Position numbers and translations under genes: made by a program. Below the pieces are notes generated by a model. The model was given only the letters and a program-made list of their open reading frames with translations. It was not told the origin of the DNA and did no database searches. 34,396 nucleotides of DNA from a virus. The stretch is taken from IMG/VR virus record IMGVR_UViG_3300044641_001066, positions 1 to 34,396 of that record. The stretch is one strand, 5' to 3'. How positions within the stretch are numbered: position 1 is the stretch's first letter; each line of letters starts with the position of its first letter. Shown here one piece after another: positions 1 to 34,396 of this stretch.

Positions 1-145
1 CATCGACAAAGGCACGACATTCGATGAGAAGTGGAAGAAAAGAAAAAGAAATATCCAGTTTATGTTTGAACTGCCGATGGAGTTGGCGGTATTCAACGAG
101 GAGAAGGGCGAACAGCCATTCTATGTGAAGACAATGTTTAACCTC
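1..145. repeat. Left copy of the contig-end overlap (circular assembly signature)
   Basis: Bases 1-145 align without gaps to 34252-34396. Only positions 13, 16 and 19 differ (C/A, G/T, A/C). The overlap lies inside one open reading frame and the three differences are third codon positions that keep the same amino acids (Gly, Thr, Thr). This is what an assembler leaves when a circular or circularly permuted phage genome is linearised in a mixed population. A true short direct terminal repeat would not be expected to cut a gene in half. Confidence 0.9.
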
Positions 146-580
146 AGTATGGGCGATAAAGCATCTTTGAGAAAGTTCGTTGAATCTTGGTTCGGCAAGA
201 AGATGACCGACAAGCAAGCAGCCGACTTCGACATATTCAATCTGATCTCTATGCCTTGTATGCTCAACATCGTACACAATGGCAAGGAGGATCGCACCTA
301 TGCAAACATTATGAGCATCGCACCAATGCCGAAAGGAATGCAATGCCCTCCAGCGATCAACACTCCAATGTGCTACGACACCACCGAACACGATGATATG
401 GTGTTCTCTTTGCTGCCTGACTTTATGCAAGAGGACATCAAGAAATCAGACGAGTGGTTACAGAGGATCAGTCAGGAATCGACCAAGTGGACAAAGCCAC
501 AGCAGGCTTCACCGTTTGATGATGGCGCAGATGACCTTGATGATCTATTCAACACCTCTAAAGAGAAATTCCCTTTTTAA
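2..580 (+). CDS. SSB-like phage DNA-binding protein, 3' part (start at 34169 across the contig seam)
   Basis: The frame is open from the first codon at 2 and continues the gene that starts at 34169; joined across the seam the protein is 220 aa. The core has the look of the phage NGO0469/SSB-like family: a basic segment of alternating Lys and Arg, then FVESWFGK, MPCMLNIVHN and TYANIMSIAPMPKGMQ. I recall this pattern from that family but could not search for it. The last 20 residues are strongly acidic and end in Phe-Pro-Phe, like the acidic tip of bacterial SSB that recruits replication partners. It probably binds single-stranded DNA during replication or recombination, which fits its position at the head of a nuclease-rich early operon. 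An internal ATG at 62 is not the start because the upstream codons are conserved between both contig ends. Confidence 0.82.
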   Translation: MDKGTTFDEKWKKRKRNIQFMFELPMELAVFNEEKGEQPFYVKTMFNLSMGDKASLRKFVESWFGKKMTDKQAADFDIFNLISMPCMLNIVHNGKEDRTYANIMSIAPMPKGMQCPPAINTPMCYDTTEHDDMVFSLLPDFMQEDIKKSDEWLQRISQESTKWTKPQQASPFDDGADDLDDLFNTSKEKFPF

Positions 581-590
581 CTTAAACAAA

Positions 591-622
591 AATCGGCAGG
601 GCGAACGAACTCCCTGCCGATT
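591..622 (+). promoter_or_regulatory. Perfect 11-bp intergenic hairpin
   Basis: AATCGGCAGGG (591-601) pairs perfectly with CCCTGCCGATT (612-622) around a 10-nt loop. It lies between the SSB-like gene and the next gene, and is followed by an A-rich leader running into ATG at 637. There is no U tract after it, so it is not a standard intrinsic terminator. It could be a processing or mRNA-stabilising hairpin, or an attenuator. Two related GGGCGG hairpins occur in the same operon at 33606 and 33804. Confidence 0.75.
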
Positions 623-636
623 CCCAACCTAAAAAA

Positions 637-1302
637 ATGAACAGCATCGCAAAGATAAGCATTCCCGTTGAGAAGATTTATCAATCTATAAACTCAACCG
701 AGATATTAAACGCACAGGCACTCATTGAGCGCAACAGCGTGGCAGGAGAAGCCAACAGCGTTAAGAACGTGAGCGATTATAACAGTATGGCAGCAGCCAT
801 CAAGCAAGTGAATGATGCCATCAAGATTGTGGAATCAGCACGCAAGGAAATCACTGCGCCCGTTGATCACTTCAAGAAGGAATTGATCAGCCTTGAAAAG
901 CAGACCACAGATCCACTGAGCCAATTTATTAAATCAGCCAAAGCCAAAATGCTGGAGTACCACGAGCAAGTTGAGTTAGAGCATAAGCAAGCGCAAGAAA
1001 AGATCATCCAAGAATCAATGTCATTAAAGAGCCACTTCAAGGAGATGGATGCACTGGCAAATATGGTGGATGATCTTTATGTATCATCAGTGGATATGCC
1101 CAAGACCAAAAATATCAGAACAGTCTACAAGGCAGAAGTTGATGGCGATGTTGATTGGCTAAAGATCATCAATGTCTTATTCGCCACAAATCACTTGCGC
1201 CAAGAGGATCTTCTCAGGCACTTGCCGAAGGCGATGGAGATGGTAGGATTGAAGCACATCGCAGGAATCAATGTAGTAGCAATTAAAACTCAAACAGTTT
1301 AA
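637..1302 (+). CDS. Coiled-coil recombination/replication accessory protein (DUF1351-like)
   Basis: This 221-aa protein is mostly helical. Residues about 50-130 are rich in Glu, Lys and Gln in a heptad-like pattern and contain a segment around 'ARKEITAPVDHFKKEL' followed by a long charged helix. The second half has the arrangement KTKNIRTVYKAEVDGDVDWL, which in related phage proteins is a short beta-containing C-terminal domain. From memory this resembles the coiled-coil proteins encoded beside SSB, Erf or RecT genes in many phages (DUF1351-like), whose function is not well known. It follows the SSB-like gene and precedes a nuclease, which supports a role in DNA recombination or replication. 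ATG at 637 follows the A-rich leader AACCTAAAAAA. Confidence 0.7.
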   Translation: MNSIAKISIPVEKIYQSINSTEILNAQALIERNSVAGEANSVKNVSDYNSMAAAIKQVNDAIKIVESARKEITAPVDHFKKELISLEKQTTDPLSQFIKSAKAKMLEYHEQVELEHKQAQEKIIQESMSLKSHFKEMDALANMVDDLYVSSVDMPKTKNIRTVYKAEVDGDVDWLKIINVLFATNHLRQEDLLRHLPKAMEMVGLKHIAGINVVAIKTQTV

Positions 1303-1314
1303 CAACTTAATAAA

Positions 1315-1725
1315 ATGAAAGCAGCAAATTCAAAAGGCGATTTCAATAATCGCTACAAATGGACACCATTAACCCACGATGAACTGGTTGAGTTTATCGA
1401 AGTAAGACGAAAGAAAACAACCCTAACAAAAACAGGGCTTTCAATCTTGGCAGGATATGCCAAATGCAGCTACGTTCACATCATAAACAAAGCAGCACGC
1501 TTCAGCAATAAATCATTCACAGCACTTGCTAAGGCTGTAATTGATGCAGCAGATAAGCAAATTCAAATACAGATGGATGAAATGCCTGAAAAGATCCAAG
1601 CACCAACCAAGATCGAAAAGCCGATATACGGAGTTATGAGCATTCAGCAGATGATTACCAGAATAAAGGCAGATGGATACAAAGTGTTTAAGGTAAGAAT
1701 AAAAGAAGAATTGGAGGAGGTATAA
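1315..1725 (+). CDS. Small protein with an HTH-like N-terminal half, function unknown
   Basis: This 136-aa protein has residues about 22-70 that read like a helix-turn-helix: 'TKTGLSILAGYAKCS' followed by 'SFTALAKAVIDAA', similar in spacing to XRE-type repressors. The C-terminal 40 residues have a separate amphipathic segment (MSIQQMITRIKADGYKVFKV). It may bind DNA as a regulator of the early operon, but I do not recognise a specific family. The start lies 12 nt after the previous stop, preceded by AACTTAATAAA, the A-rich leader common in this operon. It ends as TAATGA, overlapping the next gene by one base. Confidence 0.6.
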   Translation: MKAANSKGDFNNRYKWTPLTHDELVEFIEVRRKKTTLTKTGLSILAGYAKCSYVHIINKAARFSNKSFTALAKAVIDAADKQIQIQMDEMPEKIQAPTKIEKPIYGVMSIQQMITRIKADGYKVFKVRIKEELEEV

Positions 1726-2318
1726 TGACACGAGAAGAATTTATCAAGTATCCTGCAATCTCAGCCAGCCGAATCAAAAGATTCTACACAGGCGATATCA
1801 GCTATGCAAAGAATGCCCTCGATAAGGGGGCTAACTTTCACTTCGATCTTTTAGAAACCGAAGTCGATCAGATGAACGGGGCTGCAAAGAATGTCTATGA
1901 TGCCTTCCAAGAAGTGCCATTATTGGCAACGATGTTTGAAGAGTCGATTAAGGAGCAAGTGGTGGTGTCTGATGTGGTTATCGGAGGCAAGACCGTTCAA
2001 GGCAAGTGTGCAATCGATATGAACTGGGATCAACAGAAGATCCTTGCAGACATCAAGACTACATCAGCCAAGAGCATTGAGGCATTCGCTGCCGATATGA
2101 TCAAGCACGCCAACCACATTCAGGCGGTATGGTATTCTCTGCTGATGGGAACAGATCCTAAGTGCTTCTACTACATTGGCGTAACTCCAAAGGTTAAGAA
2201 GTCTGGCAAGTTTGCTGATCTATTTCTTTATCGCCACAATCAGGATGAGATCGACAGCGCAAAGGAATTGATCATTAACTTCATCGAGCAGTTCGATGGT
2301 GATTATTCCAGACGATGA
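1725..2318 (+). CDS. PD-(D/E)XK nuclease, exonuclease VIII/RecE-like
   Basis: This 197-aa protein has the layout of phage PD-(D/E)XK recombination exonucleases. An N-terminal 'SASRIKRF' segment and a GxxxHxxLLE-like segment (GANFHFDLLE) lie at about 13-44. The catalytic Asp is in GKCAIDM (Asp98), the D-x-K signature is ADIKTT (Asp109, Lys111), and the downstream helix HIQAVWY (about 131-137) supplies the Gln and Tyr typical of the group. It probably degrades or resects double-stranded DNA ends to feed annealing with the SSB-like protein. The gene is translationally coupled, with one base overlapping the upstream gene and ATGA overlapping the downstream one. The nuclease fold is well supported; the exonuclease subtype is inferred. 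Confidence 0.82.
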   Translation: MTREEFIKYPAISASRIKRFYTGDISYAKNALDKGANFHFDLLETEVDQMNGAAKNVYDAFQEVPLLATMFEESIKEQVVVSDVVIGGKTVQGKCAIDMNWDQQKILADIKTTSAKSIEAFAADMIKHANHIQAVWYSLLMGTDPKCFYYIGVTPKVKKSGKFADLFLYRHNQDEIDSAKELIINFIEQFDGDYSRR

Positions 2319-2581
2319 GAACCAAGCACTGTGATGCGGTTGTTAGCTTTGTGTTGACTCACTATGCCAATATGCCCACTAAGGACATCGCTAACGCATT
2401 AGGATTGACTTGCTGTGCAGTTTATCAGATCGCAAACCTTAGAGGCGTTAAAAAGGATCTTAAGTACAAGCGAGATACTTACGGCAATCGACTGATGCAG
2501 GCAGGCATCCCGACAAGATTTAAGGCAGGGCAGAGGGCTTGGAATAAAGGACTTAAAAAAGCAAAGAATGAAACTACGTAA
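2315..2581 (+). CDS. Small HTH protein with NUMOD3-like C-terminus
   Basis: This 88-aa basic protein carries an N-terminal helix-turn-helix-like segment (MPTKDIANALGLTCCAVYQI, about residues 20-39). Its C-terminal motif 'GIPTRFKAGQRAWNKG' resembles the NUMOD3 DNA-binding motif (FKKGHxxWNKG) usually found next to HNH or GIY-YIG nuclease domains. No nuclease domain is present here. It overlaps the upstream nuclease by four bases and the downstream VRR-NUC gene by 14. It may be a DNA-binding remnant of a homing enzyme or a standalone regulator. Confidence 0.65.
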   Translation: MRTKHCDAVVSFVLTHYANMPTKDIANALGLTCCAVYQIANLRGVKKDLKYKRDTYGNRLMQAGIPTRFKAGQRAWNKGLKKAKNETT

Positions 2582-2966
2582 AAGGCGAGAGTCCGACATC
2601 TACATCAGCATCTCTAAGTTGATGGCACTGCAACATCCTAACATCGTTTATCGGTTCGACTTCGCAGCAGGGATGAAGATGACTATCGGGCAGGGCAGGC
2701 TTCACAAATCAATGAATGGCTTTGTTGGCTATCCTGATTTATTCATCGCCCATCCGAACGGCAAGTATGCAGGGCTGTACTTAGAGATTAAGTTGGAGGG
2801 CAAGAAAGTGTTTAAGAAGGATGGCAGCCTGCTGATGGATGAACACCTTGAACGACAGCAGAAGATCCTGAAGATGCTTTCCGCTGCTGGCTACTATGCG
2901 ACCTTCGCAATCGGCATTCACGAGAGTTTAATGATCATTGATAAGTACATAAAAAACGAACTATGA
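2568..2966 (+). CDS. VRR-NUC domain nuclease (probable Holliday-junction or flap nuclease)
   Basis: This 132-aa protein is of typical single-domain VRR-NUC length. It shows an N-terminal Glu near residue 8, GYPDLFI with Pro56-Asp57, then LEIK with Glu73 and Lys75, and a helix with EHLERQQKIL where Gln97/98 fill the family position. These are the expected catalytic residues of this PD-(D/E)XK subgroup. Phages commonly carry one VRR-NUC protein in the replication region, where it can stand in for RusA or another junction resolvase. It overlaps its upstream neighbour and ends ATGA into the lipoprotein gene, so it is part of the same transcript. The fold is secure; the substrate is inferred. Confidence 0.88.
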   Translation: MKLRKRRESDIYISISKLMALQHPNIVYRFDFAAGMKMTIGQGRLHKSMNGFVGYPDLFIAHPNGKYAGLYLEIKLEGKKVFKKDGSLLMDEHLERQQKILKMLSAAGYYATFAIGIHESLMIIDKYIKNEL

Positions 2967-3205
2967 AAAAACTAATTTACATTTTGATCCCATTGGCAAT
3001 GGCAAGTTGCACCAAGTGCTACGAGTGCCGAGTTAATACCACCACCACAGGCTTCGGCACAAGCCAATCATCGATGACCAGAATCGAAAAGTGCGATATG
3101 ACCAAGCGAGATGTTAAAGCATTCAAGCGAGGGATGGAAGGCACAACCACAGTCAAGCAGAATGGCAAAGATGTTACTGTAAAAACAACGGTTAGTTGCT
3201 ATTAA
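2963..3205 (+). CDS. Small phage-encoded lipoprotein, Cys-rich
   Basis: This 80-aa protein starts MKKLIYILIPLAMASC. That is a short basic n-region, a hydrophobic core and a lipobox (AMASC) with Cys16 as the predicted lipidated residue. The mature part is small and polar with further Cys residues (CTKCYEC near the N-terminus, one at about 44, and Cys79 of the C-terminal CY), suggesting disulfides in the periplasm. I do not recognise the family. Small phage lipoproteins can act in superinfection exclusion or lysis, but nothing here proves it. It is the last gene before the promoter at 3211. ATGA overlap with the upstream gene fixes the start. Confidence 0.78.
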   Translation: MKKLIYILIPLAMASCTKCYECRVNTTTTGFGTSQSSMTRIEKCDMTKRDVKAFKRGMEGTTTVKQNGKDVTVKTTVSCY

Positions 3206-3210
3206 TTTTT

Positions 3211-3218
3211 TATCTTTG
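3211..3218 (+). promoter_or_regulatory. Bacteroidota-type -7 promoter element TATCTTTG
   Basis: This is an exact match to TAnnTTTG, six bases after the lipoprotein stop and at the entrance of the structured leader. A clear -33 TTTG at the usual spacing is not visible. Transcription would begin near 3223-3226, giving an RNA that starts just upstream of the 9-bp pairing element at 3231. Confidence 0.7.
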
Positions 3219-3224
3219 TGATCG

Positions 3225-3336
3225 TTCAGAGGTGGAATCCTGAATGGATGTAAAACATTGAAGCCCTTTGGGGGCTGCGAGGCAAGGTGTGATAACCGAG
3301 CCGATTCCACCGCAGCCATCAAGGGGCATTTTTTTT
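3225..3336 (+). ncRNA. Structured leader or small RNA with pseudoknot-like pairing and a terminal T8 tract
   Basis: GGTGGAATC (3231-3239) is perfectly complementary to GATTCCACC (3303-3311). Between and after them a terminator-like hairpin can form. Its parts are GCCCTTT (3263-3269) with AAGGGGC (3321-3327), a 3x3 internal loop, GGCTGC (3273-3278) with GCAGCC (3312-3317), and an inner hairpin GGC-aa-GGT / ACC-ga-GCC (3281-3302). It is followed by A and then T8 (3329-3336), directly against the ATG at 3337. The 9-bp strand at 3303-3311 lies inside the hairpin, so the two pairings make a pseudoknot or are mutually exclusive. A small ATGT/ACAT hairpin lies at 3247-3257. This could be a riboswitch/attenuator for the downstream gene or an independent RNA of about 110 nt. 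It does not match a class I can name. Confidence 0.72.
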
Positions 3337-4092
3337 ATGACAAACCGAGATACTTGCATATTCTATCGCTCGATGTATGAAGCGATAAAGGAACTGCCCA
3401 AAGGAGTTCAAGCCGATCTTTATGATGCAATCTTCAGTTACTCACTTGACTTTGAAAAAAAAGAATTGACTGGCATCGCTCGTACAATATGGCTGTTGAT
3501 TGAGCCTGTGCTTACTAAAGGCAATACAAATTTCATAAACGGAAAGCAACCGAAGCAGAAGCAAATTGGAAGCGAAACCGAAGCGAATCAGAAGCGACTT
3601 GTAAGCGAATCGGAAGCCTATAAGGATAAGGATAAGGATAAGGATGAATATAAAGATAAGGATGTTGATATTACTTATACCGATTCTATCGAATCGAACC
3701 GCGTAACGATACAACCTGATTCAATCCAACTATACACCCCTACCCTTGAAAAGAAAAAAGTTCCGCAAAAAAAGAAAGACCACCGCTTTGCAGATTCGAT
3801 CTATGCAGATGATCCTGATCTATTCATTGAGCATTGGAATCAAACCGAAACAGCAAGAACCTACCCAGACACCGATCCACTAAAAGTTTACACAACCTTA
3901 AAAACATCATCAGATGCTTCCTCAAAATACACCTATGCCAATTGGATCAGCGCAGCCCAAAATTGGGTTAAGCGAAATCCTGCCGAATACAAGCGAACTT
4001 ATACCACAGCCAACGGACACCAACTCCACCATAACGACCAAGCCATCCTCGACAGGGTTGAGAGGCTTACCCGAAATACTTTCGGAGGCTAA
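3337..4092 (+). CDS. Replication-type protein, DUF6291-like N-terminal domain with KD-repeat linker
   Basis: From ATG at 3337 the protein is 251 aa. The frame is open further upstream to 3268, but that would translate the structured leader, so 3337 is preferred. Residues 1-70 (RDTCIFYRSMYEAIKELP, ADLYDAIFSYSL, TIWLLIEPVL) match, from memory, the DUF6291-type domain common in Bacteroidota phage replication modules. A low-complexity linker of alternating Lys-Asp follows (about 96-112), then a C-terminal basic domain with the 'YANWISAAQNWVKRNP' segment that recalls DnaD/DnaT-like replication proteins. It probably helps initiate replication or load host helicase. It is placed after a strong promoter and the RNA element at 3225-3336. 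The 3' end is 5 nt before the next likely ATG. Confidence 0.68.
   Translation: MTNRDTCIFYRSMYEAIKELPKGVQADLYDAIFSYSLDFEKKELTGIARTIWLLIEPVLTKGNTNFINGKQPKQKQIGSETEANQKRLVSESEAYKDKDKDKDEYKDKDVDITYTDSIESNRVTIQPDSIQLYTPTLEKKKVPQKKKDHRFADSIYADDPDLFIEHWNQTETARTYPDTDPLKVYTTLKTSSDASSKYTYANWISAAQNWVKRNPAEYKRTYTTANGHQLHHNDQAILDRVERLTRNTFGG
3622..3645 (+). repeat. Four tandem AAGGAT hexamers encoding a Lys-Asp linker
   Basis: AAGGAT is repeated four times without error, then repeated imperfectly to about 3663. It encodes alternating Lys and Asp residues between the two domains of the replication-type protein. Because the unit is six bases, slippage changes linker length without breaking the frame. Confidence 0.9.
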
Positions 4093-4096
4093 CCGA

Positions 4097-4852
4097 ATGG
4101 GGATCGAAGCGCAGCCTCATCAGGTGGCGATGCTTCAATACCATAGAGATTTTCCGATCAAAAAGATGGAGGCACAGTTGGCGAGGCGAAAGTTTTACGA
4201 GGTGCTGACTGTTATCATCCAAGTCTATTTTGGTGCTGACAAGAACACTCCTGACTCGGTATTTAGCGAGTGCTATGATCGAATGATAAAAGACTACGGT
4301 AACATCAGCATTGAGGAGGTCAGAGAGGCACACGCAGAATCATCGAAGAATGCGCTCAAAGCATTTGGTGGGATGTACACCGTCAATATGTTTAGCGAGA
4401 TAATGTATGCGTGGAAGCAGAAGCGTAGCAAGATCCTTGCTGCCATCGACAACATCGACAAAGTTAACGAGGTTGATGAGGCTGCTGAATTGGAAAGCAA
4501 GAAGCAGCAGTTCACTCAATATTGCAAAGATTGGCTCAAAAATGAACTAAAGATCAAATCGATTAAGCAATGGAGTGATTTGTCGCTTGGCATCTGCCAA
4601 GAGTTGATCGACTCTGGAACTATCAAGGGCAACCGTCCTGACCTTTGGAAGCAGTCAGCAGATTTAACTTTGAAGCAGTATGAGCAGGATCGCAGCAAGG
4701 CATCAGCAGAGAAAGACTTTGCCACGCTTAAGAAGATGAATGCAGCAGTTGAGGCGATTATGGCAGGCATAGTGCCACAGGATGCGTTATCTAAGCGAAA
4801 AGGTATCTACACAAGGTTGTTGGTATTTGACTACCTTACATCAAATGAATGA
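4097..4852 (+). CDS. Alpha-helical replication-region protein, function unknown
   Basis: From ATG at 4097 this is a 251-aa, largely helical protein. The frame is open back to 3914, but that stretch overlaps the upstream gene and is rich in Pro, Thr and Ser, unlike a structured domain, so 4097 is preferred. Notable segments are 'AQLARRKFYEVLTVIIQVYF' and 'AFGGMYTVNMFSEIMYAWK', followed by a charged, coiled-coil-like C-terminal half. Its position after the replication-type gene suggests a partner in initiation, for example a helicase loader, but I see no Walker A motif. Its end overlaps the next gene by eight bases (ATGAATGA). Confidence 0.6.
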   Translation: MGIEAQPHQVAMLQYHRDFPIKKMEAQLARRKFYEVLTVIIQVYFGADKNTPDSVFSECYDRMIKDYGNISIEEVREAHAESSKNALKAFGGMYTVNMFSEIMYAWKQKRSKILAAIDNIDKVNEVDEAAELESKKQQFTQYCKDWLKNELKIKSIKQWSDLSLGICQELIDSGTIKGNRPDLWKQSADLTLKQYEQDRSKASAEKDFATLKKMNAAVEAIMAGIVPQDALSKRKGIYTRLLVFDYLTSNE

Positions 4853-5024
4853 CACGCCAACAGAATCACAGAAGAAATTTATTGAAATGCTCCAGACATT
4901 AACCGATGAAGAACTGATCTATCACTTCCCGAAACTTGCAGCCAGCAGAGATCGGGAGGGGATCATCAAGGCTCTGGTGTTTGGGATTGAAAAAAATAAA
5001 TCAATTAAACAGCAAAACAAATGA
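4845..5024 (+). CDS. Small conserved-looking protein, function unknown
   Basis: From ATG at 4845 the product is 59 aa, overlapping the previous stop. An upstream in-frame ATG at 4782 would add 21 residues inside the previous gene and is less likely. The sequence is helical and charged, with 'DEELIYHFPKLAASRDREGI' in the middle and a Lys-rich end. No family is recognised. It overlaps the next gene by four bases (ATGA), so it is translated in the same operon. Confidence 0.55.
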   Translation: MNDTPTESQKKFIEMLQTLTDEELIYHFPKLAASRDREGIIKALVFGIEKNKSIKQQNK

Positions 5025-5713
5025 ACGAACAAAATTTATGCAGCAGATTTGATTCTTCTCAAATGCAATTAATAGGTAAGTTTAAAAAGTTTGAAGAAGA
5101 GTTAAACTACTTAGACAAACTTAAGCACGATAAAAAAGCAGAACTTATTTCTTGGTCTAACAAAAACAGAACAGATATAAAATTGCTATTTCCTAAAAAA
5201 GATAGAATTTATCAGATAATCGATGTAAAAAAATGCGATGACTACAATTGTCGTTATCATTTAGATGATGACACATATTATTTCAAAGTATCAGATACTC
5301 GTTTTATTCCATTAAATGACTTTAGATGGGATGTAATTATGCCAACAGTTTTAGGCTTTGTTTTAGATTGCAATTTGAAGCAAATTGCTTCAGATGCCAG
5401 AACACATATTACAAACTTGATAGAAGTTAAATCAGATAAAAGTCCTGATAATTTATCTAATCAATTTACTAAAGTTTATATTATGATTGATAAAAATACT
5501 GGCTATTATAAGATAGGCAGATCAAACAATCCGCTTTATCGTGAGAAAACTTTGCAATCAGAAAAGCCATCAATAGAATTAATCCATCAATTTGATGCAA
5601 GAGTTAAAGATGAAAAAGAATTACATACTTTGTTTTCAAGTAAAAGGATTAGAGGTGAGTGGTTTGATTTAGCTGGATCAGATATTGCAAAAGTGTTTGA
5701 TTATTTCAAATAA
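5021..5713 (+). CDS. GIY-YIG superfamily (T5orf172/MUG113-like) protein in an AT-rich insert
   Basis: This 230-aa protein has two parts. Residues 1-140 are charged and helical without a recognised domain. Residues about 151-218 contain KVYIMIDKNTGYYKIGRSNN, then Arg174, 'HQFDARVKDEKELHTLF' and 'IRGEWFDL', the conserved order of the T5orf172/MUG113 branch of the GIY-YIG fold, with an early Tyr, KIG, a conserved Arg and a late Glu-Trp-Phe. Such proteins occur as mobile or accessory nuclease-like genes in phages. Base composition is clearly different from its neighbours: the lines at 5041 and 5401 have 17 and 14 G+C out of 60, against 29 of 60 at 8401. It is probably a recent acquisition. Catalytic activity is not proven. 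Confidence 0.72.
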   Translation: MNEQNLCSRFDSSQMQLIGKFKKFEEELNYLDKLKHDKKAELISWSNKNRTDIKLLFPKKDRIYQIIDVKKCDDYNCRYHLDDDTYYFKVSDTRFIPLNDFRWDVIMPTVLGFVLDCNLKQIASDARTHITNLIEVKSDKSPDNLSNQFTKVYIMIDKNTGYYKIGRSNNPLYREKTLQSEKPSIELIHQFDARVKDEKELHTLFSSKRIRGEWFDLAGSDIAKVFDYFK

Positions 5714-5753
5714 ATTAGATCAACCCACTTGCAATACATAATCAAATAATCAC

Positions 5754-5761
5754 TATCTTTG
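5754..5761 (+). promoter_or_regulatory. Promoter -7 element TATCTTTG, leaderless-type placement
   Basis: This is an exact TAnnTTTG match ending four bases before ATG at 5766. A TTG lies at 5729-5731, with a gap of 22 bases. Transcription would start at or next to the A of the start codon. Confidence 0.68.
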
Positions 5762-5765
5762 TGCA

Positions 5766-5993
5766 ATGGAAGTCAGTAAAAAAGCAAGGGGAGGTTACAG
5801 GGCGAATGCAGGCACGAAGTCGAAGTATGGAGAGCAGACCGAGAACATCACATTTAGAGTTCCTGCCAGCCATAAACAAGCCATCAGGGAGATAGTGAAG
5901 AAATACCTAATGAACGTAATAGATCAGCAGCACAATGACAAAGTTAATGACCATACCTTGCGCCATCGAATCGGTGGCAACGAGGCGAGATAA
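5766..5993 (+). CDS. Small basic DNA-binding-like protein (RHH-like)
   Basis: This 75-aa protein begins with 'RGGYRANAGTKSKYGEQ', similar to the RGG-RPGAGRK lead-in common on small phage and transposon-associated DNA-binding proteins. It continues with TENITFRVPASHKQAIREIV, which reads as a ribbon-helix-helix (beta strand then two helices). The C-terminal 20 residues overlap the start of the next gene. It probably acts as a small regulator. It has its own promoter and no visible leader. Confidence 0.6.
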   Translation: MEVSKKARGGYRANAGTKSKYGEQTENITFRVPASHKQAIREIVKKYLMNVIDQQHNDKVNDHTLRHRIGGNEAR

Positions 5994-6318
5994 GACAATC
6001 AAGATCAGCATCGGCACGCAAGAACTATCTCCAGAGCAGATGACCGAACTTATGAATCATTGGATGGGTGGAGTAGGTGTGATGGCATTCAAGGGCGAGC
6101 AGTTCAACTACAACGATGAGCAGCTACTTGAAGCAATGAAGATCGATGCAGCGGAGATGGGCAGCAAGACACCGAGCCAACGATTAAGAGCAGCCTTGTA
6201 CGTGCTATTTGAAGCCAACAAGGAAGGACATTCAGATTTCAATAGTTACTATTCGGCAATGATGGAGCGATTCATCGACACCGTTAAGAAGCGCATCGAC
6301 ACCTATTCACAATTTTAA
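5947..6318 (+). CDS. Conserved phage recombination-module protein
   Basis: From ATG at 5947 this is 123 aa; an ATG at 5935 in the same frame would add four residues. The sequence 'IPCAIESVATRRDKTIKISI' followed by TQELSPEQMTELMNHW and 'KTPSQRLRAALYVLFEANK' matches the pattern of a small protein widespread in phage replication/recombination modules (about 120 aa, ending in a helix with MERFIDTVKKRID). Its molecular role is not established to my knowledge. It overlaps the 3' end of the RHH-like gene by 47 bases in another frame. Confidence 0.65.
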   Translation: MTIPCAIESVATRRDKTIKISIGTQELSPEQMTELMNHWMGGVGVMAFKGEQFNYNDEQLLEAMKIDAAEMGSKTPSQRLRAALYVLFEANKEGHSDFNSYYSAMMERFIDTVKKRIDTYSQF

Positions 6319-6322
6319 GCAG

Positions 6323-6601
6323 ATGAGCGACCAAACTACTTTAGATCTTACAGAGAAGCAGCCTACCGCGTTGATGCGACTGGAGGCTATTCTGAAAGAA
6401 ATGTACATTAGTAATACTTACGGAGACGATTACAAAGAGGGTGTTAATTGGGGTATTTCTCAGGTATTAACGGCACTAAACGACATCAAACCCTCCGAAC
6501 TTGCCGACCTGAAACAAGCCTTCTGCGAGGGTGGCATCGAAACACAATCCGCTGAAACGTGGAGTAAGAAGTGGGGGCAAATACAACCTAACCAACCCTA
6601 A
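6323..6601 (+). CDS. Small acidic protein, function unknown
   Basis: This 92-aa protein starts four bases after the previous stop. It is soluble and helical (ALMRLEAILKEMY, GVNWGISQVLTALNDI, SELADLKQAFCEGG). No domain is recognised. Gene order places it with other small early proteins. Confidence 0.55.
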   Translation: MSDQTTLDLTEKQPTALMRLEAILKEMYISNTYGDDYKEGVNWGISQVLTALNDIKPSELADLKQAFCEGGIETQSAETWSKKWGQIQPNQP

Positions 6602-6634
6602 ACACAACGAAACATTCACCGAGCAACCTAAACA

Positions 6635-6991
6635 ATGAAACAGTTAAACAGCAACCAACTTAACCTACTGCTCACCGATGACGAGATGAGCAAACTTAAA
6701 GAGATCGGCTACAATGGCAAGGATTGCCTGCGAGCATTCCTGCGTGAGGAGTTCGATCTTGAATTTACCACCGAGCCATATTTGGGCAACAGCACTCTGC
6801 TCAATGGCATCTTCATCAGGGAGGGCGAGGTGGTATCAGATAACACTTGGCTACCGAAGGATGAAGCCTACGGAGCAGATACTCCAGAGGAAGCATTTAT
6901 GATGAGCATAACGGCAGTGATTGAATACTGCATCGACCTTTACAATCAGAGCAATGTGATGGCATTCAGATCAGTTAAATATCTTGTTTGA
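6635..6991 (+). CDS. Small early protein, function unknown
   Basis: This 118-aa protein begins MKQLNSNQLNLLLTDDEM and contains 'CLRAFLREEFDLEFTTEPY' and a C-terminal helix. It is acidic, with no signal peptide and no motif I recognise. Its 5' flank (CAACCTAAACA before ATG) matches the A-rich leader used by other early genes. Its stop lies 2 bases before the next ATG. Confidence 0.55.
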   Translation: MKQLNSNQLNLLLTDDEMSKLKEIGYNGKDCLRAFLREEFDLEFTTEPYLGNSTLLNGIFIREGEVVSDNTWLPKDEAYGADTPEEAFMMSITAVIEYCIDLYNQSNVMAFRSVKYLV

Positions 6992-6993
6992 AG

Positions 6994-7365
6994 ATGACAA
7001 TCAGAATCAGGGCAGGCATCTTCGTTGATGCAGAGATGGAAGGCAACTACTTCTACTTCGGCTATCTCAGCCGAGCGAGTTGGGAGTACGATGTAGCGGT
7101 GGCGATAGCAGCCAATGATCTTCAAATGTTTATAAACACAAACAAGATGATCCTTGCAACCGACCAGCCTCAATATAACTTCGGCATCTTGATCAATGCA
7201 GAAGATCGGGATGGCAATGAGATCTACACCACTAAGGCATACATCGAAGGTAAATTAAGATCTTTGGTCATCTATCCATCGCAGTACAATAAGATGGTTG
7301 ACATCGGGCAGAACATCAACAAGCTAAGAGAATCAGAGTTTGTAGATAGTTTAATATCTTTGTAG
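6994..7365 (+). CDS. Small early protein, function unknown
   Basis: From ATG at 6994 this is 123 aa; a TTG at 6988 is an alternative start overlapping the previous stop. The sequence is mixed alpha/beta (MTIRIRAGIFVDAEM, FYFGYLSRASWEYDV, AYIEGKLRSLVIYPSQY). No family is recognised. The last codons contain the promoter element at 7355-7362, so the next transcript starts within or right after this gene. Confidence 0.55.
   Translation: MTIRIRAGIFVDAEMEGNYFYFGYLSRASWEYDVAVAIAANDLQMFINTNKMILATDQPQYNFGILINAEDRDGNEIYTTKAYIEGKLRSLVIYPSQYNKMVDIGQNINKLRESEFVDSLISL
7355..7362 (+). promoter_or_regulatory. Promoter -7 element TATCTTTG before the packaging genes
   Basis: This is an exact TAnnTTTG match overlapping the end of the upstream gene, with TTTG at 7339-7342 as a weak upstream element (12-base gap). 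It gives a leader of about 15 bases to the 46-aa gene and the terminase pair. Confidence 0.6.
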
Positions 7366-7383
7366 ATCAATAACAATAAAGCT

Positions 7384-7524
7384 ATGCCATTATTTCAAGG
7401 GGATTCAGATCAGATTATTCAGATGAACATCCGCAAACTAATAAGCGAAGGTTACAATCAAGATCAAGCAATTGCCATCGCCTATGCGGAAGCAGACAAG
7501 TATCGCAAAGCAAGAAGCAAATGA
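7384..7524 (+). CDS. 46-aa small phage protein preceding terminase
   Basis: The reading frame from ATG at 7384 encodes 46 aa, too short to be listed by usual length cut-offs. The pattern MPLFQGDSDQIIQMNIRKLI followed by 'GYNQDQAIAIAYAEADK' matches a small family found in many phages (MPLxKxxSxxxISxNIxxLxxxGxxxxQAxAIAY). From memory its function is unsettled. The promoter sits just upstream and its stop overlaps the ATG of the terminase small subunit (ATGA), both strong signs of a real gene. Confidence 0.8.
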   Translation: MPLFQGDSDQIIQMNIRKLISEGYNQDQAIAIAYAEADKYRKARSK

Positions 7525-7949
7525 AAAAGAAGACTGGCAGACCAACAGACTACACACCTGATCACGATGAGAGAGCATTCAATCTCGCATTGCTTGGGCT
7601 TAGTGATGTGCAGATAGCAGCAGCATTTGAGATCTGCGAGGCAACAATCCACAATTGGAAGCACGACCATCCCACCTTTTTAGAGTCATTAATGCGTGGG
7701 AAGGAGGATGCAGATGCCAAAGTAGCAAGGTCGATGTATGAGCGAGCGTTAGGAGTTACGATAGTGGAGGAGGCAGTTACTAAGGATGGCGAGATCGTTA
7801 AACTGCACAAGCAGCTACCATCGGACACAGCAGCAGCGAAGCACTGGTTATCGAATAGGCAGCGAGGTAGATGGAGCAACAACGGTGAAAGCACTATCAC
7901 AACCACCGAGCCATTGGTGATCATCCGCACAGAGCGAAGCAGTGAATGA
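7521..7949 (+). CDS. terS: Terminase small subunit
   Basis: This 142-aa protein has an N-terminal helix-turn-helix (YTPDHDERAFNLALLGLSD, then EICEATIHNWKHDHP, about residues 12-50) typical of small terminase subunits, followed by an oligomerisation-type helical segment (ADAKVARSMYERALG) and the common 'TAAAKHWLSNRQRGRW' motif near the C-terminus. It recognises phage DNA and delivers it to the large subunit. It lies directly before the large subunit with an ATGA overlap. Confidence 0.9.
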   Translation: MKKKTGRPTDYTPDHDERAFNLALLGLSDVQIAAAFEICEATIHNWKHDHPTFLESLMRGKEDADAKVARSMYERALGVTIVEEAVTKDGEIVKLHKQLPSDTAAAKHWLSNRQRGRWSNNGESTITTTEPLVIIRTERSSE

Positions 7950-9223
7950 GTTACCGCCTAACCGAAACACAGACAGTAGCCTTTGATCAAGCCATCAATG
8001 GCGAGTATCGAGTTATTGTGTTCGGGGGCGGTATACGTGGTGGAAAAACTTATTGGCTACTGCTCACACTTGCCAACCTTGCCTTAACCTATGCAGGCTC
8101 TCGATGGGTTATCATCCGCAAGAGTTTGCCTGACCTAAAGCGTACCACCTTCCCATCTTTTACTGGCTTGCTCAGTGATGGGCTTGACCAGAAGATCAAG
8201 TCTTGGAATCGAGATACCAACGTAGTAACATTTAACAACGGCAGCGAGTTGATCTTTATGGCTGAGAGTTATGATGATGACAAAGAACTTAATCGATTCA
8301 GGGGCTTGGAAGTTAACGGTGCTGGGCTGGATGAGGTCAACGAACTGCAAGAGCCAACCTTCTACAAAGTGCAAGAACGAATTGGCAGTTGGAATAAGGC
8401 ACAGGGCAAGCCTCCCATCGTTTGCTTGGCTACTTGCAACCCATCGAATAATTGGGTTAAGACAATCATTTACGAGAAGTATCGCAGCAATACCTTGCCA
8501 GACCGATGGAGTTACATCCCATCAAAGATCACAGACAACCCATACATCCCGATTGAATACCTTGAATCGCTGAAGGAACTGCCACCGATCCAATACCAAA
8601 GATTCGTTGAGGGCGATTGGGATATTGCCGATGATGTTGCCAATCCGTTCTTGTATGAGTGGAATGATGACAGGCATATCGATGATAGCATCCAACTAAA
8701 TCCAAACTTGCCAGTGTTCGTGTCAGTCGATTTCAACATCAACCCGTTATGTGCTTTGGTCATCCAGCAAGTGGGCAGGGGTGCGATAGTGGTGGATGAG
8801 ATCAAGATCGACAAGGGCAGCGTGGATGCGTTCTGCGATGCAGTGGAAGCGTTAAGTATTCCGATGGGCTTGATCAGGATAACGGGCGATGCAATGGGCA
8901 AAGGTGGCACAGTGCAGCAGCGAGATAACTCATCTGCCTACACTCAGATCAAGCGAAGATTGAGGTTATCAGATTCTCAATTTATGATCCCTGCCAACCC
9001 TACCCACTACAACAGCAGGATCGATTGTAACGCAGCACTGAGGCGGTTGGATATTCGTGCCAACTCCAAGCGATGCAAGGGCTTTGTATTCGATGCCAAG
9101 CAAGTGCAATGCGATACCAATGGCGGCATCATAAAAAGCAATCGTAAAAACATCGCAGAGCGAGCCGACTTTTTAGATTGTTTTCGTTACTTTGTAAACG
9201 CAATACTAAAGCGATACCTATGA
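7946..9223 (+). CDS. terL: Terminase large subunit (packaging ATPase/nuclease)
   Basis: This 425-aa protein is of usual length. The Walker A motif is GGIRGGKT (about residues 28-35) and Walker B is in NGAGLDE (Asp129-Glu130). A C-motif-like TCNPSNNW lies at about 163-170. The RNase H-like nuclease domain begins with SVDFN (Asp262) and continues with VVDEIK (Glu285) and GDAMG (Asp315), ending with the acidic ADFLDCFRYF segment near 406-414. It packages the genome into the prohead and cuts the concatemer. The start overlaps the small subunit stop. With no long terminal repeat visible, the packaging mode cannot be told from the window. Confidence 0.97.
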   Translation: MSYRLTETQTVAFDQAINGEYRVIVFGGGIRGGKTYWLLLTLANLALTYAGSRWVIIRKSLPDLKRTTFPSFTGLLSDGLDQKIKSWNRDTNVVTFNNGSELIFMAESYDDDKELNRFRGLEVNGAGLDEVNELQEPTFYKVQERIGSWNKAQGKPPIVCLATCNPSNNWVKTIIYEKYRSNTLPDRWSYIPSKITDNPYIPIEYLESLKELPPIQYQRFVEGDWDIADDVANPFLYEWNDDRHIDDSIQLNPNLPVFVSVDFNINPLCALVIQQVGRGAIVVDEIKIDKGSVDAFCDAVEALSIPMGLIRITGDAMGKGGTVQQRDNSSAYTQIKRRLRLSDSQFMIPANPTHYNSRIDCNAALRRLDIRANSKRCKGFVFDAKQVQCDTNGGIIKSNRKNIAERADFLDCFRYFVNAILKRYL

Positions 9224-9570
9224 GCGTATGTTCTCCTTGCTTTGATTCTGGAATAATCGTTGACTACTGTAACGAGGGCATCACCTTCGGAGTAGTGCCT
9301 GCCGATGCTACTTATGTGGTAGACATCAAGCACAATGCAACGGGCAAGATTCAGACCTTCTACGGCAGCGAATCAGATGTTGATGGAATGCTTACCATTG
9401 TCGGAGCGAAGATAGATCCACTGCAAGGCTATACCATCTCATTGAGAGGTTGTGAAGTATTCACCATCTGCGAGGTTGAATACACTTGCATTAGCTTCTC
9501 GGTAGTGAATAGCAATGCCGATGCTGAGGATGTTGGAGTTATTAACTTAATCGATTGCATCGAATGTTAA
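9220..9570 (+). CDS. Cys-rich structural or accessory protein, function unknown
   Basis: From ATG at 9220 (ATGA overlap with the terminase stop) the product is 116 aa; the longer frame from 9178 lies inside the terminase and is unlikely. The protein is beta-rich and acidic, with 'CSPCFDSGIIVDYC' at the N-terminus and ICEVEYTC and LIDCIEC near the C-terminus, and no helix-forming motifs. The style resembles Ig-like or small virion proteins but no family is recognised. Confidence 0.6.
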   Translation: MSVCSPCFDSGIIVDYCNEGITFGVVPADATYVVDIKHNATGKIQTFYGSESDVDGMLTIVGAKIDPLQGYTISLRGCEVFTICEVEYTCISFSVVNSNADAEDVGVINLIDCIEC

Positions 9571-9773
9571 AGAAGATCAAGATGATACTTAACGGCTGGA
9601 TGCTGTGGTGCTTCGATACTAAAGAAAGCAGAAAGCTATCAGAGAAGCGGATGAAGGAATGCGTAGTATGCCCATATCATCAGAAGCTAACCAACACTTG
9701 CAAAGAGTGTGGATGCTTCCTGCCTGCCAAGACAAGAGTACCTGATGCCGAATGTCCAGTGCAAAGGTGGTAG
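9564..9773 (+). CDS. Small zinc-ribbon protein (DUF6171-like)
   Basis: From ATG at 9564 the product is 69 aa and overlaps the previous stop. It carries an N-terminal amphipathic/hydrophobic stretch (KMILNGWMLWCF), then four-Cys-plus ligands in CVVCPYHQK, TCKECGCFLPAKT and ECPVQRW. This CxxCP ... CxxCGCF ... CP pattern is the common small zinc ribbon of phages and Bacteroidota. Its role is unknown. An upstream in-frame ATG at 9555 is an alternative. Confidence 0.72.
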   Translation: MLKKIKMILNGWMLWCFDTKESRKLSEKRMKECVVCPYHQKLTNTCKECGCFLPAKTRVPDAECPVQRW

Positions 9774-10027
9774 ATGATATGACGGGCTTCATCATCGTTC
9801 AGGCTTATTTTCATAATAACGAGATCGATGAGGTTCTGCGTGTCAATGCCAAGTTAGCGGATACGATTGTCAATGTTGACTTCATCAGCCATTGCTTTCA
9901 GGAGGAGGATGAGTCAGGAGCGATCTTGATTCTAAAAGACAATTCAGAGATTAAAACAAATAATACACTTGATGAGATTATTCAAAGGATCAGGAGATCG
10001 ACTGCGATCAATATTTTTGCGCAGTAA
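9752..10027 (+). CDS. Small protein before the tail chaperone gene, function unknown
   Basis: This 91-aa frame starts at 9752, with ATG at 9779 as a second choice (82 aa) just after the upstream stop. The sequence looks like a compact alpha/beta protein (GFIIVQAYFHNNEIDEVLRV, AILILKDNSEIKTNN). Its last 59 bases overlap the frame of the next gene. No family is recognised; its position suggests a small head-tail or tail assembly protein. Confidence 0.5.
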   Translation: MSSAKVVDDMTGFIIVQAYFHNNEIDEVLRVNAKLADTIVNVDFISHCFQEEDESGAILILKDNSEIKTNNTLDEIIQRIRRSTAINIFAQ

Positions 10028-10622
10028 CAGCAAGCACAAATCAGCATACAACTTAGTTGAGGTATTTACCAAAGGGCAGCACACCTACTATCGATTTCCG
10101 AAAGAGGTTAATATGCCATTGGAGCGATTTGCAATGTCTATGAGCCTACTTGAAAGATTAAGCAGCGGACTGAGTGGATCTGAAATGGAGAAGATCCTCA
10201 ACGAAATGGAGAAGGCATTATCTGCTGGCTTGGCTAACCCTAAGACGGCAGCATTGATGGGAACATACATTCACGTTATCAGAGAACGACAGAACACTGT
10301 TATCCATCGGGATATATTATTAAACATCGCAGCGACTTGGATAATCAGATCAGATGAGAATCCTGCCGAGATCAACCCTGATATTCACCAGCAGAAGTTA
10401 ACCTTGTTTGAGGAATTGAGCAATGGAGGGGCGCACGATTTTTTTTACAATTTGGGTATCGATCCGCTGATGCCCTTATTCAATATTTCTCAGGACGAAT
10501 TTCAAACGCTCTGGGAATACAACACTCAAGAAATCCGCAAACTCAACGAGGTACTACGGCAACTGAGTTCTCACCGCAAAGCAGGGCAAAGAGAACAGCA
10601 GACATCTTCAGAGAGCAAGTAA
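9969..10622 (+). CDS. Probable tail assembly chaperone-like protein
   Basis: The frame starting at 9969 gives 217 aa. The conserved-looking part begins at about residue 26 (SAYNLVEVFTKGQHTYYRFP), so the true start may be TTG at 10017 or an ATG at 9969 or 9972 overlapping the upstream gene. The body is helical with 'ERQNTVIHRDILLNIAATW' and 'LTLFEELSNGGAHDFFYNLG'. It lies directly upstream of the 40-aa gene and the tape measure gene, the classical place of the tail assembly chaperone pair (lambda gpG/gpT analogues), so that role is inferred from context. Confidence 0.65.
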   Translation: MMRLFKGSGDRLRSIFLRSNSKHKSAYNLVEVFTKGQHTYYRFPKEVNMPLERFAMSMSLLERLSSGLSGSEMEKILNEMEKALSAGLANPKTAALMGTYIHVIRERQNTVIHRDILLNIAATWIIRSDENPAEINPDIHQQKLTLFEELSNGGAHDFFYNLGIDPLMPLFNISQDEFQTLWEYNTQEIRKLNEVLRQLSSHRKAGQREQQTSSESK

Positions 10623-10744
10623 TGGCACTGGCAGGTGGATCAATATCCGAGTTCAATGAGTTAATGAGATCGGATGTGTTAACTTATTTGCTTAAATTTG
10701 AGGCTCAAATAAAGGCTCAAAACAATGGCAGCAGCAAAGGTTGA
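10622..10744 (+). CDS. 40-aa protein coupled to the tail chaperone gene
   Basis: A 40-aa frame starts at 10622 in a TAATG overlap with the upstream stop and ends 20 bases inside the tape measure gene. The product begins MALAGGSISEFNELMRSDVL and is helical. It occupies the place of the second tail chaperone product (gpT-like), which in many phages is made by frameshifting. Here the frame is also open upstream in the -1 frame, but I see no canonical slippery heptamer, so reinitiation is more likely. Confidence 0.6.
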   Translation: MALAGGSISEFNELMRSDVLTYLLKFEAQIKAQNNGSSKG

Positions 10745-13700
10745 AATAATTTACGAAGCCGAGGCATCAAGCCTGAAGGCAGTTGTCAATGAAGTAAACA
10801 AGACCAATAGCGAGATAGTATCATCTGCTAAACAAACAGCCACTAAATTTGGTGATGAGTTCAAGAACGCAGCCAAATCAGCAGCACAGGCATTTGGCAA
10901 TGGTCAAATCGGTGGTGCTGTTAAAAGTCTTACTACACAGTTCAATACTCTTACAACAGGCTTAAAATTAAATACTGATGCCTTTAAGAAGTTTGATGTC
11001 GAAGTTAAAAAGACAAATCAAATAATAGTCAATTCTTCTCAAGACGTTGCCAAGTACGAAGATAGATTACGAGAACTATCAGTTGCAGGGCAAAGGGCTA
11101 CACAAGAATTTCAAGATATTGCAAAAGCAGTAGGTCAGTATAAGTCAGCCATCATTGCAGCCGATAGGGCTGTTGATCTTTATGCCAAGTCAACCGATGC
11201 TGCTACTGGCAGAATTGGTGAGTTAGAGGATAAGTTGTATGACTTAGCATTAGCTGGGCAAACCAATACTAAAGAGTTTAAAGATTTGGTTCGTGAGGTC
11301 GCTAATGTTAAAAGGGCGATTATTGAAACAGATAAGCAAGTTGATTCTTTTGTTGAACGATCAAGAGGCTTTGGTACTGTTGTACAAAACATTGAATTAG
11401 TTGGTAGTGCTTTTCAAGTAGTGGAAGGTGCTGCTGCTTTATTTGGAGATGAAAACAAACAACTGCAAGAGACACTTGTAAGGCTTCAAGCAATCACAGC
11501 CATTACTTCTGGTATTGAGCAGGCTCGTTTAGTATTGATTGACCAGACTGCACAAAAGACGGGAATTGCAGCCATTGCTCAGAAAGGTTACAATTTAGCA
11601 GTTGGTACTTCAACGGGAGTGTTAAAAGGTTTTAGATTGGCATTGGCAGCTACAGGAATCGGATTGTTAGTGATTGGAGTAGTGGCATTAATTCAGAACT
11701 TTGAAAAGGTTAAAAATGTATTGTCTAATGCAATTCCTGGATTTGGTGAGGTAGCAAAGGGCATAGGTCAGGTAATTGATAAAACAAAGGAGTTCTTAGG
11801 CATTGATGATGGTGGTGCTAAAGCAAAATTAGCACTTGATAATTTAATTGGATCAGAAAAAAGAAAGACTGATTTTCAAGTAGCTGAAATTGATAGAAGG
11901 ATTAATGTATTAAAAGCAGAGAATAAAAATACGTCTGATTTAGAAGATGAAAAGGAGCAATTAATAATTGATAGTTTAAAAAAGCAAAGTAAAGCAGTTA
12001 GAGATAATCAAGCCCAACTTGTTAAACTTGATGATGATACGAGAAAGCAGATTAGAGAGAATACAATAGCAGTAGAGGCTGATATATTAGATAGAGAGAA
12101 TGAGTTAGAAGTTAAAAGAATAGAGAGAGCAACTAAAGCAGTTCAAGATAGATTGAATGTTGAACTTAATGGATTAAAGTTATCTGAGTTGCTAAATGGT
12201 GAGTCTTTAGCAAACCAAGAGGCACAGCTAAAGAAAAAAGCAGAAATAGATAAAAACAATGCAAGACTAACTATTCAAAATGTAAAACTTAGAGCATCTG
12301 CAATTAAGTTGATTGAGGCTCAACTTGGGTTAGATATTGCAAAAATAAATCTTGATGCTCAGAATAAGATAATTGAAAATGAAGTTAAGTTAATTGAGGC
12401 AAAAAAGGTTACAGGTACTGCTACTATCGAAGAAGAAATTAAACAAGCAGAACTTTCTTTTGGTATAGAGAAAAGCAATCTTGAAGCAAAGATTAAATTA
12501 AATCAAGCATCTAATGCTGATTTAGAATTATTAACAGCAAACAATGAAAACAAGATTAAACAGATAAGAAATAGGGGAATTGAAGAAAACTTTAATTTAA
12601 GAGTTCAAGCATTAGAACTTAACAAGTTGCTTGGCGCAACATCATTGGACGATGAGATAAAATTAATAAGAGCCAGAGCAGAGGCTGAATTAAAGGCTAA
12701 TGAAAATTCTACTAAATCTATTGAGCAGAAAGAGGCAGATAGAAAGTCTATTATTGTTAAGACAGATGCGGAAATTACTCAAGCTAAGGTAATAGAAGCC
12801 AACAAGCAAATTGACATCGATAACGCTCAAGCCGAGGCATCAGTTATACTTGGTAGATCTACTTCTGAACAAAGAATTAAATTAATTCAAGATGAAGGTC
12901 AAAAGTCAATTAACTTACTTGATAAGAAGTTATTAGGTGAAGAAGCATACAGTGCAGAAGTAATTAAGATAAATGCCAGAACTGAAGCAGCTATTAGGGC
13001 AGAGCGTACAAAGACACTTGACAATGTTATAGAACTAACAAACCAAACACTTCAAGTTTTAAGTGCCATTGTTGACTTTCAGAAGCAAGCATCAGAGAAT
13101 AGAATCGCAAGCCTTGAAAGGGTTAGAGATACTGAGATTGCAGCCATTAATGAAAGCACAGATCTTGAAAGCAGCAAGATAAGACAACGAGAGGCAGCAG
13201 CATTTAGGGCAGAGCAAAGGATCAGTGCAGAAAAGACAAAGCAAGCCAAGAGAGATAAAGCACTCGCATTGTTTCAGGCTGGTATTGACTTAGCGTCTTC
13301 AATTCTAAAGACGGGGGCGCAACTTGGTTATCCTGCTGCGATTCCTTTCCAAGTCGCTGCTGGTATTATCGGAGGTATTCAGATTGCAGCCATCGCATCA
13401 AGACCAATCCCTAAGTTTAAGAAGGGTGGTATAGTTGGAGGTCAAAGCCACGAGGCTGGCGGTACAATGATCGAAGCAGAGAAGGGCGAGTTCGTAGTTA
13501 ACAGATCATCAGTTGCTCGGCATCGGGATGCGCTTGATGCAATGAATAGATCATCAGCAGCATTTAAGAAATTTGTTGATGAGCGTTATGTGCGCCCTGC
13601 ATTGATAGACTTCGCTTCTAAGAACAAAGGCTCTAATGTAACGGTTAACGCATCGCTAAATAGCAAGTCAATGGAGCGAGAGATCAAGGGGCTTCGCAAG

Positions 13701-13766
13701 GATTTAAAAGGCAAGTCAACTGTGGTGAATATCAACTCATCAGATTCAAGATACTTATGGCAATAG
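10725..13766 (+). CDS. Tail tape measure protein
   Basis: At 1013 aa this is the longest protein, as expected for a tape measure that sets tail length. It is almost entirely helical and Lys/Glu/Ala/Gln-rich with repeated coiled-coil stretches. A hydrophobic segment lies at about 301-325 (LALAATGIGLLVIGVVALI) and a second hydrophobic region near the C-terminus (AAIPFQVAAGIIGGIQIAAI). It ends in KKGGIVGGQSHEAGGT and 'GEFVVNRSSVARH', a C-terminal signature typical of Bacteroidota phage tape measures. The central part is AT-rich (16 G+C of 60 at 11881) while the C-terminal part is not (33 of 60 at 13441), suggesting a mosaic. It overlaps the next gene by ten bases. Confidence 0.93.
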   Translation: MAAAKVEIIYEAEASSLKAVVNEVNKTNSEIVSSAKQTATKFGDEFKNAAKSAAQAFGNGQIGGAVKSLTTQFNTLTTGLKLNTDAFKKFDVEVKKTNQIIVNSSQDVAKYEDRLRELSVAGQRATQEFQDIAKAVGQYKSAIIAADRAVDLYAKSTDAATGRIGELEDKLYDLALAGQTNTKEFKDLVREVANVKRAIIETDKQVDSFVERSRGFGTVVQNIELVGSAFQVVEGAAALFGDENKQLQETLVRLQAITAITSGIEQARLVLIDQTAQKTGIAAIAQKGYNLAVGTSTGVLKGFRLALAATGIGLLVIGVVALIQNFEKVKNVLSNAIPGFGEVAKGIGQVIDKTKEFLGIDDGGAKAKLALDNLIGSEKRKTDFQVAEIDRRINVLKAENKNTSDLEDEKEQLIIDSLKKQSKAVRDNQAQLVKLDDDTRKQIRENTIAVEADILDRENELEVKRIERATKAVQDRLNVELNGLKLSELLNGESLANQEAQLKKKAEIDKNNARLTIQNVKLRASAIKLIEAQLGLDIAKINLDAQNKIIENEVKLIEAKKVTGTATIEEEIKQAELSFGIEKSNLEAKIKLNQASNADLELLTANNENKIKQIRNRGIEENFNLRVQALELNKLLGATSLDDEIKLIRARAEAELKANENSTKSIEQKEADRKSIIVKTDAEITQAKVIEANKQIDIDNAQAEASVILGRSTSEQRIKLIQDEGQKSINLLDKKLLGEEAYSAEVIKINARTEAAIRAERTKTLDNVIELTNQTLQVLSAIVDFQKQASENRIASLERVRDTEIAAINESTDLESSKIRQREAAAFRAEQRISAEKTKQAKRDKALALFQAGIDLASSILKTGAQLGYPAAIPFQVAAGIIGGIQIAAIASRPIPKFKKGGIVGGQSHEAGGTMIEAEKGEFVVNRSSVARHRDALDAMNRSSAAFKKFVDERYVRPALIDFASKNKGSNVTVNASLNSKSMEREIKGLRKDLKGKSTVVNINSSDSRYLWQ

Positions 13767-15748
13767 AAATTAAATTCCTGATCGATGGTATTGATCGTGG
13801 ACAGCCATTAAATCCACAAGACTTTGGCTTTAGTGTTGCAGAAGACGATTCAATAGGATCAAGGATTGTATCATTCAACAATGATCTGTTCTTTGATGGC
13901 ACTGCTTATCAGTACCTATTTAACAAGGTTGTTGATCGCATCTTTTGTCAGTTAGTAAATATCCAAGTTCAGTATCGATGCCAGAACTCTTGGGAGCGAT
14001 TGGTTGATGGCTACATCGTGGTAACTGAAACGGTTTTTGATCTTGATCGATGCCGAGCCAAGACAAAGTTATATGATGAATCATTCTCAACTAAGATAAA
14101 CAACAACAAGGGTATACCGTTCTCTCTTAGTTGTGTAGTAACCAAGAACCTTGAACCAATAGTTCCACCAGCAAGAAGGCTAATAAAGTTGTTTAATCCT
14201 GCCAGCCCAATCGGTACATTTGATGCAGGCAGAGGAGTTACTGTGTTTGATGCGTTGACTCACCTTGTTAGTTGTATGAGCGACAACTTGGTTGACTTTG
14301 CTTCTGACTTCTTTTTTGCAGAGCCTGATGATGCCGATATTGTCTGCATAACCAATGGCAGATCAATAAGAACTAATCAAGACATTGAGATAGTTGTAAC
14401 GTTTGAGCAGCTATACAGGGATCTTCGGGCTAAATATAATTTAGGGATTGGCTTCTTTAAGCAGGCGAACAATAGACCAGTGATAAGGATTGAGCCGATT
14501 GAATACTTTTATCAGTTAAATCAATCAGCATCATTAATCGATCAGCCTGACATTGACTTTAGATTCGACACTCAGAAGATTTATGCAGCGGTGCAATTTG
14601 GTAATAGCCCTGTGCTGGAGGCTAATGAATCAAACTCGCAAAACGATCCACCGCAATCTTTGTCATTCACTCAGACACCATTCAGAGGATTTAGAAAGGA
14701 ACGATTTGGATTTACTGGCGAGTGCAATACATCAAACATCCTAAATGTTGAGGCTTCAGAGATTATCTTTGATACCAATGTGATCGAAGATATTGTTCGT
14801 TTTAATAATGAATCTCACGACCTCGCCAATGTGATCCTGCAAGTGATCTACTTTGGAGGAGTTACGCCATACTTTGAAGCCAAGCGATACGATCCTTATG
14901 CGATTGGTCAGAATGTTTTTAACGGTGGATTCACCAATGATGAGGTATCAGCAAGATGGCTTAATGGTTATCCAAGTTCGTTGTTCTCATTCTTAGAAGA
15001 GCCATTCGATCCTACATTGACCGACTTTAGGGCGCAGATGTTTATAAGTCCTTTGCAGACATTTGAAGCCAACGATACAGACTTTACGACATTCAGCGGA
15101 TTTAATGGCGATTTCATTGAGTTTAATGATGAGGTTACTGATAACGGTAACAACTTCAATCTATCAAGATATGTTGTACCATTCACAGGAGAATATACGT
15201 TTGCGCTTCAGTTAATAAGAGCAGGAATTGGTGGCACTCCAGTTGGCACAGTTGACAACTTTGCAATCATTCGACATCTTGACTCTCAAGAGAATATAAT
15301 CAACAGCTACAATGGTGCATTAGTTTCTCAACTTTATGGATCATTTTCGCTGATAACTGTAACTTGCTCGTTTATTGCAAATCAAGGCGATAGGGTTGTT
15401 GCTGATATGTCGGCAAAGGTTTTCAATGGAACTAATGTTCCGATTGATATTGCTAAAGACTTTGGCGGAGAAGTAACATTCTTTCAGGGATCTGGCATTC
15501 CTTTGATTCCTGAGGAACTTGAAGCGGTTAACACTGAAGATTTTAGGACATTCCTTTATGAGTTCGAAAGACCATTATCAATGAATGAGATCACATCGAT
15601 CATCAATCAAACATCATCACCGATTGAGTTAGGTCGAACAGAGGATTCATTGGCGGTCATTGATGGCTACATTAAAACGATGGAAGTTCAATCTGTTATA
15701 AGGCAAAACGCTAAATTTGTACTAAAGTCTAACGAGATCCTGCGATGA
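13757..15748 (+). CDS. Distal tail / baseplate hub-type protein
   Basis: This 663-aa protein follows directly after the tape measure, the position of distal tail and tail-associated proteins. It starts with a beta-rich domain (IEIKFLIDGIDRGQPLNPQD), has a middle part with 'FEQLYRDLRAKYNLGIGFF' that looks like the hub fold of tail-associated proteins, and a C-terminal beta-sandwich-like region (VPFTGEYTFALQLI) similar to C1q or carbohydrate-binding modules. The role is inferred from place and composition. It overlaps the neighbours by ATGA-type junctions. Confidence 0.75.
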   Translation: MAIEIKFLIDGIDRGQPLNPQDFGFSVAEDDSIGSRIVSFNNDLFFDGTAYQYLFNKVVDRIFCQLVNIQVQYRCQNSWERLVDGYIVVTETVFDLDRCRAKTKLYDESFSTKINNNKGIPFSLSCVVTKNLEPIVPPARRLIKLFNPASPIGTFDAGRGVTVFDALTHLVSCMSDNLVDFASDFFFAEPDDADIVCITNGRSIRTNQDIEIVVTFEQLYRDLRAKYNLGIGFFKQANNRPVIRIEPIEYFYQLNQSASLIDQPDIDFRFDTQKIYAAVQFGNSPVLEANESNSQNDPPQSLSFTQTPFRGFRKERFGFTGECNTSNILNVEASEIIFDTNVIEDIVRFNNESHDLANVILQVIYFGGVTPYFEAKRYDPYAIGQNVFNGGFTNDEVSARWLNGYPSSLFSFLEEPFDPTLTDFRAQMFISPLQTFEANDTDFTTFSGFNGDFIEFNDEVTDNGNNFNLSRYVVPFTGEYTFALQLIRAGIGGTPVGTVDNFAIIRHLDSQENIINSYNGALVSQLYGSFSLITVTCSFIANQGDRVVADMSAKVFNGTNVPIDIAKDFGGEVTFFQGSGIPLIPEELEAVNTEDFRTFLYEFERPLSMNEITSIINQTSSPIELGRTEDSLAVIDGYIKTMEVQSVIRQNAKFVLKSNEILR

Positions 15749-17379
15749 GTTACAACTCCATACCTAACCAACCTATTGTATTCAAGCCATCGGCAGAACT
15801 ATTAAGCGACTGCGGATGCGGAGGCGATGGCTTCAAGCAACTTGTCGATTTTGATGATGAGGTGTTCTTCCAGATCGAATCGACTCCTTGTAATGAAACG
15901 GGAACTTTTGGCGGTGCTATCACTGTGCAGGATTGGGAAGAAAGCGGATCGACAATTATATCAACTGCGCCATCAGAAACAGGCTTCTTTAGTCAGCCAT
16001 TCTATCCACAAGATATGTATGGCGTTATCAGGGTGGTGGTTGAGGTGTCTGACATCATTGGCTCTTTGGTTATTGGCGTATCGGGAGCATCAACCCAAAC
16101 CATCACAGCAGCAGGCACTCATACGCTTTACTTCGATACCATTCACCTACTGACCAACAGCAGCATCACGCTGACAATATCGGGCAACACCTTTGTTGGT
16201 AGCTTTGTATTTATTAGCTTGGTCGGCATTCCAAATGGTGGCTTATTCTTGGGCGTGGTGGATGCTGATGATGTCAATACCATTGTGGCAAGGATTGATC
16301 CAACCATCACGACCATCGATCAATACCTGACTGCTGGCTTCTCGATGGTAGATGTTGCATTATCAGCAGGCTGTTACCGTTTAGCCATTGCCGAGTATTG
16401 CACTAACTTATGCGGTCAATACTTCATCGCTAACCCTTACTTCAATGCCACAAGATCAGGAGTGCCGAGTTGGAGTTCAGTGCTTGGCACAGGAACAACG
16501 AATTGGGTGATCGATCCAAACTTAGCCAGCATTGAATTGGGCAGTGGCGAGAGTGCCTACCTTGAATCGGTTACGGAAGTATGCGAGGGTGTTGAATATT
16601 CTATTGAGATCACTGTGGATGCCATTAGCAACGCTCGTGTGCGATTATCTGTTGATGGCACTCTCTATGGCTCGCCTATCACAACGGCAGGCACTACAAC
16701 GATTGTATTCACTCCGACTTCATCGGGCGAGATTAGTCTATTAGGATCTCAGATAGGAGGCACACCATCGCTGATTGAGATCAGCAAGGTAACACTAAGA
16801 GCAATCTACACATCGGTTAACTATGACCGTTATAGTGATGTGATTGCACTTGGCGAATACAGCGGATGCGATTACTTCAAGTTAGAAGGCTGCAATGGAG
16901 AGAATCAATTTGGCTTTGCTTTCTACGGATCATCATTCCTGCCATCGATTAGGTTGGAAGGTAGAAGATACCAAGCACAATACGATACCGATGCAGATCT
17001 ATTCAGGTACGCATCAGGAAGGTGGCACGCATCGTATGTTGATCGAAGAAAGAAGCACACCTATTTCTTTGGCAGATTGCCTGAGTACGTGCTTGACTTC
17101 TTATCGATCTTGGTGTACTTCGATAACTTATACGTTAACGGTGAAACGCACTTTCCTGCTGAGGCAGACTTCCCTGAGATAGAATACAACGATGCCGATG
17201 ATCTTGGAACTCTAAGCATTGACCTATACCGCAAGACGGGCATAGTTCGTAAGACTGTGTGCGTGGGTGTGGATGCTGACTGCTTGCCATCCATCCTAAA
17301 TTTAGATGAGCCGTTCTTGCTTTACCAAGATGATAATCGAATCATCACTCAGGACAATATCAATTTGTTTCAAGAATAA
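15745..17379 (+). CDS. Tail tip / minor tail protein with carbohydrate-binding-like domains
   Basis: This 544-aa beta-rich protein begins 'SYNSIPNQPIVFKPS' and has CGCGG near residue 26. Two Ser/Thr/Gly-rich beta-sandwich-like regions follow, with periodic patterns such as GSLVIGVSGASTQTITAAGT and 'ARVRLSVDGTLYGSPITTAG', which look like CBM-type modules. The last 150 residues change character (WHASYVDRRKKHTYFFGRLP). It probably decorates the tail tip and may contact the cell surface. It is the last gene before the promoter at 17385, and its start overlaps the upstream stop (ATGA). Confidence 0.68.
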   Translation: MSYNSIPNQPIVFKPSAELLSDCGCGGDGFKQLVDFDDEVFFQIESTPCNETGTFGGAITVQDWEESGSTIISTAPSETGFFSQPFYPQDMYGVIRVVVEVSDIIGSLVIGVSGASTQTITAAGTHTLYFDTIHLLTNSSITLTISGNTFVGSFVFISLVGIPNGGLFLGVVDADDVNTIVARIDPTITTIDQYLTAGFSMVDVALSAGCYRLAIAEYCTNLCGQYFIANPYFNATRSGVPSWSSVLGTGTTNWVIDPNLASIELGSGESAYLESVTEVCEGVEYSIEITVDAISNARVRLSVDGTLYGSPITTAGTTTIVFTPTSSGEISLLGSQIGGTPSLIEISKVTLRAIYTSVNYDRYSDVIALGEYSGCDYFKLEGCNGENQFGFAFYGSSFLPSIRLEGRRYQAQYDTDADLFRYASGRWHASYVDRRKKHTYFFGRLPEYVLDFLSILVYFDNLYVNGETHFPAEADFPEIEYNDADDLGTLSIDLYRKTGIVRKTVCVGVDADCLPSILNLDEPFLLYQDDNRIITQDNINLFQE

Positions 17380-17392
17380 TTTTGTAAATTTG
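17364..17392 (+). promoter_or_regulatory. Promoter TTTG-N17-TAAATTTG before the major tail protein
   Basis: TTTG at 17364-17367 and TAAATTTG at 17385-17392 are separated by 17 bases, the same spacing as at the capsid promoter. This drives a leader of about 75 bases carrying a pseudoknot. Confidence 0.75.
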
Positions 17393-17409
17393 CAATCATC
17401 ATCATAGAC

Positions 17410-17446
17410 GTAGGACTTCTGATGCCATCCTATTGAATCGGCATTA
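17410..17446 (+). promoter_or_regulatory. H-type pseudoknot in the major tail protein 5' leader
   Basis: Stem 1 pairs GTAGGA (17410-17415) with TCCTAT (17428-17433). Stem 2 pairs TGATGCC (17420-17426), which lies in the loop of stem 1, with GGCATTA (17440-17446). Loops are 4, 1 and 6 nt, ideal for a compact H-type pseudoknot. It ends 25 bases before the ATG. It may stabilise the mRNA, modulate translation or sense a ligand; no known riboswitch class is matched. Confidence 0.65.
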
Positions 17447-17471
17447 ACGAACAATAAAAAACTACAAAACT

Positions 17472-18011
17472 ATGGGATGCGTATCATATTGCGATTCCTC
17501 ATTGCTTGATCACAATCTTGTCAACTGTAACGATTACAAGTTAGGCGGAGTGTCAGCAATTTTGGTCGGAGCGTGTGGAACGGAATTAGTAGATCCATCG
17601 GATGCTGTTGAAGTACAAGCCTTGATTGATGCTGGCACTGCCAAGATCATTGAGGACATTCGCTTCGCTCTTCCTGCTGGCTCACCAGTTACCGTTGACT
17701 CGCCTATCGGCTGCGGAACACCAATCAGAATTAACGAGGATCGTACTGCTACGCTTTACGATGCTAACGTAACTGATGAGAATAACACCTTTTGGAATGA
17801 TGTTAATAACAGACGTGTCGCTTGGATCTTAGCATTCCTTTGCGATTCGGGAACTGTTGTTTATATCAATCCTTCTGTTGGTATCACTTCATCGGCTAAC
17901 TTCATTATCCCTGAACAAAACAACGAACTTCAGAGATACGAGGTAACTTTTTCGTGGAGAGATAAAAACATCCCTTCACAGTATCCTGCTCCTGCTGGAA
18001 TCTTCGGATAA
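17472..18011 (+). CDS. Probable major tail (tube) protein
   Basis: This 179-aa protein is the right size for a tail tube subunit and sits behind its own promoter and a structured leader, which suggests high expression. It begins MGCVSYCDSSLLDHNLVNCN, with several Cys, and is otherwise beta-rich with 'LQRYEVTFSWRDKNIPSQYP' near the end. It has no signal peptide. The stop overlaps the glycosyltransferase start (TAATG). Calling it the tube protein rests on size, promoter strength and gene order; I do not see a diagnostic motif. Confidence 0.65.
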   Translation: MGCVSYCDSSLLDHNLVNCNDYKLGGVSAILVGACGTELVDPSDAVEVQALIDAGTAKIIEDIRFALPAGSPVTVDSPIGCGTPIRINEDRTATLYDANVTDENNTFWNDVNNRRVAWILAFLCDSGTVVYINPSVGITSSANFIIPEQNNELQRYEVTFSWRDKNIPSQYPAPAGIFG

Positions 18012-18961
18012 TGACAGAGGCAACACAACCACAAAGCCATAGCACTGCCTCGATTGGGGTGGTGCTTATGGCGTTTGGTAGACCTCAATACTATTGGGCA
18101 GCCTACAACATCGCCTATTCAATTAAGCGATTCAACAAAGATATTCAGATCTCCTGCTTGATCGAATCAAGAAAGGATGCTGACAAGTATTGCGGTGATC
18201 TTTACGAGGTGATTGATACTTTCATCGAGATTCAGCACGAGCATCTTTATACCAACAAGAAATTAGATCCAGCAAAGGCGAAGTTGCATCTTTACGATTA
18301 CCTTCCCTACGACAAGAACATCTATCTTGATGTAGATGCTGTCGCACTAAAAGACATTCAGCCAATGATTGATGAGTTGGTGGCACTTGGCAAGCCATAC
18401 GCAAGCCATACGGTAGGCTATCATACAATCGATCAAGGGCGCAAGATTGACTCAATGCAGTGGGCTTATGCTGATGACATTTGGGCGCATTACAAGTTCG
18501 ATGAATCAACGGTATTGCCAGCCATCAATAGTTCTGTGCAGTACATTGAAAAGTCAGCAAAGGCATTAGCACTCTATAAGATTGCACAAGATTACTTTCT
18601 TAACAACCCAATCCCAACCAGCAAGCTACGAAGCAAGTGGGGAGGTGGTCAGCCTGATGAGTTGTATATGAATTGCGCATTGGCGAAGTTGGGGATTGAT
18701 CCTGCCGTTACTGAAGTTGGAAACAACGGCAAGGCAGAGATCGGTTACATTCACTTTGCAATGGTCAGGGGCTTATCCTTTGGCGATGTTACTGAACAGT
18801 ATTACCTTCAATCTTACTATGGCGGTAAGGGATTCACTCCAACCTTTTACATTGATTGGATGGATCGATTGCTTAAGTCTTGGATGAAAGATGAAGGCAA
18901 GCAACACAAGTATTTTATTCACCGAATCACCGATAACAAGTATGCAGATCCAAGAAGATAA
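18011..18961 (+). CDS. GT8-like glycosyltransferase (GT-A fold)
   Basis: This 316-aa protein shows a Rossmann-like start (GVVLMAFGRPQYYWAAYNIA), a nucleotide-sugar region 'KLHLYDYLPYDKNIYLDVDA' with the metal-binding DxD (Asp107-Val-Asp109), an acceptor region INSSVQYIEKSAKAL and a late GGGQPDELYMNCALAKLG segment. These are typical of GT-A enzymes close to family 8. It lacks a transmembrane anchor or signal peptide, so it is cytoplasmic. It is translationally coupled to the probable major tail protein and overlaps the methyltransferase by 20 bases. That suggests it glycosylates a phage component, perhaps the tail protein itself, but DNA or cell-surface targets are possible. Confidence 0.8.
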   Translation: MTEATQPQSHSTASIGVVLMAFGRPQYYWAAYNIAYSIKRFNKDIQISCLIESRKDADKYCGDLYEVIDTFIEIQHEHLYTNKKLDPAKAKLHLYDYLPYDKNIYLDVDAVALKDIQPMIDELVALGKPYASHTVGYHTIDQGRKIDSMQWAYADDIWAHYKFDESTVLPAINSSVQYIEKSAKALALYKIAQDYFLNNPIPTSKLRSKWGGGQPDELYMNCALAKLGIDPAVTEVGNNGKAEIGYIHFAMVRGLSFGDVTEQYYLQSYYGGKGFTPTFYIDWMDRLLKSWMKDEGKQHKYFIHRITDNKYADPRR

Positions 18962-19505
18962 ACCAAAGAAGGGCAGACCTAAAAAGATAGTTACTACACC
19001 GACATTTAACGAGGTTGCAAGACACGGTTGGAATAGCGAAGTTGATGTAGCTGATTTCCTTGCTGCATTAATCTCAATGGTTGGCGCAAGGCGAGTATTA
19101 GAGATCGGAGTGTTTGAAGGTGAAACATCTATTAAGATGATTCAGGCAATGCCGAACGGTAGCTACTATGTAGGCAATGACATTAACAATTACAGAAAGC
19201 ACGTTCTTAAAAGGGATGGCGTTGTTGTTGATTTAAAGATGGGAATGTCGATTAACATAATGAGTCAGTTTGAAGATGAGTTCTTTGATCTGATCTTTGT
19301 TGATGGCGATCATTCGTGGGCTAACATCTTGCCAGAGTTCAAAGAAGTTGAGCGCATTATTTCAAAGAATGGCGTAATTGCTTACCACGATGCTATTCAT
19401 ATTCCTGATGTAGCGGAATTGATGCGATATGCAAACACTTTCAATTATAATGTAATCACGCTAAACACCAGCGAGGGCAGGGGCTTGGCATTAATCCAAC
19501 GATAA
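18942..19505 (+). CDS. Class I SAM-dependent methyltransferase (Methyltransf_24-like)
   Basis: From ATG at 18942 the protein is 187 aa. An upstream in-frame ATG at 18891 would read through the end of the glycosyltransferase gene. Motif I is VLEIGVFEGETS (about 53-63), the acidic binding segment is GNDINN (about 78-83), and DLIFVDGDHSW (about 116-126) and AYHD (147-150) complete the class I fold. This is the Methyltransf_24/cephalosporin-hydroxylase-like type often found in glycan or natural-product clusters. The N-terminal DKPKKGRPKKI (about 6-16) resembles an AT-hook. It probably modifies a glycan laid down by the neighbouring glycosyltransferase. Confidence 0.8.
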   Translation: MQIQEDKPKKGRPKKIVTTPTFNEVARHGWNSEVDVADFLAALISMVGARRVLEIGVFEGETSIKMIQAMPNGSYYVGNDINNYRKHVLKRDGVVVDLKMGMSINIMSQFEDEFFDLIFVDGDHSWANILPEFKEVERIISKNGVIAYHDAIHIPDVAELMRYANTFNYNVITLNTSEGRGLALIQR

Positions 19506-19506
19506 G

Positions 19507-19584
19507 ATGAAACCGAACTATTGCAGATCTAAGAGTTGTGGCTCAAACATTATAGATAAACCATCTACTAAAGCAGTGGCGTAA
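19507..19584 (+). CDS. 25-aa micro-gene between methyltransferase and portal
   Basis: ATG at 19507, one base after the methyltransferase stop, opens a 25-codon frame (MKPNYCRSKSCGSNIIDKPS then TKAVA). Its stop TAA shares an A with the portal ATG (TAATG). It contains CxxxxC and is basic. Perfect packing between two genes argues that it is translated, at least to couple ribosomes into the portal gene. Function unknown. Confidence 0.55.
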   Translation: MKPNYCRSKSCGSNIIDKPSTKAVA

Positions 19585-21491
19585 TGGCACTAAGCATCGA
19601 AGAAATTGATAAGATAGTCAACAAGTTTGTCTATCATCACAAGGGCTGGGAGATGGCGGTAGCACGATCACCGATCAACCCGATAACGAAAGAGCGTGTA
19701 GGTGTTACTCAATATCCTGAGTATTGGGATGGCTACAACTATGCTGCGAAAATGTATGACAGCATTTTGCCTCACACTCGCCCTGATATCTATCCAGCGC
19801 ATCTGTTGAGCGTTCGTGCGCCAAACCAAACCGATGCACAGGCTGCATACATTAAAGCGAACTACAAGCCTACAACGCTGTCAGTGTTTGAAGATTTCAA
19901 GGCAACCATTAGCAGGGCTTTCGCAGACCAGAATTGGTCGATCCGTTATTCTGAGGAAGTGAACCCAATCTTTGGGAATGACACCTTTGAGAAGTATGTC
20001 AATGAGGAGATCGAGAAGTTCGGCTCTTTGGAGATGCTGATCAAGACACTGCTACCAACATTAAAGTTGATAGATCCTAATGGCATCATTGCCATCGAGC
20101 CAACTGATGTCGAAACCTACGAAGATGATAATGGTGATGAGGTAATCAGCAATGATCTTATTAAGCCAATGCCTGAGTATTACAACTGTAAAAAGATTGT
20201 AGGGCAGAGATTCGGAGAATACTACCTTGTGATCACTGATGACCATAGTGAGGTTAAGGTAGGCAGCAAGAGCGAGCGCAGTGGTATCGTTCTTGAACTT
20301 TACGACTCAATGGCGATCTACAAGATTTACCAAGTGGGCAAGAAGTCTGATCTGCAATTTAGTGAGCCAGAACTTTACTACCAACACAATCTTGGCTATG
20401 TGCCTTGTCATAAGTTAGAGGGGATGCCTCAGTTGATAGGCAATGAAATTGCTTTTCAATCGCCATTCATTACGGCAGTGCCATTGCTTGATCAGGTGAT
20501 CCTTGATGAGTCTTATCTACAAATCAGCAAGGCAACATCAGCGTTTCCTTTTATGGTTGCGCTGGGTGACATCTGCGAGTTCGTAGATCGGGAGGGTAAC
20601 AAATGCCAAGACGGTCAGATCTTCGATCCTATCAATGGTGGCTATCGCACTTGTGGCAGTTGTTCTGGATCAGGCGTGAAGTCAAGATTCTCACCAACTG
20701 GAATGCTATTGATCAAGCCTAAGACATCATTGAGCGAGGGAGATAGTTCTTTGAGTGGCGAGTACCTAAAGTTTGTATCGCCACCAATGGACACGCTGAA
20801 TTTTCTAAGATTGGAGATCGAGCATCAAATGGCTAAGTCGAGAAGGATCTTGCACCTACCATCATCAGATGAATCAGGAACGATTGGCGAGGCTTCTACT
20901 GCAACGGGATCACTCAACAAGCTAAGATCATTGTATGCGTTCATTAAGCCTGTCTCAGATCAGCTATTCAATCTTTATGAGTTTATGCTTGTAACAATTG
21001 GCAAGATGAGATATGGTCAGGAGTTCGGAGGTGTTAATCTTGTCTATCCTACATCATTCGACATCAGCACTCCATCAGATTACTTGGCTGTCATCAGCGA
21101 GGGTGTTAAGGCAGGAGTGCCACCATCGATCACATTCTCTAATGTTTACAATTACATCAGAGCGATCCATTACACTGACGAGGAAACATCTGCTGTTTAT
21201 GACTTGATCATCAATGCCGATGAATTGTTATTAATGAGCAGCGCAGACATTGTGGCAAGAATCGCCAATGGCACTGTTGAGCGTTATCAAGATGTGATCC
21301 ATCACTCAGCACCTCAGTTAATAATGGAGTTGATCAGGAACTTCATCCCGACTGAAACGGCTCAGAGATTTATTGACTTGCCGATGAGTGAGCAAGTGGC
21401 AGCACTTAACAGGCTCGCATCAGAAAGGGTGGCGGTTAAGTTAGATCCTATCCAACAAGCACAGCAAGACCTATTGAATGGCATCATTTGA
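19584..21491 (+). CDS. Portal protein with an inserted Cys motif
   Basis: At 635 aa this fits the larger class of siphophage portals. Features are an N-terminal 'EYWDGYNYAAKMYDSILPH' and FEDFKATISRAFADQNW, a central beta-rich clip region, and a helical stem segment 'RLEIEHQMAKSRRILHLPS' followed by GEASTATGSLNKLRSLYAF, the usual long-helix portion. Between about residues 331 and 360 four cysteines (C331, C341, C357, C360) surround 'DGQIFDPINGGYRTCGSC', suggesting a zinc-binding insertion. Its start is coupled to the 25-aa gene and its 3' end overlaps the head morphogenesis gene by 14 bases, the usual order portal then MuF-type protein. Confidence 0.85.
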   Translation: MALSIEEIDKIVNKFVYHHKGWEMAVARSPINPITKERVGVTQYPEYWDGYNYAAKMYDSILPHTRPDIYPAHLLSVRAPNQTDAQAAYIKANYKPTTLSVFEDFKATISRAFADQNWSIRYSEEVNPIFGNDTFEKYVNEEIEKFGSLEMLIKTLLPTLKLIDPNGIIAIEPTDVETYEDDNGDEVISNDLIKPMPEYYNCKKIVGQRFGEYYLVITDDHSEVKVGSKSERSGIVLELYDSMAIYKIYQVGKKSDLQFSEPELYYQHNLGYVPCHKLEGMPQLIGNEIAFQSPFITAVPLLDQVILDESYLQISKATSAFPFMVALGDICEFVDREGNKCQDGQIFDPINGGYRTCGSCSGSGVKSRFSPTGMLLIKPKTSLSEGDSSLSGEYLKFVSPPMDTLNFLRLEIEHQMAKSRRILHLPSSDESGTIGEASTATGSLNKLRSLYAFIKPVSDQLFNLYEFMLVTIGKMRYGQEFGGVNLVYPTSFDISTPSDYLAVISEGVKAGVPPSITFSNVYNYIRAIHYTDEETSAVYDLIINADELLLMSSADIVARIANGTVERYQDVIHHSAPQLIMELIRNFIPTETAQRFIDLPMSEQVAALNRLASERVAVKLDPIQQAQQDLLNGII

Positions 21492-22389
21492 TGAACTTGT
21501 AAGGGCAAAGATCAAACTCTTTGAGCAAGTACCTGAAAGGCTTGCAACGGCAGCTATTAAGACTCAGGCAGAGGCGTGGCGAAAGCTAAAGCCTTTGCTT
21601 GAAGATATGGATGTCGATGCCAATGGTAACATTGAGCAAACTGAAGATAACATCAGGCGCATTGGTTTGATATCGGACGAACTCAAAAAAGTTCTGGCAG
21701 GGGGTGATTATCGCCAAGCCGTTAAAGACTTTTTAGATTCGATTGATAAGGGCGTAGTGCTGACTGATGATATTGCTCGCACTTTTGAATCATCCTTTGA
21801 ACCAACAGAGGCGCAGAAGCAACTACTCCAGATCTCAAAGCAGAACACCATCAACGCATTCTTTGGTAGTGGCTTGGATCAACGATTCACTCAGCCATTC
21901 CTTGAACAATTAACCACCAACATCGCAGCACGTGCGCCACTAAGAGAAGCAGTCAATGCTTTGGAGGGATTGGTGGTAGGTACTGAAGCAAATGATGGCA
22001 GGTTGCTGGCTAATATCAAAACAACAGCCACCACAGCGCAGGCGGTTGCGGATCGTAGCTATTCGGCAGCGGTTAACGCAGAACTTGGGCTTGAATGGTT
22101 TGAATATCTTGGAGGCGAGATTGACACCACACGACCATTCTGCGAACATCGGGAAGGTGGTATTTATCACAGAGGCGAGATCGAGGCTTGGGGCAATGGC
22201 AAAAATAGTGCAGGGATCAACGATATCAGAGATGGCAGTTGGGCAGGCAGGATCGATGGCACAGATAGCAAGTCAATCTTCACCTTTGTTGGTGGTTGGA
22301 ATTGCAGACACTACCTGATCCCGATTCCTGATCGTAAAGTTCCCGAATCAGTAAAGGCAAGGGCAAGGGCTGAAGGCTTTATAGATTGA
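21478..22389 (+). CDS. Head morphogenesis protein (MuF/SPP1 gp7-like)
   Basis: This 303-aa protein is helical over the first two thirds, then has the typical MuF C-terminal motif: 'EWFEYLGGEIDTTRPFCEHR' with GGIYHRGEIEAW, and NCRHYLIPI near the end. Those Cys, His and Arg positions are the family hallmark. It is a minor capsid protein injected or bound near the portal, made directly after the portal as in most siphophages. The start is inside the portal gene by 14 bases. Confidence 0.88.
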   Translation: MASFDELVRAKIKLFEQVPERLATAAIKTQAEAWRKLKPLLEDMDVDANGNIEQTEDNIRRIGLISDELKKVLAGGDYRQAVKDFLDSIDKGVVLTDDIARTFESSFEPTEAQKQLLQISKQNTINAFFGSGLDQRFTQPFLEQLTTNIAARAPLREAVNALEGLVVGTEANDGRLLANIKTTATTAQAVADRSYSAAVNAELGLEWFEYLGGEIDTTRPFCEHREGGIYHRGEIEAWGNGKNSAGINDIRDGSWAGRIDGTDSKSIFTFVGGWNCRHYLIPIPDRKVPESVKARARAEGFID

Positions 22390-22417
22390 TTGCAGAATCA
22401 AATATTTATTACCTTTG
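22390..22417 (+). promoter_or_regulatory. Promoter (A)TTG-N17-TACCTTTG before the scaffold region
   Basis: TTG at 22390-22392 and TACCTTTG at 22410-22417 are separated by 17 bases. The box ends four bases before ATG at 22422, so the transcript is probably leaderless for the first gene. Confidence 0.7.
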
Positions 22418-22421
22418 AGTA

Positions 22422-22628
22422 ATGAAAATAATGATCACTGCCGAAGGTAAGATTATCAACGCATCTGATGTGTTGGCTGATCACTTGATTAAGAAAGGCG
22501 GTAGAGAGTTAAAACTGCAAACAATTAAAACACCTAATATTTATGGCAATGAAACCAGAGGAGGCGATGGAATTAGTGAACTTCCTAAACCTAAGCGAAG
22601 CAGAAAGCCTCGAAGAAGCGAAGGATAA
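22422..22628 (+). CDS. Small head-region protein with a basic tail, overlapping the scaffold gene
   Basis: This 68-aa protein begins MKIMITAEGKIINASDVLAD and ends with a Lys/Arg-rich 'SELPKPKRSRKPRRSEG'. Such short proteins with an extended basic tail are common before scaffold or capsid genes in Bacteroidota phages, where they may bind DNA or be connector subunits. It overlaps the scaffold reading frame by 86 bases in another frame, an unusually long overlap for this genome. It has its own promoter with almost no leader. Confidence 0.6.
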   Translation: MKIMITAEGKIINASDVLADHLIKKGGRELKLQTIKTPNIYGNETRGGDGISELPKPKRSRKPRRSEG

Positions 22629-23364
22629 ATTTCAAGACCAATGGGTTAACTCAAAGGAATTGAATGATAAGATCGGCAAGATCAACGGCACGATCCATCA
22701 GGTTGCTAAAAGAGCATTCGAGCCTTTCGGAGTTACACTAACCGAAGAAGATTTTAAGGATAAGAAAGCACAGGATGTGATCCGCTTGGCAGCAGATCGG
22801 GCAAGAGAGAACTATGAGAAGCAGCAAGAGGAATGGCAGCAACGGGCTTCTAAGGAAGGATCTGATGAGTTGGTGAAGGAATGGGAGAAGAAACACAAGC
22901 TACTTGAAAAGAAGTTGACCGATGTAGACAATGCCAGACAAGAGGCAATGGCGCAGTTTGAGCAATTCAAGTTAAAGACGGCAGATGATAACAAGCAGAG
23001 CAAGATCAATATGACTTTTGAGCGTGAGTTATCTGCCATCAAACTTGATCCTACTGTCAATGAATTTACGATCAAAGGATTCAAGGCAAGCATTGGAGAG
23101 AAGTATGCCATCGACTTAGAGGACGATGGTAGCTTCATCGTTAAAGACAAGGCAAGTGGTGAGCGATTGAAAAGCAAGGACAAGGCAGGATCATTCCTTA
23201 ACTTATCTGATGTTTTAATTCAGGAGGCATCAGCAGCAGGCATTGTGATGAAGAACCCAACGGCAGGGCAGCGAATGACAAAGCAAGGCGCATTCGTGCC
23301 AAGTCTTGAGAGTTCTGACAACAAGAAGATGAAAGGTATCAATCCAAGATTCTTTACAAAATAA
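22543..23364 (+). CDS. Capsid scaffolding protein
   Basis: This 273-aa protein is highly charged and helical. It has a long coiled-coil stretch in the middle (about residues 80-150, with Lys/Glu/Gln heptads such as EKKHKLLEKKLTDVDNARQ) and a short C-terminal segment 'KMKGINPRFFTK'. It precedes the major capsid gene, the standard place for scaffold. ATG at 22543 or 22549 is possible. It probably guides prohead assembly and is removed or released before packaging. Confidence 0.8.
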   Translation: MAMKPEEAMELVNFLNLSEAESLEEAKDKFQDQWVNSKELNDKIGKINGTIHQVAKRAFEPFGVTLTEEDFKDKKAQDVIRLAADRARENYEKQQEEWQQRASKEGSDELVKEWEKKHKLLEKKLTDVDNARQEAMAQFEQFKLKTADDNKQSKINMTFERELSAIKLDPTVNEFTIKGFKASIGEKYAIDLEDDGSFIVKDKASGERLKSKDKAGSFLNLSDVLIQEASAAGIVMKNPTAGQRMTKQGAFVPSLESSDNKKMKGINPRFFTK

Positions 23365-23366
23365 CT

Positions 23367-23639
23367 ATGCCACTATACGAAGGTTTCAATGTTACTGCTT
23401 CAGACCGAGAGGGCAAGAAGTATAAGGCTGTTGCCGAAGATGGCACAGAGATTCACTTCGGGGCTTCAGGTTATCGCATCAATCCTGGCACTGATGCTGG
23501 CAATAATTACTGTGCAAGAAGCAGTGGCATTCCTTCGCCTCGTGGATCTGCTAATTGGTGGGCGAGGCAGCTATGGAGTTGCGAAGGCAAACGGTCAGTA
23601 AGCGACAAGCCATTTTTTGGCAAGATAGATTTACCATAA
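23367..23639 (+). CDS. Small head-region protein (DUF5872/DUF5754-like in style)
   Basis: This 90-aa protein contains KYKAVAEDGTEIHFGASGYR followed by a motif rich in Gly/Asn/Cys and ends in NWWARQLWSCEGKRSV. The order 'VHFGAxGY ... ARxxGI ... NxWARxLWS' matches, from memory, small phage or plant-virus-like proteins of the DUF5754/DUF5872 group. The role is unknown; its location between scaffold and capsid suggests a capsid accessory. A terminator follows it. Confidence 0.62.
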   Translation: MPLYEGFNVTASDREGKKYKAVAEDGTEIHFGASGYRINPGTDAGNNYCARSSGIPSPRGSANWWARQLWSCEGKRSVSDKPFFGKIDLP

Positions 23640-23660
23640 TACAATCAACCAACAACTGAG

Positions 23661-23694
23661 AGCCTGCACTAATTGTGTGGGCTTTTTTGTTTTG
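23661..23694 (+). terminator. Intrinsic terminator after the scaffold operon
   Basis: AGCCTGCAC (23661-23669) pairs with GTGTGGGCT (23675-23683), nine pairs including two G-U, around TAATT, followed by TTTTTTGTTTT. It separates the scaffold operon from the capsid transcript. Confidence 0.85.
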
Positions 23695-23714
23695 TAAAAG
23701 ATTCACTATCTTTG
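23686..23714 (+). promoter_or_regulatory. Promoter TTTG-N17-TATCTTTG for the major capsid gene
   Basis: TTTG at 23686-23689, within the T-rich end of the terminator, and TATCTTTG at 23707-23714 are 17 bases apart. This is the same spacing as the major tail promoter. The resulting leader is about 90 bases and highly structured. Confidence 0.8.
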
Positions 23715-23725
23715 CGGTACTATGA

Positions 23726-23810
23726 TGATGTAGTGTAGCCACAACTTAACGGGGCAAAGTAGGCGCAGCCATCAGCCTGACAATCGGTGGTAATTCTACA
23801 AACTACATCA
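23726..23810 (+). promoter_or_regulatory. Long closed stem in the capsid mRNA leader
   Basis: TGATGTAGT (23726-23734) pairs perfectly with ACTACATCA (23802-23810), leaving only two bases before the ATG at 23813. Inside it GTAG (23735-23738 region) can pair with CTAC (23795-23799 region), CCAC with GTGG (23787-23790 region), and AGGC (23761-23764) with GCCT (23775-23778). The start codon therefore sits at the foot of a closed domain. It may protect the mRNA or position the ribosome. Confidence 0.68.
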
Positions 23811-23812
23811 CT

Positions 23813-24859
23813 ATGTCAATTTCACGTATTCTTTCGGAATGCCCTAATGTTCAGATGTCATTATCTGAACTATTTATCGAGGTAGGTCAGCGTGAGCAAC
23901 TTCCTTTCTTGGAGTTCTTGCTTTCACCTGAAAACTCAAAACTAATCCGCACAGAGGTTTCTTCTGGAAACGGTAAATTAAAAACAGTTCAAGCACGTTG
24001 GATTCAGCGTTTGCCTGAAACAGAAGTAGAGGAGGGTGCTGACATCCTTACTTGTACCTCAACAAATGTGTACGGTGATTCAACAACTACTTACACAGTA
24101 GATACTGATGATACCTACACAGCATCTCAACTTATCAATGCTGCTGACATTGCTCGCCATTGCCAAGAGAACAGCCGTTACGTTCTTGAATCAATTATGC
24201 GATTGATGGATGTTATTGATCGCAAGGTGGCTTCTGCTGCTGCGGTTCAAGCAGTTGCTAACATTGGTAATTGGGGAACTGAAGTAGAAGGCTTCTACAC
24301 TGTATCAGGTGATTGCTTACGCATTGCTACTCGTCAGACTGGCGGTCAAGCATTGAATGAGTTTGCACTTGCTGACATCCTTCAAGCAACTCGTATGGCT
24401 AACTACCCTGCTGCGCCTGTGGTATTTGGTGGTGCTGAGATGCAGCGTTATGCTAATGCTGTGCAAGCAGGATGCTGCACGCAGTTCGGCATTGACTTGT
24501 TGGCTATTAGCCAGCAGAATGGATTTGGCTTTGCTTACGATGCTCGTTTAGCAACTGCATTAGGTTCTCAGTTAAAGAACTTGGCTACAACTGCTGGAGC
24601 GATCCAATGGTTGTCGTTTAATCTTGCTGAGTGGAATGCAGGTATTACTCCTGCTGCTGGTGCTAACTACACCAAGACTCAGGTATTCACTCCTGCTGGT
24701 GTGCCAGTTGACTTGACGATGAAGGATGACTGCGGTAACTTGTCTATTGTAATGACTACAACAGGCAAGATCGTAACGCTTCCAACTGACATCTACGAAG
24801 CATCTGATAAGTATGCTGGTGTGAACTATGTTAACTGTGTTCAGATTGTAAACCCGTAG
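23813..24859 (+). CDS. Major capsid protein (short form)
   Basis: This 348-aa protein lies behind a strong promoter and structured leader and before an intrinsic terminator, so it is expressed as its own transcript. It begins with a helical arm (SISRILSECPNVQMSLSELF), has a segment with 'ADIARHCQENSRYVLESIMR' like the long helix of capsid folds, and a beta-rich C-terminal half ending in 'CVQIVNP'. Size, expression signals and order after scaffold support the call. Two tandem in-frame stops (TAG TAG) end this form, but the gene carries a -1 frameshift signal at its 3' end that would add 27 residues. Confidence 0.85.
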   Translation: MSISRILSECPNVQMSLSELFIEVGQREQLPFLEFLLSPENSKLIRTEVSSGNGKLKTVQARWIQRLPETEVEEGADILTCTSTNVYGDSTTTYTVDTDDTYTASQLINAADIARHCQENSRYVLESIMRLMDVIDRKVASAAAVQAVANIGNWGTEVEGFYTVSGDCLRIATRQTGGQALNEFALADILQATRMANYPAAPVVFGGAEMQRYANAVQAGCCTQFGIDLLAISQQNGFGFAYDARLATALGSQLKNLATTAGAIQWLSFNLAEWNAGITPAAGANYTKTQVFTPAGVPVDLTMKDDCGNLSIVMTTTGKIVTLPTDIYEASDKYAGVNYVNCVQIVNP

Positions 24860-24907
24860 TAGGGTTGGCAGACTTGATCTCGCAAGATGATCTTGAACTG
24901 TTAACCC
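24850..24907 (+). promoter_or_regulatory. Programmed -1 frameshift signal at the capsid stop codon
   Basis: The heptamer A AAC CCG (24850-24856) follows X XXY YYZ in the capsid frame, immediately before TAG. A 5-base spacer (TAGTA) leads to a 10-bp stem: GGGTTGGCAG (24862-24871) with CTGTTAACCC (24898-24907), with two G-U pairs. An inner hairpin CAAGA/TCTTG (24883-24895) lies in its loop. These are the three parts of a classical -1 site. Confidence 0.72.
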
Positions 24908-24939
24908 AAGACGGAATTGATAATCTGATAACCGAATAA
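24856..24939 (+). CDS. 27-residue -1 frame extension of the capsid protein
   Basis: After a -1 shift on AAC CCG the frame continues from GTA at 24856 for 27 codons and stops with TAA at 24937-24939. The residues run VVGLADLISQDDLELLTQDG then IDNLITE, acidic and similar in style to the LxTQDGDxLITE tails seen on other phage structural proteins. The terminator begins two bases after this stop. There is no ATG for independent initiation; TTG at 24865 is the only weak alternative. Confidence 0.6.
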   Translation, partial: VVGLADLISQDDLELLTQDGIDNLITE

Positions 24940-24940
24940 G

Positions 24941-24967
24941 AGGGGGGCTTAGTGCCTCCCTTTTTTT
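24941..24967 (+). terminator. Intrinsic terminator after the capsid gene
   Basis: AGGGGGGC (24941-24948) pairs with GCCTCCCT (24954-24961), eight pairs with one G-U, around TTAGT, followed by a seven-T tract. It closes the capsid transcript. Confidence 0.92.
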
Positions 24968-24974
24968 ATCTTTG
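24967..24974 (+). promoter_or_regulatory. Promoter -7 element TATCTTTG fused to the terminator
   Basis: The first T of this exact TAnnTTTG match is the last T of the terminator tract. It ends 18 bases before ATG at 24993. The -33 region lies in the terminator stem and shows no TTTG. Confidence 0.62.
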
Positions 24975-24992
24975 TAAAAAATAAACAAGCAG

Positions 24993-26039
24993 ATGTGCAT
25001 TGAATCATTACTTGGATTAAGAGATTGCAATCAGGTTGAACCATCAACGGGGCTTTATATCGATGATCTCGGAATCAACACCACATTCTTAGGTCAGTTA
25101 ATCACTGACCAATATCTTCAAGGATCGGAACTGTTTGTGGATAAACGAGCATTCGCTTGGCGCAAACTATCATCAGATGTATTGTCGAGGCTTTCGCCAA
25201 TGATGAAGTCGGACACTGTCATTGAAGGCAAAAGAGTTGGGCAGTTGGTGAGTGATTATGCCAATGTGCAGGCAGCAGCAGGAGCAGGGCGATATACGGG
25301 TATTAGATTAAAGATCGATCCACAGTCATTGTCTTTCCTTAATTTCTACTTGGCAGATATTAACTTGGCGATTGCATCAAGCAATACCAATGTGCCGATC
25401 CTGATCTTCGATATGTCAACGCTGAAGTTGATTGAAACCTTTACCTATTCAACAGGATCGCTTGATCAATTTCTTGGTAAGACATTCAGCAGCGCAAGGC
25501 GAAAACTTGATATAGCCATCGTTTATGAATCGACAATGCAGTCAGCTAAGATGATTACTAAGAAAGGTCATTGCTTCGATTGTGGTGGCGGTTTAAGGGA
25601 GGCGCACATTTGCCCGTTTGTTGATGCTATCGGAGTGGATCTTACTACCGATGGCACTAATGTGCTTTCAAGTATTACAAGCAAGTACACAGCAGGAATG
25701 AGTGTTAACTATTCAGTTAACTGTGATCGACAAGGATGGCTCTGCTCAATCGGTGGGCTGATGGCTTTGCCTTTGGCTTATGCCACTGCTGTTGAGATTT
25801 ACAACTATGCACTAACTACTTCACCGAATCAGCGAGTTAATACAGTTGTATCGGTTAACAGAGGTCGAGGTGCTTCATCTTCTGCCGATGCCGTTGAGGG
25901 CATTGTGGCTGCGAGAGATATTGCAGCAAGCAGATATAATGATGAGTTAGGATCGATGCTGCAAAATATGCGGATGCCTGATGACAGCCATTGCTGGGAT
26001 TGCAAGCGGAATATGAAATATGTAACGGCACTACCGTAA
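24993..26039 (+). CDS. Structural protein following the capsid (head or connector)
   Basis: This 348-aa protein begins MCIESLLGLRDCNQVEPSTG followed by LYIDDLGINTTFLGQLI. The style (CxxxLxGLRDC, GLYIDDLPGI-like) is, from memory, typical of a structural gene in Bacteroidota phages next to the major capsid gene. The middle has 'MITKKGHCFDCGGGLREAHI', a possible zinc site (HCFDCGG), and a further CWDCKRN near the C-terminus. It has its own promoter. Its exact role in the virion is unknown. It ends TAATG into the next gene. Confidence 0.65.
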   Translation: MCIESLLGLRDCNQVEPSTGLYIDDLGINTTFLGQLITDQYLQGSELFVDKRAFAWRKLSSDVLSRLSPMMKSDTVIEGKRVGQLVSDYANVQAAAGAGRYTGIRLKIDPQSLSFLNFYLADINLAIASSNTNVPILIFDMSTLKLIETFTYSTGSLDQFLGKTFSSARRKLDIAIVYESTMQSAKMITKKGHCFDCGGGLREAHICPFVDAIGVDLTTDGTNVLSSITSKYTAGMSVNYSVNCDRQGWLCSIGGLMALPLAYATAVEIYNYALTTSPNQRVNTVVSVNRGRGASSSADAVEGIVAARDIAASRYNDELGSMLQNMRMPDDSHCWDCKRNMKYVTALP

Positions 26040-26641
26040 TGGCAGCAACTCCCGAACAAATAAAGCAAAGAACTGATGCTCTGTATGAGGATTTCATATC
26101 AGACTTTAAACCTTTGTATTTGGCTGTTATAGAATTGAAAAGATTAATGGGTAAGAGAATATTTGGTACAGGCACATCGGGTGGCAGTAATACCGCAGGA
26201 CAAAAGTTACCAACCTTTGGTTACAGCACAACACCGATCTATGTATCTTCTTCAACTATACAAGACGCTCCTTCTAAGTTTAAGTTCGGAAAGCCAAGAA
26301 CAGTAAACGGAAAAACCAAAAAAGGCAAGCCAATTAAGTCACTTTATTTTGAAGGTGGTTATGCTCAACTAAAATCTCAAACAAGCAGAAAGCTACCATT
26401 AGAATTAACAGGATTTCTTAAAGGTGGATTTTTTGAGCAAGAGGTAATCACTGAAGGACTAACTGCTGGTATAGGTTTGCCTGATTCAGAAAGCGATAAA
26501 GCCGAGGGGCTTCAATTTGGAAATAGAAATTTCAAGGGTTACGGTGCAATATTCCAGCCTACCAAAGAAGAACAAGATGAGATGCTTGAAGAACACGCTC
26601 AGTTATTGGTTCAGTCAATCGTTAACGCACTAAATAAATAA
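26039..26641 (+). CDS. Probable head-tail connector / tail completion protein
   Basis: From ATG at 26039 (TAATG overlap) the product is 200 aa; the frame is open back to 25991 inside the previous gene. It has a helical N-terminus (IKQRTDALYEDFISDFKPLY), a basic low-complexity middle and a beta-type segment 'SLYFEGGYAQLKSQTSRKLP' followed by ELTGFLKGGFF, which resembles the HK97 gp10-like connector family in its use of GYxxLK...SR and D/E-LTG. It ends with a helix. The context between capsid and fibre genes supports a completion protein. TAATG overlap joins it to the next gene. Confidence 0.6.
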   Translation: MAATPEQIKQRTDALYEDFISDFKPLYLAVIELKRLMGKRIFGTGTSGGSNTAGQKLPTFGYSTTPIYVSSSTIQDAPSKFKFGKPRTVNGKTKKGKPIKSLYFEGGYAQLKSQTSRKLPLELTGFLKGGFFEQEVITEGLTAGIGLPDSESDKAEGLQFGNRNFKGYGAIFQPTKEEQDEMLEEHAQLLVQSIVNALNK

Positions 26642-29118
26642 TGAATCTACTCTCCACAATTATCGAAAGACTTAACCAAAGAGTTGAGGCTGGCAATATC
26701 TTCGATCAGATCTACGGGCTTTGTGAATTGTCTGCTGATGGTAATGACAAAGCGTGGATTCACTACATCGGAAATGGGCAGGCTATTACTGTTACTAACT
26801 TCGATGCGAAGCAAGGAACAATCTTCTGGGCGAAGCGTGGCAAAATAAGCGTTTCTAAGAACGAATCATTAAAGTTGGCAGGGTGTAAGGCACTCTATGA
26901 AACCAAGTTCACTCTGAGTGCTTATGCGGTGGTTAGAAAGGATCATCTGCCTTGTGATTCTGCCGATGCTCAGGATTGGATTGCATCGAGAGTTCTGCGC
27001 TTGGTGTCAGGATCAGATCCACAATTCAAGACAGCCATCGGAGTTGTGGCTTATGAGGTTGTGCCGAATGGCTACATTAACGAGATAAAGAGCCTGACTG
27101 CCAATTATGAGTGGGCTTGCGTGAGCATTGATATTGATGTCAACGTGCTGACTTCATCAGAAGATGGCTGCTACGATACTTGTGCCACTGGCGATATTCC
27201 ACTGCCTGACTTCTTGCCTTGCACACCTTGCTTGACTGAGGTTGCTGTTGATGGTATCACTATCATCGGTAATGGTACGGCAGAAGATCCACTGATCGCC
27301 ATTGGTGGCGGTGGTGGCGGTGGTGCTTTGATTGCCTTGCCATTTACCACAGATCACTTGGCTGCTACGGGCAATGCTTATGCGATTGGTAACATCGTTT
27401 GGTATCTTGGCAATGTTTACAGATGTATCGCTGCCAATGATTCTATACTTCCAACAAATGCAACGTATTGGGTTAATCTTGGTGCAGGGTTTCCAACTGT
27501 GCAGCAGCCATCAGATTGGAACTCATCAAGTGGCAATAATCAGATCCTAAATAAGCCAACCATTCCAGCAGCACAAGTAAATTCAGATTGGAATGCTGTT
27601 AGTGGAGTTGCTGAGATTCTTAACAAGCCAACTATACCCGTTCTACCTTCTACTATTGTGGAATCAGTAACAGCAACAGCACCATTAACATCTTCGGGCG
27701 GTGCAAATCCTGATCTTGCAATACCGCAAGCAACGGCATTGGCTGATGGATATTTAGATAGTGGTGATTGGTCAACTTTTAACGGCAAGTTCGATGTGCC
27801 AACGGGAACAAATACAGACTATCTTGATGGAACGGGAACACCAACACCATTCCCGACAATTCCAACGGGTACTGTTACATCGGTTGATCTTACAATGCCT
27901 GCTGCATTTTCGGTTACTGGCAATCCAGTTACAACAAGCGGAACATTAGCAGTAGCAGCAGCAGGATTAAGCACCCAATACATCAGAGGCGATGGTCAAC
28001 TTGCTAACTTCCCAACATCGGGAGGTGGTGGATCAAGTCTTAACTACTACCTCAACGGCTCTGTAAGTCAAGGCACTTTGGACGGTGTGGCGTTTAAGCA
28101 AATGAGCAGCACTCCCGTAATTGGAGGAGGTACAAATTTTAGTAGAGGTACAGATGGTTATATTGAATCATTCATAACCGATGCAAGCGTGCCTAATCAA
28201 CTTCTGATCCCTGCTGGGAATTGGCTTTTTGAAATGTATTTTCAAGCAAACAACAGCGGTGGATCTCCGAGGTTTTATGTTGAACTTTGGAAGTTAAGTG
28301 CAGGCACTTTGAGTTTAATTTCTTCAAGTGTTACAAATCCTGAGTTTATTACTAATGGAAATCAGATTGATTTATACACTACTGCTCTTGCAGTTCCAAG
28401 CACAGTCTTGCTTGCAGCCGATAGGCTTGCAATAAGAGTTTATGTGATTACAACGGGAAAGACAATTACTTTACATACTGAGAATAGCAATCTTTGTGAA
28501 GTCATTACAACTTTCTCAACTGGCATCAATGCCCTTAACGGCTTGACAGCGCAAGTGCAGAACTTAGCAGTTGGAACTTCGGGTACTGACTTCGCTATAA
28601 GTTCAGCAAGCAGCACTCACACATTTAACCTACCAACTGCATCGGCATCCAATAGAGGGGCTTTAAGTAGTGGCGATTGGTCAACCTTTAATGGTAAGTT
28701 TAATACGCCATCAGGCACGATTTCTCAGTATGTGCGAGGCGATGGATCATTGGCATCATTGCCTTTTGAGTTGGTTGTGGCTGCATCAGATGAATCAACA
28801 GCACTAACAACGGGAACGGCAAAGATAACCTTTAGGATGCCGAGAGCAGTAACGCTTACATCTGTTCGGGCATCGCTCACAACAGCGCAAGCATCAGGAA
28901 GTATCTTTACAGTTGATATAAACGAGGGCGGTACAAGTATTTTAAGCACCAAGCTAACAATCGACAACACTGAAAAGACAAGCACAACGGCAGCAACTCC
29001 GCCAGTGATAAGCGATAGTGCTTTAGCTGATGATGCTGAGATGACAATCGACATTGATCAGATCGGGGATGGTACTGCTAAAGGATTGAAGGTTGTTTTA
29101 ATAGGCACTTACGTATGA
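26641..29118 (+). CDS. Large neck/fibre fusion protein
   Basis: This 825-aa protein is modular. Residues about 1-180 form a compact domain (LSTIIERLNQRVEAGNIFDQ, 'AVVRKDHLPCDSADAQDW', TANYEWACVSIDIDV) which in related phages is, from memory, a separate neck or tail protein. A Cys-rich joint (CYDTC, LPCTPC) and an eight-Gly/near-Gly linker follow. The rest is fibre-like: two copies of the SDWNxxSGxxxILNKPTIP repeat, two of SGDWSTFNGKF and two of QYxRGDGxLAxxP, then beta-rich C-terminal domains. It is probably a receptor-contacting fibre attached to the particle through its N-terminus. Confidence 0.75.
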   Translation: MNLLSTIIERLNQRVEAGNIFDQIYGLCELSADGNDKAWIHYIGNGQAITVTNFDAKQGTIFWAKRGKISVSKNESLKLAGCKALYETKFTLSAYAVVRKDHLPCDSADAQDWIASRVLRLVSGSDPQFKTAIGVVAYEVVPNGYINEIKSLTANYEWACVSIDIDVNVLTSSEDGCYDTCATGDIPLPDFLPCTPCLTEVAVDGITIIGNGTAEDPLIAIGGGGGGGALIALPFTTDHLAATGNAYAIGNIVWYLGNVYRCIAANDSILPTNATYWVNLGAGFPTVQQPSDWNSSSGNNQILNKPTIPAAQVNSDWNAVSGVAEILNKPTIPVLPSTIVESVTATAPLTSSGGANPDLAIPQATALADGYLDSGDWSTFNGKFDVPTGTNTDYLDGTGTPTPFPTIPTGTVTSVDLTMPAAFSVTGNPVTTSGTLAVAAAGLSTQYIRGDGQLANFPTSGGGGSSLNYYLNGSVSQGTLDGVAFKQMSSTPVIGGGTNFSRGTDGYIESFITDASVPNQLLIPAGNWLFEMYFQANNSGGSPRFYVELWKLSAGTLSLISSSVTNPEFITNGNQIDLYTTALAVPSTVLLAADRLAIRVYVITTGKTITLHTENSNLCEVITTFSTGINALNGLTAQVQNLAVGTSGTDFAISSASSTHTFNLPTASASNRGALSSGDWSTFNGKFNTPSGTISQYVRGDGSLASLPFELVVAASDESTALTTGTAKITFRMPRAVTLTSVRASLTTAQASGSIFTVDINEGGTSILSTKLTIDNTEKTSTTAATPPVISDSALADDAEMTIDIDQIGDGTAKGLKVVLIGTYV
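27506..27648 (+). repeat. Tandem protein repeat SDWNxxSGxxxILNKPTIP
   Basis: Two consecutive units of about 70 bases encode SDWNSSSGNNQILNKPTIP and SDWNAVSGVAEILNKPTIP. The DNA has diverged mainly at synonymous positions. This is a common fibre building block. Confidence 0.8.
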
Positions 29119-29906
29119 GTTTCTTAGTCAATCCTTATTGGTATGCACAAGCCTGCGCTGATACTGATGCTAATGCTTTCTTAGTTGCAGCAGGCATTAC
29201 CGATCCTATAATTACCTCAGCGATTTGCACATTGGTTACATCGATGAAAGCAGACGGCACTTGGGCAAAGATGAATGCTATCTATCCAATGGTAGGAGGT
29301 ACTGCTACAACACATAAGTTTAACCTTAAGAATCCTGCCGATACTAATGCAGCGTTTCGATTGTCATTTGTTGGAGGTTGGACACATTCGGCTAATGGTG
29401 CTTTACCAAATGGAACAAATGCTTATGCAGATACTTTTTTTAGACCATCAACTGATGCTATTCAAAACTCACACCATTTAAGCTATTATTCGAGAAGCAA
29501 TATAAACTTAAATCAAGTTGACATAGGAAGTCAAAGAACATTAACTCAAAACCTTATTCAAATAAGAGCATCAAACATTACCTATTACGTTATCAATCAA
29601 TCATCTCCATACGCTTTGGTTGCTGACTTAGATTCAAGAGGATTTTATGTTGCCAATAGAACGGCTGTCAATGTAGTAAATGGTTGGAAAAACGGTTTAA
29701 AGGTTGCAAATGCTACAACTGTTACCAATGGCAGACCAAACACCACTACATTTATTGGGGCGTATAATCTAAACGGAAGTCCAACACTTTATTCATCAAA
29801 GCAATGCGCCTTTTCAACTATTGGATCAGGTTTAACTGATGCAGAAGCATTAGCATTATACAATTCAATTCAGGCGTTTCAAACTACTTTAAATCGGCAA
29901 ATATGA
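29115..29906 (+). CDS. Tail fibre / receptor-binding protein (lectin-like)
   Basis: This 263-aa protein follows the fibre gene with an ATGA overlap. It starts with 'MSFLVNPYWY', has FLVAAGITDPIITSAICTLV, then 'KFNLKNPADTNAAFRLSFVG' and GWTHSANGALPNGTNAYADT. This order is widespread in Bacteroidota phage fibres and is followed by a beta-sandwich region resembling concanavalin A-like lectins. It ends 'LTDAEALALYNSIQAFQTTL', typical of the family. It probably contacts the host surface. The distal part is AT-richer than the genome core. Confidence 0.75.
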   Translation: MSFLVNPYWYAQACADTDANAFLVAAGITDPIITSAICTLVTSMKADGTWAKMNAIYPMVGGTATTHKFNLKNPADTNAAFRLSFVGGWTHSANGALPNGTNAYADTFFRPSTDAIQNSHHLSYYSRSNINLNQVDIGSQRTLTQNLIQIRASNITYYVINQSSPYALVADLDSRGFYVANRTAVNVVNGWKNGLKVANATTVTNGRPNTTTFIGAYNLNGSPTLYSSKQCAFSTIGSGLTDAEALALYNSIQAFQTTLNRQI

Positions 29907-30106
29907 TCGAAGTATATCAATTAACACCAGAGCAAGCAGATCAATTACGAGGCGTTGAGTACGTTGCTGATATGACATTCAACCCGATTGAAGATAATAA
30001 CGGTAATTGGATCATAAGCAGCGAGGAGGTTAACTCAACGACTATTGATTGGGTTAAGGAATTGCCCAAGATCGAATTTGTACCCAAAGAAAATTTACCT
30101 TTGTAA
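29903..30106 (+). CDS. Small fibre-associated protein (possible chaperone)
   Basis: This 67-aa acidic protein begins MIEVYQLTPEQADQLRGVEY and contains 'NPIEDNNGNWIISSEEV'. It overlaps the fibre stop (ATGA). Small proteins after fibre genes are often assembly chaperones or trimerisation factors, but the sequence does not prove this. The promoter for the next gene overlaps its 3' end. Confidence 0.6.
   Translation: MIEVYQLTPEQADQLRGVEYVADMTFNPIEDNNGNWIISSEEVNSTTIDWVKELPKIEFVPKENLPL
30077..30103 (+). promoter_or_regulatory. Promoter TTTG-N15-TACCTTTG
   Basis: TTTG at 30077-30080 and TACCTTTG at 30096-30103 (15-base gap) lie at the end of the previous gene. The box ends 16 bases before ATG at 30120. 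Confidence 0.6.
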
Positions 30107-30119
30107 AAACTAAAGCACT

Positions 30120-30599
30120 ATGGCAGGCATTAAAGTTACCGATCTTCCCGTATTAGGGGCAGCAGCAGCAGACGATGTATTTTACATTGTTGATACTTCA
30201 ACCAATACATCTAAGCAGATTGAAGTTGGCGATGTGTTAAGCAGTGGCAATTTCAGTCCTACTATTAGCAATGAAGTAGATTGCAACGCTACTGTTTTAA
30301 GGGCTTTGTATAATAGGGTTGGAGATATTGTTACAGCAAGTTATTATTTAAGTATTACTTTAGATGTTGGAAATACAACTGGCAGTTTTAATCTTAGCTT
30401 GCCCGTTACATCTAACTTTACAAATGCTCGTGATGCCTTTGGTGTTATTACTCCAATAACAAATGATTATTCTGAGTTAGTTAGTGCGATTACAAGTGCT
30501 GATACTGTAAACAATGAGTTAAGTATTACAATAGATATTTTAGCCACTGGCGGCATTATAACTTTTGTATCTAACATTCAGTATATCATCCTTCCATAA
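30120..30599 (+). CDS. Small tail-fibre-type protein
   Basis: This 159-aa protein opens with KVTDLPVLGAAAADDVFYIV followed by DTSTNTSKQIEVGDVL, the attachment motif found at the start of many phage fibre proteins. The remainder is a Ser/Thr/Asn-rich beta domain. It may be a short fibre or cap. The DNA is AT-rich compared with the structural core, consistent with fibre gene exchange. Its stop overlaps the lysozyme ATG (TAATG). Confidence 0.68.
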   Translation: MAGIKVTDLPVLGAAAADDVFYIVDTSTNTSKQIEVGDVLSSGNFSPTISNEVDCNATVLRALYNRVGDIVTASYYLSITLDVGNTTGSFNLSLPVTSNFTNARDAFGVITPITNDYSELVSAITSADTVNNELSITIDILATGGIITFVSNIQYIILP

Positions 30600-31057
30600 T
30601 GCGCTCAACATCCATCAACGGCTTGAAGATCATCAAGGCTTACGAGGGCTTAAGGTTATCGGCTTATCTATGCCCTGCAAAGGTGGCAACGATTGGCTAC
30701 GGCAGCACTCGCTATCCTGATGGGCGCAAGGTGTTGATGGGTGAGAAGTTGGTTAATGAGGCAATGGCAACGCAACTGCTTCTTGCTACTTTAGAGCCGT
30801 ATGAATCGGCAGTTAATAAGAACCTGCCAAACCTTAACCAATATCAATTCGATGCGCTGGTGAGCCTGTGCTACAATATTGGAGGATCTTCATTTGCCAA
30901 GTCTACATTGGTGCGCAAAGCAAAGGTCAACCCAAATGATCCAAGCATCCTCGATGAATTTATGCGGTGGAATAAGGCAGGGGGCAAAGTTCTGCAAGGG
31001 CTGACTACAAGACGGGCAGCAGAGGCGAAGTTATACTTCACACCTTGTAAAGTTTAG
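30599..31057 (+). CDS. Endolysin, GH24 phage lysozyme
   Basis: This 152-aa protein has the T4-type lysozyme core at the N-terminus: Glu16 in AYEGLRLSAYLC, Cys25 in the place of Asp20 of T4 lysozyme, and Thr31 in ATIGYG. The E-8-C/D-5-T spacing is preserved, as in other phage lysozymes that use Cys. Downstream QFDALVSLCYNIG and 'RRAAEAKLYF' are the conserved C-terminal lobe motifs. There is no signal peptide, so release needs the holin. It cleaves peptidoglycan at the end of infection. Confidence 0.95.
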   Translation: MRSTSINGLKIIKAYEGLRLSAYLCPAKVATIGYGSTRYPDGRKVLMGEKLVNEAMATQLLLATLEPYESAVNKNLPNLNQYQFDALVSLCYNIGGSSFAKSTLVRKAKVNPNDPSILDEFMRWNKAGGKVLQGLTTRRAAEAKLYFTPCKV

Positions 31058-31103
31058 TGGGTTATTAGCGGAACTTCATCTGCTGCATTTCGTAAATTGA
31101 ACT

Positions 31104-31313
31104 ATGGCAGCAAGGATTACTAAGTCAAAAAAGATATTCAACATCATCATCAAGCACTGGCGTTCAACCATCGGCTCGCTGATGATCTTGGTGTCGATTT
31201 ACTTATTGATCTTTAAGGTTATATCAACCGAAACAATGGCAGCGATAGTGGCTGCCTTGATTGCAGCAGGGTACATTCCAAAAGCTAAGAGCGATGAAGC
31301 AGCAAGTGATTAG
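31104..31313 (+). CDS. Holin-like small membrane protein
   Basis: This 69-aa protein has a basic N-terminus (residues 1-20), two hydrophobic segments (about 24-42, GSLMILVSIYLLIFKVIS, and about 44-58, TMAAIVAALIAAGYI) and a charged tail (KAKSDEAASD). Size, topology and position directly after the lysozyme gene fit a class II holin. It overlaps the next gene by 20 bases. Confidence 0.75.
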   Translation: MAARITKSKKIFNIIIKHWRSTIGSLMILVSIYLLIFKVISTETMAAIVAALIAAGYIPKAKSDEAASD

Positions 31314-31689
31314 AGATACAACATACAAAGTTAGTTCAAGAGTGATCCATATTGATACAGCCGTATCGGTTGGAACTCTGGCAGTAGTTGATACGCCTAT
31401 CACTTCTGTTGAGGTGTTGAAGGTTAATGCTCCAGCGATCAAGCCACAGCTAACTGCATTCGATACGATCCAACCTTGCGATCAGGCTTTGCTTAGTGGT
31501 GCTGATTATGTACCTTTGAAAATACAGGCTGTAAGAATTAACGAAGAAAAAGAATTGCCGATGAACTACGATATACCTATCAGCGGAGTTGTGCTGGCTT
31601 TCACGATGTATGTTACTGTTGTTTACTTGGTGAACTGTGGTGCTGCTTGGAAGTCATTAGTGGATAATATCCGCAAGGAGATGGCATAG
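31294..31689 (+). CDS. Lysis-region protein with one membrane segment
   Basis: From ATG at 31294 this is 131 aa; the frame from 31261 is an alternative. A long polar N-terminal part is followed by one strong hydrophobic segment (DIPISGVVLAFTMYVTVVYL, about residues 90-110) and a short basic C-terminus. It could be a second holin, antiholin or spanin partner. No family is recognised. Confidence 0.6.
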   Translation: MKQQVIRDTTYKVSSRVIHIDTAVSVGTLAVVDTPITSVEVLKVNAPAIKPQLTAFDTIQPCDQALLSGADYVPLKIQAVRINEEKELPMNYDIPISGVVLAFTMYVTVVYLVNCGAAWKSLVDNIRKEMA

Positions 31690-31704
31690 ATGATTCATTT
31701 GCCG

Positions 31705-31712
31705 TAAATTTG
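31705..31712 (+). promoter_or_regulatory. Promoter -7 element TAAATTTG, leaderless-type placement
   Basis: This exact TAnnTTTG match ends four bases before ATG at 31717. No clear -33 TTTG is present at 17 bases. Confidence 0.6.
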
Positions 31713-31716
31713 CAGT

Positions 31717-32283
31717 ATGGCATCACTGCACATTCTTGAATCTTCAATAGATTTATTCTACATTATAGCCGATTCTGAAGGGTTAATACTCACGAGTAAC
31801 GACCTTTTCAAAGAATACAGCAGCCACGTAAAGCCGAAGAACATCCTCGACATTGCATCTAATGACAGTGATCGAGATGATTTCTTAGCAACTATTAACA
31901 GATCCAAACAAAAGCCACCTGATCCTCAACGGGTCTATGTGCGTTCAAAGCAGAAGATCGGCAGTGAGCGTTACAATATGTGGAATGTTTACTACATCTT
32001 AGATTCACTTCACTTTATCGGCATCCCTTGCGTTGATGTTACCAGCATCACTGCGCACGAACACGAACGGCAGAAGGTGCTGATTGAGGAGTTTCGCTTT
32101 ATGATCTCGCACGAACTACGCCAGCCATTGACTTCTATCGGTGGCTTGGTTGATATGTTGATGGAGCATAAGGAGGCAACGGAATCAGAACGATCTGCAA
32201 TAATGGAGATGATTGCCGACAGCGTTAAGAGGCTTGATGAATCAATAAGGTTGCTTGTCAAGAAGTTGACTCGCCAAATTTAA
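31717..32283 (+). CDS. PAS-HisKA protein: truncated histidine kinase without ATPase domain
   Basis: This 188-aa protein has a PAS-like N-terminal domain (about 8-112: DLFYIIADSEGLILTSNDLF and later 'GSERYNMWNVYYILDSLHF'). A DHp/HisKA helical hairpin follows with the H-box FRFMISHELRQPLTSIGG, where His132 (codon 32110-32112) is the predicted phospho-acceptor. The protein ends after the second DHp helix at about 185, so the N, G1, F and G2 boxes of the ATPase domain are missing. It could accept phosphate from a host kinase, or dimerise with and block one. It sits alone behind its own promoter in the lysis region. This is unusual for a phage of this size. Confidence 0.8.
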   Translation: MASLHILESSIDLFYIIADSEGLILTSNDLFKEYSSHVKPKNILDIASNDSDRDDFLATINRSKQKPPDPQRVYVRSKQKIGSERYNMWNVYYILDSLHFIGIPCVDVTSITAHEHERQKVLIEEFRFMISHELRQPLTSIGGLVDMLMEHKEATESERSAIMEMIADSVKRLDESIRLLVKKLTRQI

Positions 32284-32284
32284 C

Positions 32285-32292
32285 TACATTTG
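32285..32292 (+). promoter_or_regulatory. Possible promoter -7 element TACATTTG
   Basis: This TAnnTTTG match starts two bases after the PAS-HisKA stop and ends three bases before ATG at 32296. A start here would give a leaderless transcript. It could also be chance. Confidence 0.45.
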
Positions 32293-32295
32293 GGG

Positions 32296-32499
32296 ATGCT
32301 TGAATCGGTTAATACTTTGCCTCTAAGTGATCAGGAATGTGATGATAGACTTGTTAAGGTGTTAGCCAGTTATGTAAGGGAGAAGGAGATGCCGTTCTAT
32401 GTTGTTGTGAATATCCTCAATGATAATCTACGGGATAAGTCAAATAGTTTTATGCGATTAAATCAAATCATTCAACTCCTGCACAATGAAGCCATCTAA
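32296..32499 (+). CDS. Small protein downstream of the PAS-HisKA gene
   Basis: From ATG at 32296 the product is 67 aa (TTG at 32290 is an alternative). It is helical and acidic at the N-terminus (SDQECDDRLVKVLASYVR) with 'FYVVVNILNDNL' in the middle. No family is recognised. Its place right after the DHp protein, with a possible own promoter, suggests a partner. It overlaps the Rz-like gene by 14 bases. Confidence 0.55.
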   Translation: MLESVNTLPLSDQECDDRLVKVLASYVREKEMPFYVVVNILNDNLRDKSNSFMRLNQIIQLLHNEAI

Positions 32500-33154
32500 C
32501 ACGCACCTGATCATATCGCTTTCAATCATCACTATTTTAATGCTGATGCTGGGGCGCAGTTGTGCCACCATTAAAGAACTCAAGGGCGATAGGCAATACT
32601 TGATCGAAGAGAATCAGATCTTCACAAAAAGGATAACCGATGATTCCCTGATCATCTTCACTCAGGCATTGCAGATCAATCAATCAGAACGGGCTGTTGA
32701 TGCCTTAAAGAAGAAGATGGAGATGGCAGAAGTCAGTCAAGCCATTGAATATAAGACCAAGACAGTGTACAAAACAGAGTTCAAGGTGGGCGAGGTGGTC
32801 TATGTTGATAGCTTTCCACACATCAAACTTCCAAGAACCTTCCACAAGATAGAAAGATGGTTGGAGATAGGAGGGCGAATAAACCGCTTAGGCTTCATTC
32901 AGATCGATTCTTTAATAATTCCTGCATCTTATACTGTCGCAATCGGAGATACGCTGCGAGAGGGCTTTATTTCAAAGATTCTAAAAAGAACAGATCCCGT
33001 TGTGCGGATCGGGGTGGATAACCCAAACATCAACTTGACGGGAATGCGTAACGTAGTTGTTAGGCAAGACAAAAAGTGGTATCAGACCACAGCAGCCAAG
33101 ATCGGATTCGGGGCATTGCTCGGAATTACGGCAGTGAAATTGGCAACTCCATAA
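32486..33154 (+). CDS. Rz-like inner membrane spanin / DUF6549-type protein
   Basis: This 222-aa protein begins with a membrane anchor (LIISLSIITILMLMLG, about residues 8-23), then a periplasmic helical region with coiled-coil character (LIEENQIFTKRITDDSLIIF) and a beta-rich C-terminal half, ending with a second hydrophobic stretch (AAKIGFGALLGITAVKLA). This is the layout, from memory, of a Bacteroidota phage Rz-like family (DUF6549). It probably links inner and outer membrane during lysis. It is the last gene of the late cluster. Confidence 0.7.
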   Translation: MKPSNTHLIISLSIITILMLMLGRSCATIKELKGDRQYLIEENQIFTKRITDDSLIIFTQALQINQSERAVDALKKKMEMAEVSQAIEYKTKTVYKTEFKVGEVVYVDSFPHIKLPRTFHKIERWLEIGGRINRLGFIQIDSLIIPASYTVAIGDTLREGFISKILKRTDPVVRIGVDNPNINLTGMRNVVVRQDKKWYQTTAAKIGFGALLGITAVKLATP

Positions 33155-33236
33155 AAATAGATTGAAATTAATTGAATTGATTATCAGCGAGTTATGCAAA
33201 TTAACGCTGGTAGTTTGTTATTTTGTTTGTTTGTGT

Positions 33237-33267
33237 ATTGCAGAATCAAAATAAGGTTCTACATTTG
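33237..33267 (+). promoter_or_regulatory. Promoter ATTG-N19-TACATTTG opening the early operon
   Basis: ATTG at 33237-33240 and TACATTTG at 33260-33267 (19-base gap) lie in the 156-base stretch between the Rz-like gene and the next gene. The leader to ATG at 33311 is about 40 bases and A/C-rich. This is probably the main early promoter, since no other is seen before the replication genes. Confidence 0.7.
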
Positions 33268-33310
33268 TCAAACCAAAACGAACAATTCAAACCCATTCAA
33301 ACCTAAAAAA

Positions 33311-33598
33311 ATGACAACAGAAAATTCAACTCCGAAAGACATTATCGACATTCCACAAATAGAGAATTATGATCTGTTTGAAAGAAACAGAGAAAAAGCC
33401 GATGATCTTGGCGAGCAGCATTGCCCTTGCTGTGGAAAGGTTTTATTGAATCCTAAATTTTTTATAAATTCAATTTGGGGTGGTCAAGCGTACCCTGCAT
33501 CAGACAAGAATGAATACTCTGACGCTTGGGTTATGGGAGTTGGGAGCGAGTGCAGAAAGAAATTCCCTGAGGGATATATTTTTACAAACAATATCTAA
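33311..33598 (+). CDS. Small Cys-containing early protein
   Basis: From ATG at 33311 the product is 95 aa. The frame is open to 33194 but that stretch includes the promoter, so 33311, preceded by AACCTAAAAAA, is chosen. A CPCCGK motif lies near residue 37 and a later Cys in GSECRKKFPEGY, which could together bind a metal. No family is recognised. As the first gene after the early promoter it is a candidate host-takeover protein. Confidence 0.7.
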   Translation: MTTENSTPKDIIDIPQIENYDLFERNREKADDLGEQHCPCCGKVLLNPKFFINSIWGGQAYPASDKNEYSDAWVMGVGSECRKKFPEGYIFTNNI

Positions 33599-33605
33599 AT
33601 CAATC

Positions 33606-33624
33606 GGGCGGTTAAACACCGCCC
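33606..33624 (+). repeat. Hairpin repeat 1 (GGGCGGT/ACCGCCC)
   Basis: GGGCGGT (33606-33612) pairs with ACCGCCC (33618-33624) around TAAAC. It is followed by CATATTTCC and a TTAAA-rich leader to ATG at 33661. The unit is homologous to the copy at 33804-33822. No U tract follows. Confidence 0.8.
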
Positions 33625-33660
33625 ATATTTCCTCACTTTAAACACTTAAAAATTCAAACT

Positions 33661-33795
33661 ATGTTGTACTTAGTTCAAAATAAAGAATGCACAATTGTAA
33701 TGATAACACCAGATTTACAACGAGCAAAATCAGTTGCCTTGAAATTGGGCGGTTGGATTATCGATTTACCCTTCACCGAAACCATTTGCTTCTAA
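33661..33795 (+). CDS. 44-aa early protein between two hairpin repeats
   Basis: ATG at 33661 opens a 44-codon frame: MLYLVQNKECTIVMITPDLQ, 'RAKSVALKLGGWIIDLPF', TETICF. It looks like a small beta-alpha-beta protein. It is bounded by two related hairpin-leader units and has the standard A-rich leader, so it is very likely translated. Function unknown. Confidence 0.68.
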   Translation: MLYLVQNKECTIVMITPDLQRAKSVALKLGGWIIDLPFTETICF

Positions 33796-33803
33796 TCCCC
33801 ACA

Positions 33804-33822
33804 GGGCGGCTAACTACCGCCC
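33804..33822 (+). repeat. Hairpin repeat 2 (GGGCGG/CCGCCC)
   Basis: GGGCGG (33804-33809) pairs with CCGCCC (33817-33822) around CTAACTA. CATATTTTCC and CAACTTAAAACA follow before ATG at 33853. Together with repeat 1 it forms a duplicated intergenic element of about 50 bases. Confidence 0.8.
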
Positions 33823-33852
33823 ATATTTTCCCACCCTTAACAACTTAAAACA

Positions 33853-34143
33853 ATGACAGCAAAAACACTTTTCAGAAACGTCGAATCTACAGAGTTCTTT
33901 CACTACGATCACTTAGCAGGAATGCTGACAATTGTTATTAATGACGGATGCAGGAAAGGTCTAATGACCAGATGCGACAGCAACGCATCAGCACTGCCAA
34001 GACAATTCCACAAGGAGTTAACTTATGGCGTGCCTGCCGATCTAAGGCTCTTTGAATCTTGCTCGATTGAGGAGTATCACCAAGCCTACTGTGCAGCAGT
34101 TGACACTATGCACGAATCAATTATCGAATCTTTACAAGCGTAA
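33853..34143 (+). CDS. Small early protein, function unknown
   Basis: This 96-aa protein starts MTAKTLFRNVESTEFFHYDH. It has a helical C-terminal half (SIEEYHQAYCAAVDTMHESI) and some Cys residues. It begins after the second hairpin repeat and ends 25 bases before the SSB-like gene. No family is recognised. Confidence 0.65.
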   Translation: MTAKTLFRNVESTEFFHYDHLAGMLTIVINDGCRKGLMTRCDSNASALPRQFHKELTYGVPADLRLFESCSIEEYHQAYCAAVDTMHESIIESLQA

Positions 34144-34168
34144 CTTTTAACCCTTTAATATTTCAGAA

Positions 34169-34396
34169 ATGAAAGCACCAATTAACAGCGGATCATCCGC
34201 ATCAAAACAAATTGCACCCGAAGGCACTCACATCGGGCGATGCTATCAGATCATCGACAAAGGAACTACCTTCGATGAGAAGTGGAAGAAAAGAAAAAGA
34301 AATATCCAGTTTATGTTTGAACTGCCGATGGAGTTGGCGGTATTCAACGAGGAGAAGGGCGAACAGCCATTCTATGTGAAGACAATGTTTAACCTC
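34169..34396 (+). CDS. SSB-like phage DNA-binding protein, 5' part (continues at 146)
   Basis: ATG at 34169 opens the SSB-like frame: a Gly/Ser-rich N-terminus (MKAPINSGSSASKQIAPEGT), then HIGRCYQIIDKGTTFDEKWK and the basic KKRKRN stretch. It reaches the contig end after 76 codons and continues at base 146 to the stop at 578-580. This part supplies the true start of the gene described at 2-580. Confidence 0.82.
   Translation, partial: MKAPINSGSSASKQIAPEGTHIGRCYQIIDKGTTFDEKWKKRKRNIQFMFELPMELAVFNEEKGEQPFYVKTMFNL
34252..34396. repeat. Right copy of the contig-end overlap
   Basis: It matches 1-145 with three synonymous differences (34264, 34267, 34270). See the left copy. It supports a circular map of about 34,251 bases. 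Confidence 0.9.

Follow-up and report, generated by a model that had tools for sequence, protein, structure and literature searches.

The window (i.e. the whole 34,396-nucleotide stretch of viral DNA that was analysed, IMG/VR record IMGVR_UViG_3300044641_001066) contains a portal-like gene followed, after four further retained open reading frames (ORFs), by an ORF of 348 codons which probably encodes the major capsid protein. This assignment is our judgement from gene order and not a computed value; the order of portal-like gene and downstream ORF fits a major capsid gene, and the ORF has promoter-like and terminator-like signals of its own. The features of the locus are listed in Table 1.

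Table 1. Positions in the window of the presumed capsid gene, its putative frameshift signal and associated features.
Feature	Position	Strand	Remarks
In-frame C-terminal repeat tail of the 544-aa protein (15745-17379)	17314-17376	+	FLLYQDDNRIITQDNINLFQE; resembles the -1 frame extension
Portal-like gene	19584-21491		phrog_7376, E 4.2e-20; upstream of the presumed capsid ORF
ORF	21478-22389		Sub-threshold Phage_min_cap2 match, E 0.013, 14.9 bits (cut-off 26.3)
ORF	22422-22628		No useful matches where searched
ORF	22543-23364		No useful matches where searched
ORF	23367-23639		No useful matches where searched
Structured 5' leader of the capsid mRNA, possible H-type pseudoknot	23714-23812	+	Feature separate from the frameshift
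Presumed major capsid protein ORF	23813-24859	+	348 aa; 0-frame product ends ...IVNP*
Slip site A_AAC_CCG	24850-24856	+	X_XXY_YYZ with Y = C; phase correct for the 0 frame
Spacer	24857-24861	+	5 nt; starts with the 0-frame stop TAG (24857-24859)
-1 frame extension	24856-24939	+	27 codons (24856-24936) and TAA (24937-24939); VVGLADLISQDDLELLTQDGIDNLITE
5' arm of the putative stimulatory stem	24862-24871	+	GGGTTGGCAG
3' arm of the putative stimulatory stem	24898-24907	+	CTGTTAACCC
Intrinsic-terminator-like hairpin and T run	24942-24967	+	3' of the extension; read from the sequence

The presumed capsid protein had no relative in INPHARED (tblastn) and no usable match in PHROGs, Pfam or NCBIfam, where a lax limit yielded weak and unrelated names (e.g. 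Holliday junction resolvase, E 0.022). A profile search of the PDB returned nitric oxide synthase alone (E 0.66), and a profile comparison with the capsid protein of phage 11b gave a probability of 0.2. Two AlphaFold models had pLDDT values of 32.1 and 35.5; a Foldseek search with the latter model found nothing significant, with a best E of 0.054 (phytochromes) and a capsid chain of phage XM1 at rank 46 (E 0.6) that was not counted as evidence. The portal-like protein was likewise without a relative in INPHARED, and none of 113 pattern matches in genome contigs was confirmed as a prophage relative.

The leader of the presumed capsid gene has a closing stem (23728-23734 with 23802-23808) that adjoins the start codon, together with an internal hairpin. 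The loop of a TAGGC..GCCT hairpin pairs downstream, forming the possible H-type pseudoknot. Loop pairing of 4-7 bases was present in 83/83 distinct leaders through 30 different pairings, with a mean score of 7.9 as compared to 4.5 for re-dealt partners (sd 0.23, maximum 5.05). For one sequence class (alignment A6; 45 of 95 distinct leaders aligned, 39 distinct), pairing in the three helices was 84.9%, and 97 cells had changed on both sides (0/500 shuffles). The number of pairs with both-sided change was not unusual (79/500 shuffles), both-sided change was absent from the closing stem, and pairing in the pseudoknot helix was 75.2%. No match to the leader was obtained in Rfam, and it is possibly a new cis-regulatory RNA family.

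The gene end in the window and in its relatives

The last codons of the presumed capsid ORF are GTA AAC CCG TAG. The earlier note had proposed a programmed -1 frameshift at this point from a heptamer, a 5-nt spacer, a 10-bp stem and a -1 frame open for 27 codons with its stop two bases before a terminator; every coordinate was confirmed, the terminator-like hairpin starting two bases past the TAA of the extension. The stem has 10 pairs of which two are G-U, and the RNA of 24850-24950 folded with -28.4 kcal/mol (z -2.45; 3/200 shuffles as good). In-frame X XXY YYZ motifs occurred at 28 of 10598 codon positions across the window, and two ORFs end on such a motif among the 43 that were kept of 93 listed. 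Judged from the window sequence alone, the frameshift signal is suggestive only, because a -1 frame is open for 27 codons in ~18% of shuffled window sequences and because 2/43 ORFs end on a heptamer. The second of these ORFs (62-580) has CCC_TTT_T before its TAA, a heptamer that is probably due to chance since the -1 frame closes after two codons.

Relatives were collected from three IMG/VR scans (the best 80 of 207, 207 and 216, with many contigs shared between scans) and from a fourth scan with a 544-aa protein of the window as query (49 loci). The sample from the first three scans thus covers the best-scoring, nearer members. The resulting pool comprised 285 sequences (i.e. the window and 284 loci) and the end of the capsid gene was visible in 248, of which three with too little flank (L167, L206 and L061) were dropped before counting. 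Merging of identical 730-nt stretches left 116 distinct sequences, the window included. Of these, 90 have a -1 extension, recognisably of a single kind, and 26 have none; the length of the extension was 27 codons in 73 sequences and 26 codons in 17. With the relatives added, the signal is well above chance, as judged from the heptamer, the covarying stem, the constraint on the coding frame and the loss of site and extension together.

A refutation test set beforehand in the earlier note, that related capsid genes might lack the heptamer or the open -1 frame, was run on these sequences. AAACCC[GA] was found at the gene end in 86/90 extension-bearing sequences and in 2/26 extension-free sequences (L028 and L059), the other 24 lacking it. 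A stop codon directly follows in 80 of the 86 and one sense codon (TCA or GCA) precedes a TAG in the remaining six. C_CC[G/A] was kept in 90/90 extension-bearing sequences, with the 0-frame stop directly next in 84 and one sense codon later in six. In all 86, the 0-frame codon that precedes AAC has A as its third base (GTA in 67, GCA in 19), Asn is encoded by AAC throughout and Pro by either CCG or CCA; extension-free sequences also have GTT, GTG, AAT and CCT. These fixed choices of slip-site codons are silent in the 0 frame.

The proposed XXXYYYZ heptamer thus holds for the window and for 86/90 sequences and is not universal, as four have only C_CCG next to the stop. These exceptions are CGTCCCG (two), TGTCCCG (one) and GGCCCCG (one, L253), with TAA next in each; L253 additionally has an intact AAACCCG two codons upstream. 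In L119, L120 and L133 a -1 frame stop lies two codons upstream (TAA YGT CCC G), so that a shift is confined to the last two sense codons. Stem pairing was retained in these three sequences and L253 matched the covariance model of the signal. With GTC_CCG or GCC_CCG adjoining the stop and the extension retained, all four represent natural variants suited to testing the slip mechanism.

Joint changes of site and extension were assessed on a tree that included 113 sequences of the gene, trimmed of their last 30 bases, and omitted three sequences without an N-terminus (L023, L274 and L283). Gains and losses of the extension numbered at least 11 on the best tree, or at least 7 when only supported branches were counted. 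The heptamer tracked the extension in a mean of 5.3 of 7 independent pairs (range 4-6), with no difference in 1.7 and the opposite in none; a sign test over these pairs was borderline (median P 0.0625, range 0.031-0.125). CCC[GA] tracked the extension in 5.8/7 pairs (median P 0.031, range 0.031-0.0625). Joint change of this kind would also result from recombination of gene ends.

Structure and coding constraint downstream of the putative slip site

The putative stem was borne out in the relatives, where its pairs covary. In an alignment of the 27-codon group (A2; 52 distinct sequences from 69 of the 73, made before the third scan for relatives), 98.3% of 520 cells were standard pairs and both-sided changes affected six of the ten pairs (54 cells). 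None of 500 shuffles reached the observed values on four of five measures, with 41/500 doing so for the number of further pair types, and versions of the stem slid along the alignment were 23.5-46% paired. One pair is G-C in 37 sequences and C-G in 15, and several pairs were rebuilt in L032 and L048. RNAalifold independently recovered the same 10-bp stem. It also added a possible lower stem between CCGU (24854-24857), which overlaps the slip site, and ACGG (24911-24914) 3' of the main stem, corresponding to alignment columns 5-8 with 62-65; this lower stem may represent an alternative structure in competition with the ribosome.

A related stem occurs in the 26-codon group, displaced by one base and interrupted by a bulge (12 distinct sequences from 16/17). 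The distance from site to stem is 5 nt in the 27-codon group and 6 nt in the 26-codon group, both inside the range of 5-9 nt given for the most studied spacers (PMC5009743). A covariance model of the 27-codon signal matched 12/12 loci of the 26-codon group given to it (E 8e-5 to 0.69). At E up to 1 it matched 0/26 extension-free loci. This comparison is not one of structure alone because the model also holds sequence.

Selection on the extension was examined by pN/pS. Values in the -1 frame were 0.295 for the 27-codon group (55 distinct sequences), as compared to 0.90 and 1.64 in the other frames, and 0.359 for the 26-codon group (13 distinct), as compared to 0.81 and 1.53. Restricting the comparison to the part 3' of the stem gave 0.27 and 0.19, respectively. 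These patterns of substitution indicate that the -1 frame is under protein-level selection. The extension had also been described as acidic, and an excess of 3 to 7 acidic over basic residues was found in all 90 sequences, 88 of which have neither K nor R. It consists of two to three repeats of the [LI][LI][ST][QE] type (e.g. LLSQADEDLLTQDGLDNLTTQ or LLSEGSDDLLSEGSDNLLTQ). A search of INPHARED with the extension alone gave no match, a 27-residue query having little power.

A similar tail ends the 544-aa protein of the window, in this case in frame. When the window extension was compared with the last 30 residues of the 43 ORFs, this C-terminus scored best (45, next 29) and 0/2000 shuffles scored as high. 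Three other types of extension resembled it more weakly (2/2000, 11/2000 and, for the LLSE type, 276/2000, i.e. no match). The tail of the 544-aa protein was seen by eye in the 26 loci inspected of the 49, and in 19/19 records in which the protein was found (23 searched, four without a match). An association of this tail with the coming and going of the capsid extension was rejected, as it was present by eye in 13/13 extension-free and 6/6 extension-bearing records. From this resemblance, two proteins of the phage have similar acidic repeat ends, which may stem from common descent or from convergence. The capsid extension may be displayed on the particle surface. No relative of the 544-aa protein was found in INPHARED; its match to the Ig-like Peptidase_C25_C domain is below threshold (E 9.3e-5, 22.6 bits, cut-off 25).

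Interpretation of the gene end

The reading that we favour, with a probability of about 0.92 on comparative grounds, is a programmed -1 frameshift where the presumed major capsid gene ends. It draws on the site, the spacer, the covarying stem, the coding constraint in the -1 frame, the kept 0-frame stop and the repeated joint change of site and extension, all of which were seen in the sequence and its comparison with the relatives. The majority of ribosomes would terminate at the TAG after ...AAC CCG and release the 348-aa protein. Some would be paused by the stem-loop five bases on, and perhaps also by the stop codon, allowing the tRNAs on AAC and CCG to move back by one base and pair with AAA and CCC. 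Slipped ribosomes would then read 27 further codons to yield an isoform of 375 aa whose C-terminal tail is acidic and repeat-like; this isoform is presumably a minor form of the capsid protein. We infer both the occurrence and the frequency of slippage at A_AAC_CCG, and the long form would be incorporated in virions.

A related mechanism would involve a single tRNA, with peptidyl-tRNA(Pro) moving from CCG or CCA to CCC during the time that the A site is occupied by the stop codon, and with AAA merely helping; the ratio of isoforms would therefore depend on the speed of termination. This version is possible, if doubtful. The universal C_CC[GA] and the adjoining stop in 84/90 sequences agree with it, as do the four sequences that have NNC_CCG TAA and lack a tandem heptamer beside the stop, three of them (L119, L120 and L133) being pinned to the codons beside it. 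However, 86/90 sequences hold AAA_AAC despite a free synonymous choice, for which a single slip has no need, six have a sense codon ahead of the stop, and L253 may use its intact upstream heptamer. A still bolder proposal, which we consider unlikely, is a stop-proximal shift driven mainly by peptidyl-tRNA(Pro) and boosted by the stem, such that the share of the long form would report release-factor activity late in infection. If this were true, a stop-proximal single-tRNA shift and a leader pseudoknot would place the capsid mRNA under two RNA controls.

Explanations without a frameshift fare less well. Expression of the extension as a separate small ORF, by re-initiation or stop-start coupling and without fusion, might be suggested by the ATG, GTG or TTG that some sequences have near the beginning of the -1 frame, but no start position is common to all 90, the commonest (position 15) falls inside the repeat, the -1 frame opens only two codons upstream of the site in three sequences and such expression would not account for the link to the slip site; we regard this as very improbable. 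Little more can be said for the stem as an mRNA-stability or terminator-related element with the open -1 frame as its by-product. The position of the stem just before the terminator and its conservation by pairing would suit such an element, which is nevertheless highly improbable given the low pN/pS past the stem (0.27 and 0.19) and the synonymous slip-site bases fixed in 86/90 sequences. In a single genome, a one-base indel from sequencing error or recent mutation that severed an in-frame tail would look identical to a frameshift site; this explanation was refuted by the relatives and has a negligible probability, as an in-frame tail occurs in 0/116 sequences, the ends of all 116 lie no more than a few codons apart and the stop is retained even where it has moved by one codon. 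Readthrough of the TAG was rejected because further stops follow immediately in the 0 frame, with a mean of 5.1 zero-frame stops per 27-codon stretch (the first included) and 3.7 in the 26-codon group. Transcriptional slippage was also rejected, AAACCC not being a homopolymer run.

Known capsid frameshifts and significance for the lineage

The T7 10B protein is a minor form of the capsid protein. A predicted -1 shift near the end of a capsid gene, leading to a second form with a C-terminal extension, likens the present locus to T7 10A/10B, T3, A118 and A500. No sequence relationship to these systems was found, and in the present lineage slippage would take place on A_AAC_CC[G/A] immediately ahead of the stop. 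The extension of T3 is an Ig-like domain; that of the present lineage is acidic and repeat-like. A length of 26-27 residues is far too short for an Ig fold, and examination of the extension for such a domain found [LI][LI][ST][QE]-type repeats instead.

Of the two precedents cited in the earlier note, T7 holds and Listeria phage PSA does not. Capsid frameshifts of the -1 type are named for T3, A118 and A500 and T7 gene 10 is treated among -1 sites (PMC5009743), to which Privateer/phiEco32 can be added (PMC7881722). PSA resembles the present locus in that a proline codon at the 3' end of its capsid gene is the place of the shift and an RNA structure lies 3' of it, but is no direct precedent because its shift is +1 with a pseudoknot (PMC5009743), as opposed to -1 with a stem-loop here. 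Privateer/phiEco32 also has a capsid gene with a predicted heptamer, and a longer minor capsid protein is reported from mass spectrometry of Privateer (PMC7881722); the heptamer in that case is GGGAAAG and no relationship was found. Slip-site limits of Y = A/U and Z = A/U/C are quoted in a further source, whose SEA-PHAGES set shows none such (PMC10885494). These letter limits are broken in the present lineage, with Y = C in 90/90 and Z = G in 74/90 sequences.

No report of this lineage or of this slip site was noticed in the literature covered, outside of which subscription journals largely fall, and a search on capsid frameshifting in Bacteroidetes phages brought up a single halovirus paper. 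As far as searched, the signal is unrelated by sequence to known cases. The new elements comprise the lineage itself, a slip site with proline (CCC) that falls outside the quoted Y = A/U rule, the exceptions that would re-pair on proline only and an acidic repeat tail resembling the C-terminus of another protein.

The host is likely a member of the Bacteroidota. The best-ranked INPHARED match of the terminase was Flavobacterium phage 11b (31% over 60%), and TAnnTTTG, which we take to be the Bacteroidota -7 element, had 26 occurrences on the + strand of the window and 18 on the - strand, as compared to 11 in single-base shuffles.

The capsid-gene frameshifts named in the cited papers concern phages of enterobacteria and Listeria, and the present locus belongs to an uncultured lineage that probably infects Bacteroidota. 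The longer capsid form would be missed by ordinary gene finding. With 90 variants carrying the signal, 26 without it, at least 7 gains or losses, a covarying stem and an unusual proline slip site, this lineage constitutes a natural experiment whose variants make the purpose of the capsid extension and the rules of slippage on Bacteroidota ribosomes testable.
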